56,902 nucleotides of DNA, from IMG/VR virus record IMGVR_UViG_3300021090_000023, positions 1 to 56,902 of that record; one strand, given 5' to 3'. The notes beneath the pieces were generated by a model. It was not told the DNA's origin. It searched no databases and saw only the letters and a program-made list of their open reading frames with translations. Shown one piece after another: positions 1 through 56,902 of the stretch. The position numbers and the translations under genes were made by a program. Position 1 is the stretch's first letter. The number at the start of each line of letters is the position of its first letter. This stretch comes from a virus.

Positions 1-81
1 AAGTGGAAGGACGCCCAGAAGCTCCCGGGCGACCTCTACGTGATGAAGGAGTGTATCGAGAGCTTTGGCTGCGTGAAGTAG
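1..81 (+). CDS. C-terminal fragment of an unrecognised protein
   Basis: The window opens inside a reading frame that ends at TAG 79-81. The 26 visible residues (KWKDAQKLP...ESFGCVK) show no domain I can name. The start lies outside the window. The next possible start codon, ATG 82, follows the stop directly. Confidence 0.5.
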   Translation, partial: KWKDAQKLPGDLYVMKECIESFGCVK

Positions 82-207
82 ATGCGACGCTCACGTAAGC
101 AGAAGTATTGGAGCTGGAGCGGGAGCGGGAGCTGGAGCTGGAGCGGGAGCTGGAGCTGGAGCGGGAGCTGGAGCTGGAGCAGGAGCGGGAGCGGGAGCGG
201 GAGCTAG
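82..207 (+). CDS. Candidate 41-aa Trp/Gly-Ser dipeptide-repeat peptide on a hexamer repeat
   Basis: ATG 82 opens a 41-codon frame with a basic head (MRRSRKQKY) followed by about sixteen dipeptides of the form WS, GS or RS, ending at TAG 205-207. Eight or nine residues are Trp. The DNA is a tandem hexamer repeat, GAGCTG or GAGCGG, from about 110 to 205. The start abuts the previous stop, but no good ribosome site precedes it. This may be a small secreted, membrane-active or binding peptide, or only a simple-sequence repeat that happens to be open. Function unknown. Confidence 0.4.
   Translation: MRRSRKQKYWSWSGSGSWSWSGSWSWSGSWSWSRSGSGSGS
110..206 (+). repeat. Hexanucleotide tandem repeat (GAGCTG/GAGCGG)
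   Basis: About sixteen copies of GAGCNG, mostly GAGCTG or GAGCGG with one GAGCAG. The repeat is in frame with the ATG at 82, so copy-number changes would lengthen or shorten the peptide by two residues without shifting frame. Confidence 0.85.
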
Positions 208-241
208 AGGGGTAAACGTCCAGAGAGAGGAGGTACGAGAG

Positions 242-544
242 ATGCCGTATCTCAAGGTCGAGCGGGCGGTCCTGGTCTACCAGGCGGGGATCGCCAACGT
301 CTTCGGAGTCGAGAGCTTCAACCTCGCGGACTACGGACGGGACGCCATGAGGCTCGTACAGTCGGACTTCCGCTCGTGCGAGAGCTTCGCCCGGGGACTG
401 GCCGCTGCGGGGGTCCACGTCGGGACGGCGGCCTGCAACGAGGCGGGGGACATCGTCCACTCCAGGTGGTCGAGGGAGCTGGACGAGATGCCATTCTCGA
501 TCTCGTTCCACCCGGTGTTCTCGGGCGTCGCGGAGGACGCCTAG
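242..544 (+). CDS. Conserved-looking phage protein of unknown function (100 aa)
   Basis: A 100-residue soluble protein beginning MPYLKVERAV. ATG 242 has a strong ribosome site (GAGAGAGGAGG at about 223-233). The N-terminal half looks like a mixed alpha/beta fold with a hydrophobic strand (RAVLVYQAGIANVF). No catalytic motif, membrane segment or zinc site is visible. It heads a run of closely spaced small genes. Confidence 0.7.
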   Translation: MPYLKVERAVLVYQAGIANVFGVESFNLADYGRDAMRLVQSDFRSCESFARGLAAAGVHVGTAACNEAGDIVHSRWSRELDEMPFSISFHPVFSGVAEDA

Positions 545-576
545 CTGTGGCCGCGAAGGCGCGGCGAAAGGTGGAG

Positions 577-816
577 ATGGTCCGGGTGCGGTTCACGCCG
601 CAGGCGTGGATCAACGACTACGCAGTGACGGTGCACGCGGACGGACCGATAGAGTTCGAGATCCCCGTCAGGGACGCCAGGGGGCCGGACGGGAAGTGGC
701 TCTCTAACCACGACTACCCGAGCGACGTCCTCAAGGATCACGAGAATGCCCCGATGTGGATTCGGAGGCACAGGGGACCGTTCGAGATCGAGATTCTGCA
801 CGGGGAGGAGGTCTAG
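577..816 (+). CDS. Unknown small protein (79 aa)
   Basis: ATG 577 is preceded by AGGTGGAG, a fair ribosome site; an upstream in-frame GTG at 547 would add ten residues. The protein (MVRVRFTPQAW...HGEEV) is rich in aromatic and charged residues and ends three bases before the next ATG, so the two are probably translated together. I do not recognise a family. Confidence 0.65.
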   Translation: MVRVRFTPQAWINDYAVTVHADGPIEFEIPVRDARGPDGKWLSNHDYPSDVLKDHENAPMWIRRHRGPFEIEILHGEEV

Positions 817-818
817 CC

Positions 819-1061
819 ATGGTCCTCAAGCGGGAGAAGGTCGAGCAGCTCCTCGCGCTCAAGAGCAGGCTGAAGGCTAGGGAGCGGGAGGTCGGCAGGA
901 CGGTAGCGCTCCGCGCCAAACCGGGACCGGGGTACGACAGGAGGTCCAGGATCGTCGTCGTCACGCGCGAGACGGACGCGGACTGGTGGGGCTGGCCGCT
1001 CGCGAACCCCAGGTGCCCCGTGCTCCAGTGGCCGAAGCTCGCGTGGGAGGAGGCTCGATAA
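819..1061 (+). CDS. Unknown small protein (80 aa)
   Basis: Starts at ATG 819 just after the stop at 814-816. The N-terminal 30 residues form a charged helix (EKVEQLLALKSRLKAREREV) likely to be coiled; the C-terminal part contains two or three Trp (DADWWGWPL). No known domain. The first half could mediate oligomerisation. Confidence 0.65.
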   Translation: MVLKREKVEQLLALKSRLKAREREVGRTVALRAKPGPGYDRRSRIVVVTRETDADWWGWPLANPRCPVLQWPKLAWEEAR

Positions 1062-1064
1062 TCT

Positions 1065-1439
1065 ATGAATATCTACAACGATGGTCTTACGGTAGGATCC
1101 AGAGGAGGCGTCGACTGGGTCAACCCGAGATACACGAAGGGTAAAACGTCGAACCCATACTCGTACAGCGAGTTCTACCTCGCCCGATCCGTCCCGGTCG
1201 CCGACGTGAAGAAGTACGACGGCGTCTACTCCGACAGGCTCCAGGAGTGGAACCGGGAGAAGTTCGAGGAGGCCGGGAAACCATTCCAAAAGCGGTTCGA
1301 TCAATTCTCACTAAAGGACTGCTCGGCGTTCCTCACGGCCTACTACGGTAAGCCCGTCACCGCCGTCGCCCTCGCCGAGGGTTGCAACGTCAGCAACGGC
1401 TACCCATACTGGATATTCTGGTTCAAGGATAAGTATTGA
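1065..1439 (+). CDS. Unknown protein (124 aa)
   Basis: ATG 1065 opens a 124-residue frame rich in Tyr, Phe and Trp, with two Cys (DCSAF, EGCNV). It ends in TGA 1437-1439, overlapping the TTG start of the next gene. The abundance of aromatics suggests a compact beta-rich protein, but no family is recognisable. Confidence 0.65.
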   Translation: MNIYNDGLTVGSRGGVDWVNPRYTKGKTSNPYSYSEFYLARSVPVADVKKYDGVYSDRLQEWNREKFEEAGKPFQKRFDQFSLKDCSAFLTAYYGKPVTAVALAEGCNVSNGYPYWIFWFKDKY

Positions 1440-1717
1440 AAAAGGTTAAGAAGCGGCGCGTACGGCGAGTCTCAGTCGAGCGGCTCTGGAAGGAGCACGA
1501 AGAGTTCCTGACGGCGCACGGCGGGGAGTTCCTCAACTCCGGATGGGGTCAGGGCCCCAAGTTCGTACACTCGAAGACCGACATCGGACGCCTCTACTCG
1601 GAGGTCGTCAAAGGTAAGGTCCTGCACTGGTGGACTCCGGGAGGCGGGCGCGGATACTCGCAGGGCATCGACCATCCGGTACGGGCCAGGCTGCCCAGAA
1701 AGGAGAAGATAAGATGA
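1436..1717 (+). CDS. Unknown basic protein (93 aa), TTG start
   Basis: The frame uses TTG 1436 in a TTGA overlap with the previous stop, a coupling common in this window. The first twelve residues are very basic (KKVKKRRVRRVS). The rest (LWKEHEEFLTAHGGEF, then LHWWTPGGGRGYS) has no recognised motif. The basic head could bind nucleic acid; this is inference only. Confidence 0.6.
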   Translation: MKKVKKRRVRRVSVERLWKEHEEFLTAHGGEFLNSGWGQGPKFVHSKTDIGRLYSEVVKGKVLHWWTPGGGRGYSQGIDHPVRARLPRKEKIR

Positions 1718-2112
1718 AGAAGGTCAAGAAGCCGAAGCCGGCACCGAAGCGCGACCCGTACCTCGACGGCATCATGAAGCGGACGGAGATCAGGGCGGCG
1801 CAGCTCACGCCGGAGCAGAGGAAGGAGTTTCAGCGTGCGGCGAGGCGGACGTGGCAGGCGATCGGGAGCGACATCCTCCACTCGGTCGCGGACTCGGAGG
1901 GGAAGGACGTCAACCGCGTCACGATGAAGCGGGCCGAGGTGATCGAGGTGGTCCTGGACGCGGATCACCTCACCACGCACGGCGGGACGATGGGCGGCCT
2001 AGACTGGAAGCGCACCGACCCGCTCCTCTACGAGTTCTATCACAACGGGAACCACCGGGACCAGGAGCGGCTCCTCAGGGAGGTCTTCAGCCCCGGCGGG
2101 GAGGGGATGTAG
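1714..2112 (+). CDS. Unknown basic/helical protein (132 aa)
   Basis: ATG 1714 follows a ribosome site (AGGAGAAG) and overlaps the previous stop by four bases. The head is Lys/Pro-rich (MKKVKKPKPAPKRDP); the body is helical and charged. No enzyme motif or membrane segment is seen. It sits among tiny genes that look like a host-interaction block. Confidence 0.65.
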   Translation: MKKVKKPKPAPKRDPYLDGIMKRTEIRAAQLTPEQRKEFQRAARRTWQAIGSDILHSVADSEGKDVNRVTMKRAEVIEVVLDADHLTTHGGTMGGLDWKRTDPLLYEFYHNGNHRDQERLLREVFSPGGEGM

Positions 2113-2114
2113 CC

Positions 2115-2276
2115 GTGGCGCGGCGGCGGTGGTACATAGCGGGGAACAGGTACGAGGGGTGCGGGCACAGGCACAAGTCCATAAGGACGGCGCGGCGGTG
2201 CCTCCCGAGGATCGACGCGGGGCACGGTCCGAGGAGGGTCTACAGGGTGAGGCCGCTACCGAAGGTAGTCATCTGA
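2115..2276 (+). CDS. Small Cys/His protein of a common phage type (53 aa)
   Basis: GTG 2115, two bases after the upstream stop, gives a 53-residue basic protein with a CGHRHKSIRTARRC segment. That CGHxHxS...C pattern recurs in tiny actinophage-like proteins and could bind one metal ion. Very basic, so nucleic-acid contact is possible. Function unknown. Confidence 0.6.
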   Translation: MARRRWYIAGNRYEGCGHRHKSIRTARRCLPRIDAGHGPRRVYRVRPLPKVVI

Positions 2277-2293
2277 GGGGAGGGCCTGATAAG

Positions 2294-2407
2294 ATGAAGG
2301 AGAAGGATTGGGTAGTGGTACTGATCGTAGTTACGCTCGCCATCGGGCTCGTCGTCTACGGGGCGCTCGGGTACGCCGCGGTGCACTTCATCCGGAAGTA
2401 CTGGTAG
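2294..2407 (+). CDS. Single-pass membrane microprotein (37 aa)
   Basis: ATG 2294 gives MKEKDWVV... with one long hydrophobic helix (about residues 6-30) and a positive tail (IRKYW), so the C-terminus probably faces the cytoplasm. Such microproteins in phages may be superinfection-exclusion or lysis accessories, but nothing here settles the role. Confidence 0.6.
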   Translation: MKEKDWVVVLIVVTLAIGLVVYGALGYAAVHFIRKYW

Positions 2408-2437
2408 TATCTCTACTCTTAGAAAGGGGGTAATTAC

Positions 2438-2608
2438 ATGAGCGAATATCGCTTCTTACTCGGCGTCTGGGCCATCGTAGGAATTACCATAGTAAGCGTT
2501 GCAGCTATCACGACCTACAGCAGCTACAAGCACAGCCAGCTCTTCGTCGAGGGCAAGTACGTCGAGTGTATGCTCCCAGGGAGTAACAGTGCTAAGTGGT
2601 GCCGATGA
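2438..2608 (+). CDS. Single-pass membrane microprotein (56 aa)
   Basis: ATG 2438 has a GAAAGGGGG ribosome site and yields a 56-residue protein: a hydrophobic segment at about residues 6-27 (LLGVWAIVGITIVSVAAI), then a polar tail with two Cys. The codons are more A/T-rich than those of its neighbours. With the preceding 37-aa protein it forms a pair of small membrane genes. Confidence 0.6.
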   Translation: MSEYRFLLGVWAIVGITIVSVAAITTYSSYKHSQLFVEGKYVECMLPGSNSAKWCR

Positions 2609-2636
2609 TACATATTCTAACTAAGAGGAGGTACTC

Positions 2637-3041
2637 ATGGCTCAGCACAAGTCCGTCAGGGAGCTCGCGGGTGCGCTCGCCGAGGTCAAGAGGTCGGTCG
2701 GGGATGCGATGCACCCCAAGCGGGAGTTCGAGGTGCGGAACGCCTACCCGTGCGGGTGCACCGCCGTCGTCTGCCGGTGCGGCTGCGAGAACCCACCCGA
2801 GATCAGGGAGTGCCGCACGCACGCCAGGGCAGAAGCGATGAAGGAACTTCTGAAGGAGCTGGCCCTTCCCGCGTCCGTCATCGTCGAGACGGGGGGCGTC
2901 GACAGCAAGTACATCTGCGGGATCTGCGAGGCCGAGGCATACGTGGACTCGAAGGGCGTCGAGCGGGGGCACGAGCCGGACTGCCTCGTACTCCGCGTCC
3001 GTGCGCTCTTCAAGAATAAGGCGAAGTACATCCTCAAGTAA
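2637..3041 (+). CDS. Cys-rich putative zinc-binding protein (134 aa)
   Basis: ATG 2637 follows AAGAGGAGG. The protein contains eleven Cys, in a first cluster at about 38-60 (YPCGC, VCRCGC, RECRTH) and a second at about 97-100 and 117 (ICGICEAE, PDCL). This suggests two zinc sites. Substrate and role are unknown; the gene precedes the UvsW-like helicase. Confidence 0.65.
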   Translation: MAQHKSVRELAGALAEVKRSVGDAMHPKREFEVRNAYPCGCTAVVCRCGCENPPEIRECRTHARAEAMKELLKELALPASVIVETGGVDSKYICGICEAEAYVDSKGVERGHEPDCLVLRVRALFKNKAKYILK

Positions 3042-3065
3042 GAGAGTAGGCACCTCGCGCTCCTC

Positions 3066-3185
3066 ATGGACGGCGTCATGATCGCGGGCGATGTACTCGA
3101 GAAGTGGAATGAAGGTGACATCGCGGGGGCGGTCAGGGACCTCGGCGGGTGGATCGACGAGGTGCGCGGAGTTATCAAGAAGTAG
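3066..3185 (+). CDS. Candidate small acidic protein (39 aa)
   Basis: ATG 3066 gives MDGVMIAGDVLEKWNEGDIA... ending at TAG 3183-3185. The frame is the same as that of the preceding gene, whose TAA is at 3039-3041, so 47 codons stay open after that stop. No ribosome site precedes the ATG. Either a small gene or decayed/readthrough extension of the upstream protein. Confidence 0.4.
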   Translation: MDGVMIAGDVLEKWNEGDIAGAVRDLGGWIDEVRGVIKK

Positions 3186-3200
3186 TGAGGAGGTGAGAGG

Positions 3201-4652
3201 ATGACGACGACCTACGACGTCCAGCTCGGACCGGTCTACTCCAGGTTCGGGGCGGACCTCCCATGGGAGCTCCGCGAGTACCTCGACGCGGCGATGGCGC
3301 TGGAGGTCAAGAACGCGCGGCACACGCCGCAGTTCCGGGCCGGGGTCTGGGACGGCTACCAGCGCTTCTTCGCCCCGGCGACGGCGAGCTTCCTCACCGG
3401 CCTCCTCTCCTGGGTCGAGGAGCTGCTCGCGCGGGAGGGAGTCGAGGTGCGACAACTCGCGGACAGGCTCCCGGCATGCGAGCCACGCGTCCCGGAGCCG
3501 AGGGCGCGCGTCACGCTCCGGGACTATCAGGAGAAGACCGTGACGGACGCCATCCGTCTCCGGCGGGGGATTATAGAGGCGGCGGTCAATGCGGGAAAGA
3601 CCTCCATGGGCATCGAGATTATCCGGCGGCTCCGCATCCCGACGGTCTACGTGGTCCCGGACAAGGGGCTCTACGCGCAGGCCCTGAAGTCGTTCCGGGA
3701 GGAGCTCCCGGACATCCCCCTCGGGGAGCTGAAGGCGAGTGACTTCCGCCCGGCACTCGTCACCGTGGCGATGATACAGAGCCTAACGCGGGGGCTCGCG
3801 GCGGTCGGCGGGTCGGAGCGGATCAGGAGCTGGATCAAGACCGTCGAGTGCGTAATCGAGGACGAGGTCCACCACGGGGGGGCCAAGAAGTTCAGCCTCG
3901 TCTTCAGGCGGGCGGTCAGGGCACCCTACCGCTACGGACTCTCGGCCACCCCGCTCGGGATGAGCGAGGTCCGCGACCGGATGCTCGTCGGGCTCATCGG
4001 CCCGCCGTTCGGGAAGATCACCGTCAAGGACCTGGAGGCACGCGGCCTCTCCGTCCCGATGGAGGTCAGGTTCGTCAGCTACGCGCAGGACGTCAACGCG
4101 CTCCGCGCCTACTCCGGGCGCGACTACCGTGAGATATGGACATTTGGCGTCAAGGAGAATGCCGACCGGGCGGCGGCGATGTACGCGGCGCTCGCCCCGC
4201 ACGTCGCTGCCCGGGAGCGCGTCCTGATCTTCGTCGATCAGGTCCAGCACGGGCAGTCGCTCGCGAGGCTGACCCCGAGGGGGGTCGCGGCGGAGCAGCT
4301 CTACGGGATGGAGGCGGTCGGAGACCGCGAGCTCATCGAACGGGCATTCAGAGACGGGCGGGCGCCGCTCCTGATCTCGACGCTCCTCAAGGAGGGGGTA
4401 AACATCCCGGAGATCGACGTCATCGTCAACGCGAGCGGCAGGAAGTCGGAGTGGGTCGTCCGCCAGCAGGGGGGGCGCGGGGTCAGGCTCCGGGCGGGGA
4501 AGGAGCGCGTCGTCCTCTACGACTTCATCGACGCGATGCACCCGGTACTCCTGAAGCACAGCCACGCGCGGCATGCCGCGTACAAGAAGGAGGGCTACCC
4601 GATCACGCTCGTCGCGCCGATGGAGCCGGAGTTCGCCCCGATCGTCACGTAG
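3201..4652 (+). CDS. UvsW-like superfamily 2 DNA helicase
   Basis: A 483-residue superfamily 2 helicase. A phage-type N-terminal region (1-100) is followed by the Walker A region AAVNAGKTS (about 127-135), the Walker B box DEVH (221-224), motif III SAT (248-250), and a C-terminal lobe with an arginine-finger motif near 430 (RQQGGRGVR). T4 UvsW has this architecture and unwinds branched recombination intermediates and regresses forks. The position, far from the polymerase cluster, is not unusual. ATG 3201 has a GAGGAGGTGAGAGG ribosome site. The family call is strong; exact substrate is inferred. Confidence 0.88.
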   Translation: MTTTYDVQLGPVYSRFGADLPWELREYLDAAMALEVKNARHTPQFRAGVWDGYQRFFAPATASFLTGLLSWVEELLAREGVEVRQLADRLPACEPRVPEPRARVTLRDYQEKTVTDAIRLRRGIIEAAVNAGKTSMGIEIIRRLRIPTVYVVPDKGLYAQALKSFREELPDIPLGELKASDFRPALVTVAMIQSLTRGLAAVGGSERIRSWIKTVECVIEDEVHHGGAKKFSLVFRRAVRAPYRYGLSATPLGMSEVRDRMLVGLIGPPFGKITVKDLEARGLSVPMEVRFVSYAQDVNALRAYSGRDYREIWTFGVKENADRAAAMYAALAPHVAARERVLIFVDQVQHGQSLARLTPRGVAAEQLYGMEAVGDRELIERAFRDGRAPLLISTLLKEGVNIPEIDVIVNASGRKSEWVVRQQGGRGVRLRAGKERVVLYDFIDAMHPVLLKHSHARHAAYKKEGYPITLVAPMEPEFAPIVT

Positions 4653-4673
4653 TCAGCCATGGGAGGAGGTTAG

Positions 4674-5039
4674 ATGAGCCTCTACGTTCAGGAGTCGTTC
4701 GTCAACAAGACGGAGGGTTACAGGATCGGCGAGTCCGACGTCTACGAGACCAGGTTCGACACGCCGTCAGATCTCTACAGGTCCTGCCTCCGGGAGTACG
4801 GGCGATGCACGGGGAAGGTCTACGTCACGAGGATGGACGGCGCGACCGAGGAGAACCTCCACGTGGGGTGGACGTTCCTCAGGTCCGAGGGGTACGAGGA
4901 CGACCCCGAGAAGCGGTACCTTAGGGAGGTCTGGGTCACGGTCCACGACGGACCGCCCGAGAGGAGCACCTCGTACAGGTACCGCGACGTCGGGAAGGGA
5001 GGGGGGAGAGATGACGCGGAGGGCGCCGAAGTCAGTTGA
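4674..5039 (+). CDS. Unknown protein (121 aa)
   Basis: ATG 4674 follows GGGAGGAGG. The protein looks mostly beta-stranded and aromatic (KVYVTRM, VWVTVHDG), with an acidic C-terminus. Its last 29 bases overlap the next gene. No family recognised. Confidence 0.65.
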   Translation: MSLYVQESFVNKTEGYRIGESDVYETRFDTPSDLYRSCLREYGRCTGKVYVTRMDGATEENLHVGWTFLRSEGYEDDPEKRYLREVWVTVHDGPPERSTSYRYRDVGKGGGRDDAEGAEVS

Positions 5040-5211
5040 GAAGCTGGCGAGCGACTATATCACGGCGGCTGCATTTATTGGACAGCAGTACGAGACGGCA
5101 ACCAGGGAGGAGGCGAACAAGCTCGACAGGGAGCTTGACGTCCTCGCGGCGCAGCTCGCGAGGGTCATCTGGAATTACGGAACCCCAGTTACGGGGAGGA
5201 CAAAGAGATGA
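5011..5211 (+). CDS. Unknown helical protein (66 aa)
   Basis: ATG 5011, behind GGAGGGGGGAG, opens a 66-residue helical protein with a charged heptad-like middle (EEANKLDRELDVLAAQLAR). It overlaps both neighbours. A helical dimeriser or small adaptor is plausible, but no family is recognised. Confidence 0.6.
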   Translation: MTRRAPKSVEKLASDYITAAAFIGQQYETATREEANKLDRELDVLAAQLARVIWNYGTPVTGRTKR

Positions 5212-5366
5212 ACGAGGTGGTCGTCAGGGCGGTCGAGGCAGCGATCCGAGATCACATCAGCGGCACCGGCGGCTACTATGCAGGTCCAGGGACGCCCGCA
5301 TACCTTCAGGTGCGGGCGCTCCTCAACACCAGAGAGGAGGAGCGGATATGGGAACGAGGTGCCTGA
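5208..5366 (+). CDS. Unknown small protein (52 aa)
   Basis: ATG 5208 overlaps the previous TGA (ATGA). The 52 residues start MNEVVVRAVEAAIRDH and contain a Gly/Tyr/Pro-rich centre. TGA 5364-5366 lies inside the next gene. The start MNEVVVR resembles that of the gene at 5824 (MNETVVRR), perhaps remnant paralogy. Confidence 0.55.
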   Translation: MNEVVVRAVEAAIRDHISGTGGYYAGPGTPAYLQVRALLNTREEERIWERGA

Positions 5367-5827
5367 CGGTCTTCGTAGACGGCGAGACGGAGATCGCGGT
5401 GCTCTACCGACAGATGGACGGCTACCCGATGGGGCACGGGAAGGAGCTGGCGACGTTCCTCTCCGAGGCAATGGTAAGTAACGGGATCAGACTCGGGGAT
5501 GTAGGGACCGTCTTCAATGGCATATCCGACTGCGCGGTTCGGACAATCTCCTACCTCAAGAACGAGAACGGTGGACCAGGAGAGGCAGGAATGTTCTACC
5601 TCTATCCGGCCAAGACCCGCGATGTCGGCGAGGAGTACATATACTACATAACTGCCGCAGTAGCCTCCGATATACGTCCTAACGAAGACAACTTCATCGT
5701 ACTCAGAGGATTTACGGTCAACGGTGGGTACGACGGCCATCCCCGTGAAGAGGTGGAGCTCGACGCCGAGGAGGCAGCCTATCTCAAGGTAGGTATATCA
5801 GAAAACAAGAGGGGGAAGAGGAGATGA
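5348..5827 (+). CDS. Conserved phage hypothetical protein (159 aa)
   Basis: ATG 5348 has GAGAGGAGGAG upstream. The sequence MGTRCLTVFVDG...VLYRQMDGYPMGHG is the hallmark of a protein found in many phages and some bacteria whose function is not known. It appears to be an alpha/beta protein without membrane segments. The family resemblance is from memory of similar phage proteins, not from a search. Confidence 0.75.
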   Translation: MGTRCLTVFVDGETEIAVLYRQMDGYPMGHGKELATFLSEAMVSNGIRLGDVGTVFNGISDCAVRTISYLKNENGGPGEAGMFYLYPAKTRDVGEEYIYYITAAVASDIRPNEDNFIVLRGFTVNGGYDGHPREEVELDAEEAAYLKVGISENKRGKRR

Positions 5828-6243
5828 ACGAGACGGTCGTCAGGAGGCTCGCGAGCGCGGTCGACGCGTACCAGAGATGCATCAAGACCGAGAACTCCGA
5901 GTGGACAGGGAGGCACGAGGAGATGATCAGGGAGCTGCTCGACCATCTCCCATCCGGCTCTGGGTGGGACTGCGGGACCAAGATCGACCTGGACCGCTCG
6001 ACCGGGGAGAAGCTCGTCCTCTACGGGAGCTTCCATCACATGAACGAGGGCGGGATGTACGACGGCTGGACGGAGCACGAGATCTGGGTACGGCCGAGCC
6101 TCCGGTTCGGGATCGACCTCAGGATCACTGGGCAGAATAGGAATGATGTCAAGGAGTACCTCCACGAGACGTTCCACTGGGCGCTCCTAGAAGTCCTCCT
6201 AGAATCAGGAGAGGACAAGGCGGTCGCAGATGCCGGAGGCTAG
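5824..6243 (+). CDS. Conserved phage hypothetical protein (139 aa)
   Basis: ATG 5824 overlaps the previous TGA. A 139-residue protein with a conserved-looking core (STGEKLVLYGSFHHMNEGG, then a Trp/Glu-rich stretch and a C-terminal helix). Similar proteins recur in actinophages and metagenomic phages; none has a known function that I can recall. Located in a tightly coupled run with its neighbours. Confidence 0.7.
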   Translation: MNETVVRRLASAVDAYQRCIKTENSEWTGRHEEMIRELLDHLPSGSGWDCGTKIDLDRSTGEKLVLYGSFHHMNEGGMYDGWTEHEIWVRPSLRFGIDLRITGQNRNDVKEYLHETFHWALLEVLLESGEDKAVADAGG

Positions 6244-7045
6244 GACCTGCGGCCTGGAGGACTGCGACAGACCGGCCCTCCTGAACCTCGAGGTCCTCGA
6301 CTCGGGTGACCTCTACGTCCCGGTCTGCCGAGAGTGCGCCCTCGAGTGCATCGAGCACGGCGTCGGCGACGCGCTGCGGTTCCGTCAACCAGCAATAATC
6401 GAGAGGGGGCAACCGATGAAGCTCAAGCGGGACTTCGTGAAGGCGATCGCGCAGGCGGTGGCGGACGGTCTGGACGACGACGAGATCAAGGAGGCCGTGG
6501 TCGAGGAGGTTGCCGGGGACGTCGACACGCGCGACGTCGAGCAGAAGGCGGTAGAGCAGATCGTCGATGAGATCAACTCCATCGAGATCGTAGATCGGAT
6601 CGAGCAGCTACTCACGGAGAAAGTCTACGGTGAGATAGACTCCGAGGACTACGAGAGGATGGAGGACCTGGTCGTGGATCGGGTCTACGACGCCATGCAC
6701 GATGACGACGGGTTCCTCGACAGGCTCGTCGGGGCCGTCGCCGAGAGGGTGATCGCGGCACTCATGGAAGACGAGAGGGAGGACGAGGCGGAGCCGCCGA
6801 GCATGATAGGGGGGCCCCAGAGGCTGAGGATCAGGACGGCGGAGGAGATGACGAGGGAGATCGAGAGGAGGATGAAGGAGACGGAGGACAAGATCACGGC
6901 CCCGATAGTCGAGACCGCGGAGAACTCGACGGATGGACCGGGGGCGGCGGCGTGCAGGCTCTGCGGCGGCTCCGCCTTCCTCCACCGGGACGACGGGAGC
7001 TGCCCGGAAGTCCCGGCTGCCCTGAAGCTCATGAGGATGGAGTGA
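6230..7045 (+). CDS. Acidic helical protein with Cys-rich ends (271 aa)
   Basis: ATG 6230 overlaps the previous gene by 14 bases. The N-terminal 60 residues contain CGLEDC and a VPVCREC motif; the C-terminus has CRLCGG and SCPEV, so each end may bind zinc. Between them lies a long strongly acidic helical region. A second ATG at 6416, behind GAGAGGGGGC, is in frame; the gene may be a fusion of a small zinc protein with an acidic rod, or two products may be made. The next gene repeats the GDLWVPVCREC motif. Confidence 0.65.
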   Translation: MPEARTCGLEDCDRPALLNLEVLDSGDLYVPVCRECALECIEHGVGDALRFRQPAIIERGQPMKLKRDFVKAIAQAVADGLDDDEIKEAVVEEVAGDVDTRDVEQKAVEQIVDEINSIEIVDRIEQLLTEKVYGEIDSEDYERMEDLVVDRVYDAMHDDDGFLDRLVGAVAERVIAALMEDEREDEAEPPSMIGGPQRLRIRTAEEMTREIERRMKETEDKITAPIVETAENSTDGPGAAACRLCGGSAFLHRDDGSCPEVPAALKLMRME

Positions 7046-7046
7046 G

Positions 7047-7244
7047 ATGACCGACGACGACGAGCGGAGGCGGTGCGAGATCGGCGTCATGTGCGAGGGG
7101 AGGGACGACGTGGAGGTGGTGCAGGAGGCGCAGATCGCCGGGGACCTCTGGGTCCCCGTCTGCCGCGAGTGCGCCGCCGCCCTCACGCTCCTCCGGAAGC
7201 AGGCCCTGACGAAGGGGAATGGCGGGGAGGTGAAGGACGAATGA
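7047..7244 (+). CDS. Small Cys protein, paralogous to the head of its neighbour (65 aa)
   Basis: ATG 7047. Residues ending in GDLWVPVCRECAAAL closely match GDLYVPVCRECALEC in the preceding gene, suggesting local duplication of a small metal-binding module. Two further Cys (RCEIGVMC) complete a possible four-Cys site. The stop overlaps the next ATG. Confidence 0.65.
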   Translation: MTDDDERRRCEIGVMCEGRDDVEVVQEAQIAGDLWVPVCRECAAALTLLRKQALTKGNGGEVKDE

Positions 7245-7474
7245 GAACGCCGGATCAGAAGTTCGGGGCGCACCTCGCCCGCAGGCTGCTCGAGAGCTAC
7301 GACGGCTCGTGCGCCCCGGTGCGCGGCGCCAGGATAACCGTCGAGGAGGCGGACACCTACATCGAGAAGCTAGAGGGAATTATACAATCCTTCCGAGACA
7401 GAGAGACGAGGAACTTCGTAGATGCACTGGTCGCCGCGCTCGACGCGTTCATCAAGAAGGGAGCTGGAGGATGA
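7241..7474 (+). CDS. Unknown helical protein (77 aa)
   Basis: ATG 7241 in an ATGA overlap. The protein is mainly helical (QKFGAHLARRLLESY; EEADTYIEKLEGI; ETRNFVDALVAALDAF). No domain recognised. Confidence 0.6.
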   Translation: MRTPDQKFGAHLARRLLESYDGSCAPVRGARITVEEADTYIEKLEGIIQSFRDRETRNFVDALVAALDAFIKKGAGG

Positions 7475-7830
7475 GCTACTGGGTAAGCCTGCGCGACGCG
7501 GGCGGCGAGGTCTGCACGGTGCCGAAGTTCGAGGACGGCGGAACCAAGGTCGCGGGGGGCTCGGAGGAGGCGGAGCTCAACGTCACCTACAACTACGGCG
7601 AGGTCTACCGCCTGGTCCCCAAATTCCTCGGCTTCGAGTTCAGCATAGGCTTCCTCAATAACAGGAAGGCGCTGTATACAATTGCATATCTGGAGCACGT
7701 CGTCGAGGTCCTCGGGGACAAGACGTACCCGGACTACTGGGCCCCCACCCCCGGGAACGCCGGGCACGCGGCGGCGATCCTCCTGAAGTGGGCCCGGCTC
7801 CACCCGGATGCGACCTTCGAGGTTCACTAA
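7471..7830 (+). CDS. Conserved hypothetical protein (119 aa)
   Basis: ATG 7471 in an ATGA overlap. The sequence MSYWVSLRDAGGEVC... AELNVTYNYGEVY resembles a widespread small bacterial/phage protein of unknown function with a conserved N-terminal strand pair and a NYG motif. The C-terminal half includes LEHVVEVLG and a PTPGNAGHA turn. Confidence 0.7.
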   Translation: MSYWVSLRDAGGEVCTVPKFEDGGTKVAGGSEEAELNVTYNYGEVYRLVPKFLGFEFSIGFLNNRKALYTIAYLEHVVEVLGDKTYPDYWAPTPGNAGHAAAILLKWARLHPDATFEVH

Positions 7831-7842
7831 AAGGAGATCGAG

Positions 7843-8130
7843 ATGCGGGTCCTGATGCTTTTCATATTCTTCTTCGATGAGTACCGGACGTTTGAGGGCT
7901 GGGCTCCCTGGAGGATCGTCCTCTGGAGACTCGGCTACGTCGCCTCTACAGTAGTCTGGTTCTCTCTCTTCATATTCGTAGGCGTCTACTGGATGATCGC
8001 GAAGCCCCTCTATCACGGGACCGGGGTGGAATTCTTCTGGAACGACTTCTTCGATGATAAAGGGACCTCTCTGAGGGAGCTTAGGGAGAAGGTCGCAGAG
8101 ATTGACAGAGACTCCGGGGTCGGGGCCTAG
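7843..8130 (+). CDS. Membrane protein, one or two segments (95 aa)
   Basis: ATG 7843 behind AAAAGGAGATCGAG. An N-terminal hydrophobic stretch (VLMLFIFFFD) and a longer segment at about 30-55 (YVASTVVWFSLFIFVGVYW) suggest one or two membrane helices and a cytoplasmic acidic tail. TAG 8128-8130 is part of the first CCTAG of the following CTAG-rich block. Confidence 0.6.
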   Translation: MRVLMLFIFFFDEYRTFEGWAPWRIVLWRLGYVASTVVWFSLFIFVGVYWMIAKPLYHGTGVEFFWNDFFDDKGTSLRELREKVAEIDRDSGVGA

Positions 8131-8366
8131 GCGGGGTACCCCGAGGCGCTGTGCCGGAGGCCCTAGGACGCCCGGAGAATAGACGCGAGACCGGGCTAAA
8201 TCGGGCCGTACGCGAGACTTTAAGCGGCGAGCCTAGTTCCCCCTACTCCGGAGCCTAGCGCGGCGCTACGGGGAGCCTAGCGCGTCCCCGTAGGGGGGCT
8301 GACAGGCGGGGGCCGTATCGGGCCCTAGGCTAGACTTCGCGGCGCGACCGATACCCTACCCCTAGG
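8126..8366. promoter_or_regulatory. CTAG-rich intergenic block 1 with two GGCC-N7-AGACTT elements
   Basis: Between 8126 and 8366 the motif CCTAG occurs seven times (near 8126, 8162, 8232, 8253, 8276, 8323 and 8361), much more often than in the surrounding genes. Two copies of GGCC-N7-AGACTT end at 8220 and about 8337. A strong hairpin lies between them. The block separates the 0-8.1 kb gene run from the next and probably carries a terminator and promoters or operators. Similar blocks occur near 20.0, 40.0 and 55.8 kb. Confidence 0.6.
8266..8293 (+). terminator. Terminator-like 9-bp hairpin without T tract
   Basis: CTACGGGGA at 8266-8274 pairs perfectly with TCCCCGTAG at 8285-8293 across a 10-base loop that contains CCTAG. 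A G-run rather than a T-run follows, so it may be an operator or RNA-processing hairpin instead of an intrinsic terminator. Confidence 0.45.
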
Positions 8367-8401
8367 CGGGAAGCCGTGGCACGAGAGAGGAGGACGAGGG
8401 C

Positions 8402-8590
8402 GTGACAGACGAGGAGGAGGTCCGGAGGCTGATCGGGATGCTCCAGCGCGCCAAGCGGGCGATCGGTCCCGTAGGAGGTGTAGTGCATAAGATGAAGGGG
8501 CTCACGGACTCGCAGCGTCGGAGCTATCTGAAACAGCTGGACGGCGCCTATCAGGCACTGAAGACGGTTCAGGACGACATCTCGAGGTGA
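8402..8590 (+). CDS. Unknown small helical protein (62 aa)
   Basis: GTG 8402 follows GAGAGGAGGACGAGG. First gene after the CTAG block and about 65 bases downstream of the second AGACTT element. Charged helical protein (EEEVRRLIGMLQRAKRAIG). No known domain. Confidence 0.6.
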   Translation: MTDEEEVRRLIGMLQRAKRAIGPVGGVVHKMKGLTDSQRRSYLKQLDGAYQALKTVQDDISR

Positions 8591-8720
8591 CATCAAGTAT
8601 GCAGCTATAGCTCAGTCGTTCCACGACCGAGAGGAGGTAACTACCCGAGGGCGGCAGTCGAGAGGGCCTAAGTATGGAGGAACGGAGGAACTTCCCCACG
8701 AACCTGGGAGGGACAGAGCA

Positions 8721-8912
8721 ATGAACGTCAGACAGCTCATAGAGAATTTGAAGAAAGCTCCGGCAACGTCGGAAGTGTGCTTCGAGGGGAATGGGATCTG
8801 GCCCATCTCGGGTATCAGAATAGGGAAGATGCCGAAGAGCAAGGTTGGGTACGTAAAGCTTGTCTCGGCAGGCGAAGGATTTAAACACTTCCCCGTGTCG
8901 AGGGAATCATGA
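8721..8912 (+). CDS. Unknown small protein (63 aa)
   Basis: ATG 8721 behind GGGAGGGACAGAG. MNVRQLIENLKKAP is a helix often seen at the head of small phage proteins; the rest has short strands (EVCFEGNGIWPISGIRIG). A 16-codon frame (ATG 8674 to TGA 8724) overlaps its start and could be a coupled leader peptide. Confidence 0.6.
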   Translation: MNVRQLIENLKKAPATSEVCFEGNGIWPISGIRIGKMPKSKVGYVKLVSAGEGFKHFPVSRES

Positions 8913-9412
8913 GCCCGCGAGCCAGGAGGGTCAGGCTCGTCGTCGGGGAGTCGGAGCCGAGGACGTACGAGCTGGAGTCCGTGAGGTTCCGCGTCGTCAG
9001 GGAGGTAGACCCAAGAGAGAAGCAGGCACTCTCATCTCCCGGAGATAGCTTCTCCTTCATCAGGGACTCGGGGTTCATCCCGGACGACGCGAAGGAGCAC
9101 TTCGGCGTCCTGCTCCTCGACGCCCAGAACGGATTCATCAAGCACCACGAGGTCTCGGTCGGCTCGCTCTCGGCGAGCATCGTCCACCCCCGGGAGGTCT
9201 TCGCCCCGGCGCTCAGGGTCATGGGCGTCTCGTCGATCATCCTCTTCCACAACCACCCGAGCGGCGACCCGACGCCGAGCCGCGAGGACCTCAGGCTCAC
9301 GCGTCAGCTCGTCGAGGGCGCGAGGCTCCTCGACCTCCGCATCCACGACCACCTCGTCCTCGGCGACGGGACGGGGAGGTACGTCTCGCTCGCCCAGACA
9401 GGGGCGATCTGA
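8909..9412 (+). CDS. RadC-like JAB/MPN domain protein
   Basis: A 167-residue protein with the metal-binding JAMM signature HNHPSGDPTPSRED at about 114-127, as in RadC-type JAB domains. An N-terminal segment of about 40 residues lacks the helix-hairpin-helix part of long RadC proteins, so this is a short phage form. RadC-family proteins are predicted metallo-hydrolases tied to DNA recombination or repair, but no biochemical role is firmly established. ATG 8909 overlaps the previous stop. Confidence 0.85.
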   Translation: MSPRARRVRLVVGESEPRTYELESVRFRVVREVDPREKQALSSPGDSFSFIRDSGFIPDDAKEHFGVLLLDAQNGFIKHHEVSVGSLSASIVHPREVFAPALRVMGVSSIILFHNHPSGDPTPSREDLRLTRQLVEGARLLDLRIHDHLVLGDGTGRYVSLAQTGAI

Positions 9413-9414
9413 TC

Positions 9415-9729
9415 ATGGGTATGCTCAGCGTTCTCTGGAACGCGATGAACAACCCCAACCCGCACTACAGGCAGCCTCCATGGACGGTACCAGCGGTGCA
9501 GGAGGTAGCCCGAGAGTCCGTGGACTCGGTCCGCGACTCCATCGAGGCCGAGGCGATGGAGGCCATCCTCGGGGAGATCACACCGGAACAGGTCGTCGAG
9601 CGGGCGGCGGAGAAGTGGATCGCCTCGATGCAGAATCCTGCAGAGTTCGAGTCCAAGGTTGCAGCTAAGATCACTGAGAAGTGCAAGCCGTCCGCGAGCA
9701 GGAGTAAGAAGTGCAAGAAGAGGGGATAA
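9415..9729 (+). CDS. Unknown protein (104 aa)
   Basis: ATG 9415, two bases after the RadC-like gene. The middle is an acidic helix-rich region (ESVDSVRDSIEAEAMEAI), the C-terminus is basic with Cys (EKCKPSASRSKKCKKRG). No recognised family. Confidence 0.6.
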   Translation: MGMLSVLWNAMNNPNPHYRQPPWTVPAVQEVARESVDSVRDSIEAEAMEAILGEITPEQVVERAAEKWIASMQNPAEFESKVAAKITEKCKPSASRSKKCKKRG

Positions 9730-9733
9730 GATC

Positions 9734-9919
9734 GTGAAGAAGAGAGAGCAGAAGGTGATCGTCGAGGAGTCTGCAGGTATGGACGAGCTGTACGGGGAGT
9801 GGTTCGTCTGCCCGAAGTGCAGCGAGGCCGGGGTATTCTGGAAGACCAACTTCTGCCCAGACTGCGGTGTCGAGCTCGACTGGTCGAAGGTCGATAAGAA
9901 GAGAAAAGGAGGTCAATAA
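9734..9919 (+). CDS. Zinc-ribbon microprotein (61 aa)
   Basis: GTG 9734. Two CPxC knuckles (CPKC and CPDC), about 20 residues apart, form a typical zinc ribbon; basic ends flank it. Such phage microproteins may bind nucleic acid or host RNA polymerase, but the target is unknown. Confidence 0.65.
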   Translation: MKKREQKVIVEESAGMDELYGEWFVCPKCSEAGVFWKTNFCPDCGVELDWSKVDKKRKGGQ

Positions 9920-9922
9920 GAT

Positions 9923-10153
9923 ATGAGCAGTATGGAGAATTCCAGCTGGCAAAAAAATTGGCGGGAGGAGCGAGATGCCCTGAGCGCCAAGCTCGGCTTC
10001 GACTGCAGGAACGGCGGCCGGAGGATCGGGGAGATCATCGTCGAGCCGCTCCCCGACCTCCCCGGGAAGTGCCACCTCTCCGTCGCGGGCTCGATCGTCA
10101 CGGTCGATCAGGCCATCAGGATCAGGAATATCATCTATGGAGGAGGTGAGTGA
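9923..10153 (+). CDS. Unknown protein (76 aa)
   Basis: ATG 9923 behind AAAAGGAGGTC. The protein starts with a polar helix and ends in strands (EIIVEPLPDLPG, HLSVAGSIVTV). Its stop overlaps the start of the next gene. No family recognised. Confidence 0.6.
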   Translation: MSSMENSSWQKNWREERDALSAKLGFDCRNGGRRIGEIIVEPLPDLPGKCHLSVAGSIVTVDQAIRIRNIIYGGGE

Positions 10154-10389
10154 TGAAGCTCTGGATACTTAGACCAATAGAGGGCGAGGGAGACTGGAGT
10201 GACGAATACGATGTGGCGCGCAGCTTCGTCGTGAGGGCGAGGTCCGAGAAGGATGCACGGAAACTCGTGCAGCCTTTTGCCGGAGACGAAGGGAGTAGGG
10301 TATGGACCCACCCGAAGAAGAGCACGTGCACGGAGCTCAAGGTCACGGGGAAGAAGGAAGTAATTATCAGAGACTTTCACGCTGGATAA
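10153..10389 (+). CDS. Conserved phage protein, first tandem copy (78 aa)
   Basis: ATG 10153 (GTG 10150 possible). The pattern MKLWILRP...YDVARSFVVRA...ARKLV...GDEG...STCTEL...DFHAG recurs in the next gene and in small proteins of many phages. Function unknown. About half of positions match the following copy, so the duplication is not recent. Confidence 0.7.
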   Translation: MKLWILRPIEGEGDWSDEYDVARSFVVRARSEKDARKLVQPFAGDEGSRVWTHPKKSTCTELKVTGKKEVIIRDFHAG

Positions 10390-10405
10390 TAAAAGGGGGC
10401 AAGTG

Positions 10406-10651
10406 ATGAAGCTCTGGCTCCTCCAACCAGTTGATATGACTTCCCCGCCGTGGTACCGTAAGTACGACGTGGCGCTCGGCTTCGTCGTCAGGGCGGAGTC
10501 CGAGAGGGATGCACGGTCGCTCGTGCGGAAGCCCTTCGGCGTGGGGGACGAGGGCGACGACGTCTGGGCCTCCTCGAATATTACTACGTGCACGGAGCTA
10601 AAGGCAGAGGGACCAGCGAAAATCATAATATCAGCCTTCCACGCTGGATAG
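10406..10651 (+). CDS. Conserved phage protein, second tandem copy (81 aa)
   Basis: ATG 10406 (GTG 10403 possible) behind AAAAGGGGGC. Paralogue of the gene before it: MKLWLLQP, GFVVRAESERDAR, GDEG, TTCTELKAEG and FHAG occur in the same order. The single conserved Cys (CTEL) is kept in both. Confidence 0.7.
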   Translation: MKLWLLQPVDMTSPPWYRKYDVALGFVVRAESERDARSLVRKPFGVGDEGDDVWASSNITTCTELKAEGPAKIIISAFHAG

Positions 10652-10666
10652 AGAGGAGGAGGAAGA

Positions 10667-11020
10667 ATGAAGAAGGCGGCGCATCCAAACTCGACGCACC
10701 TCGGCGTCACCTGGCTCGAGCCCGAGGAGCTGACCTACCCGACCGGAGGGTTTACGAGGCGGGCGGTCGTCGTCATCAGGTCGAACGAGCACCACCCGAT
10801 CGAGGGCCTCCCGGTCGGCTCGACCCACGTCGTCACGTGCAGCGTCCCCGACACCTACTTCACGATCCCGGCGAGGCTCCGGCTCGGTGGGCACCGGCAC
10901 GGCGGGCGGACGATCCGGGGCTACGTCTCGGAGGTGGACGGGTTCTTCGCGTTCACCCCGGAGGCGGACCCTGCGCTCTGCACGACCTGCGAGGAGGGAG
11001 AGGGGTGCAAGAAGAAGTAG
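10667..11020 (+). CDS. Unknown protein with C-terminal Cys cluster (117 aa)
   Basis: ATG 10667 behind GAGGAGGAAG. A beta-rich protein (RAVVVIRS, STHVVTCSV) followed by a short Cys tail (CTTCEEGEGC). His-rich segment GGHRHGG lies in the middle. Possible metal binding; function unknown. Confidence 0.6.
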   Translation: MKKAAHPNSTHLGVTWLEPEELTYPTGGFTRRAVVVIRSNEHHPIEGLPVGSTHVVTCSVPDTYFTIPARLRLGGHRHGGRTIRGYVSEVDGFFAFTPEADPALCTTCEEGEGCKKK

Positions 11021-11056
11021 TCGAGGAGTTCACACTCAAGCAAGGAGGTCGGGGAG

Positions 11057-11470
11057 ATGTGCATGCTAGGAGCTGCTCTCGAGGTCAAGACGGTCCCGAG
11101 GGGGAAGGCCATCGGGGCCGTGAAGAGGATGTCGAGGTCCTACAAGGAGGGGGAGGGGGGTCGGCTCCAGGCAGCCTGCTTCACGGAGATACGGTTCTTC
11201 CTCGGGAGGAAGCGCGTCAAGCTCTACGAGATGGGCGGAGTGCACAGGACCGTGAAGCCGACGTGGGGTCGGCTCGAGAGGGACTGCTACGGGACCGCTC
11301 TCCGCGACCCGGAGGGGAACGGGCGCGGGTTCTGGGCCTACAAGAGCAAGTACGTGGAGAGGGAGTACTTGCAGGGCACGTGTACCGCCGCCGTCCTCCT
11401 CTGGGGGAGGGTCGTCATCCACGAGAAGGGGTACAGGGCAGAGTTCTGCAAGGTCGTCCGGCTGCTGTGA
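11057..11470 (+). CDS. Unknown basic protein (137 aa)
   Basis: ATG 11057 behind AAGGAGGTCGGG. Basic and rich in Tyr, Phe and Cys (MCMLGAALEVK; CFTEIRFFLGRKRVKLYE; YLQGTCTAAVLLWG). No recognisable motif. A short frame opening at GTG 11467 runs on into the next gene in another phase and is probably not real beyond its first residues. Confidence 0.6.
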   Translation: MCMLGAALEVKTVPRGKAIGAVKRMSRSYKEGEGGRLQAACFTEIRFFLGRKRVKLYEMGGVHRTVKPTWGRLERDCYGTALRDPEGNGRGFWAYKSKYVEREYLQGTCTAAVLLWGRVVIHEKGYRAEFCKVVRLL

Positions 11471-11512
11471 GCGAGAAGGAGTGGTACCTCATGACCAGAG
11501 AGGAGTGGACCG

Positions 11513-11740
11513 ATGCCTGCCGAGAAGCCGTCCGGAAAGAAGCGGAGAGAGTCGCAGCTCAGCGAGAAGTGGTTCGTCCACAAGTCGAGCCGGAACAAGT
11601 TCAGGGTCACGAGGCTCCATGATCTCCACGCCGAGATCCTCAACGCCGACGGGACGGTGGGCCTCGTGAACCTGGACCTGCTCCTCCACGACATCGAGGC
11701 CGGGCTCTACGAGACGGAGCCGGTCAGGAAGGGAGGGTGA
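11513..11740 (+). CDS. Unknown basic small protein (75 aa)
   Basis: ATG 11513. A Lys/Arg/Ser-rich head then a strand-rich part (KFRVTRLHDLHAEIL, GLVNLDLLLHDI). No family recognised. It overlaps a GTG 11467 frame of 51 codons (SEKEWYLMTREEW) that may be a competing small gene; the overlap is 110 bases. Confidence 0.55.
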   Translation: MPAEKPSGKKRRESQLSEKWFVHKSSRNKFRVTRLHDLHAEILNADGTVGLVNLDLLLHDIEAGLYETEPVRKGG

Positions 11741-11742
11741 GA

Positions 11743-12018
11743 ATGGGCTGGTCTATAGTCCTAACGTCGGACAGAGAGATAAGTCCAGAGGAAGTCGAGG
11801 CGATACTTATTGAGAACGGCGAGTACAAGGGGTTTATGGGATTTAAACCGAGACAGAACTGGGGATGGTCCGTCGCCGTAGACGTCAGTAATCCAGAGGG
11901 CAAGAGGCTCCGCCTCGGCGGATCGTACGGCATAAGCGGGAACATCGCGGAGTCGTTCGCGGATGCAATGGCAGCCGGGCTCGTGAAGCGCGGTCATAAA
12001 ATCAAGAGATGGAGGTGA
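11743..12018 (+). CDS. Unknown protein (91 aa)
   Basis: ATG 11743 (GTG 11737 possible) behind GGGAGGG. The sequence MGWSIVLTSDREIS...EEVEAILIENG suggests a small alpha/beta fold. Its stop lies inside the ribosome site of the next gene. Confidence 0.65.
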   Translation: MGWSIVLTSDREISPEEVEAILIENGEYKGFMGFKPRQNWGWSVAVDVSNPEGKRLRLGGSYGISGNIAESFADAMAAGLVKRGHKIKRWR

Positions 12019-12023
12019 CAAGA

Positions 12024-12296
12024 ATGGTAACGAGGCCGCTGAGGGGAGGAGATAGGGAAGACTGGATCAAGTGGTTCGAGACGTTCGGCGCGGGAAGGTT
12101 CTACGACAGCTTCGTCGCGAGCGCGCAGGACGCGCGTGGGACGTGCCGGCACTGCGGAGAGTACATCTACCTCGACATCGTCGAGGGCGGCGGGGTCCCG
12201 GACTGGCGCACCGCCGACGGCGACTATGGATGCGGCGATTCACCAGATACATGCGACGAGGGGACCGGCTCGCACATTCCACTCAAGAGGAGGTAG
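12024..12296 (+). CDS. Conserved phage protein with Cys/His cluster (90 aa)
   Basis: ATG 12024 is chosen because GGAGGTGA lies five bases upstream; ATG 12009 would place the site inside the gene. The core CRHCGEYIYLDIVEGGG, then DYGCGDSPD and DTCDEG, is a conserved-looking phage module with four or five Cys that may bind zinc. Function unknown. Confidence 0.7.
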   Translation: MVTRPLRGGDREDWIKWFETFGAGRFYDSFVASAQDARGTCRHCGEYIYLDIVEGGGVPDWRTADGDYGCGDSPDTCDEGTGSHIPLKRR

Positions 12297-12301
12297 TCTC
12301 C

Positions 12302-13876
12302 ATGACGAAGTTCATCGAGAAGTTCCTAGAGCACAGGTGCGCGGGGTTCCCGATCCTCTATGTGCAGACGCACGAGGAGCAGCGCCTGATCGCCGAGTTC
12401 GCAGAGCTCTTCGGCGCGGCGGACTGGCAGGACCCGATCTACCACTGGTCGAGCGTGATAGGCATCCAGCAGATCGGGAGCGACGCGCCGCCGGAGCACG
12501 AGACGAACGCCGTCGAGGTCCTGAAGCGGGTCGTCACCCTCCCGGGAGGGAGCGTCGTCGTCTTCAAGGACGCCTCGATCCCAACCCTCGCCCGGAACCT
12601 CAGGGACATGCTCGGGCACCTCGAGGGCACCGGGAAGACGCTCGTCTTCGTGAGCCCGGCGATCTCCGTCCCCCTGGAGCTGGAGAAGGACGTCACCCTC
12701 CTCGCGTATCCGCTCCCGACGAGGGAGCAGCTCAGGGCGATCCTCGGGAAGATCGTCCTGGAGCAGGAGGGAGCGCACAGGGTCACGATAGACATTAAGG
12801 AGGGGGCGAGGGTCGCGGACGCGGCCTCGGGCCTCACGGCGAACGAGGCGAAGAACACCTTCTCGCTGGCGATCGCCCGGCACGGGAGGCTCGACGCGGC
12901 GGCGGTCAGGACGGTCCTCGCGGAGAAGGCCGGGGCGCTGAAGAAGTCGCGGCTGCTCGAGTGGATCGAGTCCGACCAGCCCCTGACGAAGCTCGGCGGG
13001 TTCGGGGCCGTCAAGGCGTACCTCGACGTCATCGCTCCGATATTCTGGAAGCCCGACGCCGCCCTGAAGTTCGGCCTCAGGCCGGAGGACTTCCCGCGGT
13101 CCATCCTCTTCACCGGACCGCCGGGGACGGGGAAGTCGATGGCGGCGCAGCTCATCGCGAACCACCTCGGCATCGGGTGCGTCAGGACCGACTTCGGGAT
13201 GATCTTCTCGGCGGGCGGCGGGCGCGTCGGCGCGGCGGAGGAGAACATCGTCCGGAGGAACGACCTGGTCGAGGCGATGGAACCCGTCGAGGACTGGTGG
13301 GATGAAGCGGAGAAGGGCCTGACCGGCGCGAGCGGGGCGAGCGTCCAGAACCCATGGGAGGCGCGGGTCGCCGGGACGCTCCTCACGTGGTTCGAGATGC
13401 ACCGGGCGCAGGTCCTCGTCGTCGCGACGGTCAACAAGCAGGAGATCCTCGCCCCGGAGATGCTCTCGAGGTTCCAGAAGGTCTACTTCGTGGACCTCCC
13501 GACGCTCACGGAGCGGGTAGAGATCTTCCGGAGTCAGATCGGCGACCGCCCGGTAGTCAAGGGCTGCCTCGGGGATGGGGAGCTGAAGCGGCTCGCCGAG
13601 CTCGCCGAGAAATTCTCGGGGCGGGAGATCAGGAACGCCGTCCAGCAGGGGTGCAGGCTCGCCTTCTCCAGGAAGGCGAAGGCCGCGGGGTACGACGACA
13701 TCTTCGATGGGATCAAGTCGATCACACCGGTGGCGAAGATCAGGAAGGGGGAGATCGAGCGGCTCCAGGACTGGGCGACGGAGAACAACATCGAGTGGGC
13801 GTCGAGCGCGCCCGACAACCCGCACGCGGTGCAGACGGCGAGGCCGCGCGCCATCAGGCTACCCAACAACAAGTAG
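12302..13876 (+). CDS. Ycf46-like AAA ATPase
   Basis: A 524-residue protein: an N-terminal non-catalytic domain (about 1-230) like that of Ycf46 proteins, then an AAA module with Walker A GPPGTGKS (about 271-278), Walker B-like WWDEAEKG (about 331-338), sensor-1 ATVN (about 377-380) and the LSRFQ arginine-finger region. Ycf46 homologues in cyanobacteria, plastids and phages are of unknown function, but often lie near DUF1257 (Ycf35-like) and DUF2997 genes; candidates for both occur here at 17187 and 20158. ATG 12302 follows AGAGGAGG. Confidence 0.85.
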   Translation: MTKFIEKFLEHRCAGFPILYVQTHEEQRLIAEFAELFGAADWQDPIYHWSSVIGIQQIGSDAPPEHETNAVEVLKRVVTLPGGSVVVFKDASIPTLARNLRDMLGHLEGTGKTLVFVSPAISVPLELEKDVTLLAYPLPTREQLRAILGKIVLEQEGAHRVTIDIKEGARVADAASGLTANEAKNTFSLAIARHGRLDAAAVRTVLAEKAGALKKSRLLEWIESDQPLTKLGGFGAVKAYLDVIAPIFWKPDAALKFGLRPEDFPRSILFTGPPGTGKSMAAQLIANHLGIGCVRTDFGMIFSAGGGRVGAAEENIVRRNDLVEAMEPVEDWWDEAEKGLTGASGASVQNPWEARVAGTLLTWFEMHRAQVLVVATVNKQEILAPEMLSRFQKVYFVDLPTLTERVEIFRSQIGDRPVVKGCLGDGELKRLAELAEKFSGREIRNAVQQGCRLAFSRKAKAAGYDDIFDGIKSITPVAKIRKGEIERLQDWATENNIEWASSAPDNPHAVQTARPRAIRLPNNK

Positions 13877-13895
13877 GGACGGAGGACGAGAGACC

Positions 13896-14471
13896 ATGTC
13901 AGACTACTCGGTGACGCTCAAGAGGTCGGACTTCAGGAACGAGACAGCCTACCTCATCGAGGGTGGGATCTCGAACGGGAAGTGGGCGATCCGGACGGGG
14001 GCCGTGAGCAACGCGGCACTCTTCAAGACGGAAGCGCTGACGAAAGCGTTCGTAGGGGACATCGGGTCCGGGGCAATAGCGAAGACGCACGCCAGCTTCG
14101 AGTCCATCGCGCCGGGAGGCCAGCTTCACGAGTGGACGGCGACGCCCTTCCTCTTCGAGGCGGGGAGCGGGACGGCGCGGATATTCAGGAGCACCAAGAC
14201 GGGCGAGCTGACGGGGATCGACAGGCGGTTCCTCGCCCTCTTCAGGGAGGATAGGAGGTTCGCCTCGCTCTACGGTAGGGGACCCAAGTACCCGTTCCTC
14301 TTCGGGGGAAAGACGATCAAGGAGGCAGCGGCGATCTTCATGCCTATGGTACTCGACCTGCTTCCGAGGGAGCCCGCAGTAGTGGGGACGGGAGAGGAAC
14401 CGATACCGGGAAGGACAGAAGACCCGGGAGTAATCGCAGCTGCACAGAGACGGCGGTTGAAGAAGCGGTGA
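13896..14471 (+). CDS. Unknown protein of the AAA module (191 aa)
   Basis: ATG 13896 behind GGACGGAGGACGAGAG, 19 bases after the AAA gene, so probably co-transcribed with it. Soluble, mixed alpha/beta. No motif recognised. A substrate or adaptor of the ATPase is possible from position only. Confidence 0.65.
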   Translation: MSDYSVTLKRSDFRNETAYLIEGGISNGKWAIRTGAVSNAALFKTEALTKAFVGDIGSGAIAKTHASFESIAPGGQLHEWTATPFLFEAGSGTARIFRSTKTGELTGIDRRFLALFREDRRFASLYGRGPKYPFLFGGKTIKEAAAIFMPMVLDLLPREPAVVGTGEEPIPGRTEDPGVIAAAQRRRLKKR

Positions 14472-14502
14472 ACCATCAACCACCTCAGGGGAGGTAACAA
14501 GC

Positions 14503-15486
14503 ATGGCGAGCAAGAAGGGGCAGACGAAGGCGAGGCCCAAGTCCAAATATAAGTCCAGGGAGCAGGCGGACCCCATCCCCGTAGAGATGGCGGACGCCCT
14601 GGAGCGGGGCGTCGTCCTCTACGTCAAGATGGGGGCGCCGGGGTTCCTCAGTGGGATTGACGTCGAGAACGTCGACGCCGGAGACGTGGACCCGGAGATG
14701 CTCCGCCTCTCGAAGAAGACGCTCGACTGCACGCAGTACAAGGCCATGAAGAGCATCCACGGGCAGGTGAAGAAGTATCTCCGGGCGCGGACCCTCCCGA
14801 CGCCGAGGTGGCTGAAGAGCTCGTACTTCATCCCCGACGGGCTGGTCGCGGAGACGATGGCGGGGGTGCAGCACTTCATCGACCTCCACGACGACGAGTA
14901 CCTCCCGGCCTTCCTCAGGGTCTACAGGGAGGAGAAGGCGAGGGCGAGGGAGCGGCTCAAGAAGCTCTACGACGAGTCCGACTACCCGAGCGTCGAGAAC
15001 CTCCGGAGGTCGTGCTACATCAGGCAGGAGGTCATAGAGCAGCGGACGCCGACGAAGCTCGAGGCCATCAGCCCCTCGCTCTACAGGGAGCAGCGGGAGG
15101 CGCTCCGCCAGAAGGCGGCGGAGACGATGCAGGACGCAAAGCTCTACCTCAGGGACACGCTCTTCAAGCTCCTGACGCACCTCCACGAGAAGCTCGCCGC
15201 GAGCGACCCGGCCACGGGGAGGCCGATGGCCATCCGGAAGTCGGCGGTCGAGAACATCGAGGACTTCCTGAAGTTCTTCGAGCCGAGGGACGTAAACAAG
15301 GACGCCCCCATGCAGGCGATGATCGAGAAGCTCCGGAGGAGCATGACGGGGCTGGACCTGGAGACCGTCAAGCACGACGAGAAGTACCGGGCGTCGATGG
15401 CGGCGGCCGTCGGCGCGATCACCAAGGACCTCGGCGCGCTCGTCACGGTGGCGCCGAGGAAGATCCGCCTGCCGAAGGCGGGCTAG
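14503..15486 (+). CDS. DUF3150-like helical protein (327 aa)
   Basis: ATG 14503 behind GGGGAGGTAAC. Long helical, highly charged protein with a basic head. The general layout (short N-terminal strand region, then long helices with KLYDESDYPS and REQREALRQKA) resembles the DUF3150 proteins that accompany phage and bacterial AAA ATPases of the MoxR kind. The assignment is by resemblance and is uncertain. It follows the AAA gene and its 191-aa neighbour. Confidence 0.55.
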   Translation: MASKKGQTKARPKSKYKSREQADPIPVEMADALERGVVLYVKMGAPGFLSGIDVENVDAGDVDPEMLRLSKKTLDCTQYKAMKSIHGQVKKYLRARTLPTPRWLKSSYFIPDGLVAETMAGVQHFIDLHDDEYLPAFLRVYREEKARARERLKKLYDESDYPSVENLRRSCYIRQEVIEQRTPTKLEAISPSLYREQREALRQKAAETMQDAKLYLRDTLFKLLTHLHEKLAASDPATGRPMAIRKSAVENIEDFLKFFEPRDVNKDAPMQAMIEKLRRSMTGLDLETVKHDEKYRASMAAAVGAITKDLGALVTVAPRKIRLPKAG

Positions 15487-15492
15487 AGGGGG

Positions 15493-15675
15493 ATGAAGGA
15501 CAGGGGGAGGGAGTATCTAGTCCAGAAGATGGAGAAGTCGAGGTGCCCCGACTGCGGCACACCGGTCGACCTCCTCATTCGCCGCGACGGGGGCGGGCCG
15601 ATCTTCTACATCTGCTTCGCGGACCGCATGGTAGCCCAGGCAGGAGCCGGGAGAGTCCCGAGGGAGAAGGGGTGA
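15493..15675 (+). CDS. Small zinc-binding protein (60 aa)
   Basis: ATG 15493 behind AGAGGGGG. Contains CPDCGTPVDLL and a later Cys (YICFAD), so it may hold a degenerate zinc ribbon. No further clue. Confidence 0.6.
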   Translation: MKDRGREYLVQKMEKSRCPDCGTPVDLLIRRDGGGPIFYICFADRMVAQAGAGRVPREKG

Positions 15676-15676
15676 G

Positions 15677-15871
15677 ATGGAGGGAAGAGGTACCGAGGTC
15701 GTGGTCGGGAGGTGGTACTTCCGGCACCTGGCGGAGGAGCAGCGGCGGGAGTACGAGGGGCGGAACCCTAGGTGGACGGTCGAGGTCCGGGAGGTGCTCT
15801 ACCCGCAGACCCAGTCGACGCGCCCGACGTACGTCGTGATCCTCGTCGTCGAGGGGGAGGGGGGTGCGTAG
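15677..15871 (+). CDS. Unknown small protein (64 aa)
   Basis: ATG 15677. Strand-rich, charged protein (GTEVVVGRWYFRHLAEEQRREY; VVILVVEGEGG). It is the last gene before repeat array 1, whose first recognisable half-unit begins about five bases after the stop. Confidence 0.6.
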   Translation: MEGRGTEVVVGRWYFRHLAEEQRREYEGRNPRWTVEVREVLYPQTQSTRPTYVVILVVEGEGGA

Positions 15872-15875
15872 GGGG

Positions 15876-16697
15876 GGAGGAGCCAACGTCGCCGAGAGTA
15901 GCAAACCGGATGATCGAGTCAGGTGGCGAGAAGGTTCCAAGTCGAAAGAGCGAGTCAGAGTTTCAGAAGGTAGCATGTCGAGAGAGCGAGTCAGATCGCC
16001 TCCAGGGGCCAGATCCCACGAGCGAGCCGGGATCAGAGAGAGCAACAAATCCCAAGAGCGAGTCACATGAGAAGAGGGAACCAACGCAGAAGAGCGAGCC
16101 GTCGTCCGAGAGCGCGCCATACACGATCAGCGAGTCAAGTACTCCGAGGGTGCCAATGAGGCAGAGCGAGTCAGGTGCAGAGAGAGTAGCACACTACTTG
16201 AGCGAGTCAGGTCGCAAGAACGTAGCAATAGCACAGAGCGAGCCACTTGGTCATAAGGTATCAGAGTTCGAGAGCGAGTCATGCGAGGGTAATGTACCAC
16301 AATAGGAGAGCGAGTCAGCGTCCGGGAGAGTAACCAAAGAGGGGAGCGAGGCAAAGTCGAGGAGGGTACCACACCGGAGAAGAGCGAGTCAGTTCATAGG
16401 AAAGTATCAGAGTTGGGGAGCGAGTCACGTGAGGAGAGGGCATCAATCAAATGGAGCGAGTCACCGAGGCAGAGGGTTCCAAACTAGCGGAGCGAGCCAT
16501 TAGGTGTAATAGTAACAACTACCAGGAGCGAGCCACGTTAGGAGAGGGCGTCAAACCAAGTAAGCGGGCCAGTAACGGGGAGTGCACCAATCATGGAGAG
16601 CGAGCCATGGCGCGCGAGAGTACCGAGAGATGGGAGCGAGCCAGAACGACAGAGGGTAGCAATATTCGTGAGCGCGCAGTAAACCTAGAGAAGAGGA
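15876..16697 (+). repeat. Repeat array 1: about 23 units of a 36-bp (2 x 18-bp) repeat
   Basis: The stretch alternates box A GAGCGAG(T/C)CA, eight variable bases, box B GAGRGTANCA, and eight variable bases. The period is 36 bp with boxes exactly 18 bp apart; one unit is 38 bp. The spacers differ in every unit. No frame is open across the array and no ribosome-site-led gene is seen in it. The boxes are all in the same orientation. Conserved boxes with unrelated spacers imply selection on the boxes, as in arrays of protein-binding sites or repeated RNA motifs. Function unknown. Confidence 0.9.
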
Positions 16698-16710
16698 GGG
16701 TAAGGAGGCA

Positions 16711-17238
16711 GTGCCTTATGGCGTAAAGATCTTACCGAGGACAGATGATACGGCTAAGTTGAGACGTACAATTAGGAGGATAAAAGTAGTTACAGATAGA
16801 GGATGCTGGATCTTACCTCCTCGATTATCTACCCAGCAAGGCCGTCCGATGCTAACAGTAAAAGGATATAAGGTAAGACTAGCACGTGCAGTCTACGAGA
16901 TATGGTATGGTCCATTAGGGAAGAAATTTGCTCTTCACTCATGCGATAATGAGCGATGCTTTAACCCAGTCCACCTATGGAAAGGTACCCAGAAGCAAAA
17001 TATAAAGGACGCCGCTAAGAAAGGGAGGATGTATCGAGGACCTCATCCATGGGCCCCTAGAGGTAAAGATCATTTTGCATATAAAAACCCCAAGAAATGG
17101 AAAGTACACCTAAAGAAGATGATACTCGGACAAGAAGGGAGGCGACCTACTGGTAGTAATCACTGGAGTAAGCGTCATCCTATAAGATGGAAAGAGATGT
17201 TACTCGAACGAGAAAGGAAAAGAAAATCAGTCATATAG
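16711..17238 (+). CDS. HNH homing-type endonuclease
   Basis: GTG 16711 follows AAGGAGG. The core LHSCDNERCFNPVHLW (about 75-90) followed by GTQKQNIKDAAKKGR is the HNH_3 type found in free-standing homing endonucleases. The gene is clearly richer in A/T than its neighbours, a sign of recent arrival. Its last 52 bases overlap the DUF1257-like gene. The base composition changes abruptly near 17240, at the end of this gene. It probably cuts DNA at or near this locus in phages lacking the insertion. Confidence 0.85.
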   Translation: MPYGVKILPRTDDTAKLRRTIRRIKVVTDRGCWILPPRLSTQQGRPMLTVKGYKVRLARAVYEIWYGPLGKKFALHSCDNERCFNPVHLWKGTQKQNIKDAAKKGRMYRGPHPWAPRGKDHFAYKNPKKWKVHLKKMILGQEGRRPTGSNHWSKRHPIRWKEMLLERERKRKSVI

Positions 17239-17669
17239 TCAGGGTGGAGTGCAAGGTCGAGGACGAGGAGCTGGTCGCCCGCGCGGCGGAGCGGCTCGGC
17301 CTCGCGGTCGAGCGGAACGCCGTCCCCCGCTACTGGGGGAGCGCCTACGGAGGCGGGGAGAGCGAGACCTGCGACCTGGTCGTGAAGCTCCCCGGGAAGT
17401 ACGACCTCGGGGTCAAGCGGGGGGAGGACGGGACGTACCGGTGGGTCTGCGACACCGAGCTGCTCGAGGGGGCCTACGGGGCGGACGACCCCGGGCGGAA
17501 GCTCCTGGGGGAGCACGCGGAGCACCTCATGACCGCCTACGGCTGCGCCGCCGTCGAGCGCGACCTCCTCCAGGGGGCGGCGTATCAGACCTCGGTAGGG
17601 GCGGACGGGACGGTGTACTACGACGTCGATGAGAGTGAGCTCAACCGGATCGGGTATCAGAGGGACTAG
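17187..17669 (+). CDS. DUF1257-like (Ycf35-type) protein with altered start
   Basis: Residues 14 onward (ISHIVRVECKVED...AAERLGL) match the usual DUF1257 opening MSHIVxI...VRAACERLGL, but ATC (17226-17228) stands where ATG would be expected. The frame is open back to ATG 17187 inside the HNH gene, which adds 13 residues. So the HNH insertion appears to have replaced the original start. The rest contains DLVVKLPG and WVCDTELLEGAYG as in the family. DUF1257 proteins often occur with Ycf46-type AAA ATPases; function unknown. Confidence 0.7.
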   Translation: MERDVTRTRKEKKISHIVRVECKVEDEELVARAAERLGLAVERNAVPRYWGSAYGGGESETCDLVVKLPGKYDLGVKRGEDGTYRWVCDTELLEGAYGADDPGRKLLGEHAEHLMTAYGCAAVERDLLQGAAYQTSVGADGTVYYDVDESELNRIGYQRD

Positions 17670-17671
17670 GC

Positions 17672-17884
17672 GTGCACTTTACGTTCGTCGTCGAGGTGGA
17701 GGTCGAGCGCGCGCACGGGAAGTTCGCGACCCGAGAGGAGATAGCGGTGCAGATTCAGGAGGCGCTCGAGGGGGCGGACCCGGGGCAGTACGACGCGGAG
17801 AACGAGGGGGAGTACGGGACCACGTCGTGGGACGTCAGAGATCACTCGGTACCCAAAACCAAACAGAGGAGGAAGAGGACATGA
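17672..17884 (+). CDS. Conserved small phage protein (70 aa)
   Basis: GTG 17672, two bases after the DUF1257-like gene. The pattern FVVEVEVERAHGKFATREEI...QIQEALEGADPG recurs in small proteins encoded next to DUF1257 in other phages, as far as I recall. Acidic middle, basic tail. Function unknown. Confidence 0.65.
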   Translation: MHFTFVVEVEVERAHGKFATREEIAVQIQEALEGADPGQYDAENEGEYGTTSWDVRDHSVPKTKQRRKRT

Positions 17885-19176
17885 GAAGGGGTGGCATCGC
17901 GAGGCAGGACGTCGAGGACCTGGAGGAGCTCTCTGGGGTGGCGTGGGCGAAGCTCTCGAAGGACCTGAAGACGGCGGCCGACACGCTCACGGTCGAGCAG
18001 GTCAGGTACCTCGTCGATACGTTCTATCAGGTGCAGCAGTTCCGGATCGAGTCGGCGGGGCAGGAGCGGGCGTCGCGGGCGGCGGGGGAGCCGACCGACT
18101 TCGTGACGTGGATCTCGCGGTCCATGAAGACCATGGAGGGCGCGATCCGGACCGCGCTCGACCGCTACACGGACACGCGGGCGGAGGGACGGTGGGCGAA
18201 GTCCATCGTCGGGATCGGGCCGGTCCTCTCGGCGGGGCTCCTGGCGCACATCGACGTCGAGCAGGCGCACACCGCGGGGGCGATCTGGCGCTTCGCCGGG
18301 ATCGACCCGACCGTGCGCTGGATCGGCAAGGAGGAGGCGAAGGCGCTCGTGAAGGCGGGCTGGGAGAAGTCCAAGTCGGCGGAGGAGAACGCCCGGGCGC
18401 TGGCGCTCCGGCTCGGGCGGAGGCCGGAGTACCTCATCCGGGACGCCACGCCGAGGCCGACGGTGCCGGTGGATAGGTCGGCGGACATCGTCTGGATCGT
18501 CCAGAATCAGTGGATTTCAGGTCAGACGTTCGAGCAGAACGTCGGGACGCTCCTCGGGCGCTTCGTGGGCGAGGAGGAGAAGCTCGCCGCCGCAGCGAAG
18601 CTGATCATGGAGCACGCGTCCGACTGGACGTGGGACCCGAACCTCGACCCGGAGGGGAACGGGCGGTCGATGGCGAACCTCGTCACGCTCAGGGACCTCC
18701 CGGTCCAGAAGCCGATGACGGCGGCGACGGTGGAGAAGGCGCTCTCGAAGCGGCCGTGGAACGCGCGGCTGAAGGTGCTCTGCTACAAGATCGGGGAGTC
18801 GTTCGTCAAGCAGCAGAACCACGCGGACGACGTCTACGGCAAGGTCTTCGTCGCCCGGAGGGCGCTGGAGGTCGAGCGGAACCGGGGCGGGCTCTTCGCG
18901 GATCAGGCGGCGGCGGCGCTCGCGGCGAAGAACTACAGCCGGGAGACCAGGGCCAAGGCGGCGTACGAGAGCGGGAGGCTGCCGGACGCCCACATCCACG
19001 CGCGGGCGCGGCGCTACGCCGTCAAGATCTTCCTCTCGCACTTTCAGCACGTCGCCTACGAGGTCCGCTACGGCGCGCCCCCGCCGCGGCCGTTCGTCAT
19101 CGAGCACCTCGGGCACACGGAGTACGTCAGGCCGCCGAACTGGCCGATGCCCTCGGCGGAGGGGAGGGTCGCGTAG
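17881..19176 (+). CDS. IS110 C-domain-like helix-hairpin-helix protein (431 aa)
   Basis: ATG 17881 overlaps the previous stop. Residues 80-140 (GRWAKSIVGIGPVLSAGLLAHID, broken here only by description) and the following IWRFAGIDP segment match the helix-hairpin-helix region of IS110-family transposases. The N-terminal DEDD nuclease domain of those transposases is absent, so this is not an intact transposase. The later KRPWNARLKVLCYKIGESF and PPPRPFVIEHLGH segments match a conserved phage protein often annotated as transposase. TAG 19174-19176 lies inside the first box A of repeat array 2. Confidence 0.75.
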   Translation: MRRGGIARQDVEDLEELSGVAWAKLSKDLKTAADTLTVEQVRYLVDTFYQVQQFRIESAGQERASRAAGEPTDFVTWISRSMKTMEGAIRTALDRYTDTRAEGRWAKSIVGIGPVLSAGLLAHIDVEQAHTAGAIWRFAGIDPTVRWIGKEEAKALVKAGWEKSKSAEENARALALRLGRRPEYLIRDATPRPTVPVDRSADIVWIVQNQWISGQTFEQNVGTLLGRFVGEEEKLAAAAKLIMEHASDWTWDPNLDPEGNGRSMANLVTLRDLPVQKPMTAATVEKALSKRPWNARLKVLCYKIGESFVKQQNHADDVYGKVFVARRALEVERNRGGLFADQAAAALAAKNYSRETRAKAAYESGRLPDAHIHARARRYAVKIFLSHFQHVAYEVRYGAPPPRPFVIEHLGHTEYVRPPNWPMPSAEGRVA

Positions 19177-19945
19177 TCAGGTTTTAGGAGCGTATCAAGT
19201 ACAGCGAGCGAGTCAAAGTACGAGAAGGTAACAGCGAAACTGATCGAGACAAAAGCAGAGAGGGCATCAATACGCGAGAGCGAGTCATTCATGAGGAGAG
19301 TATCAAACTCTATGAGCGAGTCGAGCGTCCAAAGAGTACCAAGGCTGCTGAGCGAGTCATTGTTGAAGAAAGTAGCAACGTAGATGAGCGAGTCATCTTT
19401 GTTGAGAGTACCATAGGGAGAGAGCGAGTCACAGATCCGGAAAGTATAATAGAGGGCGAGCGAGTCATACCCCAAGAGCGAGTCACAGCACACGAGGGCA
19501 TCATCGAGAGGGGAGCGAGTCAGACAAAAAGCAGGTATCATTGTCCGTGAGCGAGTCAGACGAAGGAAGGGTGCCATGTACCAGGAGCGAGTCAGAATCC
19601 GAGAGAGTACCAATAAAGTAGAGCGAGTCAGATCACGTGATAGTACCAAAGAGATCGAGCGAGCCACTTCGGGAGATAATAACATAAACGCGGAGCGAGT
19701 CAGAACACCAGACAGTTACATGAACAGCGAGCGAGTCAGAACATGAGAGGGTAGCAATACTGACGAGCGAGTCACACGTCCGAGAGCGTAACAGAATACG
19801 TGAGCGAGTCATAGTGAGCGAGAGTAGCATAGATATAGAGCGAGTCAAGCAATGCAAGAGTTTCATGGCCGTGGAGCGAGCCGTATCCAATGAGAGCACC
19901 AAGAAGATCGAGCGAGCCATATCACGTAAGAGTACCAACTCGACG
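19170..19945 (+). repeat. Repeat array 2: about 21 units of the same 36-bp (2 x 18-bp) repeat
   Basis: Same alternation as array 1: GAGCGAGTCA, eight bases, GAGAGTACCA-like box, eight bases. One unit (about 19459-19476) has lost its B half and is exactly 18 bp long, which supports an 18-bp building block. Two units are 37 bp. The first box A contains the stop codon of the preceding gene. No + strand frame is open for long. The array ends at a GC hairpin (19951-19964). Confidence 0.9.
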
Positions 19946-19950
19946 GAGCG

Positions 19951-19964
19951 GCCCCCGAAGGGGC
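19951..19964 (+). terminator. GC hairpin closing repeat array 2
   Basis: GCCCC-CGAA-GGGGC, a five-base-pair stem with a four-base loop directly after the last repeat unit. No T tract follows, so termination is possible but unproven. Confidence 0.4.
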
Positions 19965-19974
19965 GCGACACGCG

Positions 19975-20075
19975 GTAGGGCGGCGGCCGGATTAGGCCCT
20001 AGGGGTAGGGGTAGGACCCCGCCCTAGCGGGCCGCGCCGGGCCCTAGACGAGACTTCTAGCCGGGAGAGGGCCCG
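19975..20075. promoter_or_regulatory. CTAG-rich intergenic block 2 with a GGCC-N7-AGACTT element
   Basis: CCTAG occurs near 19998, 20022 and 20042, plus CTAG near 20056. GGCC-N7-AGACTT ends at about 20055, 100 bases before the DUF2997-like gene. CCCGC-CCTA-GCGGG can form a hairpin. A 19-codon frame (ATG 20102 to TGA 20161) overlaps the next start and might be a leader peptide. Confidence 0.55.
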
Positions 20076-20157
20076 GAAAGAGGGGAGAGGGAGCGAAGTC
20101 GATGGCAGCAGCGAACCCGAGAGCCCCAGAGGAGCGGGGAAGAGAGCGAGGCGAGAG

Positions 20158-20346
20158 ATGAGCCGGACGGTGCGGATAGCAGTGGCGAGGGGCGGGGCGG
20201 TGACGGTGAAGGCGGAGGGCTTCAGGGGCGAGGGCTGTCAGCCCCTCGTCGAGGAGCTCTCGGCGCGGCTGAAGGGGACGGCGAAGAGCACGGAGCACAC
20301 GGCGGAGTTCTACGAGCAGGCAGACGTACAGGAGCAGAGGCAGTGA
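20158..20346 (+). CDS. DUF2997-like protein (62 aa)
   Basis: ATG 20158 behind GAGCGAGGCGAGAG. The segment VTVKAEGFRGEGCQPLVEEL then KSTEHTAEFYEQ matches the DUF2997 pattern (a VEGFKGxSC core followed by a helix and a YYE tail). DUF2997 genes commonly sit next to DUF1257 and Ycf46-like AAA genes; here they are separated by the repeat-flanked block. Function unknown. Confidence 0.7.
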   Translation: MSRTVRIAVARGGAVTVKAEGFRGEGCQPLVEELSARLKGTAKSTEHTAEFYEQADVQEQRQ

Positions 20347-20513
20347 AGCTGAAGGTCTTCCTCTACCTCCTCATGCTCGACACGACGGTACCCGGTGAGG
20401 TCGAGAGGATCGTAGCGATGGCAGAGAAGAACGCGGACCCGAAGTTCCTCAACGCACACCTGGCGGCATACGCGGAGGAGCTGTCGAAGAGGCTCCTCGG
20501 ACAGGAGGGCTAA
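20343..20513 (+). CDS. Conserved small phage protein (56 aa)
   Basis: GTG 20343 overlaps the previous stop (GTGA). MKLKVFLYLLMLDTTVPGEVE is a recognisable opening of small proteins in several phage groups. Helical C-terminus. Function unknown. Confidence 0.65.
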   Translation: MKLKVFLYLLMLDTTVPGEVERIVAMAEKNADPKFLNAHLAAYAEELSKRLLGQEG

Positions 20514-20515
20514 GA

Positions 20516-20749
20516 ATGTACCGCATAGCAGTGAAGCCGGGTGGGCTGATCGTAGGCGTCTACACGGACAAGATCCAGTGGAGGCGACTCGGTGAGATCA
20601 GCGTCGAGCGGGCGGCGCACGTCGAGTACGACAACAAGCAGGAGGGGTGGACCGTCGAAATGGCAGACGGGGCGGTGCTCCCCGGAACCTGGACGCGCCG
20701 CGAGGACGCGCTCGCGGCGGAGCGGGAGGCCGTAAGTGCCTCGCTCTAG
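20516..20749 (+). CDS. Unknown small protein (77 aa)
   Basis: ATG 20516 behind ACAGGAGGGC. Strand-rich with an acidic/aromatic middle (AHVEYDNKQEGWTVEMADG). Its last 14 bases overlap the next gene. Confidence 0.6.
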   Translation: MYRIAVKPGGLIVGVYTDKIQWRRLGEISVERAAHVEYDNKQEGWTVEMADGAVLPGTWTRREDALAAEREAVSASL

Positions 20750-21005
20750 CAGGCGGCTCCTCTCACCGGCAATAGCCAGGGCGCTAGAGCGGGCGCCGTC
20801 GGGGACTAACTCCAAGGGGTTCGAGCTGGGCTTCCAGGCGGGACGGGAGTATCAGCACGACCTGATCCGGAGGCTGCTCTGCAGGCACTGCATGAACGAG
20901 AGTCCGGTGGTAGATGAGGATGGAATGGCGGTGCACGAGATCCAGGGACAGGCAAGGTTCCGGGTTATATGCGAGGCGATCCAGATATACAAGTTCAAGC
21001 CATGA
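20736..21005 (+). CDS. Unknown small protein (89 aa)
   Basis: GTG 20736. Basic head, GFELGFQAGREYQHDLIRRLL helix, then CRHCMN, a possible half zinc site. A 26-codon frame starting at ATG 21002 overlaps its stop (ATGA) and ends at 21082; it may be a tiny coupled gene. Confidence 0.55.
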   Translation: MPRSSRRLLSPAIARALERAPSGTNSKGFELGFQAGREYQHDLIRRLLCRHCMNESPVVDEDGMAVHEIQGQARFRVICEAIQIYKFKP

Positions 21006-21089
21006 GCACCTCCACCGAGCAACTTTTAGGTAGACGCGCACCGTCCACTAAAGTAGACTCCTCCTACACCGAAAGGGGGTGAGCGGAGG

Positions 21090-21338
21090 ATGAAGAGGGC
21101 ATCGAGTGCACTCCAGAGGCTCCTCACGAGGCAGGAGGACAGGTTCATACTCAGGGCCTGCAGGGTAAACAAGTGGAACCTCACGAAGACGGCGAAGTAC
21201 CTGGAGATGGCCAAGTCTCGGCTCTATCAACTCCTCAACGAGCACCCGGAACTCCGCCGGGCATGGAAGGCGAAGCGTGGAACATCGACCGAGGGACGTC
21301 CGAGAGGTGGCAGAGCGGTACCTAGACGACGCACTTAA
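21090..21338 (+). CDS. Fis-type helix-turn-helix DNA-binding protein (82 aa)
   Basis: ATG 21090 behind AAAGGGGGTGAG. Residues 30-55 (WNLTKTAKYLEMAKSRLYQL, then NEHPELR) match the Fis/NtrC C-terminal helix-turn-helix, where KTAKYL is the first and KSRLYQLL the recognition helix. Very basic C-terminal tail. Probably a phage regulator or nucleoid-like protein. The last 62 bases overlap the next gene. Confidence 0.75.
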   Translation: MKRASSALQRLLTRQEDRFILRACRVNKWNLTKTAKYLEMAKSRLYQLLNEHPELRRAWKAKRGTSTEGRPRGGRAVPRRRT

Positions 21339-22488
21339 CGCGACGGGAGTCCTCGAGTACAGGGACGCCAGGGTCGAGCCCCGCGCCGTCATAGTCAAGA
21401 CGCACGACGTCGCGGAGGACCTCAGCGGGTTCCGGGGGTGGCGCTTCTCCGTAACCAAGAGAGGCGTCCTCCAGGAGAAGGTCGAGCAGGTGGTATGGGC
21501 GACGCTCAGCACGATCGACTTCCTCTACTGGGCGAAGGAGCAGGAGCCAGAGACGCTCCGTAAGTACCTCGGGGTGAGGGGGATCGAGGCGTCCGGATCG
21601 TCGCGGTACGTCCTGGCGGCGCTCCTCACCTACAGCTACGAGGAGGGGCAGCTCAAGGCGAGCGGGAGCTGGCCTCTCTCAGAGGATGCGATGGACCTCC
21701 GGCTCCGCCGAATTGCAGCGATCGAGGCGTATAAGAACGCGAAGGGGGGGATGTCGGATGAAGAGATAATCGTAGCGGTGAACCTCAGGGTGCAGGGGTA
21801 CTCTCCATCATCTCACCAACCAGAACCAAAGAGGGGGCATTCTATGACCGGGGAGAAGTCAGAGGAGAAAGCCGAGACGCCGAGTGAGATCAGGGCGCGC
21901 CTCCGGAGGCAGGCGGAGGAGGAAGGGGGCGAGGACGCCGGAGATACGGAGGGCAAGGGAGAGGACAAGGAGCGGGGAGAGGAAGCCGAGGCGCCGGTCA
22001 GGGAGAGGCCGGGGAGGGCTATAGACCCGGAGGCGGCGGCGGTGCGTAGCGGGAAGAAGGGGGCGGTTGCAGCAAGGGAGTCGAGCGACGAGAAAGGGCG
22101 GTCGGCCCCTCCGACCAGGAAGACCACCAAGGCCAAGGAGAAGGCGACGGCCAAGGCCGAACCCGTTGGCGAAAGGGAGAGCGGAGAGATGGCGAAGAGG
22201 GGCGCGAAGAAGGCGGCAGGGGGGAAGAAGGGATCCAAGAAGGACGGAGGGAAGAAGGCGGAGGTGAAGCACAGGGTCAAGTACGAGGGGAACATCGAGA
22301 GGGACTTCCCGGTAGGGAGCAAGATCAAGTACATCGGGACGAGGCTCGCGAAGTACACCGGGAAGATGGGCGAGGTCACGGGCCACAAGAACGCCGACGG
22401 CCTGAACATCAAGTACAGCGACGGCTCGAAGGGCACGGCGACCGTAGGCGCGGTCGAGATCGTCAAGAAGGGTAGCGGCAAGAAGTAG
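21277..22488 (+). CDS. Two-part protein with charged linker and KOW-like end (403 aa)
   Basis: GTG 21277. N-terminal globular part (about 1-185), then about 130 residues of low-complexity Lys/Glu/Ala (PTRKTTKAKEKATAKAE and similar), then a C-terminal SH3/KOW-like segment (FPVGSKIKYIGTRLAKYTG ... IKYSDGSKGTATV). ATG 21844 could start the second part independently. The charged linker and KOW-like end suggest binding to nucleic acid or ribosome/RNA polymerase; this is inference. Confidence 0.6.
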   Translation: MEHRPRDVREVAERYLDDALNATGVLEYRDARVEPRAVIVKTHDVAEDLSGFRGWRFSVTKRGVLQEKVEQVVWATLSTIDFLYWAKEQEPETLRKYLGVRGIEASGSSRYVLAALLTYSYEEGQLKASGSWPLSEDAMDLRLRRIAAIEAYKNAKGGMSDEEIIVAVNLRVQGYSPSSHQPEPKRGHSMTGEKSEEKAETPSEIRARLRRQAEEEGGEDAGDTEGKGEDKERGEEAEAPVRERPGRAIDPEAAAVRSGKKGAVAARESSDEKGRSAPPTRKTTKAKEKATAKAEPVGERESGEMAKRGAKKAAGGKKGSKKDGGKKAEVKHRVKYEGNIERDFPVGSKIKYIGTRLAKYTGKMGEVTGHKNADGLNIKYSDGSKGTATVGAVEIVKKGSGKK

Positions 22489-22511
22489 CTCCTTGGTAGC
22501 AGGTGAGATGC

Positions 22512-22585
22512 GCGGGGTCGTCTAGTGGGAGGACACGGGCCTGGTACCAGGCCCGAGACCCTGGGTTCGATTCCCAGGCCCCGTC
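22512..22585 (+). tRNA. tRNA-like gene with abnormal anticodon arm
   Basis: The T arm CTGGG-TTCGATT-CCCAG (22561-22577) is canonical, the D arm GTCT-AGTGGGA-GGAC is good, and the acceptor strands around GCGGGG and CCCCGT pair. The anticodon arm is CGGGC-(10 bases)-GCCCG instead of a 7-base loop; the ten bases CTGGTACCAG are themselves self-complementary. Read from the 5' side the anticodon would be GGT (Thr), from the 3' side ACC (Gly codon). CCA is not encoded. A tRNA or tRNA mimic, identity unresolved. Confidence 0.7.
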
Positions 22586-22619
22586 ATCTCTAATCTCCCA
22601 ACATCAACGGAGGAGGATC

Positions 22620-23024
22620 ATGCCTATACCGAGAGCGATGGAGCACCCGGATACGAGTGCAGTAGGAGGGCTCTACCCGTCGCACCTTGAGCCCGGTCCG
22701 CTAGTAGCAGTATCGAGTAAGCCGTGGCTCATCAGGAGAGTGGCCAGGAGGGTCGTCCGTGCATGGATCTGGTTCTTCGGCGAGGAGGGCTTCGCGGGGA
22801 CGGAGTCCGCGAGGCACGAGGAAGAGCGGGGGAGGAGCATCCGCCTCACGGAGGTCGCCGTCGACGCGGCGAAGAGGCTCAACAGTCACCGCTTCAGCAT
22901 ACACCACGGCCCCGCCCTCGACCTCGGCGAGGACGAGATGGTCGAGGTCATCTGCGAGACCGCCCGCATCCTCCTCCTGGAGGCGAAGGTCCGTGCGCGG
23001 CTCGCGGGGAGGGAGAAGGCATGA
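22620..23024 (+). CDS. Unknown protein (134 aa)
   Basis: ATG 22620 behind ACGGAGGAGG, 35 bases after the tRNA-like gene. A hydrophobic-aromatic segment (VVRAWIWFFGEEGF) may be amphipathic rather than membrane-spanning. Helical C-terminal half (EMVEVICETARILLLEAK). No family recognised. Confidence 0.6.
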   Translation: MPIPRAMEHPDTSAVGGLYPSHLEPGPLVAVSSKPWLIRRVARRVVRAWIWFFGEEGFAGTESARHEEERGRSIRLTEVAVDAAKRLNSHRFSIHHGPALDLGEDEMVEVICETARILLLEAKVRARLAGREKA

Positions 23025-23284
23025 GGTCAGAAGGGGACGCGAGGCGGGGGCTCTACAAGAAGTACATCGTCTACCGGGAGGACGAGACCGACCTCATTGG
23101 AGGGAGGCACTCCAGGTGCAAGTACTTCGTCCTCGACCTCACGCACGACCAGTTCGCCGGGCCCGCACTCGAAGCCTACGCGAGGGCGTGCCGGAAGGAC
23201 TTCCCGCTGCTCGCCTCGGACCTCGGGAAGCTCGTCCGTGGGGACAAGAGGCCACTGCTGAAGCTCCGTCCGGGAGGGAAGTGA
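23021..23284 (+). CDS. Conserved hypothetical protein (87 aa)
   Basis: ATG 23021 overlaps the previous TGA. Pattern GLYKKYIVYREDETD...HSRCKYFVLDLTHDQFA...ALEAYARAC matches a widespread small protein of phages and actinobacteria with no known function. Its single conserved Cys precedes the central strand. Confidence 0.7.
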   Translation: MRSEGDARRGLYKKYIVYREDETDLIGGRHSRCKYFVLDLTHDQFAGPALEAYARACRKDFPLLASDLGKLVRGDKRPLLKLRPGGK

Positions 23285-23285
23285 G

Positions 23286-23525
23286 ATGGACTCGAAGTGG
23301 CTCGTCTTCGACCTCATACTCCGGGAGAAGGACCGCAAGACCGATAGGTGGCTCGTCAACAAGAAGGAGACAGAGGAACTCCTAGGAGAGGTAAGGTGGT
23401 TCGGGAGGTGGCGCCAGTACTGCTACTTCCCGGAGCCGGGGGTGGACGTGGTCCTCGCGGCGAGCTGCCTCGAGGACCTAGCGGAGTTCATTCAGAAACG
23501 CATGCAAGAGAGGAGGGTGAGATGA
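23286..23525 (+). CDS. Unknown small protein (79 aa)
   Basis: ATG 23286. Trp/Phe-rich alpha/beta protein (KWLVFDLILREKDRKTDRW; GEVRWFGRWRQYCYF). A nine-codon frame (23522-23551) separates it from the next gene. Function unknown. Confidence 0.6.
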   Translation: MDSKWLVFDLILREKDRKTDRWLVNKKETEELLGEVRWFGRWRQYCYFPEPGVDVVLAASCLEDLAEFIQKRMQERRVR

Positions 23526-23550
23526 AGAAGAGTAAGGAGGGAAAGGAGTA

Positions 23551-23970
23551 ATGCTCTCGCGCGTCCTCATCGTCGGCGAGAGTAACCCGTACGGGTCGGA
23601 CCCGCGCTACGCGCTCTACCCGCTCCCTGAGAACGCCACCGGCGGGCGGCTCTGCAAGATCCTCGGCCTCTCCAAGCGCGAGTACATGCAGACGTTCGAC
23701 AGAACCAACCTCGTGGCACTCGGCCTCGGGAATTGGCCGTCGAGCGTAGCGAAGGACAGGGCAGGGCTCCTCAAGCACCGCAGGCGCATCCTCCTCGGCA
23801 AGCGTGTAGCAGACGCTCACAGCGTCCCGTTCAGGCCATTCCGCACATTCACGACAGACAGGGGCGTCGAGGTCCTCATCCTCCCGCATCCATCGGGGAG
23901 GAACCTGATCTGGAACGACCCGCGCAGTGCAGTTAAGGCGAGGCGGGCGGTAGGGAAGTTTATACGATGA
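23551..23970 (+). CDS. Uracil-DNA-glycosylase-superfamily protein (139 aa)
   Basis: ATG 23551 behind GGAGGGAAAGG. The opening VLIVGESNPYGSDPR and the late motif HPSGRNLIWN (about 123-132) correspond to the first and second active-site motifs of the UDG fold. It is shorter than usual enzymes. Possible role: removal of a damaged or non-canonical base, or a catalytically changed relative. A second UDG domain is fused to the polymerase at 36167. The stop overlaps the methyltransferase start. Confidence 0.65.
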   Translation: MLSRVLIVGESNPYGSDPRYALYPLPENATGGRLCKILGLSKREYMQTFDRTNLVALGLGNWPSSVAKDRAGLLKHRRRILLGKRVADAHSVPFRPFRTFTTDRGVEVLILPHPSGRNLIWNDPRSAVKARRAVGKFIR

Positions 23971-24809
23971 TAGACGTTCATCACGGAGACAACCTCAGGG
24001 TCCTCTCGGCGATGGCGAGCGAGTCGTTCGACCTGATCTACATCGACCCCCCGTTCAACACCGGGAGGGTCCAGTCGATGACGAGGATGAAGACGGCGCG
24101 GAGCGCCACCGGGGACAGGACGGGGTTCGGGGGGCGGAGGTACGAGACATTGGGGCTCGGAACGACAAAGGCGTTCGGCGATACATTCGGCGACTACATC
24201 GCCTTCCTGGAGCCCAGGCTAAACGAGGCACGTCGGGTACTCGCTCAGTTCGGCTCGCTCTTCTTCCACATCGACTACCGGGAGGCCCACTACTGCAAGG
24301 TCGTCCTCGACCGCATCTTCGGGCGGGCGTCGTTCATCAACGAGATCGTCTGGGCCTACGACTACGGCGGTAGGTCGAGGAGCAGGTGGTCGGCGAAGCA
24401 CGACACGATCTTCTGGTACGCGAAGGACCCGAGGAGGTACACGTTCAACTACGACGCGATCGACAGAATCCCGTACATGGCACCCGGGCTCGTCGGCCCC
24501 GAGAAGGCGGCGCGGGGGAAGACGCCCACCGACGTCTGGTGGCAGACCATCGTGCCGACCAACAGCCACGAGCGGACGGGCTACCCGACGCAGAAGCCGC
24601 TCGCAATCCTCAAGAGGATCGTAAAAGTGCACACGTACCACGGAGGCAGGGTCCTGGACTTCTTCGCCGGGAGCGGTACGACCGGGGAGGCGGCGTACTG
24701 GCTAGGACGAGACACTGTACTGGTCGATAACAATGAAGAGGCCATCCGAGTCATGAGGAGGAGGTTCAGGGATCTCTCGGACGTCCGATTTCATCCACGG
24801 GGCAAGTAG
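23967..24809 (+). CDS. DNA methyltransferase, N6-adenine/N4-cytosine beta type
   Basis: A 280-residue enzyme. Catalytic motif IV is DPPFNTG (about 27-33) near the N-terminus and the AdoMet motif FAGSGTT (about 233-239) near the C-terminus, the order of beta-class amino-methyltransferases. PTQKPLAILKRIV, another typical segment, lies before FAGSGTT. No restriction gene is adjacent, so it is probably an orphan that protects phage DNA or marks it. The DPPF motif allows either adenine-N6 or cytosine-N4 methylation. Confidence 0.88.
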   Translation: MIDVHHGDNLRVLSAMASESFDLIYIDPPFNTGRVQSMTRMKTARSATGDRTGFGGRRYETLGLGTTKAFGDTFGDYIAFLEPRLNEARRVLAQFGSLFFHIDYREAHYCKVVLDRIFGRASFINEIVWAYDYGGRSRSRWSAKHDTIFWYAKDPRRYTFNYDAIDRIPYMAPGLVGPEKAARGKTPTDVWWQTIVPTNSHERTGYPTQKPLAILKRIVKVHTYHGGRVLDFFAGSGTTGEAAYWLGRDTVLVDNNEEAIRVMRRRFRDLSDVRFHPRGK

Positions 24810-24845
24810 GGAGGGGCATCTCACAACTCATCAGGGAGGTGTAGG

Positions 24846-25169
24846 ATGAAGACGCAGTTTCTCCTCGAAGAAGCTGAGATCAGAGACCTCATGGCAGGGA
24901 AGAAGTTCACGCTCGAGGTTGGGAATGGAACTACACTCGTGCTTCAGGCGGAGCACCCGGTAGTCTTCGGAAAGATCAAAGGAAAGATCCTCAAGTATGA
25001 GAAGGAGTTCTACGAGAAGGGGACCAAGAAGAGGCGGAGGAAGAACGCCACGCCGGGGGTGCGGACGAAGATCCTCAGGTACGCAGAGTCGCACGGTGTG
25101 TCGAGGGCCGCAGCTCACTTCAGGGTAAGGCCGGGACTCATCACGTCCTGGCGCAGAAAGGGGAAGTAG
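24846..25169 (+). CDS. Protein with C-terminal helix-turn-helix (107 aa)
   Basis: ATG 24846 behind GGGAGGTGTAGG. N-terminal strand-rich part, a very basic linker (TKKRRRKN), then KILRYAESHGVSRAAAHF...PGLITSWRRK, a transposase/Psq-like helix-turn-helix. Likely DNA-binding. Next gene starts at the following base. Confidence 0.65.
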   Translation: MKTQFLLEEAEIRDLMAGKKFTLEVGNGTTLVLQAEHPVVFGKIKGKILKYEKEFYEKGTKKRRRKNATPGVRTKILRYAESHGVSRAAAHFRVRPGLITSWRRKGK

Positions 25170-25391
25170 ATGCTCGGGCTCAAGATCAGCCTATCGCGGA
25201 AGCCGAGGACGTGCGACCTCTGCGGCGGGGGCTACAACAGGCGGAACCTCGTCGAGGGTTGGAACGTCCAGAACCCCGGACACCGAGCGGGCTGGGTCAA
25301 GACCCGCATCCGGGTCTGCACGCGGTGCGGCGGCGCGCCGCTCGCGAACCGTATCCTCAGGGCCGTAACGCTTATCTCGGTCAAGAAGTAG
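25170..25391 (+). CDS. Small Cys4 protein (73 aa)
   Basis: ATG 25170 directly after the previous stop. CDLCGGGY and VCTRCGGAP, about 30 residues apart, form a probable zinc site. Basic overall. Function unknown. Confidence 0.65.
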   Translation: MLGLKISLSRKPRTCDLCGGGYNRRNLVEGWNVQNPGHRAGWVKTRIRVCTRCGGAPLANRILRAVTLISVKK

Positions 25392-25402
25392 GAGAGAGAA
25401 AG

Positions 25403-25657
25403 GTGGAGGAGGAGGAGAGGGACAAGCCAGGGGAGTGTGAGGGGTGTGGCTCAGTAGGGTTAGAGTGGGTGGAGGGAGTAGCATTCACCTACTACTGCAT
25501 CCGACCGAAGGGTCACGACGACGAGCGGGGGCACCGGATAATCGTCGATGACCCGGACGACCCAACTGGGTTCGTCCTCTCGTCCATGGATCTCCGAGAC
25601 GCCCGGCCCTTCTTGAATCAGGGCAAGATCAGAAAAATCGAGGACTACAGCGCCTGA
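25403..25657 (+). CDS. Small Cys protein (84 aa)
   Basis: GTG 25403. CEGCGS and a later Cys/His pair (YYCIRPKGH) may bind zinc; the C-terminal half is acidic then basic. Codons are less G/C-biased at the head. Function unknown. Confidence 0.55.
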   Translation: MEEEERDKPGECEGCGSVGLEWVEGVAFTYYCIRPKGHDDERGHRIIVDDPDDPTGFVLSSMDLRDARPFLNQGKIRKIEDYSA

Positions 25658-25686
25658 GAGGTACCACCACGAAGAGGAGGGAAGTA

Positions 25687-25932
25687 ATGGCGAAGCCGAG
25701 GAGGGTAGAGGTCGCGCTCGTTCAGATATCAGCGGGGCACATCGGACTCTACGGGCTCGATAAGAGCGGCGGAGTCTGGCAGTACTTCGCCGCGAAGGAG
25801 GAGATGGGGGTCAAGAAATATTCAGGCTGGTACAGGCTCACGGCGAGAGGTTGGGACGCGACCGGGCCGATGGACCCGATGGGGAGCGAGGGGGACGTAG
25901 ACGACTACGAGGCGGAGAGGAGGCTCAAGTAG
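25687..25932 (+). CDS. Unknown small protein (81 aa)
   Basis: ATG 25687 behind AAGAGGAGGGAAG. Beta-rich: VEVALVQISAGHIGLYGLD then WQYF and WYRLTARGW, perhaps a small WD/beta-propeller-like blade. Acidic tail. Function unknown. Confidence 0.6.
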   Translation: MAKPRRVEVALVQISAGHIGLYGLDKSGGVWQYFAAKEEMGVKKYSGWYRLTARGWDATGPMDPMGSEGDVDDYEAERRLK

Positions 25933-25934
25933 AG

Positions 25935-26237
25935 ATGGAGAAGATCATCGGAGACTCTGATACTAAGGTGACGATGACGGTAGACGAGGCCAGGGCGGTC
26001 TGCCGCATCGGGCAGGGCGTCAGGTGCTGCGCGTTCCTGGTCATGGCCTCGACCGGGTTCGAGTGCATCCGGATGAGCTACCCGAACAACTCGACGATCT
26101 TCGACCGCCTAGCGAAGGGAACCATGAACGCGAGGGGCGAGGGCGGCTGGGCGGGGTGCGCGTGGGCCGGTACTATCCCGAACAGCGACGGCGCAGAACC
26201 GAAGGGGGGAGAAGACATGACTCACCGGAGGACCTAG
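25935..26237 (+). CDS. Unknown protein with Cys (100 aa)
   Basis: ATG 25935. Four or five Cys (AVCRIGQGVRCCAF, FECIRM, WAGCAW) without a clean zinc pattern. Middle segment resembles small phage proteins with a CCxFL motif. Function unknown. Confidence 0.55.
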   Translation: MEKIIGDSDTKVTMTVDEARAVCRIGQGVRCCAFLVMASTGFECIRMSYPNNSTIFDRLAKGTMNARGEGGWAGCAWAGTIPNSDGAEPKGGEDMTHRRT

Positions 26238-26239
26238 GA

Positions 26240-26725
26240 GTGCTCGTGGAGCAGGAGTCCCCGGAGGACATCTGGACGTCCTACGAGAGGGGCCACTACG
26301 TCGTCGTCCCGACGAACGGGGTGGTGAAGAGGAGCGGCGAGGCGGTGATGGGAGCGGGGCTCGCGCTCGACGTCGCCCGCCGATGGGACTGGTTCCCCGC
26401 CCTGCTCGGGAGGTGGATCACGGATCACGGGAGCCGCGTCTTCGTCTTCGCGAACAACGTCATCGACGACCCGCTCCGAGTCTTCACGTTCCCGGTCAAG
26501 GAGGACTGGCGCCTCCCGGCGCGGCTCGACCTCGTCCAGCGGAGCGCCGTCGAGCTCAGGGCGCTCGCGGAGGACCTCGGGGACGAGACGGAGATGAACG
26601 TCGGCGAGATCTACCTCCCGAGGGTAGGGTGCGGGGCTGGCGGCCTCCGCTGGACCGATGTCCGCCCGACGCTCCGGTTCGCGCTGGAGCGGAGCAGGGT
26701 GACGTTCATCGTAGTGCACAAGTAA
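26240..26725 (+). CDS. Macro-domain-like protein (ADP-ribose binding)
   Basis: GTG 26240 gives 161 residues. VVVPTNGVVKRSGEAVMGAG (about 20-40) corresponds to the nucleotide-binding loop of macro domains (N-G-x...G-x-M-G-x-G), and YLPRVGCGAGGLRW matches the conserved C-terminal glycine loop (GCGxGG). Macro domains bind or hydrolyse ADP-ribose derivatives. In a phage this could reverse ADP-ribosylation by host defences or tidy up tRNA-ligation by-products; either is inference. Confidence 0.75.
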   Translation: MLVEQESPEDIWTSYERGHYVVVPTNGVVKRSGEAVMGAGLALDVARRWDWFPALLGRWITDHGSRVFVFANNVIDDPLRVFTFPVKEDWRLPARLDLVQRSAVELRALAEDLGDETEMNVGEIYLPRVGCGAGGLRWTDVRPTLRFALERSRVTFIVVHK

Positions 26726-26734
26726 GGGGGAAGT

Positions 26735-27035
26735 ATGGAGATCAAGACGTTCGTGCCGAGGGCGAAGAGGGTTCAGGCGGTACGGCTCTCAGCGGAGAAC
26801 AGCATCGACGTAGCACGTTGGTGTAACGCCCGCGTCCGAGAGCCCAAAAACGCTAGGAGCAGCGGGGGTGAGCATCGAGCTGGAGAACGGGGACTTAGCT
26901 ATCTCGGGAGACTGGATCGTAAAAATGGAGAGGAGGGACTCGGAGACGTCTCCCATAGTTACCGATTATAGTATATATATTAACTTACATTTTAGAGAGG
27001 TATTCAGCGAAGAAGGAGGGTGGGTGATAGAGTGA
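26735..27035 (+). pseudogene. Phage protein gene split by a +1 frameshift at a G5 run
   Basis: The frame from ATG 26735 (MEIKTFVPRAKRVQAVRLSA ... VARWCNARVREP) fits the head of a common small phage protein. Its expected tail (IELENGDLAISGDWIVKMER, then DYSIYINLHF) lies in the next frame from about 26868 to TGA 27033-27035. Skipping one G in GGGGG (26864-26868) restores one 99-residue protein. The restored stop overlaps the next GTG start, as elsewhere here. Either a real mutation, a sequencing indel or a programmed shift. Confidence 0.7.
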
Positions 27036-27523
27036 AGACCTACGAGGCACCTGGAGGGGAGAGAATCGGCGAGACCGCGAGGAAGATGATCGCCCTCATG
27101 AGGAAGGAGGGAGACTCCGTGGAGACGGACTTCAACGGCGTCTCGCTCACGGCGAGCATGGGGGACGACTCGGACAGCATCATCGACGCGTACGAGAGAG
27201 AGATCGGGACGCGCGAGCGGAGGAAGAGGGAGGCGGCGGAGCGTCGGGAGCGGGAGAGGCTGGAGCGCGCGGAGGTCCTGGAGCTGCTCTACCATGCGGC
27301 GAGGGAGGCGCGGCCGCACGTCTACAACATCGGGCACCCGGCGGTCCTGAGGTTCTTCGCAGTACTCGCCGAGGCCGAGGGCGTGCCGGGAAGGCCGCAG
27401 CCCAAGTACCGCGAGGCCATCCGGCAGGCGAACTACCTCATGGGGCAGGACCGGAGGTTCTGGTCGGTCGAGCTATTCGAGAAGTGGCTCAGGCACCCCG
27501 CCGTCGTCGAGGCGATAAAGTGA
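27032..27523 (+). CDS. Unknown helical protein (163 aa)
   Basis: GTG 27032 overlaps the restored stop of the gene before by four bases. The middle is a long charged helix (RRKREAAERRERERLERAEV); C-terminal half is aromatic (GQDRRFWSVELFEKWLRH). Possible coiled coil. Function unknown. Confidence 0.65.
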   Translation: MKTYEAPGGERIGETARKMIALMRKEGDSVETDFNGVSLTASMGDDSDSIIDAYEREIGTRERRKREAAERRERERLERAEVLELLYHAAREARPHVYNIGHPAVLRFFAVLAEAEGVPGRPQPKYREAIRQANYLMGQDRRFWSVELFEKWLRHPAVVEAIK

Positions 27524-27723
27524 TAAGCGCCTGCAAGCACTGCGGCCTGAGATTCAGGTCCTCATACGTTCCGAGGCATAGCTGCATCGAGGTCATACCG
27601 ACGGAGTCGACGGCGAAGCCGATGGCACTGCATCCGTGGAGAAGCAAGGCTGCAAATAAGGCATCCGCAAAAGCCCGAACAGCCTCCAAGCTGCGAGCAG
27701 CTCTACGATACAAACTTCTCTAA
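27520..27723 (+). CDS. Small zinc-finger protein (67 aa)
   Basis: GTG 27520 in a GTGA overlap. ACKHCGLRFRSSYVPRHSC gives C-x2-C...H-x2-C, a plausible zinc finger; the tail is basic (SKAANKASAKARTASK). May bind nucleic acid. Confidence 0.65.
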   Translation: MISACKHCGLRFRSSYVPRHSCIEVIPTESTAKPMALHPWRSKAANKASAKARTASKLRAALRYKLL

Positions 27724-27741
27724 CAGGAAGGGAGGGGTGAC

Positions 27742-28011
27742 ATGGAGGACGTGTTCTGTAGGAGCTGCAGGTGGTGGGACCAGCGCTACCCGGGTAACAC
27801 GAACCTCGGGGCATGCACGAAGATGGGCGTCATCTTCGTGAGCGGAGACGCCGCAATCAACCTCAGGGAGGGCATAGACCACGGGAGGCCGACGAGCGAC
27901 GTCAGGGAGGTGCGGACGCAGGCGACCTATGGGTGCATCGGACACACGAGGGAGGGGACGCTGCTCACGTCGAGAGAGGTCCGGGAGTACGAGGAGAGGG
28001 GGCGGGCGTGA
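27742..28011 (+). CDS. Cys/His protein (89 aa)
   Basis: ATG 27742 behind GGAAGGGAGGGG. CRSCRWWDQRYPG, then GACTKMG and later YGCIGHT give four Cys and a His in a pattern seen in small phage proteins near CxxC-W-x-D. Possibly metal-binding. Confidence 0.6.
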   Translation: MEDVFCRSCRWWDQRYPGNTNLGACTKMGVIFVSGDAAINLREGIDHGRPTSDVREVRTQATYGCIGHTREGTLLTSREVREYEERGRA

Positions 28012-28292
28012 AGACCAAGAAGAGGGCCGCGGGGAAGGTGATCGCGAGGCAGTACAGGTGGCAGCTCGATCAGGCGAGGCGGGGGCTCTGCCGGAAGTGC
28101 ACGCGGAAGATCTCGCGGCGCTCCACGTACCTCTGCGACGCGCACCTCCTCGCCGAGCGGGTGCGGATGCGGATCAGGGCGGGGTACGCGCCGAGTGTGG
28201 CCGCGGAGGAGGGGAAGTTCAAGGTCGGGCGGAAGCTCGCCGGAGCGCGCGACCGGAGGGTGAGGCGGGGCGGAAGAGTGACCCCGAAATAA
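28008..28292 (+). CDS. Small basic protein with CxxC (94 aa)
   Basis: GTG 28008 in a GTGA overlap. CRKCTRKISRRSTYLCDAH is a possible zinc knuckle; overall charge is strongly positive. It is the last gene before the AT-rich control region. Confidence 0.6.
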   Translation: MKTKKRAAGKVIARQYRWQLDQARRGLCRKCTRKISRRSTYLCDAHLLAERVRMRIRAGYAPSVAAEEGKFKVGRKLAGARDRRVRRGGRVTPK

Positions 28293-28599
28293 GCAGAAAG
28301 ACCTCCAAAATAAGCAGAAAAAACCCCCGGAAGGGCTCCACTTCACTGCGAGCTACCTTATTAATGCTTTTAACTGTCTTGACTTTAACGCATTATATGG
28401 TTAAGGTTTTTCTTTCTTTGGCTACCTTTCTTTCTTGGCACGAGGCAAGAGCACCGAAATCGTCGCGAGCACCCATGCATGCCTAGAACGGCACCGAAAT
28501 TTTTTCCTGGACGCACGCGCCCACCTCGCGTCTACTCGTTCCCGCGACGGACGGCGCGTCGACGAAAAAAACTTCCCGAGAGCGAGGAGGGCAGTGAGG
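28293..28599. promoter_or_regulatory. AT-rich control region (possible origin) before the replication genes
   Basis: The 307 bases carry no convincing gene. They hold two copies of AAATAAGCAGAAA (near 28287 and 28307), an AT-rich core (28355-28410), a pyrimidine tract with CTTTCTTTCTTGG-type repeats (28406-28438), and two copies of GCACCGAAAT (near 28451 and 28491). The + strand is purine-rich nearly everywhere else, so the pyrimidine run stands out. It precedes the helicase and primase genes, a usual place for a promoter or replication origin. Confidence 0.5.
28379..28407 (+). promoter_or_regulatory. Sigma70-like promoter candidate
   Basis: TTGACT (28379-28384), a 17-base spacer, then TAAGGT (28402-28407). 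The -35 matches five of six consensus positions; the -10 has the key first T, second A and last T. It would transcribe the gene at 28600 and the helicase-primase run. Confidence 0.4.
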
Positions 28600-29454
28600 A
28601 TGCCGAAGAGCGAATCGGCCGCCGAGGCGGCGGCCTCACCTCTCCCCACTGCCGTGGGTCGAGGCCGGGTACCTCCGGTGTCTACCCGGCGGACGCGGAA
28701 GCCGACGGAGGTGCTCCTGACGCTCCGGGAGCGCGAGGCGTGCGAGGTCCTCGCCTGGAAGTGGGAGGACTTCACCCGCACGCGCTTCGGGCGCGGAGTG
28801 CACGGCGTCCGCGTCATTGACCGTGAGACGCGGAGGATCAAGCCGAAGTACGCCCCGGCGTTCAGGCGCGTCCTCGCCTACGCCGTCCGCGAGAAGCTCT
28901 CGCCACCGGAGACGTACTTCACGCTCCTCGGCGAGGGGATGCGCACGCTCCGCACGCCGCGCATCCGGACGACGATGCTCGGGAGCAAGTTCTACAACGA
29001 GCTCGTCGAGAAGGGGCGGACGATGCGCCGGGAGCAGTTCGCGGGGCGTGAGGACCGGGAGACGCTCGCGTACCGCGCGGTGCGCCGCGCGGCGCCACCG
29101 GCGTCGCCCGACGCCCTGGAGCTGGAGTGCAGGAAGTTCCTCGAGAGAAAGGAGCAGTACGCGCACTTTCCACGAGGCCGGTTCTGGCTCTTCTTCGTTG
29201 GCGAGTTCAGCGGGACGTTCCTCCACGTCAGCGACGACTACCGGGACTCGGGACTCGACCTCCTCCTTCACCTCTCACCGAAGCAGCTCGAGGAGTGGCA
29301 GTCCCTCGACCACGATCCCAGGCTCGTCGCCTCAGTGAAGCGAACGGTTCTCGCGATACTTTCAGAGGAGCACCATGCCCCCCACGCCGGAGATAGGTTC
29401 GACGCTCCTTCCGCAGCTCAGGTCACTCAGGGATCGAGAGGCAGCGGCAGGTAG
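28600..29454 (+). CDS. Unknown protein upstream of the DnaB-like helicase (284 aa)
   Basis: ATG 28600 behind GCGAGGAGGGCAGTG is chosen; an open stretch back to 28435 lacks a ribosome site. Helical, basic protein with a disordered Ala/Ser/Pro head. Its last 80 bases overlap the helicase gene. By position it could be a helicase loader or origin-binding protein, but no loader or initiator motif is visible. Confidence 0.6.
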   Translation: MPKSESAAEAAASPLPTAVGRGRVPPVSTRRTRKPTEVLLTLREREACEVLAWKWEDFTRTRFGRGVHGVRVIDRETRRIKPKYAPAFRRVLAYAVREKLSPPETYFTLLGEGMRTLRTPRIRTTMLGSKFYNELVEKGRTMRREQFAGREDRETLAYRAVRRAAPPASPDALELECRKFLERKEQYAHFPRGRFWLFFVGEFSGTFLHVSDDYRDSGLDLLLHLSPKQLEEWQSLDHDPRLVASVKRTVLAILSEEHHAPHAGDRFDAPSAAQVTQGSRGSGR

Positions 29455-30913
29455 GAACGGGAAGCATCACGCAGAGGCGGAGGTCCCAGACGGACGACCG
29501 AAGGCGGCGAGCGACGCGCGGTACCCGTTCTCGCTCGGATACCAGAAGAAGCTCCTCGCGCTCCTCATCTCGCACCGGACGATCCTCCCGAGCTACGGGA
29601 CCCTCATCAGGGCGGGGCACTTCGGGACGGCACTCTACAGGGACACGGCGGGGGTCATCCTCGACCTCTGGACCTCGTACGGCGTCGTCCCCACGTTCGA
29701 GACCGTCGAGGAGCGGGTCGAGCGGGAGATCGAGCGACGCCGGAGCAGGCTCACGCGGGAGGCCGCCGAGGACTGGCGGACGCTCCTCGCGGAGCTCAGG
29801 GGGGTGCAGGTCCTCGACGCGAAGATCGTGCTCGGACAGCTCACGGAGTGGATTCAGGAGCAGGCACTCAAGGTCGCCCTCCGCGAGGTCGGCGGGATCA
29901 TGGACCAGGCGGAGCGGACGGGGGAGCGGGACTTCGGCAAGATCAGGGGGATCGTCTCAGACGCCCTCGCCGTGGGGGTCGACTCGTTCACGAACACGCT
30001 GAAGTACTTCGACGACGCGCACGGCCGGGTCGCCCGGCTCTCGATCGGCGACTCGGAGCTGGGGCTGAAGATCCCCCTCGTCATGTCCGGGGTCGACCGG
30101 ATACTCGACGGCGGGCCGTCCCGGAAGGAGCTGGTCGTCTGGGCCTCCCCGACAGGCCGAGGGAAGACCCACTGCATCCTCTGGGTCACCAAGACCGCCC
30201 TCTTCCAGGGCAAGAAGGTCGCCCTCGTCACGACCGAGATGTCCGCCGCCGCCCTCGCTCGACGACTCGATCGGTCGGTGGCGCAGATGCTGACGCGGGA
30301 GATACGCCGGAACCCGGAGCTGGCGCTCAAGCGCATCGCCAACCTCCAGCGGTTCCGGGGGGACCTCTTCATCATCGAGTGCATGGGGAAGCACGCGACG
30401 GTCGAGTACATCCGCTCGATGCTCGAGCGGTACAGGGCGCAGTTCGGGTTCGAGCCGGACGTCATCGCCGTCGACTACCCGGGGAACATGACGTCGGCGC
30501 GGCAGCGGACGGAGCGGCGCTTCGAGCAGGCCGAGATCTACCGGGACCTCCGGGCCCTGGCCTTCGAGTGGGACGCGACGGCGCACGCCCCGATGCAGAC
30601 GAACCGGAGCTCGCTGACCAAGAACATCGTCACGATCAAGGACCTCGCGGAGTGCTTCGAGGTCGCCTGGCACGCGGACCTCATCCTCGCGCTCTGCCAG
30701 ACCCCCGAGGAGGAGCTCGAGCAGCTCTGCCGCATCTTCATCGCGAAGTACCGGGAGGGGCAGGACCACTTCGTCGTCCCGTTCCACTTCAACAAGGACC
30801 TGGGGACCTTTACCTCCGCCGGGGAGGCGTCGCGGGCGACGAACCCGGACCTCACGGCGGCGCTCCGGCGGGCGCAGGAGGAGGGGCAGGCGGCGCTCGG
30901 GTCACCGGCGTAG
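29375..30913 (+). CDS. DnaB-like replicative helicase
   Basis: A 512-residue RecA-fold helicase. N-terminal helical domain (50-180) and C-terminal ATPase with Walker A ASPTGRGKT (about 257-265), ALVTTEMSA (a DnaB-like segment) and FEPDVIAVDYPGNM as the Walker B region. T4 gp41 and DnaB have this layout and unwind the fork 5'-3' as hexamers. No second start is needed: ATG 29375 is inside the previous gene, in keeping with the tight packing. Confidence 0.85.
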   Translation: MPPTPEIGSTLLPQLRSLRDREAAAGRNGKHHAEAEVPDGRPKAASDARYPFSLGYQKKLLALLISHRTILPSYGTLIRAGHFGTALYRDTAGVILDLWTSYGVVPTFETVEERVEREIERRRSRLTREAAEDWRTLLAELRGVQVLDAKIVLGQLTEWIQEQALKVALREVGGIMDQAERTGERDFGKIRGIVSDALAVGVDSFTNTLKYFDDAHGRVARLSIGDSELGLKIPLVMSGVDRILDGGPSRKELVVWASPTGRGKTHCILWVTKTALFQGKKVALVTTEMSAAALARRLDRSVAQMLTREIRRNPELALKRIANLQRFRGDLFIIECMGKHATVEYIRSMLERYRAQFGFEPDVIAVDYPGNMTSARQRTERRFEQAEIYRDLRALAFEWDATAHAPMQTNRSSLTKNIVTIKDLAECFEVAWHADLILALCQTPEEELEQLCRIFIAKYREGQDHFVVPFHFNKDLGTFTSAGEASRATNPDLTAALRRAQEEGQAALGSPA

Positions 30914-30925
30914 GTGGTCGGTGAG

Positions 30926-31126
30926 ATGAAAGAGTTATTAGTAGCGCTGCCCGAAGAGGCCGCGACGGTCCACTCCAGGCGGACGGGTCACTACCTCTAC
31001 GAGGGTTCACTAGCCAGGGACGTCGAGGTCTTAGAATATATCTACGGCAGACTAGTCAGAGAGACAGATCCGGTTATCGGCGTCCTGATCTGCGCCGCCT
31101 GTTCCCGGATAGTCTGGAACAGATGA
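30926..31126 (+). CDS. Unknown small protein (66 aa)
   Basis: ATG 30926 (GTG 30914 in frame). The C-terminus contains CAACSRIVWNR, one CxxC. Lies between helicase and HNH protein; stop overlaps the next ATG. Function unknown. Confidence 0.6.
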   Translation: MKELLVALPEEAATVHSRRTGHYLYEGSLARDVEVLEYIYGRLVRETDPVIGVLICAACSRIVWNR

Positions 31127-31419
31127 AGAAGCTCTCGGCTGATCGGCCGTGTCACCTCGAGGAGCAGCGTCGGCGCGCCGCCCTGATTGAGTTGCTCGGG
31201 GGCGTCTGTCAGGACGGGTTCTGCTTCGAGATCGAGCGTCTTGAGTTTGATCATCCCAATGGCAGGGACTGGGAGCCCCGGTGTCTCTCCCGCCTCCAGC
31301 GTATCACCCGCTACGAGGTCGACGCGGAGGCCGGGCTCATCCAGCTCCTCTGCCGATCGCATAATGCCACGGACGGGAACGATAAGAGATGGATTCACCG
31401 TCCCAGAAAGAAGAGCTAG
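31123..31419 (+). CDS. HNH-like endonuclease domain protein (98 aa)
   Basis: ATG 31123. The segment LEFDHPNGRDWEPR followed by YEVDAEAGLIQLLCRSHN matches a compact HNH family common in phages (DHxxGRDW...LCxxCN). The first Cys pair is partly kept (VCQDGFC). The GC content is like its neighbours, so it may be resident rather than a recent homing gene. Role in packaging, repair or recombination cannot be decided. Confidence 0.65.
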   Translation: MKKLSADRPCHLEEQRRRAALIELLGGVCQDGFCFEIERLEFDHPNGRDWEPRCLSRLQRITRYEVDAEAGLIQLLCRSHNATDGNDKRWIHRPRKKS

Positions 31420-31427
31420 GAGGAATC

Positions 31428-31922
31428 ATGCCATCCGTACTCCAGAATTGGGTCGAGGGGCTCTCGTTTATGCAGCAGTCGGTGCTCATCTCCGCGATCA
31501 GGGGTCCGGATACGCTCCGGAAGGATCATAACTCGAAGCTCCTGATGCGCTGGCTCCGCCGCTGCGTCCTCTACTCGGCGTTCGAGACGTACAGGAACGG
31601 GACGCCCACGACGCTCAATACTCCCTTTACTCCTGGGGGTGGGTCGTTCACAGGGCCGGTAGAGGGGATCGACGCCGTCTTTACAGAGTACCTCCGAAAC
31701 GTCGACGAGCTACCGCATCACTTCCACCTCCACTTCATGCACGCAGCCGAGATCATTGGCTACAAGCACCCACTCCTCTGGACGCGGTCGTGGTGGCATA
31801 GAGCATACTCGAGGATCGTCAACGACATGCACCTCAACCTGGAGACCGAGACCGAGATGGACGATCGACTCACCGGGGACGAGGTGACGTGGCGGGCGTG
31901 GGAGGAGGTCACGGCGCTCTAA
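31428..31922 (+). CDS. Conserved phage protein (164 aa)
   Basis: ATG 31428 behind TAGGAGGAAT. The opening (LQNWVEGLSFMQQSVLISAI, then RGPD) and a later Asp/His-rich region (DELPHHFHLHFMHAAEIIG) match a phage protein often found near replication genes. Function unknown. The stop TAA shares its last A with the primase ATG. Confidence 0.7.
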   Translation: MPSVLQNWVEGLSFMQQSVLISAIRGPDTLRKDHNSKLLMRWLRRCVLYSAFETYRNGTPTTLNTPFTPGGGSFTGPVEGIDAVFTEYLRNVDELPHHFHLHFMHAAEIIGYKHPLLWTRSWWHRAYSRIVNDMHLNLETETEMDDRLTGDEVTWRAWEEVTAL

Positions 31923-32893
31923 TGTTCGACCTCGATCAGTACGTCGAGAACTCCTTCCCCGAGGTCCGGCGCTCCGGGGACGAGCGGATCGTTAACTGTT
32001 TCTATTGTTCTGGGAAGTTCAAGCTATACATAAACATCGAGAAGAAGCGGCACTTCTGCTACAAGTGCGAGGCTGGACGCGGCGCGACGGTCGTCACGCT
32101 CATCCGGGACCACCTGGGCGTGACGGAGCGCGAGGCGTGGGAGATCCTCCGGTCGAACCGCTATCAGGGCTACGAGCCCCGCTCCTACGGTGAGCTCTTC
32201 GCGGACCGACAGGACTCACCGCTCCCCGTCGAGGTCCTCCCCGTCGAGTACGTGCCGTTCTACCCGAGGGAGGAGCGGGGCGAGACCGTGCTCGGTGAGC
32301 GCGGGGTCGCGTACCTCAGGCGGAGGGGGCTCACGGAGGCCGACTTCATGCTCTACCGGATGGGGTACTGCGCCTCCGGCCGCTACCGGAACAGGATCAT
32401 CGTCCCGGTCGTCCGGGACGGCGATGTGGTCTACTTCCTGGCCCGGCGCTTCTTCGGCTACGGGGGGCCGCGGTACCTCAACCCGAGGAACGAGGAGATC
32501 AGGGAGCACCCGTCGAACCTCCTCTTCAACTGGGACGCCGCCCGTACGAGCGAGAGGCTGCAGATCACGGAGGGGGTCTTCGACGCCATCGGGCTCGGGG
32601 AGGACGCCACGTCCGTCTTCGGGAAGCAGATCCACCCCGGACAGCTCCAGCTCCTCGGGGGCGGGAGGTTCGAGCGCGTGGAGCTCTGGCTCGACTCCGA
32701 GGTGAAGGACCCGGAGATCAGGCGCGATGAGGAGTCGATGGCCTTCGCGCTCCGGGAGCTGGGGAAGCCCGTGACGATCTGCTCCCTCGAGTGGGGCGAC
32801 CCCGGGGAGACGCGGCTCGGGGAGATCCCGTCCACGTCGCGCGAGGGTGGGAGCTGGGCGTCGTTCTTCGGCTCGAAGGGCTCGCGGAGGTGA
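31922..32893 (+). CDS. DNA primase (DnaG/gp61-type)
   Basis: A 323-residue primase. Zinc-binding Cys at 26, 29, 46 and 49 (CFYC, CYKC) form the template-recognition domain; RNRIIVPVV begins the catalytic core; the TOPRIM Glu is in TEGVFDAIG (about 216-224), followed by LWLDSEV. It would lay down RNA primers for the lagging strand together with the DnaB-like helicase. Shorter than bacterial DnaG, with no clear C-terminal helicase-binding domain. Confidence 0.85.
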   Translation: MFDLDQYVENSFPEVRRSGDERIVNCFYCSGKFKLYINIEKKRHFCYKCEAGRGATVVTLIRDHLGVTEREAWEILRSNRYQGYEPRSYGELFADRQDSPLPVEVLPVEYVPFYPREERGETVLGERGVAYLRRRGLTEADFMLYRMGYCASGRYRNRIIVPVVRDGDVVYFLARRFFGYGGPRYLNPRNEEIREHPSNLLFNWDAARTSERLQITEGVFDAIGLGEDATSVFGKQIHPGQLQLLGGGRFERVELWLDSEVKDPEIRRDEESMAFALRELGKPVTICSLEWGDPGETRLGEIPSTSREGGSWASFFGSKGSRR

Positions 32894-32894
32894 A

Positions 32895-32900
32895 TATAAT
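32895..32900 (+). promoter_or_regulatory. -10 box candidate TATAAT
   Basis: A perfect TATAAT directly after the primase stop, preceded by TGAA. No good -35 lies 16-18 bases upstream. It would start an RNA at about 32907 covering the hairpins and the glycosyltransferase gene. Confidence 0.45.
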
Positions 32901-33017
32901 ACCCGAGGCCCGTACTGCCACAAGTGGGGGCAGGACCTACAGGGCACACCGGAATCGTTCCGGTGAGGTTCCCCTCGGGAACAGTCAACGGGGAAGTGCG
33001 GGATACCCGTTGTTTTT
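32901..33017 (+). ncRNA. Structured RNA or leader with four hairpins and a terminator
   Basis: Four stems can form in series: CTGCC/GGCAG (32915-32933), CACCGGAA/TTCCGGTG (32947-32965, eight perfect pairs), GTTCCC/GGGAAC (32968-32982) and the terminator stem. CCCGAGG (32902-32908) can instead pair with CCTCGGG (32973-32979), which would break the third stem, so the RNA has a possible switch. It ends just upstream of the glycosyltransferase start at 33049. An attenuator, riboswitch or short phage RNA are all possible. Confidence 0.6.
32986..33017 (+). terminator. Intrinsic terminator
   Basis: CAACGGG (32986-32992) pairs perfectly with CCCGTTG (33006-33012) across a 13-base loop and is followed by TTTTT (33013-33017). 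It is the clearest intrinsic terminator in the window and lies 31 bases before the next start codon. Confidence 0.75.
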
Positions 33018-33048
33018 ATCTCTCTCAATCTTCTAGGGGAGGCAGGTC

Positions 33049-34200
33049 ATGAGCAAGCGCGTCGTCGTCCTCTACCCGTTCTACTCGCAGCAGAACAAGG
33101 AGACGGGGAAGTTCCTCTTCCGGAGCTGCGGCTCCACGAAGATGCTCAGGTTCATCGGCGAGCAGCTCCTCCGCGACGGACTCACCGAGAAGATCCGGTT
33201 CGCCGCCCCAGACTCTAGGCTCTGGGGGGACGACCTCTCCTCGGTCGTCCCGATAGAGTGGATCGTCGAGTGCGAGATCCCCCCGAATAATAGGCTCCAA
33301 CGCCTGACGTGGCCCGTCCGGTACTGGGACCCCATCTTCAACGGCGCCGACCTCGTCTTCAACATGCACGAGCTCATCGGCTGGCCCCTGAAGAATCTCT
33401 ACCCGGCGACGAGGGTGATAAGTATGTTCACCGTCGCCCCGACCGGCGAGCCCTGGCCGTGGATGACCCCACTTATAAACCTCGGCCTGCTGCACAGCGA
33501 TCTCGTCACGGTCCCATCCGAGGTGATGGCTCGTTACGTCAAAAGTAAGACGAGGGATAGTGGTAGCATGGTCGTTCCTAGTACGTGGCCGCTCTCCTTC
33601 GATCGGGAGCAGCTAGACTATCTCCTCTCCCTCCCGCCGTCCGGGCGCCGCCCTATGGACTTCCTCTTCGTCTTCAGGGCGTCGGCGAGCAACTACACGC
33701 ACCACAGGGAGTTCGTCCAGGCGCTGCGGCTCATCAAGAAGCCCAGGAGGATCGCGTTCACCGACACGACGCGCTACCTCCGGGAGAACCCCCGGGAGCT
33801 GGACGGCCTCTCCCTTCACGACGTCGAGATCCTCGACGACCCGGGGGATCAGAGGCAGTACGTCGACCTCCTCCGGCGGAGCCACATCGTCGTGGGGATG
33901 AACGACAATATGCACGGGGGTATGGGCGTCCGGGAGGCGATGTACACCGGTGCCGTCCCGGTCCTCCTCGACGCACCCTGCTACCGGGAACTCCTTCCGT
34001 CTGGATGGCCGGTATGGATACCGAACCCCGTGACGGCAGAGGGGATCGCTACCGCTCTCTCAAGGATGTTAATCCTCAGTAGGGGAGAGTCCGACTTCGC
34101 TCCTAAATTTCTCCAAACTCGAGCGGTACGGGAGTCGTTCCAGGAGACGTGGAAGGTAATGAAGCCGCAGATCGAGGGACTCCTAGAGAAGGGGGGCTGA
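33049..34200 (+). CDS. GT-B-type glycosyltransferase
   Basis: ATG 33049 behind TAGGGGAGGC. A 383-residue protein in two lobes: an N-terminal Rossmann-like part (RVVVLYPFYSQQ...), and a C-terminal part with DFLFVFRASASNY, LLRRSHIVVGMND and GMGVREAMYTGAVPVL, the last resembling the sugar-nucleotide-binding E-x7-E region of GT4-type enzymes. It might glycosylate modified DNA bases, as in T4, or a surface component; the acceptor cannot be read from the sequence. Confidence 0.75.
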   Translation: MSKRVVVLYPFYSQQNKETGKFLFRSCGSTKMLRFIGEQLLRDGLTEKIRFAAPDSRLWGDDLSSVVPIEWIVECEIPPNNRLQRLTWPVRYWDPIFNGADLVFNMHELIGWPLKNLYPATRVISMFTVAPTGEPWPWMTPLINLGLLHSDLVTVPSEVMARYVKSKTRDSGSMVVPSTWPLSFDREQLDYLLSLPPSGRRPMDFLFVFRASASNYTHHREFVQALRLIKKPRRIAFTDTTRYLRENPRELDGLSLHDVEILDDPGDQRQYVDLLRRSHIVVGMNDNMHGGMGVREAMYTGAVPVLLDAPCYRELLPSGWPVWIPNPVTAEGIATALSRMLILSRGESDFAPKFLQTRAVRESFQETWKVMKPQIEGLLEKGG

Positions 34201-34203
34201 GGG

Positions 34204-34377
34204 ATGAACGCGAAGCAGCGGAGAGTAGAGCACCGCTCTAGGATACGTGCACTGAAGAACTTCGGTCCCGCGCTCTCGCGCGTCGCCGAGTCGTCGAAGA
34301 GGACGGCGACGAGTATCGCCGCTATGATTCCAGCCCTCCAAGCCCTTGCCAGGACCGTCAAGGTCATGAAAGGATGA
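34204..34377 (+). CDS. Small basic protein (57 aa)
   Basis: ATG 34204 behind GGGGGCTGAGGG. Very basic and helical (MNAKQRRVEHRSRIRALK; ARTVKVMKG). Sits between glycosyltransferase and radical SAM genes. Function unknown. Confidence 0.6.
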   Translation: MNAKQRRVEHRSRIRALKNFGPALSRVAESSKRTATSIAAMIPALQALARTVKVMKG

Positions 34378-34384
34378 AAGTGAG

Positions 34385-35356
34385 ATGACCTACGAGCCGC
34401 ATCACAGCGCGACGCAGGTCCGGTCGGACCGGACGCCGCTCGATCCGTTCGAGATCATCGACCTCTCGGTCTTCTCGACGTCGATCTGCAACTCCGGGTG
34501 CCAGACGTGCGACATCTGGATGGAGAAGCGCCGCGTCGAGTTCCCCGCCGACGAGCTCCTCAGGCTCGCCGACCTCCCGCTCCTCAGGGACGTGGCCTTC
34601 GTCCTCCTCGGTGGTGAGTTCACGATCCACTCGGAGTACCTCCGGATCATGCGTGGGCTCAACCAGCGGGGGCACCCGTACTACATGTTCTCGAACGGCA
34701 TCCTCCCGGAGCGCATCAAGCAGGTCTACGCGGAGGCCGGAGGGATCACGAACCTCTCTATCTCCGTCGACGCCTTCGGGAAGAAGCACGACGAGATCAG
34801 AGGGGCTCCGGGGAACTTCGGCAAGATCTTCCAGATCATATCATGGATCAAGCAACATCATCCAGAGACGTTCCTCCGGTTCGCCTACACGGTCTCCCAG
34901 TACAACACTCGGGAGGATCTAGAGAAGGTCATCGCCTTCGCGAACGACTACGGGGTGGACGTCCGCGTCGGCTACGCGGCGGCCATCTACATCTTCTCGA
35001 AGTTCACGGAGCGTACGGTCCCGGCGTACTACGAGGTGGCGGACCTCTACCGGGACAAGTACATCTCACTCTACACGCCGTGGGCGAGTGGGTGGAAGAC
35101 GTCGTGCCAGGGGATCTACCATCACCCACTCGTGATGCAGGACGGGCGCCTGCTCCTCTGTCAGAACCTCGGCGTGGTCCTCGGGAACGTCCTCGAGCGC
35201 CCCCTCGAGGAGATCTGGGCCGACCCCGCCGTCCGGGCGACGATCCGATCCTACGAGAGCTGTAACCAGTGCTGGCAGAGCTGTGACAGGAAGTGGGACT
35301 CAGAGCGTCTCTCGTGGCCGGAGATAGAGAAGATCCGCGAGGACTATAAGGCATGA
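34385..35356 (+). CDS. Radical SAM enzyme
   Basis: A 323-residue protein with the cluster motif CNSGCQTC (Cys 35, 39, 42), which fits CxxxCxxC, and GGEFTIHSEYL as the GGE-like AdoMet motif. The C-terminus has further Cys (SCQGIYHHP, LCQNLG, CNQCWQSCD) like a SPASM/twitch domain that holds a second FeS cluster. Substrate unknown: peptide, nucleotide or modified base. The neighbourhood of dNMP kinase, glycosyltransferase and polymerase makes a nucleotide/DNA role possible, but this is weak evidence. Confidence 0.85.
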   Translation: MTYEPHHSATQVRSDRTPLDPFEIIDLSVFSTSICNSGCQTCDIWMEKRRVEFPADELLRLADLPLLRDVAFVLLGGEFTIHSEYLRIMRGLNQRGHPYYMFSNGILPERIKQVYAEAGGITNLSISVDAFGKKHDEIRGAPGNFGKIFQIISWIKQHHPETFLRFAYTVSQYNTREDLEKVIAFANDYGVDVRVGYAAAIYIFSKFTERTVPAYYEVADLYRDKYISLYTPWASGWKTSCQGIYHHPLVMQDGRLLLCQNLGVVLGNVLERPLEEIWADPAVRATIRSYESCNQCWQSCDRKWDSERLSWPEIEKIREDYKA

Positions 35357-35643
35357 AGGACCCGACTAACTGGCGCGTCGTCTACCGTCACGTCGCCGGG
35401 GACCTCCGCTTCCTGGCTATTCTCCGGGAGGAGACGGAGCTGGCGGCGCGCGCCGTGGCCGCGGGGCTTCTCATGCGCTACGTCGTCGAGTCCGGGAGCG
35501 ACGTCTCGAACTGGGAGTACGTGAAGACGGAGCGCTGGGACGCCTCCACCCCCTCTATCTATCCTCCACCGGAGCCACGCGTCATAATTAAAAGTACACG
35601 TGGAGTAATCGAAAGGCTGATCGAAAGGCTAGGGGGAGAGTGA
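35353..35643 (+). CDS. Unknown protein (96 aa)
   Basis: ATG 35353 overlaps the radical SAM stop (ATGA). Helical head (LRFLAILREETELAARAVAAG), then a Trp/Tyr/Pro stretch. Next gene overlaps by four bases. Function unknown. Confidence 0.6.
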   Translation: MKDPTNWRVVYRHVAGDLRFLAILREETELAARAVAAGLLMRYVVESGSDVSNWEYVKTERWDASTPSIYPPPEPRVIIKSTRGVIERLIERLGGE

Positions 35644-36170
35644 TCTTCTGTATTGAAGGCCCGAACGGCGTCGGGAAGTCGACGGTCGTGGACTTCCTCC
35701 GCTCCGAGGCTGGAGTCTTCCCCCCGGGGACGTTCTGGATCCAGTTCCCGCACCGGCACCCGACCGACGAGTCCTACTGCTCCCTCGGTGCCGAGACCCG
35801 CGGGTACGAGGTCTTCACGGCTCTCTACCGCCCGGAGTCGGTCTACGTCTTCGACCGCTGGTCGACGATCACGTCCGTGGTCTATAACCGCATCCGCGGG
35901 GTCGAGAACCCAACGTGGCTCCTCTACCCCGAGTGGCTCCTCGACCTCAGGATCATCGGTCTCTCCGCCTCCCCGGAGGTACTCCTCGAACGACTCCAGG
36001 CACGACTCTGCTGTCGCGACCGCTACACGCTCAACCGAGTTAAGCTCGTCGTCGAGCAGTACGAGGAGAGGTATCGGGAGATATCACTACGAGGCATCCC
36101 GGTCCTCCGGGCGGAGAGTTTAGACTCTGAAAAGATTATCAAGTTCATAAGATTGGAGATAAAGTCGTGA
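35640..36170 (+). CDS. Thymidylate-kinase-like deoxynucleoside monophosphate kinase
   Basis: GTG 35640 gives 176 residues. P-loop GPNGVGKST (7-15) and the DRW motif (72-74) are typical of the thymidylate kinase fold; the lid region RLCCRDRY is short. It would phosphorylate a dNMP, possibly including a modified one, before the diphosphate is finished by host enzymes. Its stop overlaps the polymerase start. Confidence 0.75.
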
Positions 36171-39100
36171 GTCGATGCACCGCGTGCGAGTGCTCGAAGA
36201 CGAGCAGTAGGGTTGTCTTCGGTATCGGGAACCCGAAGGCGAGGATCGCGTCCGTCGGCGAGGCGCCGGGGCCGGACGAGGACAAGCGGGGGGAGCCGTT
36301 CGTCGGGAGGGCGGGGCAGCTCCACGACGAGCTCTGGAAGGCGGTCGAGATCTCCCGCTCGCAGCTCTGGATAGACAATACCGCCAAGTGCTTCCCCGGT
36401 CGGAACGAGAAGGGCGGGATCGCGAAGCCTCCCGACGGCGCCGTCGCGACCTGCATGAAGAAGTGGCTCCTCCCCCAGCTCGAGATTATCAAGCCCCGTG
36501 TCATCGTCGCCTGGGGCCTGACCGCCGCCCAGGCGTTCGGGGTCTCGCGGAAGCTCACGATGGCCGAGGTCGTCGGGCGGGAGTTCGAGACGGAGCACGG
36601 CATCGTGATCCCGCTCTACCACCCGAGCTACTTCCTCCGGAACATGCAGGACTTCATGAACCGGCAGAAGGTCGTCGACGCGCTCGGGCGCGCGGTCGTC
36701 CTGGCGGGCATCCGGACGCAGACGATGTCAGGGGCGGATCAGGCGAAGACGGAGCGGCATCAGGAGGACAAGAAGGTCATCGCAGCGCTGGAGTCGAAGA
36801 GCAGCGTCTTCGAGCGCCGACCGTGGAACGAGGACCGCGCCTACTCCATCGCGTGGACGGACGCGACCGATGTGGTCCTCGTCTACAAGGACGCGAAGAA
36901 CCGGAAGCGGTTCGAGACGATCAAGGACTTCGAGTGGTACTTCTACCTCAGGACCAGCGACCTCGTCGAGAAGATCCCCCGGTCCTTCGTCTCGAAGTGG
37001 ATGCGGGAGGGGCTCCTTCACCGCCTCGTGGCAGACGACGTCAACCAGGAGTGGACTCAGGTCTACGCGGACCGACACGTTGTCCGGACGTGGGCGCTCC
37101 GCGAGCACGTCCTCGAGAGTGACCTCTCACTCTGGGACGACAGGGTCATCGACAAGTATAAGGAGGACAAGCGCCTCCGGACGATGCTCGACGAGATCGA
37201 GTCGTTCGGCGTCGAGCACTTCGAGGCGGACCTCACGCCTATGCGCCGCTTCATGACCGACTACGACATCAAGATCCTCGACGTCTACGATGAGATGTTC
37301 GTCGACATCGAGACGGACGACACCGTCCCCCTGACGGACTGGAAGACCCTCGCGGACCGGAGAATTCTCTCGATAGCGTGGGAGATCATCTGGGCCGACC
37401 GGACGCGGAAGCCGGAGCGGGGCTTCCTGCTCCTGAAGAAGGAGACCGACCGGGCCGAGCGCGAGATGCTCTTCGAGTTCATCCGTGTGATCGAGGGGAT
37501 CGACGTCATGTACGCGTGGAACGGGAACAACTTCGACTTCCCGATCCTCCGCCAGCGGATGCGGAAGTTCCGGATGGGCGCCACGTGCTGGGAGACGATC
37601 CACATCATCGACCTCCTCGGGGTCTGGCGCCGATACTTCCAGCGCGGGGCGTCCGTGAATACGTCGTACGCTCTCCAGAGCATCGCGAAGCACATCCTCA
37701 AGAAGGAGAAGCTAGACTGGCGGGAGATGGCGAAGGAGCGGGGCCTGAAGATCACCTCCTTCCTGGAGCTCTACCGGCAGGCCCCGGACATCCTCGAGGA
37801 GTACAACCGCTGGGACGCCCGCCTCCTCCTGGAGCTCGAGGAGCACATGGGGTTCGCGAAGATCGAGCAGGTGTTCTGCAGAATTGGAAATAGTTTTACA
37901 AAGGACTACCACATCGCGACGAAGATCGACTCCCTCCTCCTAAAGCGTGGGAAACAGACCGGCATCCACTTCCGGTCGAAGAAGATCCGGGCGCTCGGCG
38001 AGGCGGGGCGGGCGGCGTACAAGAAGTCGCACGAGTGGGAGGCGTACGAGGGCGGCTTCGTCCTCTCCCCGAAGACGGGGATTTTCGACGACGTCGCGGC
38101 GCTCGACTTCAAGTCCCTCTACCCGAGCGTCATGATAGGGTTCAACATCAGTCCGGAGACGTACGTCACCGACGAGCAGGCGAAGTCCCTCGGGCGGGAC
38201 GAGTGGATCGAGTGCCCTACCGGGGCGAAGTTCCTCGTCAAGACCCCGGGGTTCGTCCCGCTCATCTTTCAGGACACGGGGGAGAAGCGGAAGGTCTACC
38301 AGGAGCTCCAGGCGGCGGAGCCCGTTGGGTCTGACTTATTCCTTTTGTATTACAGACTTGCATATGCCTTCAAGCGCCTCGGGCTCAGCTTCTATGGTGA
38401 TCTCGGGAGTATTAGCAGTAGGTACTTCAACCCGAAGATCGCCGAGGCCGTGACGCTCTCAGGGCAGTACGTCCTGAAGCAGAGCCTCGAATTCTCAGAG
38501 CGTGAGGGAATTACTCCGCTTTACGGTGATACCGACAGCCTCTACGTGAAACTTCCGGCGTCTGAGGGCGAGGACTTCGTGAAGCGGTGCAATGAGTACC
38601 TCCGCGAGCACCTCCGGCGGAAGTTCGGCGTCCCCGAGGACCGCTTCCGCGTGGAGCTGGAGTACGAGAACTACTTCTCCCGGATGTTCTTCGTGCGGAA
38701 GAAGCGGTACGCCGGGCTGATGACGATGTACAAGGGGAAGGAGGCGTCGTTCACCGAGGTCAAGGGCCTCGAGTGCATGCGCTCCGACGGGATCGAGTAC
38801 GCGAGGCAGGTCCAGAAGACCCTGATCGAGATGATCGTCCGCGACCGAAGGAAGGTGCGGGTGATCCTCGACTTTATGCTCGACCAGCGCGAGCGGGTCC
38901 TCGGGTACGACCTCACGCGAGACGAGATCACGATCACGAAGGGGCTCATGAAGGGAATCGAGACCTATAAGACGAAGGGCGTGCACGTCAAGGTCGCGGA
39001 GGCGTTCCGGGCGAGGGGCGGCGAGTACTACGTCGGGATGAAGGTCCCGTACATCGTGACGGACGCCTCGAAGGCGCTCGTCGCCGTCCACGCCGACGAC

Positions 39101-39283
39101 TTCGACGGGACGTACGACCACCGCTACTACTGGGACAAGATCATCTACCCGCCGTCCTTCCGCATCCTCGAGGTCTGCTACGGGCACGTCGCCTGGCGCG
39201 ACCTCTTCGTGAAGAAGCCGCCCGCGAAGAGGGTCCCGAGTGAGAACGGGGACGGGCACGACGACGAGGAGGTGGATGAGTGA
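36167..39283 (+). CDS. Family 4-type uracil-DNA glycosylase fused to family B DNA polymerase
   Basis: A 1038-residue fusion. Residues 1-185: Cys 4, 7, 75 and 96 fit the FeS cluster of family 4 UDG, with GEAPGPDED (31-39) and HPSY (152-155) as active-site motifs. From about 370: proofreading exonuclease motifs DIETDD (about 380), [10 protein letters not shown] and YNRWD, then polymerase motifs [10 protein letters not shown] (about 646), B-like RLGLSFYG and C YGDTDS (about 786). One chain can replicate the phage genome and remove uracil. GTG 36167 overlaps the kinase stop. Confidence 0.93.
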
Positions 39284-39999
39284 TGGTCTCGGACTACAGG
39301 CCGGACGCGGCGCTCCTCGCCAGGTACCGGAGGGACTACGAGGCGTCGAAGTCGAGGGGGAACCCCGGCGGACCGGACTGGCTTCAGCTTCAGGACGGAG
39401 TCAACGTCATCAGGATTCTCCCCCCGTACGCGGAGACCGACCCGTACAACTTCATCGTGGGGCAGCACTACAAGCTCGGGGAGGGGCAGAGGACGAGCGT
39501 CTTCTGCCCCCGGTTCACCTTCGGGGTCGACGGGAGGACCCCCCTCGCCGACTGGGACTGCCCCATCTGCGAGTACACCGACCTCGTCAAGGGGAGCGCA
39601 CGCCGTGGCAGCGAGCTGAGCCGCGCCCGAGACCTCGGCGTCACGACGCGGTGGGTCTGCCAGGTCCTCGACCTGGACGACGACGTCGACACCCCGCTCC
39701 TCTGGGGCTTCGGCCCCGCGGTCTACGAGCAGCTCCTCGTGCTCCTCACCGGGAGCTCCCCGGACCTCTACGATGTAGATGAAGGGCAGAACATCGTGGT
39801 CAAGAAGAGCAGGCAGGAGCGGTCAACGACGTACGTCCTCTCGCCGGAGGAGGGGGCGTCGCCGGTGAGCGACGCGGCGCTCGCGAGCGTCGTGGACCTC
39901 AAGGTCTACATCAAGTCCCGGATCTTAGGCTCCGAGGAGCTGGAGCGAATCCTCAACGGCGAGGAGCCGCCCGGGGATAACCGAGGGTCCGGAGCCTAG
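39283..39999 (+). CDS. gp32-like single-stranded DNA-binding protein, copy 1
   Basis: ATG 39283 (238 aa). Core DWLQLQDGVNVIRILPP...YNFIVGQHYKLGEG then Cys of FCPR, CPICEY and a later VCQV form the gp32-type fold with a zinc site. The C-terminus is only moderately acidic and short. It follows the polymerase by one base overlap. A second, longer copy lies at 41460. The stop is the CCTAG that begins CTAG block 3. Confidence 0.8.
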   Translation: MVSDYRPDAALLARYRRDYEASKSRGNPGGPDWLQLQDGVNVIRILPPYAETDPYNFIVGQHYKLGEGQRTSVFCPRFTFGVDGRTPLADWDCPICEYTDLVKGSARRGSELSRARDLGVTTRWVCQVLDLDDDVDTPLLWGFGPAVYEQLLVLLTGSSPDLYDVDEGQNIVVKKSRQERSTTYVLSPEEGASPVSDAALASVVDLKVYIKSRILGSEELERILNGEEPPGDNRGSGA

Positions 40000-40070
40000 G
40001 CGGGGCCCTAAGTCGTCTCCCGGGGGCGTTTACGGGGCTCCCGGGGGCTATTTTCGCCTAGCGGAAGGGG
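39994..40070. promoter_or_regulatory. CTAG-rich intergenic block 3
   Basis: Begins with the stop codon in CCTAGG (39996-40001), contains GGGGCCCTAAG, two copies of CTCCCGGGGGC (near 40018 and 40038) and a second CCTAG near 40058. No AGACTT element is found. It ends one gene run and lies 66-140 bases before the next start, so it probably holds a terminator or promoter. Confidence 0.5.
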
Positions 40071-40135
40071 GGAAAACGGGGTAGTCTACTCGAGCGCAGT
40101 TCTCTCTATCGTCGGAAGAAAAGGGGGCTCGTAAA

Positions 40136-40504
40136 ATGGATAAGGTCGTGGAGTTACTAGAGAAGTTCGCATCCCTTGCAGGATTTCAAGTAGAGCGGCT
40201 CTGGCCGCAGCTCGTTCGGGTGTTCTGGCTAGAGAATCTCCTAGACCTACTCTTGACGCCTGTCATCGTCTTCGTGCTCTCAGTCGCCGCCCTGAAATTC
40301 TTGAGGAAGTCTAAGGAGGCTGACGACCTCCCCGGTGACCATGATGCAGCGGCTATGCTCTATTGGGTTGTGTCTACAGTTCTCGCCATCGTCGTATTCG
40401 GCATCGGGTTCGTCTACATCTTCAACATCGGAAGCATGCTCGCAGCCGTCGTCTATCCCGAGGCGAGCTACGTGCAGTCGCTCTTAAAGTCGTCGTCGAA
40501 GTGA
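40136..40504 (+). CDS. Membrane protein with two segments (122 aa)
   Basis: ATG 40136 behind AAAAGGGGGC. Hydrophobic segments at about 39-56 (LLTPVIVFVLSVAALKF) and 78-105 (WVVSTVLAIVVFGIGFVYIF) flank a charged loop. Codons are less G/C-biased than usual here. A holin, an exclusion protein or a membrane anchor are all possible. Confidence 0.65.
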   Translation: MDKVVELLEKFASLAGFQVERLWPQLVRVFWLENLLDLLLTPVIVFVLSVAALKFLRKSKEADDLPGDHDAAAMLYWVVSTVLAIVVFGIGFVYIFNIGSMLAAVVYPEASYVQSLLKSSSK

Positions 40505-40518
40505 AAGGACTCTGAGAG

Positions 40519-40887
40519 ATGATGTTTACGATGTCCGATATCATCGAGAAGCAGACAGAGTTCCAGCGGATCTACGTGCGGAAGAAGTACCACAAGGAGC
40601 TCGAGGAGCTCACCGAGACCGAGATCTCGGAGATCATCAAGCAGCAGGTCCTCTCGCTCGGCAGCGAGGTCTTCGAGTTCCTCGACCGCGCCACGAACTG
40701 GAAGGACCACCGCGCCCCCGCCACACTGGATCGCCACGCGATGCTTGAGGAGCACGTCGACATCGGTAACTACTGGCTCAACCTCTTCGTCTACGGCAAG
40801 ATCACCTCGCACGAGTACCTCCGGGTCTTCGCGGAGAAGCACGAGACGATTCTCAAACGCTGGAAGGAAGAAATGGAGGATAAGTAA
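40519..40887 (+). CDS. gp56/dUTPase-type all-alpha nucleotide pyrophosphatase
   Basis: ATG 40519 behind AAAGGACTCTGAGAG. Metal-binding acids are placed as in dimeric dUTPase and T4 gp56: E50-x2-E53 (SEVFEF) and E78-x2-D81 (EEHVDIGNYWLNLFV). Length (122 aa) is short for the family. It would hydrolyse dUTP and/or dCTP to the monophosphate, keeping uracil or plain cytosine out of DNA and supplying dCMP or dUMP to the enzyme at 49780. Which nucleotide it prefers is not readable. Confidence 0.7.
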   Translation: MMFTMSDIIEKQTEFQRIYVRKKYHKELEELTETEISEIIKQQVLSLGSEVFEFLDRATNWKDHRAPATLDRHAMLEEHVDIGNYWLNLFVYGKITSHEYLRVFAEKHETILKRWKEEMEDK

Positions 40888-41456
40888 TGGCTAAGGAGAC
40901 GATCTTCGACCCGAAGAACCTCGAGATCACGGTCCCGCCGCTCGACGGGCGCCCGTCGTGGAAGGTGAAGCCGATCCCCTACGTCGAGACAGACATCGTC
41001 AACATCAACGAGGACATGTCCCAGCACGCGGCGAAGGTGGCGTGGATCGGGCAGCTCTACGCGGACGCGAAGTACGAGCGGGAGGTCCTCAAGGCGCGGC
41101 GCGAGCAGGTGGAGGGTAAGCTCGTCCTGGAGTACCTCGCCTCACCCGGTCCCGATGGGAAGAGGCCGACGGGGGACGCGGTCAAGGCGTACTTCCCGCA
41201 GCAGCAGGAGTATATCAAGGCGGACCTTATCTACCTCGACATGGCCAGGACGGTCGACCGGCTCGACGGGATGCGGGACGCCCTGGAGCACCGGATGCAG
41301 CTTATGGTCTCGATCGCGAGTAACAAGCGGCGGGAGATGGACGGGGGCGATCCCGGACGGCTCGCCGAGCGAATTCACGAGAAGGAGGATAGGGAGGCGA
41401 AGTACAGGGAGCAGCTCCGGAGTGAACGCGGCACCAAACCCGAGAGGAGACGGTAG
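40887..41456 (+). CDS. Conserved phage protein near SSB and RecA genes (189 aa)
   Basis: ATG 40887 overlaps the previous TAA. MSQHAAKVAWIGQLYADAK and ALEHRMQLMVSIASNKRREM are typical of a helical phage protein that usually lies next to SSB and recombinase genes. A recombination mediator role is possible by position only. Confidence 0.7.
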   Translation: MAKETIFDPKNLEITVPPLDGRPSWKVKPIPYVETDIVNINEDMSQHAAKVAWIGQLYADAKYEREVLKARREQVEGKLVLEYLASPGPDGKRPTGDAVKAYFPQQQEYIKADLIYLDMARTVDRLDGMRDALEHRMQLMVSIASNKRREMDGGDPGRLAERIHEKEDREAKYREQLRSERGTKPERRR

Positions 41457-41459
41457 ATC

Positions 41460-42497
41460 ATGGCACGCGAGGATCGCGGACGGAAGACCGGATTGGGCGT
41501 CGTCGACGACGAGCTCATGGCGAGGTACAAGGAGGATCAGCAGAGCGCGAAGGCGAGGAGCGGGGGCGGCGAGAAGGCGGACTGGATCTCGCTGCAGGAC
41601 GGGCTGAACATGGTCCGCCTCCTCCCCCCGCTGACGAAGGGCGACCCGTTCTACATCTACATCGGGCAGCACTTTCAGCTCGGGGAGTCGAAGAAGGGGA
41701 ACGTCTACTGCCCCCGGCTCTGCCTCTCGATGGACGGGAAGACGAAGATGTCCGACTCCCCCTGCCCGATCTGCGACTACGTCGCCGAGGTCAAGAAGCT
41801 CTCGAAGAAGGCGAGCGAGGTGGCGGCGGCGAAGGAGATGGAGGTTAGCGGGCGGTGGCTTGCGCAGGCCCTCTCCGTGGACGAGGACGACGGGAAGCCC
41901 CGGTTCTGGACTATGGGGCCTATGATCTACAACCAGATCATGGAGTACCTCACCGGGAAGTACCCGGACCTCTATCAGCTCGAGGGGGGGTACGACCTCA
42001 ACGTCAAGAAGACCGGGAAGGGTCTGGAGACCAAGTACCTGGTCTACCCCGAGAAGGACCCCACCGACGTGGACGAGGGGGTCGTCAAGGAGATGCTCGA
42101 CCTCGAGGAGTACGTCAGCGTTCGCCTCTTCACCACGAAGGAGCTGAACCGCGTCCTCGACGGCGAGGACCCGATGGAGATCGTCAATTCCAGGACGGCG
42201 GAGGAGAGGGACGAGCGGACCGCCTCGCGCGATCGCGGGAAGGAGGAGCCGGAGGAGCGCGCGCCGAGGCGCGGGGCGCGGAGTGAGCCTGAGCCCGAGT
42301 CGGATGAGCCGCCTGCACGGAGGGGTTCCCGTAGGGAGTCGGAGCCGGGGGAGGTGCCGACGGCTCGCCGGGTGCGCGGCGACGAGTACGACGACGCCGC
42401 CGAGAAGGAGATGGAGCGACTCAAGAACCAGTCCGGTGCCGCGAGGGGTGGTCGGCGCGAGCCGGAGCCGGAGCCGCGAGGGCGCGCTCGCCGCTGA
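41460..42497 (+). CDS. gp32-like single-stranded DNA-binding protein, copy 2
   Basis: ATG 41460 (345 aa). Same core as the protein at 39283: DWISLQDGLNMVRLLPP, IYIGQHFQLGES, VYCPRLC, CPICDY. It has a long low-complexity tail of about 110 residues rich in Arg, Glu and Pro, unlike the purely acidic tail of T4 gp32. Such tails recruit replication partners. Located before the RecA-like gene. Confidence 0.82.
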   Translation: MAREDRGRKTGLGVVDDELMARYKEDQQSAKARSGGGEKADWISLQDGLNMVRLLPPLTKGDPFYIYIGQHFQLGESKKGNVYCPRLCLSMDGKTKMSDSPCPICDYVAEVKKLSKKASEVAAAKEMEVSGRWLAQALSVDEDDGKPRFWTMGPMIYNQIMEYLTGKYPDLYQLEGGYDLNVKKTGKGLETKYLVYPEKDPTDVDEGVVKEMLDLEEYVSVRLFTTKELNRVLDGEDPMEIVNSRTAEERDERTASRDRGKEEPEERAPRRGARSEPEPESDEPPARRGSRRESEPGEVPTARRVRGDEYDDAAEKEMERLKNQSGAARGGRREPEPEPRGRARR

Positions 42498-42564
42498 GCG
42501 GGATGTGGACCTGCTCGTCGCATTATCGAGGTTCATCCTTCGAGACTAGGAGGCAGGAGAGGCC

Positions 42565-43593
42565 ATGGGGAAGCGCGACGTAGAGCAGCTCGCGGCGAAG
42601 CTCGTCGCGGAGCTGGAGAAGCTCGCGGCCGACAGGAAGAAGCGGGGGGTGAAGCTACCACCGGACCCGGTGCAGATCTACTCGGAGCACGTCCGGACGA
42701 GCCGCAAGAAGGAGTTCATATCTTCTGGGAACAAGGCCCTCGACCGCATACTCGGCGGGGGCCTGCCGGTAGGGAGGACCGTGGAGATCTTCGGGCCGTA
42801 CTCCTCGGGGAAGTCGGTGCTCTTGCACGAGGCGATCGCTCAGGCCCAGGCCCTCGGGGGCCTGGGCAATATCAAGGACTCGGAGGCGACGTTCGACGAG
42901 GACTTCGCGACGCGGATTGGGATCAACCTCAGGGCCCTGCTCCACAACGAGCCGGACACGGTGGAGGACGCGTTCCAGGAGGTCTGGGACGCGTGCACCG
43001 TCCTCCGTCGGCTCGACGACGACGTGCTCTTCGTGGTCGGCCTCGACTCGCTCGCGGCGACCTCGACGAAGCACGAGATGGAGGACTTCACCAAGGCGGA
43101 CATGACGAAGGCGAAGGCGATCTCCGCGTGGCTCCGGCGCCTTACGCGCCTCGTGGCCCGGGAGCGGACGATCTTCGTCGTGATCAATCAGACGCGGCAG
43201 AAGATCGGCGTGATGTTCGGGAACCCCGAGACCACGTCCGGGGGCGAGGCGATGGGGTTTCACACGTCGCAGCGTATCCGGATCTCGCAGGGCGCACTCT
43301 ACAAGGGGCACAAGGTGAAGATCTTCGACCACGGCATCCCCATAGCTGGACGCGCCCGCGTCGAGGTCGTCAAGAATAAGGTCGGGGCGCCGTTCCAGAA
43401 GTGCGAGGTCATCATCAACTTCACGGACGGCCTCGTCCCCTGGAGCGGCTTCGCCGACCTCCTCGCGGACGAGGAACGGATCAAGCGTGTCGGCGACTCC
43501 GATCTCTTCGAGTACGGGGGGGATCGGTTCCAGTGGTACGAGGTCGAGGAGGTGCTCGAGAAGCACCCCGAGATCCTCGAAGATCATGAGTAA
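42565..43593 (+). CDS. RecA/UvsX-like recombinase
   Basis: ATG 42565 behind TAGGAGGCAGGAGAGG. A 342-residue RecA-fold protein: Walker A GPYSSGKS (77-84), Walker B VLFVVGLDS, and the L2-like region NQTRQKIGVMFGNPETT. It would coat single strands and promote strand exchange with the SSBs, UvsW-like helicase and Mre11/Rad50 pair. The C-terminal part is shorter than in UvsX. Confidence 0.88.
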   Translation: MGKRDVEQLAAKLVAELEKLAADRKKRGVKLPPDPVQIYSEHVRTSRKKEFISSGNKALDRILGGGLPVGRTVEIFGPYSSGKSVLLHEAIAQAQALGGLGNIKDSEATFDEDFATRIGINLRALLHNEPDTVEDAFQEVWDACTVLRRLDDDVLFVVGLDSLAATSTKHEMEDFTKADMTKAKAISAWLRRLTRLVARERTIFVVINQTRQKIGVMFGNPETTSGGEAMGFHTSQRIRISQGALYKGHKVKIFDHGIPIAGRARVEVVKNKVGAPFQKCEVIINFTDGLVPWSGFADLLADEERIKRVGDSDLFEYGGDRFQWYEVEEVLEKHPEILEDHE

Positions 43594-43930
43594 GAAGCGT
43601 GTCTTCCGCGTCTACGTCGCCGGGCCGATGAGGTCCGGCCTCGAGCGTGGGATTCACTCCGCCGTCAAGGCCGCGGATGAGCTTATGGCGGAGGGGATCG
43701 TCCCGTTCCTCCCGCAGCTCCAGGCGCTCTGGAATATGATTAGCCCGAAGGACGACATCTACGGGTACTTCCTCCCGTTCGACTACGCATGGATCGACGT
43801 CTGCGACGCCGTCCTTCGCCTCCCCGGTGAGTCGTGGGGGTCGGATCAGGAGGTCGCCTACGCGGAGAAGACCGGGAAGCTGGTGTTCTACTCCATCCCA
43901 GATCTTAGAAAATGGAGGGACTGTCTATGA
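43586..43930 (+). CDS. Nucleoside 2-deoxyribosyltransferase-like (DUF4406-type) protein
   Basis: ATG 43586 overlaps the RecA-like gene. FRVYVAGPMRSG at the head and DYAWIDVCDAVLRLPG...GSDQEVAYAEKTGKLVFY match the DUF4406/2-deoxyribosyltransferase fold (YVAGPM, then a D...S-x-G...E core). May cut or transfer nucleobases in nucleotide recycling. Substrate unknown. Confidence 0.75.
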   Translation: MSKKRVFRVYVAGPMRSGLERGIHSAVKAADELMAEGIVPFLPQLQALWNMISPKDDIYGYFLPFDYAWIDVCDAVLRLPGESWGSDQEVAYAEKTGKLVFYSIPDLRKWRDCL

Positions 43931-44217
43931 TTCTCGGCGATTCGGAGTACGAGGTGCACTTCAGCTACGGGTTCAACAAGAAGGGGCAGGAGGTTACGTC
44001 CTGCGTTATTCATCGTACCCCCTGCCTCATGAAGGACGGTGCGTGCGAGGCGCTTCCGTTTGGGGAGGGGTATGCCAGGCGCAACCTCTCGGATCAGTAC
44101 AGGAAGTATGTCGGCCGGAAGCTCGCGCTCGCCCGCTCGATGCTCTCGCTCGGCATCCCGCGCCAGACGCGTGCCAGACTCTGGCCGGACTACTTCCGGC
44201 AGGTCAGGGACCTCTGA
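43927..44217 (+). CDS. Unknown protein (96 aa)
   Basis: ATG 43927 is chosen over 43912 because it makes the usual ATGA overlap with the gene before. Strand-rich head, two Cys pairs (SCVIHRTPC, GACEALP), then a basic helical tail. No family recognised. Confidence 0.6.
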   Translation: MILGDSEYEVHFSYGFNKKGQEVTSCVIHRTPCLMKDGACEALPFGEGYARRNLSDQYRKYVGRKLALARSMLSLGIPRQTRARLWPDYFRQVRDL

Positions 44218-44220
44218 GGT

Positions 44221-44487
44221 ATGAAGACCCGGAGCCCGCAGGTCCTCGGGAAGAGGAGGTGGACCGAGGCGGAGCTTCACGTCGCGGCGACCTACGCGTC
44301 GCGCGTCTATCAGAAGAACCTGACCTACTACCGGTCCGCGAAGCTCTGTCACGCCGCCCTCCCCGCTCGATCCGAGGCGGGGTGCCGGGAGGTCATCCGG
44401 AGCTTCGTGAGCGGGAGGCGGAAGATCGACGCCGCTGACATCTGGATTCCACCTATTACTGGGGATATCTGGAAGGTCTTGCTATGA
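44221..44487 (+). CDS. Unknown basic protein (88 aa)
   Basis: ATG 44221. Helical, with RWTEAELHVAATYASRVYQ, which resembles a SANT/Myb-like first helix, and a Cys-containing middle. Overlaps the nuclease gene by four bases. A DNA-binding role is possible. Confidence 0.6.
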   Translation: MKTRSPQVLGKRRWTEAELHVAATYASRVYQKNLTYYRSAKLCHAALPARSEAGCREVIRSFVSGRRKIDAADIWIPPITGDIWKVLL

Positions 44488-45416
44488 AGACGAAGACTCT
44501 CATTGTGGATGGCCGCAATCTTATCATGCGGAACTTCCTCGCCTATCCCCGTCACCTCGCTGCCGAGGGTGGGGAGCGGACGAGCCTGATTCACGGCTCG
44601 TTCCTGGAGCTCTTCCGTCAGGTCCGGATGTTCGAGCCGGAGCGGATCGTGATGACGTGGGACTCCCGGTCTGCGTTTAGGCAGCGGCTCCTCCCGACCT
44701 ACAAGCTCGGGAGGGACGGGAAGCGGCGCGGGACGATGACGGAGGCCGACTACCGGGACCTCTCGGAGCAGCTCGAGATCTTCCACGGGGGCCTCGCGGC
44801 GCTCGGCGTCGCGGAGGTGAAGGTCGAAGGCGTCGAGGGCGACGACCTCGTGGCGCTCTTCTCGATGGCGCGCGTAGCCCGCCCTGTCACGATAGCGTCG
44901 ACGGACCACGACTTCTGGCAGCTCATCAGGGAGGACGTCCAGATCTACGACCCGAGGACTAAGGGGTGCTATAATCACCTCAACTTCAAGCGGCTCACGG
45001 GGTTCGACGACCCCGATCACCACCTCGCGTTCAAGGTCATCAAGGGCGACCCCGGAGACTCCATACCGCCCGCAATCCCGAGGCTCGGAGAGGAGAAGGC
45101 GAGGGTGCTGGCGCGTCTCCTCGAGTTCCCGGAGACGATAAGGTCCGGGGAGATCGAGCACCTCTCCGAGATCATCCTCGACGTCGAGCCGTACAGGACG
45201 GTGGAGATCCGGCGCCTCCTGGCGCGGAACTTCAAGCTCGTCTGCCTCTACGCCGCCGTCGTCATACAGCTCCCGCTCCTCGGGGACGTCGACGCTCCCG
45301 CGCCGAGGGGCTCGTGGGAGGGGTTCCTCAAGTTCTGCCAGCGCTACCAGCTCGCGACGGTCATGAAGGACTTCGCGGCCACGAGGAGTTCCATGCCACT
45401 GGATGGAGGAGACTGA
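44484..45416 (+). CDS. FEN/PolI-type 5'-3' exonuclease
   Basis: A 310-residue flap nuclease. LIVDGRNLIMRN at the head, MTWDSRSAFRQ, VEGDDLVALF (about 117-126) and ASTDHDFWQL (about 137-146) place the metal-binding Asp residues as in T4 RNase H and T5 exonuclease. It would remove RNA primers and flaps. ATG 44484 overlaps the previous stop. Confidence 0.85.
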   Translation: MKTKTLIVDGRNLIMRNFLAYPRHLAAEGGERTSLIHGSFLELFRQVRMFEPERIVMTWDSRSAFRQRLLPTYKLGRDGKRRGTMTEADYRDLSEQLEIFHGGLAALGVAEVKVEGVEGDDLVALFSMARVARPVTIASTDHDFWQLIREDVQIYDPRTKGCYNHLNFKRLTGFDDPDHHLAFKVIKGDPGDSIPPAIPRLGEEKARVLARLLEFPETIRSGEIEHLSEIILDVEPYRTVEIRRLLARNFKLVCLYAAVVIQLPLLGDVDAPAPRGSWEGFLKFCQRYQLATVMKDFAATRSSMPLDGGD

Positions 45417-45541
45417 TGATGTCGTCGAAGTGTATTGCAATTACGATTTCACTTGATACGATCGAGTGGATCATACTCTGGATCACCTTCTTCGCCGTCG
45501 GCTGGGTCTTCGGAGATTATAGCCGTTATAGGAGGGGGTAA
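45416..45541 (+). CDS. Single-pass membrane microprotein (41 aa)
   Basis: ATG 45416 overlaps the nuclease stop. One hydrophobic helix at about residues 14-34 (IEWIILWITFFAVGWVFG), basic tail. A/T-richer than neighbours. Function unknown. Confidence 0.55.
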   Translation: MMSSKCIAITISLDTIEWIILWITFFAVGWVFGDYSRYRRG

Positions 45542-46620
45542 TGATTACCTACCCGATGAGCTACAAGTGCGGATGCAACTTCGACTACGACCTCCTCAGC
45601 GGCCTCGGCGTCCTGAACGCCAAGTATCCAGAACAGCAGTGGAGGATCACGGAACTCTACGGGAGCCTCCCGAGCGTCAACCCGATCGGGACGGCGAGGC
45701 CGGGGTTCAGGCTTCAGGACGGGGACAGGGAGTTCCTCGCGGCGTACGTCGAGGAGGCGAACGAGCTTGGCATCGGACTCAACTACACGATCAACACGTC
45801 GTCGGTCGACCCCCGAGTGCTCAAGGAGCGGGAGGCGGAGATCGGCGGCTTCCTCGAGTACCTCGGGGAGATCGGTGTGGTCCGGGTAACGGTCGCGCAC
45901 CCGCTCGTCGCCCAGATCGTCTCCTCGCTCTCCCCCTCCATGCCCATCGAACTCTCGACGATCCTCCAGCTCCGGCACCCGAGACAGCTCGAGCTCCTCC
46001 GGGAGCGGTGCCCGAGCATCCAGAAGATCTGCCTCGACGTCTTCGCCAACCGGGACGCCGAGAAGCTCGCCGCGTTCTCCGAGGTGGGCCGCGCGCTCGG
46101 CCTCGCGCTCGAGGTCATCGTCAACGAGTTCTGCATCTACGAGTGCCCCGACCGGAACCCCTGCTACGACCTCCACGCCCTGGACCTCTCCCAGGACGAG
46201 ACGCGGCTCTTCGGGCGCTACCCTATGGGGAACTGCATCCGGGAGCGCATCATGTCCCCCATCGAGTGGCTCTGGGCGAGGTTCATCCTCCCGCAGTGGG
46301 TGCGGACGTACTACGAGAAGTTCGGGATCACGTCGTTCAAGATCACGGGGCGGACCCACCCGACGGCGTACATCCTCCGGACGGCGGAGGCGTACATGTC
46401 CGGCTCCTTCACCGGGAACCTCCTCGAGCTCTGGGCCGACGTCGAGAACATCGGGAGGCTGGAGTCGGAGTACCGGCAGCCCCGGACGGTCCTAGACATG
46501 TCGAAGATCGAGGCGGTCCCCGGGACGTTCCTGGACTTCTACTTCTCCGGCCTCCCCGTATCGTACCGACGGGAGACGTCGTACCTTAACCGCGCCTTCG
46601 AGCGCTGCCGGGAGGCTTAG
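45541..46620 (+). CDS. Peptidase U32-family (FeS) protein
   Basis: A 359-residue protein. The body (LGIGLNYTINTS, VTVAHPLVAQIV, IELSTILQL) follows the TIM-barrel pattern of U32 proteins, and Cys 198, 202, 208 and 232 fit the four-Cys FeS site of that family. Relatives such as TrhP, RlhA and UbiU/V are hydroxylases of tRNA, rRNA or ubiquinone rather than peptidases. In a phage it might modify tRNA or another nucleic acid, perhaps with the radical SAM protein at 34385; this is inference. The start ATG shares its A with the stop of the 41-aa gene. Confidence 0.72.
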   Translation: MITYPMSYKCGCNFDYDLLSGLGVLNAKYPEQQWRITELYGSLPSVNPIGTARPGFRLQDGDREFLAAYVEEANELGIGLNYTINTSSVDPRVLKEREAEIGGFLEYLGEIGVVRVTVAHPLVAQIVSSLSPSMPIELSTILQLRHPRQLELLRERCPSIQKICLDVFANRDAEKLAAFSEVGRALGLALEVIVNEFCIYECPDRNPCYDLHALDLSQDETRLFGRYPMGNCIRERIMSPIEWLWARFILPQWVRTYYEKFGITSFKITGRTHPTAYILRTAEAYMSGSFTGNLLELWADVENIGRLESEYRQPRTVLDMSKIEAVPGTFLDFYFSGLPVSYRRETSYLNRAFERCREA

Positions 46621-46624
46621 AGAG

Positions 46625-47716
46625 GTGCCGAGTAAGGTAGACGTCAGGAAGAAGGACGAGGGTGGGTGTATCTGTTCCGCTGATTGGCACTGTAATTCTT
46701 GGCTCGAAGGTGGCGAGCCTGTAAATGGCGTAAATGGAAGACTCCAGGACTTTCTTAAAGCTATCGACTTCCTCCTGAACTACGCCATAGTGCATAAGGT
46801 AAGCAGGATTATTCAGCTCGGGGACGTCTATCACCTCAAGAAGAACATCCCGCAGGATGCCTACAACCTCCTCTGGCAGAAGCTCTACGACTTCGTCCAT
46901 GACTCTGATATAGAGAATAAGCCCACCCTCGAGTTTCTCGCCGGTAACCACGACAGAGAGGATGATCGGAAGGAGATAGTTACGATCCTCCCGTATTATG
47001 CATTCGCAGAGGTCAATACGGAACCTGCTATCTGGGAATCGGGTAGAGTCGTCTACGTCCCATGGCTCTACGATCAGGCGAGAGTGCAGAAGTTCCTCAA
47101 GGACCTCCCGAGGAAGGAGTATCAGATGCTCCTCTTCCACGGAGAGCTGGACGGGGCCCACGTAGGCCCGACGGACTACGTCCTAAAGTCGAAGATGACG
47201 GACGCGATCATACAGCCGAAGCGGTTCGGGCAGATCTTCGCGGGGCACCTCCACAGGCGACAGCACCTCAGGGGGGTCTGGTACCCCGGGTCCCTGATCC
47301 CGAAGGACTTCGGGGAGCTAGAGACCGACAAGGGCTTCCTTCACGTCCTCCCATCCGGGGAGGTGAAGGTGGTCCAGATCCCGTCGCCGTCGTTCCTCAC
47401 CTACGCGTTCGGGAGGCCGCTCGTCAACGAGCGGCAGATCGAGAAGCTCTGCGGACTCATCCGCGGGAACCTCGTCCGGATCGTCTCGAACGAGCCCCTG
47501 GACCCCGCGGTCGTCCGGCTCCTCGAGGACGCTGGGCCGCGGTACCTCAACCTCCGGCTCGCGAGGGTAGAGCGCGAGGTCCCGGTGGCGCCGCAGCCCC
47601 AGTCGGAGAGCTTCGACAGCCTCGTCAGAAAGTACATAAACGAGAGGCAGGTCCAGAGTGATCTCGCGGAGCCGTACTACGAGTACGGCATCGCGACGCT
47701 GAGGAGGTCGGAGTGA
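46625..47716 (+). CDS. Mre11/SbcD-like nuclease (T4 gp47 type)
   Basis: GTG 46625 gives 363 residues. Metallophosphoesterase motifs in order: ADWH (19-22), GDVYH (66-70), AGNHD (106-110), FHGEL and GHLHRRQ (about 202). The first 400 bases have fewer G/C-ending codons than the rest. Acts with the Rad50-like protein encoded after the next small gene to resect DNA ends for recombination. Confidence 0.88.
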   Translation: MPSKVDVRKKDEGGCICSADWHCNSWLEGGEPVNGVNGRLQDFLKAIDFLLNYAIVHKVSRIIQLGDVYHLKKNIPQDAYNLLWQKLYDFVHDSDIENKPTLEFLAGNHDREDDRKEIVTILPYYAFAEVNTEPAIWESGRVVYVPWLYDQARVQKFLKDLPRKEYQMLLFHGELDGAHVGPTDYVLKSKMTDAIIQPKRFGQIFAGHLHRRQHLRGVWYPGSLIPKDFGELETDKGFLHVLPSGEVKVVQIPSPSFLTYAFGRPLVNERQIEKLCGLIRGNLVRIVSNEPLDPAVVRLLEDAGPRYLNLRLARVEREVPVAPQPQSESFDSLVRKYINERQVQSDLAEPYYEYGIATLRRSE

Positions 47717-48015
47717 GCTCCAAGATGAGGGTGGTCAATATAAGACAGGAGGAGTACGACGTCTACATCGGGCGACCGTCGAAGTGGGGCAACCCGCACG
47801 TGATCGGGCGCGACGGGACTCGCGAGGAGGTTATCGCGAGGTACGAGAACTACATCCTCGGTCGACCAGACCTCCTCCATGACCTATCGGAACTTAAGGA
47901 CAAGAGACTCGGGTGCTACTGCTCTCCGCTTCCGTGCCACGGCGATGTACTCGCCCGCCTCGTGGAGACAATGAGGGTAGGCACGTACCCGTTCATGGAG
48001 GACACGGACCTGTGA
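47713..48015 (+). CDS. DUF4326-like protein (100 aa)
   Basis: GTG 47713. VVNIRQEEYDVYIGRPSKWG then NPHVIG and LGCYCSPLPCHGDVLA are the DUF4326 signature, with a conserved Cys/His group that may bind metal. Function unknown. It sits between the Mre11 and Rad50 genes, overlapping both by four bases. Confidence 0.82.
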   Translation: MSSKMRVVNIRQEEYDVYIGRPSKWGNPHVIGRDGTREEVIARYENYILGRPDLLHDLSELKDKRLGCYCSPLPCHGDVLARLVETMRVGTYPFMEDTDL

Positions 48016-49790
48016 GCATCGAGCTCGACGCCGTCGTGATCGAGAACTTCATGCCCTTCATCGGTCGGTACGAGGTCCCCCTGGCGCGCCAGGGCCTCGT
48101 CTTCATCGTCGGCGAGAACCGGGTCTCGCGGATGGCCTCGTCGAACGGTGCGGGAAAGACAGCAATTACAGATGCAATCGCATGGAGCCTCTACGACAAG
48201 ATCCTCAGGGGGACGACGGGGGAGCGGTACGTCAACAAGCACTCCGACAGGGCCGTCGTCGAGACGTACTTTCACGTCGGGACGACCGGGTACGTGGCGA
48301 AGCGGGAGCAGAGCGGGCGGACCCGGTCCTGGGAGCTCTTCGAACTGGTCGGCGAGGAGCGTCAGAGACTCGGAACCGGGGAGCAGGTCGCGCGGCTCCT
48401 CGGTCTATCGTTTCAGGGGTTTCAGAGCACGATCCTCTTCGGGGTCTCGGATAACAGGAGGTTCGGGGGGCAGAGCGACGTGCCGAGGAAGCAGCTCTTC
48501 GATGAGCTCCTGGACCTGACGTTCTTCGGGCAGAGGCGGAGGGTCGTCGAGTCGGAGCTGAAGGAAGAGCTCGGGGGACTCCAGAGGGCCGAGGAGCGGC
48601 GGATCGCGATCACGGCGAGCATCGGGAGCCTCGAGACGGAGCGGACGGCGCTCGAGGAGAAGTACCACGCGATGCTTCAGGAGCAGTCGACGAAGGAGAC
48701 GGGGCTCCTCGGTGAACAGCGCGCCCTCTACGGAGAGCTGGACCAGCTCGTCCGGGCGTACCTCCGGGCGTACGAGGAGCGGCACGCCGAGAGTCAGCTC
48801 GTGGACGACTCGACGAGGATCGTGGCGCTGCGGACGCGGATCACGCAGCAGCTCGACGCGACAGAGGCGCAGCTCGCGAGGTTGAGGAGGCAGGCGGACG
48901 AGACGCTCGAGCTCGAGTCCTGCCCCGTCTGCCGCCGCGCCATGAAGGGCGCCGAGGACGAGATACGCTCGTACTTCGAGACCGAGATGCTCCCGCTCTT
49001 CACGACGAGGGAGGAGCAGCTCGCGCACGTCAGGGTCCTCGGGCATGTCCTCGAGTGTTGGCCGTCGGTCGACATCGCCGGGAACTACGAGAACCTCCGG
49101 GAGCGATGCGTGAAGGTCCTCGAGCGGATCAAGGCGAGGCGGTGGGACGAGGAGCTCACGGAGGAGCGGTACATCCGTACGGCACTCGACGACCTCGGGG
49201 AGCGCCTCGCCTCGCTCGCGGACGAGGATGCGCGCCTGGCGAAGGACGAGGTCTCGCTCCGGGACGCGGTCGCGCTCCGCGAGTTCTGGGTCGAAGGGTT
49301 CGGGCACCGGGGCCTCAAGGCGCTCCTCCTCCGGGAGTACGACGCCTTCATAGGCGGGCGCCTCGCGGCGTACGCAGAGAGCCTCACGGCCGGGGAGCTC
49401 GGGCTCGTCTTCCACTCCTACCGGACGCTGAAGTCCGGCGAGGTCCGGGACGAGATCGAGTTCGAGGTGAGGAACGAGCACGGCGCGGACTGCTACGACG
49501 ACCTCAGCTCCGGCGAGAAGCAGCGCGTCGACCTCTGCCTGGTCCTCGCCCTCCAGGACGTGGTCCGAGAGCTACACCAGAGTCACTTCTCGCTCGCGCT
49601 CTACGACGAGGTCTTCGAGCACTTCGACGAGACCGGGACCGAGCAGGTGATAGAGTTCCTCACGCAGCAGCGCCGGGAGGTCGGGAGCGTCTTCGTGATC
49701 TCGCAGAATGCGAAGCTGCTCTCGTATCCCTCCGATCACGTCATTCACGTCGTCAAGACCAAGGAGGGGAGCTCGATCCATGTCGACTAG
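48012..49790 (+). CDS. Rad50/SbcC-like ATPase (T4 gp46 type)
   Basis: GTG 48012 gives 592 residues. Walker A SSNGAGKT (43-50), a coiled-coil middle with a zinc-hook motif CPVC (about 304-307), ABC signature LSSGEKQ (about 498) and Walker B LALYDEVFEHFD (about 527-538). Partner of the Mre11-like nuclease. It ends 11 bases into the next gene. Confidence 0.9.
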   Translation: MSIELDAVVIENFMPFIGRYEVPLARQGLVFIVGENRVSRMASSNGAGKTAITDAIAWSLYDKILRGTTGERYVNKHSDRAVVETYFHVGTTGYVAKREQSGRTRSWELFELVGEERQRLGTGEQVARLLGLSFQGFQSTILFGVSDNRRFGGQSDVPRKQLFDELLDLTFFGQRRRVVESELKEELGGLQRAEERRIAITASIGSLETERTALEEKYHAMLQEQSTKETGLLGEQRALYGELDQLVRAYLRAYEERHAESQLVDDSTRIVALRTRITQQLDATEAQLARLRRQADETLELESCPVCRRAMKGAEDEIRSYFETEMLPLFTTREEQLAHVRVLGHVLECWPSVDIAGNYENLRERCVKVLERIKARRWDEELTEERYIRTALDDLGERLASLADEDARLAKDEVSLRDAVALREFWVEGFGHRGLKALLLREYDAFIGGRLAAYAESLTAGELGLVFHSYRTLKSGEVRDEIEFEVRNEHGADCYDDLSSGEKQRVDLCLVLALQDVVRELHQSHFSLALYDEVFEHFDETGTEQVIEFLTQQRREVGSVFVISQNAKLLSYPSDHVIHVVKTKEGSSIHVD

Positions 49791-50760
49791 GTACGGCACG
49801 CAGGTCCTCGTACGATCGGACGCCGGGAGCCTCTGGCACGACGCCGTGGCGCTCGTCTCGAGCGAGGGTGAGGTCGTCGCCCCGGTGACGTCGGGCGGCT
49901 CCCCGTCGCGGGGGATCGAGACCCGGGAGGTCCGGGGGGTGAAGCTCGTCCTCACGGAACCCCGCGCCCGGTACATCTCGAGTCAGGCAAGGCCGCTGAA
50001 CAGCGCGTTCTGCATCGGGAACTTCCTCTACTTCCTCGGCGGGGGCGAGGGCGTCTCGCCGCTCGCGTACTATAACCCGAACGCCGGGAGGTTCTCCGAC
50101 GATGGGAGTACACTTCACGGAGCGTACGGGCCGAGGCTCCTCGAGCAGTTCGGCTTCATTATCTCCCTCCTGGCCGGGGACCCCTCGTCGCGGCGCGCCG
50201 TCACGCTCGTCATGGACACGGAGTCTGACCTCTACGATCTCGACTTCTCGAGGGACATCCCATGCCTGGTGAGTATGCAGTGGCTCGTCCGAGACGGGGC
50301 GCTCGAGGTCCACACGGTCCTCAGGAGTCAGAACGTCGCGATGGTCTTCCCCTACGACGTCTTCCTCCTGACGATGATCCAGGAGTGGGTCGCCGCGGAT
50401 CTCGGCGTCCGGTGCGGGGCGTTTGTCTGCTACGTCGCGTCGCTCCACTACTACGTCTCCGAGGAGGACCTCGCCTACAGGATTGTGCACGAGTCCACGA
50501 GCACTGTCGTGATGCCCCCCATGACGCGCCTCGGCGACCGGCTCCCGGCCCTCCTTCACGCGGAGGCGGCGTGGCGCCGGTGGGGGAGCCCCGGGGTCGC
50601 GTCCCGGCGCCCGGCCCTCTCGGAGAGGTGGTCCGACTACCCGTACTGGGAGGGTGTCATAAATATGCTCGTGTACATCGCGGTTAGGAAGCGGAGCGGC
50701 GCCGACGCGGTGCGCGACGACTCGATGTTCCGGACCGCGTGGGACCGGGCCGCGTCGTGA
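49780..50760 (+). CDS. Thymidylate-synthase-fold enzyme, probable dCMP hydroxymethylase
   Basis: ATG 49780 gives 326 residues. Catalytic residues align with thymidylate synthase: Arg-Arg 138-139 (PSSRR), Cys 162 in IPC, RS 182-183, and SLHYY (221-225). At the position of the base-discriminating Asn the protein has Asp 193 (FPYDVF). T4 dCMP hydroxymethylase has Asp there, and changing Asn to Asp in thymidylate synthase shifts specificity to dCMP. SLH also matches T4 gp42 rather than the E. coli DTHLY. Thus probably makes 5-hydroxymethyl-dCMP. An unusual thymidylate synthase is not excluded. Confidence 0.72.
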   Translation: MSTRYGTQVLVRSDAGSLWHDAVALVSSEGEVVAPVTSGGSPSRGIETREVRGVKLVLTEPRARYISSQARPLNSAFCIGNFLYFLGGGEGVSPLAYYNPNAGRFSDDGSTLHGAYGPRLLEQFGFIISLLAGDPSSRRAVTLVMDTESDLYDLDFSRDIPCLVSMQWLVRDGALEVHTVLRSQNVAMVFPYDVFLLTMIQEWVAADLGVRCGAFVCYVASLHYYVSEEDLAYRIVHESTSTVVMPPMTRLGDRLPALLHAEAAWRRWGSPGVASRRPALSERWSDYPYWEGVINMLVYIAVRKRSGADAVRDDSMFRTAWDRAAS

Positions 50761-51620
50761 TTACTCAGTGGATATCCGCGCTAGACGAGCCGACGATTGT
50801 ACTTGGCATTGATGTTCCGGGAAAGTACCTCGGGGGCTACGCGGTAGTAAATGAAACGGGAAAGGTCCTCGAGACAGGAGTAATAGATTTTAGAGAGTGT
50901 CGCTCGGAACAGATGGAATATCGAAAGCTTGGTAAAATATTTTCTAGACTTACACGCCTCTTTCCAGTTGACGTTCTCTCTATTGAAAGACCGTTCCTCT
51001 ATATCATCGCCCAATGGATCGGTGCTATTAAGATGTGGTCAACAGGAAAGAACCAGAGAAGTATAGTAGGTTGGTCTATGGTAGGGTCGTCCCAGGCAAG
51101 GAAGATCGTGCTCGGTTCTGGAGTAGTTCCGAAGGAAGGTGTTCTAAGCTATGCTATTCAATATACAGGGGACAATACTCTAGTGCAGCACCAAGCAGAC
51201 GCTATTTTATATGCGCATGCATATCTCGCGAAGCCTAGCCTACAGGAAGTTACACGAGATCGGCATCGGAATACTAAGAAGTACAGGGCGTGGAGGGATG
51301 GTGTAATCGCTAGAGACGGTAGGAGCTGCCAACGCTGTCAGAAGAAGAATCTATGGGGGAAGAAGCTACAAGTACATCACATTATCTCGGTACTAGAGCG
51401 ACCGGATCTACAGTATAGCATAAAAAACGGGGAGGTACTCTGTATACCATGTCATAGTTCTCATGAACATCTAGGAAGAAAGAAACCAGCCGGCTTCGGA
51501 GCTAAGGTATCTCTAGCTCTAACTGGTATACCAAAGACTCTAGAAGCTCGCGCTTCTATGAAGCGTGCTTGGAAGCGTCGACGCCTAGGAGCTCCAGCCG
51601 TAACTCGACGAAAGGAGTAG
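50757..51620 (+). CDS. RuvC-like resolvase fused to a C-terminal HNH domain
   Basis: GTG 50757 gives 287 residues. RuvC-fold acids: Asp 19 (LGIDVPGK), Glu 77 (LSIERPF), and H145-x2-D148 (QHQADAIL). Then, from about 175, an HNH domain with C191/C194 (CQRC), HH 207-208 (VHHIIS) and C229/C232 (CIPCHSSH). The whole gene is richer in A/T than the genes around it, like the HNH gene at 16711. A Holliday-junction resolvase joined to a homing-type nuclease is the simplest reading. Confidence 0.75.
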   Translation: MITQWISALDEPTIVLGIDVPGKYLGGYAVVNETGKVLETGVIDFRECRSEQMEYRKLGKIFSRLTRLFPVDVLSIERPFLYIIAQWIGAIKMWSTGKNQRSIVGWSMVGSSQARKIVLGSGVVPKEGVLSYAIQYTGDNTLVQHQADAILYAHAYLAKPSLQEVTRDRHRNTKKYRAWRDGVIARDGRSCQRCQKKNLWGKKLQVHHIISVLERPDLQYSIKNGEVLCIPCHSSHEHLGRKKPAGFGAKVSLALTGIPKTLEARASMKRAWKRRRLGAPAVTRRKE

Positions 51621-51626
51621 CGCGCT

Positions 51627-51953
51627 ATGGAGAAATCGTCCGGGCAGGAGAGGACGAGGGAGTTCATCGAGGGGTTCGTCGCGCTCGTCGCGCGCTACCC
51701 GGAGAAGGTCCGGGTCGAGGTCAGGGAGGTGCCGCATCAGCACGTCCTGGACCGAAGCGTCACGACGTTCCTGATCGTGATCGAGGACCCGCGCGACGCG
51801 GCGATCCTCATCGGCGTCGGGGGGAAGAACGTCCAGACACTGAGGGAGATCGTGCACGTCATATCGTGCCAGCAGGGCTTCGCCCCGGCTAGGGTGGAGA
51901 TCGTCGACCCGCTCCGGTCGAGGAGAGCCCGAGAGGCGGGGGGTGGGGTATGA
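51627..51953 (+). CDS. KH-domain RNA-binding protein (KhpA-like)
   Basis: ATG 51627 follows GACGAAAGGAGTAG. A single KH fold: TFLIVIEDPRDAAILIG then GVGG (63-66) and KNVQTLREIV, as in KhpA. The basic end is short. Possibly binds phage or host RNA. Its stop overlaps the next start. Confidence 0.78.
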   Translation: MEKSSGQERTREFIEGFVALVARYPEKVRVEVREVPHQHVLDRSVTTFLIVIEDPRDAAILIGVGGKNVQTLREIVHVISCQQGFAPARVEIVDPLRSRRAREAGGGV

Positions 51954-52174
51954 GCGAGTTCACCGTAGAGGTCCGCGTCACGCAGGAGCAGGGGAAGCCG
52001 GACACCTACAGGATCAGCGCGCCGGGGATAGGGCTCCCGGTCCTCCACGACATCTTCCGGAAGCTCGGCGACGACTTCCTCGTCCGCTCCGCGGTCGAGC
52101 GGACGCTGCAGACCCTCTCGGAGATGCAGCGGCAGGTCGTCCTCGCGCAGCCCGGCTCGGTCCCGAAGCCGTGA
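51950..52174 (+). CDS. Unknown protein (74 aa)
   Basis: ATG 51950 in an ATGA overlap. Strand-rich head (FTVEVRVTQEQ), helical tail (SAVERTLQTLSEMQRQVV). No family recognised. Confidence 0.6.
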   Translation: MSEFTVEVRVTQEQGKPDTYRISAPGIGLPVLHDIFRKLGDDFLVRSAVERTLQTLSEMQRQVVLAQPGSVPKP

Positions 52175-52296
52175 CGAAGAGGAGGAGGTGGTGCATTCGC
52201 TGCTCCCTGCGGTTCGCGTTCTTTGAACTCTTCCCCTCACTCATGCTCTCGCGGGACGACGTACTCTGTAGTGATCATCGAGGAGGTTCGGTATGA
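52171..52296 (+). CDS. Basic Cys microprotein (41 aa)
   Basis: GTG 52171 in a GTGA overlap. WCIRCSLRFAFFELF and VLCSDH give three Cys and a His, a possible small zinc site. Next gene overlaps the stop. Confidence 0.5.
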   Translation: MTKRRRWCIRCSLRFAFFELFPSLMLSRDDVLCSDHRGGSV

Positions 52297-52625
52297 CGGA
52301 GGAGCTCAAGGTAAAGGTGGAGGACGGTACAATACGATGCTCGTGCAAGACGTCGGACGAGACCGGGACGGCGAGCGGGTACACGTGCCAGTGGCACCGC
52401 GAGCGACTCCTTGCCGCTCTGAAGCTCCGGGAGACGCGAGTCTTGACGGCGGCGATCTCACGTGTCGCCGAGGAGCCCGAGCTTCCGGGCCCGATGCCTG
52501 ACGACATCTGGGCGTCCCTCAGTCTATCGCGGGAGAGCGCGGAGGAGGTCCTCCGGGCGATCGTCCGCGCGACGAAGGTGGCCATAGTCGCCGACTTCCA
52601 GAAGAGGATGGAGGGGACGAGATGA
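52293..52625 (+). CDS. Unknown protein with Cys/His head (110 aa)
   Basis: ATG 52293 behind CGAGGAGGTT. IRCSCKT and YTCQWHRE suggest a small metal site, followed by a helical region. Function unknown. Confidence 0.6.
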   Translation: MTEELKVKVEDGTIRCSCKTSDETGTASGYTCQWHRERLLAALKLRETRVLTAAISRVAEEPELPGPMPDDIWASLSLSRESAEEVLRAIVRATKVAIVADFQKRMEGTR

Positions 52626-52900
52626 CCGAGCCTGACGGGGAGGTCCTCAGTCTCACGCGGCGGGAGGGGTCGTACTTCTACCGCGACGAGCAGATCAAGG
52701 AGCCGAGCCCGATCATCAGTCACCTCACGGTCGTGACGGTCTTCGGGGAGAAGGGGCCGCAGACGTCGTGGAAGAGCAACGGGCTCATGGCCACTATGGC
52801 GGAGGGCGTCGCGATCTTCTGCTCCGCCAACCCTGGAATGAAGGAGGCCATCGACGGCATGTACGCCCTGATCCTCGCGAAGCATGGGAGGAGGCAGTGA
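52622..52900 (+). CDS. Unknown protein (92 aa)
   Basis: ATG 52622 in an ATGA overlap. Mixed fold (LTRREGSYFYRDEQI; LTVVTVFGEKG) with a helical end. No family recognised. Confidence 0.6.
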   Translation: MTEPDGEVLSLTRREGSYFYRDEQIKEPSPIISHLTVVTVFGEKGPQTSWKSNGLMATMAEGVAIFCSANPGMKEAIDGMYALILAKHGRRQ

Positions 52901-52901
52901 T

Positions 52902-53192
52902 ATGAAGTCTATCTTCTTCTTTCTCAGTGGAGCAGTACTGGCGCTCAGCATCGTCGTCCCTCGACCTATCCCACTCTCATCCTCGGAGGAGCGGCGGGAG
53001 CCGATCCGGGTCGAGCAGTTCGACGCGAGGGGGCGGCGGACGGGTCACGTGATCATCGACCCGAAGACGGGGAGGGTCGACCAGTACGACGCGAGGAGCA
53101 GGCACACGGGAACGGGGAGGGTCGAGAACATTCAGCCGTCGCTCCGGGAGCTCCGCGAGCTCACGAAGCCAAGGCCGGAGCCGTCTCGATGA
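52902..53192 (+). CDS. Exported or membrane-anchored repeat protein (96 aa)
   Basis: ATG 52902 behind GGGAGGAGG. N-terminal signal-like segment (SIFFFLSGAVLALSIVV, about 3-19). The mature part carries two imperfect repeats, VEQFDARGRRTGHVII and VDQYDARSRHTGTGR, of a kind found in periplasmic bacterial and phage proteins. A role in the cell envelope is likely; the target is unknown. Confidence 0.65.
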   Translation: MKSIFFFLSGAVLALSIVVPRPIPLSSSEERREPIRVEQFDARGRRTGHVIIDPKTGRVDQYDARSRHTGTGRVENIQPSLRELRELTKPRPEPSR

Positions 53193-54097
53193 AGTGGGGT
53201 ATCTGCCTCTGCGGTCACGACTATTACGATCACTCACGCGGCCTCTCTTCAGAAGACTATTGCCGGCACTGCCCCTGTCCGGAGTGGCGCCGCGACGAGA
53301 GGAGGTCTCGGATGCTCTTCCCCGGCTCGTTCTGCCTCGGATGGAAGGACTGGTATCTGGATCACCTCGTACGCTGCCTCGGGAGCATCCGGAAGTACAC
53401 GGACGCGCCGGTGGTCCTCGCGGACCTCGGGAGCCGTCACTCCCGGGCGGTCAGGGAGATCGGGCGGGACTTCGCGGTCCGCGTCGTCGACGCCCCGCGC
53501 GAGGTCTGGTCTCGGAGCCACGCCCTCAACGTCGCCGCCGAGTCCCTCTCGCTCGGCGACCTAACTCAGACGACCGCGCTCGTCTTCACCGACGCCGACA
53601 TGCTCTTCTCCGCGAGGTGGTTCGAGGTCGTCGGGGACCTCCTGAACGCCCCCGGAGCTGCCGATCCCGACCGCGCGAAGCTCTACCTCACGCCGTCCCG
53701 GGACCTCGACCCAGCGACGACGGCGGACCTCGGGCTCTGGTGGATGGCGCACCCGCCCTCGGACGAGGCCCTCTTCGAGGCGTCGACGGCGCACCCGAGC
53801 GTCGGGGAGGGCGCTGCGATGATCGTCCCGCGCCTCTGGTTCATGAGGGTCGGGGGGTTCGACGAGGCGTACGAGGTTTGGGGCGGCGAGGACAACGATA
53901 TGGTGCTCCGCGCCGGATGGAGCGGCGTCCCGGTCGAGTGGCTCCCCGACGAGCGGGCGTGCGTCTTTCATCAGTACCACCGGAGGGACTGGCCCTCGGC
54001 GGAGGGGTTCGACCGGGTCCGGCGGAACCGGGCCTACCTCGCGGAGCGGGTGCGCGAGCGCGGGCCGATAGTTAGGAACAAGGAGGGGGAGAGATGA
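53189..54097 (+). CDS. GT-A glycosyltransferase with zinc-finger-like head
   Basis: ATG 53189 overlaps the previous stop. Residues 1-35 hold Cys/His pairs (CLCGHDYYDH, YCRHCPCPEW) that look like a small zinc domain; ATG 53312 would start the enzyme without it. The rest is a GT2/GT27-like fold: VFTDADMLFS (the DxD metal motif) and VGGFDEAYEVWGGEDNDM. The acceptor may be DNA base, protein or wall polymer. Fusing a zinc domain to the enzyme is unusual. Confidence 0.75.
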   Translation: MKWGICLCGHDYYDHSRGLSSEDYCRHCPCPEWRRDERRSRMLFPGSFCLGWKDWYLDHLVRCLGSIRKYTDAPVVLADLGSRHSRAVREIGRDFAVRVVDAPREVWSRSHALNVAAESLSLGDLTQTTALVFTDADMLFSARWFEVVGDLLNAPGAADPDRAKLYLTPSRDLDPATTADLGLWWMAHPPSDEALFEASTAHPSVGEGAAMIVPRLWFMRVGGFDEAYEVWGGEDNDMVLRAGWSGVPVEWLPDERACVFHQYHRRDWPSAEGFDRVRRNRAYLAERVRERGPIVRNKEGER

Positions 54098-54231
54098 GGT
54101 GGTGGCTCGGGCTCGTCGTCGCCCTCGCGGGAGCCGTGTGGGCCGATCACGGCGGCGGCTGGCTGGCCATGTGGCTCTCCCTGCTCGGCGCGATCATCTG
54201 CCTCTCTGCGCTGTGGGAGGAGCGGGGATGA
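54094..54231 (+). CDS. Small membrane protein (45 aa)
   Basis: ATG 54094 in an ATGA overlap. Two short hydrophobic segments (LGLVVALAGAVWA, and WLAMWLSLLGAIICLSAL) with a Trp-rich composition. Function unknown. Confidence 0.55.
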   Translation: MRWWLGLVVALAGAVWADHGGGWLAMWLSLLGAIICLSALWEERG

Positions 54232-54725
54232 GCGAACCAGATAGTTGTCCGTCGTGTGGGCACTGGACACCGGCGGGGCGCGAAAAGAGAGCAGCGCACG
54301 CACGAGAGCACCCCATTTACGGCACGGATTTCTCCTTGCCATTGAGCGCATTGGTTGAAGAGGCGCGCTCTCGGATCGCTGAGATTCGGGGGGCGTTAGG
54401 AGACATTTCCCGTGCTTATCCGGGCTGGGGAGGGCGCCTCCAAGATGTCGAGGGCCTCCTGACCTGCGGCCTTATCGCGCTCCACGCTGCCCGCGAAGAA
54501 ATGCTCGGCGTTGAGCGGCGGGCGCGTGGGCCCGTCGCCAGAGGGAGGAGACGAATGTCTAGGGTAATACGCATTGATGTATCTCCGCTGAATCCGAGGC
54601 GGTGGTGTCTTGAGCTGGATTGCGGACATGAGGAGTGGATTACGCGGAAGTCACGCCCGACACTCAAGACGTACTCATGCTCGACCTGCCTTTCTGCCCC
54701 ACAGGCGAAGGCTTCCCGCCCATGA
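54228..54725 (+). CDS. Two-part Cys protein with foreign codon usage (165 aa)
   Basis: ATG 54228 in an ATGA overlap. CPSCGHWTP head, helical middle, and a C-terminal CGHEEWITRKSRP...CSTC module typical of tiny phage proteins; ATG 54555 behind GGAGGAGACG could start that module alone. Codons such as TTG, GTT and CGC are used in place of the AGG-rich set elsewhere, so the block 54.2-55.5 kb may be recent. Confidence 0.6.
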   Translation: MSEPDSCPSCGHWTPAGREKRAAHAREHPIYGTDFSLPLSALVEEARSRIAEIRGALGDISRAYPGWGGRLQDVEGLLTCGLIALHAAREEMLGVERRARGPVARGRRRMSRVIRIDVSPLNPRRWCLELDCGHEEWITRKSRPTLKTYSCSTCLSAPQAKASRP

Positions 54726-55039
54726 CCCCGCTCGATCCCGCCCTCCTTACGGCGGTGCAGCGGACGCTGGACCAGATACCGTGCTGCCAGTGTGGTGTGG
54801 CGCATGGGAGCTACGCCCTCGCCACCCTCGTCGCCTCGTGGGTGGGGCCGCTGGAGGAGGCGCTAGAACCGTTTGTCTCTAGGTCTCGTTACTTCGACGC
54901 GAAGATCAAAGCAAACGGAGAGGCCTGGTGCGACAGCGATGAGTATGTGGACGATCCGCCGTCGGAGATTTACCTTGGACAACTTCGGCAGGCAAGAAAG
55001 GCCCTCGACGACCTGCCCTGGCGGAAGGAGGAGTTATGA
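54722..55039 (+). CDS. Unknown protein (105 aa)
   Basis: ATG 54722 is chosen because it overlaps the previous TGA. IPCCQCGVAHGSYALATLV suggests a small Cys site. The rest is helical and acidic. Part of the block with unusual codon use. Confidence 0.6.
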   Translation: MTPLDPALLTAVQRTLDQIPCCQCGVAHGSYALATLVASWVGPLEEALEPFVSRSRYFDAKIKANGEAWCDSDEYVDDPPSEIYLGQLRQARKALDDLPWRKEEL

Positions 55040-55122
55040 AGAAAAGGTGCTACCACTTTTGGTTGTTCTGGAGAAGTTTGTACAAAGACGAGGGGCGTAG
55101 GTGCCTCCGGTGTGATCCATGA
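55036..55122 (+). CDS. Candidate Cys microprotein (28 aa)
   Basis: ATG 55036 overlaps the previous TGA and its own TGA overlaps the next ATG. The product (MKKRCYHFWLFWRSLYK..., CLRCDP at the end) has three Cys and many aromatics. Its exact coupling to both neighbours supports it. Confidence 0.5.
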   Translation: MKKRCYHFWLFWRSLYKDEGRRCLRCDP

Positions 55123-55496
55123 CCAGCCCGACCCCGGAGGCGGTGGGGAAATTGCCGAGTGAGTGCCTTGCCAATAAGATCATGGCGCTACGAGACCGCC
55201 GTTGCGAGGCGCATCGATATTATCTCTGTGACGTGTGCGGCGGGGAGTGGATCGACGCCTACGCGCAGGCGCGGGAGCGGGCGGTGCGAGAAGAGATCGC
55301 TGCGGAAGCGGAACTCTGGGGCGCGCTGTCGTCTCAGTCACACCAGCGCGTGCATCTCAACGCCTTCGCGCAGGCGATACGCGAGCAGGCAGGACCCTTC
55401 AGCGACGAGTCGCTCAATGCCTATCTCCGCGCCGCATTCACAGAGGATCAGCGCCGCCGCGCCGCCGCGCTGGGAGGGACGCGGATGGAAGAGTAG
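55119..55496 (+). CDS. Unknown protein with CDVCGG motif (125 aa)
   Basis: ATG 55119. CEAHRYYLCDVCGG may bind metal; the rest is helical. Uses CGC, CGG and CGT for Arg and no AGG, unlike almost every other gene here. Last gene of the compositionally foreign block. Confidence 0.6.
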   Translation: MTSPTPEAVGKLPSECLANKIMALRDRRCEAHRYYLCDVCGGEWIDAYAQARERAVREEIAAEAELWGALSSQSHQRVHLNAFAQAIREQAGPFSDESLNAYLRAAFTEDQRRRAAALGGTRMEE

Positions 55497-55541
55497 TCTC
55501 GAAGTACCTTCGATGCATCACCGGGGAGGGGGTGATAGATC

Positions 55542-55703
55542 ATGGCCAAGGCCAAGAAGGTCCCGTTCGGGGGCTACAGCATCAATTTTAAGGGCGTCAA
55601 GGAGTCGATCGAGGACGTGATGGGGTCGTCCGACGTCGCGCCGTCCGAGATGACGAAGAAGCTCTGGGACTTCGTGAAGCGGAAGGGGCTCGCGTCGAAG
55701 TAG
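55542..55703 (+). CDS. SWIB-like small protein (53 aa)
   Basis: ATG 55542 behind GGGGAGGGGGTG. The end SEMTKKLWDFVKRKGLASK resembles the C-terminal helix region of SWIB/MDM2 domains, shortened. Such small proteins occur in some phages and chlamydiae. DNA-topology or chromatin-like role is only a guess. CTAG block 4 follows. Confidence 0.5.
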   Translation: MAKAKKVPFGGYSINFKGVKESIEDVMGSSDVAPSEMTKKLWDFVKRKGLASK

Positions 55704-55719
55704 GCCCGTCGGAGCGGGG

Positions 55720-55900
55720 GGAGGCCCCTAGGCGGGTCGGGAGGCCCTAGAAAGTCGTCCTCTAGGCCCCTCCCGGCCCCCTAGGAGGCCCCCTCTAAGG
55801 GGGTTTCGGCCCCCCGGAGCCCTACTAGGACCCTAATGTACGGTCCACACGCGGCCCGTGTGAAGACTTCTACCCCGGAGACGGCCCCGACTAGGGGTCC
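55720..55900. promoter_or_regulatory. CTAG-rich intergenic block 4 with GGCC-N7-AGACTT
   Basis: CCTAG near 55728, 55744 and 55782 plus CTAG near 55761, 55825 and 55892. GGCC-N7-AGACTT ends at about 55869, 50 bases before the next start. A CCCCC/GGGGG hairpin with TTT lies at 55789-55806. It separates the last + strand genes and again combines terminator, CTAG and AGACTT. Confidence 0.55.
55789..55806 (+). terminator. Short terminator-like hairpin
   Basis: CCCCC (55789-55793), loop TCTAA, GGGGG (55799-55803), then TTT. Five GC pairs and a short T run make a plausible terminator. Confidence 0.45.
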
Positions 55901-55917
55901 CGAGTGAAAGGAGAGAG

Positions 55918-56070
55918 ATGATCTCCAAAATGCTCCTCGTGGCAAATGTAGTCTGCATGATCCTGGGGACGTACGCCGCGGCCATGAAGCAGCCGGACTA
56001 CGCAGCGGAGTTCTACGCCCTGGCGGCTGCCCTCATCGGGTCTGCGATCTGGATACGGGGCGACCGCTAG
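55918..56070 (+). CDS. Membrane protein (50 aa)
   Basis: ATG 55918 behind AAAGGAGAGAG. Two hydrophobic segments (SKMLLVANVVCMILGTYAAA; FYALAAALIGSAIWI). Its TAG overlaps the stop of the opposite-strand gene, so both end in one CTAG. Function unknown. Confidence 0.6.
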   Translation: MISKMLLVANVVCMILGTYAAAMKQPDYAAEFYALAAALIGSAIWIRGDR

Positions 56071-56894
56071 AGCGCGAGAGGGGTGAGGAGGCGCGCCCCC
56101 TCCCCGTCGGCGACGAACTCGCCCGTGTCGACCGCCGTGATGCTCGTCGCCCCCCCTCGCGCCGCGTCCTGTGTGATCGTGAGGACCCGGAGGACCTCGT
56201 TGACATATGGGTTCCCCCGCTCGCGGCGCGGGCCGTAGGGCCAGGAGAAGGCGAAGACGTCGCCGACCGTCGCGTGAACCATCTTGCTCCCCGTCACGCT
56301 GAACGCGAGCGTCGCCCCCTCGACCCGCTCCCTGAACGACTGCCGCTCGAAGACGATCTCCCCCCACGACGAGAGGAGCGCGTCGTCCCGGATGCCCCTG
56401 AGGGTCACGGACTTCCGGACCTCCTCGTACGCGTGAATCGAGGCGGCGTCCTCGAGCGCGACGAGTCGCGAGGCGGGGGCGCCCTCCGACCAGGAGTAGA
56501 GGAAGTAGGCCACGAGCTTGTTGACGAGGTTCGTCCGATCGGCGACGAACTCCACCCCGTCGTCGCCGTCGAGGCAGTCCCGGGCGGCGACGATCGACTC
56601 GACGATCTCCGACCTCGAGAACGCCCCGCCGGGGTCGAGCGTCACCTGAAGCTGCGCCGCGCCGGAGACGCGCCAGTACCCCATGACGTTGAAGAGCATC
56701 TCCGTGACCCAGTCCTGGACCTGCCGGTCGTCGGCGAAGACCCAGGCCGTCTCCCAGCCCATCGACGCGGCCCGCGCCCGCGCCGCCGCGAACGACGTCG
56801 CGTCGAAGTCCTCGTCGTGGTACCCTGCCCGGTCCCGGAGGAGGCGGTCGAGCTGCTCGATCGTGTTCGTGATGACGACCCCGTCGTCGTCCAT
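56067..56894 (-). CDS. Unknown protein, first gene on the minus strand (275 aa)
   Basis: Reads leftward, ATG at 56894 near the window edge, or an internal start of a longer gene. Soluble acidic protein with a beta-rich C-terminal half (SVTGSKMVHATVGDVFAFS). The size and strand switch are consistent with a structural or virion-associated protein, but no family is recognised. Convergent with the 50-aa gene; the two stop codons share CTAG 56067-56070. Confidence 0.65.
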   Translation of the reverse strand: MDDDGVVITNTIEQLDRLLRDRAGYHDEDFDATSFAAARARAASMGWETAWVFADDRQVQDWVTEMLFNVMGYWRVSGAAQLQVTLDPGGAFSRSEIVESIVAARDCLDGDDGVEFVADRTNLVNKLVAYFLYSWSEGAPASRLVALEDAASIHAYEEVRKSVTLRGIRDDALLSSWGEIVFERQSFRERVEGATLAFSVTGSKMVHATVGDVFAFSWPYGPRRERGNPYVNEVLRVLTITQDAARGGATSITAVDTGEFVADGEGARLLTPLAL

Positions 56895-56902
56895 GCGCCC
56901 CC

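What the first reader, a model, noticed from the sequence alone, without database searches (positions are those of the whole stretch)
15876..19945. Two long arrays of a conserved-box, variable-spacer 18/36-bp repeat
Seen: about 44 units in two blocks (15876-16697 and 19170-19945). Each unit is GAGCGAGTCA, 8 variable bases, GAGAGTACCA-like, 8 variable bases, in one orientation. Spacers differ from unit to unit while the boxes stay fixed, so the array is not a young duplication; the boxes look selected. No single frame is open across either array and no cas genes are near. Inference: arrayed binding sites (a partition or packaging site, a regulator sponge, a loading platform for the AAA/HhH proteins) or a long repeated RNA. 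I know of no described phage element of this form.
Basis: partly seen in the sequence, partly recalled or inferred. Interest (0 to 1): 0.88.

Follow-up and report, generated by a model that had tools for sequence, protein, structure and literature searches.

The report
Phage TIGR-Tas guide RNA arrays
The two repeat blocks are long stores of paired 8-letter guide sequences flanking the gene of their guide-RNA-binding partner protein, i.e. a phage copy of the recently described TIGR-Tas RNA-guided DNA-targeting systems, whose natural targets and way of gaining new guides are still unknown.

Summary
Two same-strand arrays (15876-16679 and 19170-19949) hold 43 full 36-bp units plus one 18-bp half unit: edge GAGCGAGTCA, 8-nt spacer, loop GAGAGTACCA, 8-nt spacer. 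They are not an undescribed element. They match the dual-repeat TIGR arrays of TIGR-Tas (PMC12045711). The HhH-like gene between them (17881-19176) is a Tas protein without a nuclease domain (TasA-type): phmmer finds TasR 9mty (1e-15) and TasH 21kl (1e-7), and Foldseek of a good AlphaFold model puts ten TasH/TasR chains on top. At least 117 IMG/VR stretches carry the same repeats; where a Tas homologue is in reach it lies on the array's strand in 95 of 96 loci. Searching from Tas instead, 64 of 80 loci carry these repeats and about 10 more a 35-37-bp array. Proposed mechanism: tigRNAs guide a TasA dimer to bind and block, not cut, target DNA. Targets were not found: 1783 spacer pairs show no excess in 2.07 Mb of viral DNA. 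Extras: one phage locus identical to relatives except for a wholly replaced spacer, spacers turning over faster than flanks, and an enlarged insertion in this Tas. New member of a known kind.

The parts
15876..16679 (+). TIGR array 1: 22 units (edge 10 / spacer A 8 / loop 10 / spacer B 8), first and last edge degenerate
16711..17238 (+). stand-alone HNH endonuclease ORF (homing-type), 43% G+C in a 63% G+C phage; lies between array 1 and tas; probably an inserted mobile gene rather than part of the system
   Evidence: not conserved at relatives
17881..19176 (+). tas gene (TasA-type, 431 aa, Nop domain without HNH or RuvC); enlarged insertion at residues ~150-289
   Evidence: start codon inferred from alignment and overlap with the preceding ORF
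19170..19949 (+). TIGR array 2: 21 full units and one 18-bp half unit; begins on the tas stop codon, ends in a 3'-truncated edge
19951..19964 (+). short GCCCC-CGAA-GGGGC hairpin just after the last truncated edge, possible end of the array transcript (no U run)
   Evidence: no intrinsic terminator by consensus

Best explanation
This is a phage-encoded TIGR-Tas system of the TasA type (Tas without a nuclease domain) with two dual-repeat TIGR arrays. Inferred mechanism: the arrays are transcribed with tas on the + strand; a host RNase together with Tas cuts the transcript inside each edge repeat into 36-nt tigRNAs; box-C/D-like ends shared by edge and loop repeats (GAG...YCA / GAG...CCA) hold each tigRNA in a Tas dimer; the two 8-nt spacers pair with opposite strands of adjacent 8-bp stretches of a DNA target. 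Because this Tas lacks a nuclease, the likely outcome is binding, bending and blocking of target DNA (other mobile elements or host genes) rather than cutting. Shown here: array anatomy, Tas identity and fold, linkage of the two across many viruses. Inferred: transcription, processing, target binding, outcome. The confidence given is for the identity as TIGR-Tas; for 'block without cutting' it is about 0.6.
For: Array grammar equals the published one, including 8+8 spacers as in SpTIGR, a truncated first edge and a 3'-truncated last edge. Tas: phmmer to TasR 9mty 1.1e-15 and TasH 21kl 1e-7; AlphaFold model pLDDT 81, pTM 0.75; Foldseek ranks 1-10 are all TasH/TasR-tigRNA complexes. Array-first scan: at least 117 stretches with the same repeats, 1892 parsed units, spacers mostly 8/8; Tas on the same strand in 95 of 96 loci where a homologue is found, median downstream gap 44.5 bp. 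Tas-first scan: 64 of 80 loci have these repeats and about 10 of the other 16 have a 35-37-bp array beside tas. Neighbouring genes are otherwise not shared, so array plus tas is the unit.
Against: No target found: 1783 unique spacer pairs in the published geometry show 10 exact and 326 one-mismatch sites in 2.07 Mb of array-masked viral DNA, against 8.9 and 301.6 for pairs shuffled within locus. No RNA data. No canonical intrinsic terminator after the arrays. Array 1 is 1.2 kb from tas, farther than in relatives.
Confidence: 0.95

Rival explanations
1. Arrayed protein-binding sites on DNA (partition, packaging, replication or regulator-titration site), with the boxes as half-sites and meaningless spacers.
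For: Fixed boxes at regular 18-bp steps in one orientation could be protein sites. The paper notes TasA loci occasionally in operons with ParB-like genes.
Against: Arrays sit on the coding strand of tas in 95 of 96 loci, right behind or before it, in viruses that share no other genes at the locus. Proteins matched by fold are tigRNA-binding. Spacer replacement in one step with boxes untouched makes less sense for inert spacers.
Confidence: 0.03
2. The arrays are remains of an IS110-type transposon and its RNA, the protein being a transposase.
For: Pfam Transposase_20 (2.1e-5) and PHROG 'transposase' labels.
Against: No N-terminal DEDD nuclease domain found; IS621/ISCro4 structures score far behind TasH/TasR (E > 1 against 1.6e-4 to 3e-3; phmmer 0.015 and 0.034). 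IS110 bridge RNAs are single units, not arrays.
Confidence: 0.01
3. TIGR-Tas in which the neighbouring stand-alone HNH protein acts in trans as the nuclease, giving a split TasH.
For: HNH ORF 16711-17238 lies between array 1 and tas; TasH carries a fused HNH.
Against: Low G+C (43% against 70% for tas), similarity to phage homing-type HNH families, and only one weak match among the array loci: looks like a recent mobile insertion.
Confidence: 0.07

Closest known systems
SpTIGR / TasH of Salicola phage CGphi29 (PMC12045711); TasH structures in PDB 21kl, 9w04
   Same: Phage-borne; 36-nt unit, 16 nt of spacer in all (8+8); Tas fold (TasH is Foldseek rank 1)
   Different: TasH carries an N-terminal HNH nuclease; here Tas is nuclease-free and a homing-type HNH ORF lies apart
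FpTIGR / TasA of Flavonifractor plautii (PMC12045711)
   Same: Solo Nop-domain effector with dual-repeat array
   Different: 9-nt spacers there; the paper units most usual, here 43 in two arrays; enlarged Tas insertion here
TaTasR (PDB 9mty)
   Same: Sequence and fold match; box-C/D-like ends shared by both repeats
   Different: TasR has RuvC and UG/CCA boxes; here GAG...YCA boxes and no nuclease
IS110 transposases with bridge RNA
   Same: Distantly shared Nop/RNA-binding domain (Pfam Transposase_20)
   Different: No DEDD domain, no single bridge RNA, array instead

Membership tests
TIGR-Tas (dual-repeat) | two alternating 8-12-nt repeats interspaced by about 9-nt (8-12) spacers, ~36-bp unit | tested here: met
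TIGR-Tas (dual-repeat) | array next to a Nop-domain Tas gene, upstream and/or downstream | tested here: met
TIGR-Tas (dual-repeat) | box C/D-like ends shared between edge and loop repeats | tested here: met
   both start GAG and end in CA with C at position 9
TIGR-Tas (dual-repeat) | 5'-truncated first edge, 3'-truncated last edge | tested here: met
TIGR-Tas (dual-repeat) | rho-independent terminator after the array | tested here: inconclusive
   GCCCC-CGAA-GGGGC hairpin without U run after array 2; none by consensus
TIGR-Tas (dual-repeat) | array processed into 36-nt tigRNAs bound by Tas | not testable with these tools
   needs RNA sequencing
TIGR-Tas (dual-repeat) | spacers A and B pair with opposite strands of a natural target | tested here: inconclusive
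   no excess of targets in 2.07 Mb of viral DNA; host DNA not available
TasH / TasR subtype | HNH or RuvC domain fused N-terminally to Tas | tested here: not met
   the Nop part begins near residue 25; no nuclease domain by Pfam, PHROGs or fold
CRISPR-Cas | cas genes and 25-36-nt repeats with spacers of like size | tested here: not met
   repeats 10 nt, spacers 8 nt; no cas-like hits among the window proteins searched
IS110 transposase | N-terminal DEDD domain plus single bridge RNA | tested here: not met

The most novel reading that the evidence does not exclude
TIGR spacers are replaced singly and whole, by a dedicated or repeat-mediated exchange that spares the 10-bp repeats. Loci L012, L043 and L103 differ from L110 in spacer B of the second unit (AAGTAGAG to TGGACACG, 6 of 8 bases), with no other change over 12.2 kb of non-array DNA in the longest comparison (L173/L176, the same contigs as L012/L110). 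That would be a first view of how TIGR arrays renew their guides.
Probability: 0.15. Interest if true: 0.85.

Novelty: new member of a known kind. Interest (0 to 1): 0.5.

Why it matters
It turns an unexplained phage repeat into a readable guide list: 43 guide pairs of one phage. Together with well over a hundred sister loci it gives material for the two open questions that the discoverers state, what TIGR systems target and how arrays gain spacers. The near-identical phages with one swapped spacer are a concrete lead on the second.

Tried and rejected
(1) Spacer targets: A + gap 0-2 + rc(B), searched in 0.93 Mb and 2.07 Mb of array-masked viral DNA, against three other geometries and shuffled pairs: no excess, no self-targeting. 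(2) Host: the scan of genome contigs found the repeats only on small contigs binned with Acidobacteria and Gemmatimonadetes MAGs; too weak to name a host, so no host target search. (3) Claim that spacers are under purifying selection because they are unchanged in pairs whose flanks differ: rejected, the flank differences lie in blocks. (4) Coding reading: all frames have 4-14 stops. (5) Rfam: no family. (6) Search with the window Tas alone found nothing in viral contigs or by tblastn in annotated phages; the alignment was needed. (7) A second, narrower array pattern gave only loci already held.

Full report
Observation. Both blocks are on the + strand with a 36-bp unit: edge GAGCGAGTCA (also GAGCGAGCCA), 8 variable bases, loop GAGAGTACCA-like, 8 variable bases. 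Array 1 has 22 units (15876-16679), array 2 has 21 full units plus one 18-bp half unit (19170-19949). Edge boxes at no more than one mismatch: 41 in the arrays, 3 elsewhere on the same strand, 4 on the other strand, mean 1.1 in shuffles. No frame is open across either array.

What it is. [quoted passage not shown] The protein between the arrays (17881-19176, 431 aa) hits Pfam Transposase_20 at 2.1e-5, and by sequence the solved TasR (9mty, 1.1e-15) and TasH (21kl, 1e-7). Its AlphaFold model (pLDDT 81, pTM 0.75) has ten TasH/TasR chains as the ten best PDB matches. It has no HNH or RuvC part, so it is of the TasA type. Array 2 begins on the stop codon of tas.

Relatives. Where a Tas homologue lies within reach it is on the array's strand in 95 of 96 loci, median distance to a downstream array 44.5 bp (this count includes loci). 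The reverse scan, starting from the Tas alignment, gave 80 loci, of which 64 carry the same repeats; among the other 16 about ten show a 35-37-bp periodic array beside tas; in the two read by eye (L158, L188) the boxes differ in sequence. Some contigs occur in both sets. The window's other genes have almost no counterpart in the array-first loci, so tas plus arrays appears to travel as a module.

Peculiarities of this copy. Forty-three units is more than the 5-15 that the paper calls most usual, though relatives here reach 48. Array 1 is 1.2 kb away from tas, against mostly 15-110 bp in relatives; a low-G+C HNH homing-type gene (43% against 63%) and two small ORFs, one DUF1257-like, lie between. 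The Tas protein has an insertion at residues ~150-289 that about 98% of the array-first relatives lack at its full length; other Tas proteins have shorter versions of it.

How it works. Following the experiments in PMC12045711: transcription, processing into 36-nt tigRNAs needing Tas, a Tas dimer holding one tigRNA, spacers A and B pairing with opposite strands. From the 8-nt 3' overhangs reported there I derived that the top strand of a target reads A then rc(B); that derivation is mine. Without a nuclease, blocking by binding and bending is the likely outcome (suggested in the paper). All of this is inference for the present phage.

Targets. In 2.07 Mb of array-masked viral DNA 1783 unique pairs have 10 exact and 326 one-mismatch sites; within-locus shuffles give 8.9 and 301.6. 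So these viruses do not detectably target the sampled stretches of each other or of themselves. Spacers average 49% G+C against 58% for their loci, with a rank correlation of 0.58.

How arrays change. Contigs L012, L043 and L103 have AAGTAGAG as spacer B of the second unit; L110 has TGGACACG in its place, while no other base differs over the rest of the array and 12,238 bases of non-array DNA (L173/L176). A scan for this unit with any spacer B found just these four contigs. In L089/L113, L048/L097 and L228/L231 spacers differ at 42-75% of aligned positions, repeats at 2-6%, flanks at 2-5%. Turnover by whole spacers or units is therefore fast. Assembly of reads from mixed arrays could mimic the single swap; the reads were not available. 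Apparent spacer conservation in other pairs was dismissed because their flank differences are clustered.

Verdict. The value lies in the guide list, the sister loci and the spacer-swap lead.

Noticed in passing
L110 (second unit) against L012, L043, L103: Single whole-spacer replacement (AAGTAGAG to TGGACACG) in otherwise identical loci
   Followed up: partly
window 16711-17238: Low-G+C HNH homing-type endonuclease ORF lying between array 1 and tas
   Followed up: partly
L217 10001-11902: Tas ORF with a long intein-like insertion ahead of the GIGPV motif
   Followed up: no
window 12071-13876, 17187-17669, 20158-20346: AAA ATPase, DUF1257-like and DUF2997 genes on both sides of the TIGR locus; possibly a cluster that the TIGR module split
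   Followed up: no
window 22512-22585: ARAGORN tRNA-like gene with a four-base anticodon (gtac)
   Followed up: no
L142, L155, L156, L157: Much more distant Tas proteins (E about 1e-6 to 1e-8 to the window's) next to arrays with GAGCGAGTCA-type edges: the repeats look more conserved than the protein
   Followed up: no
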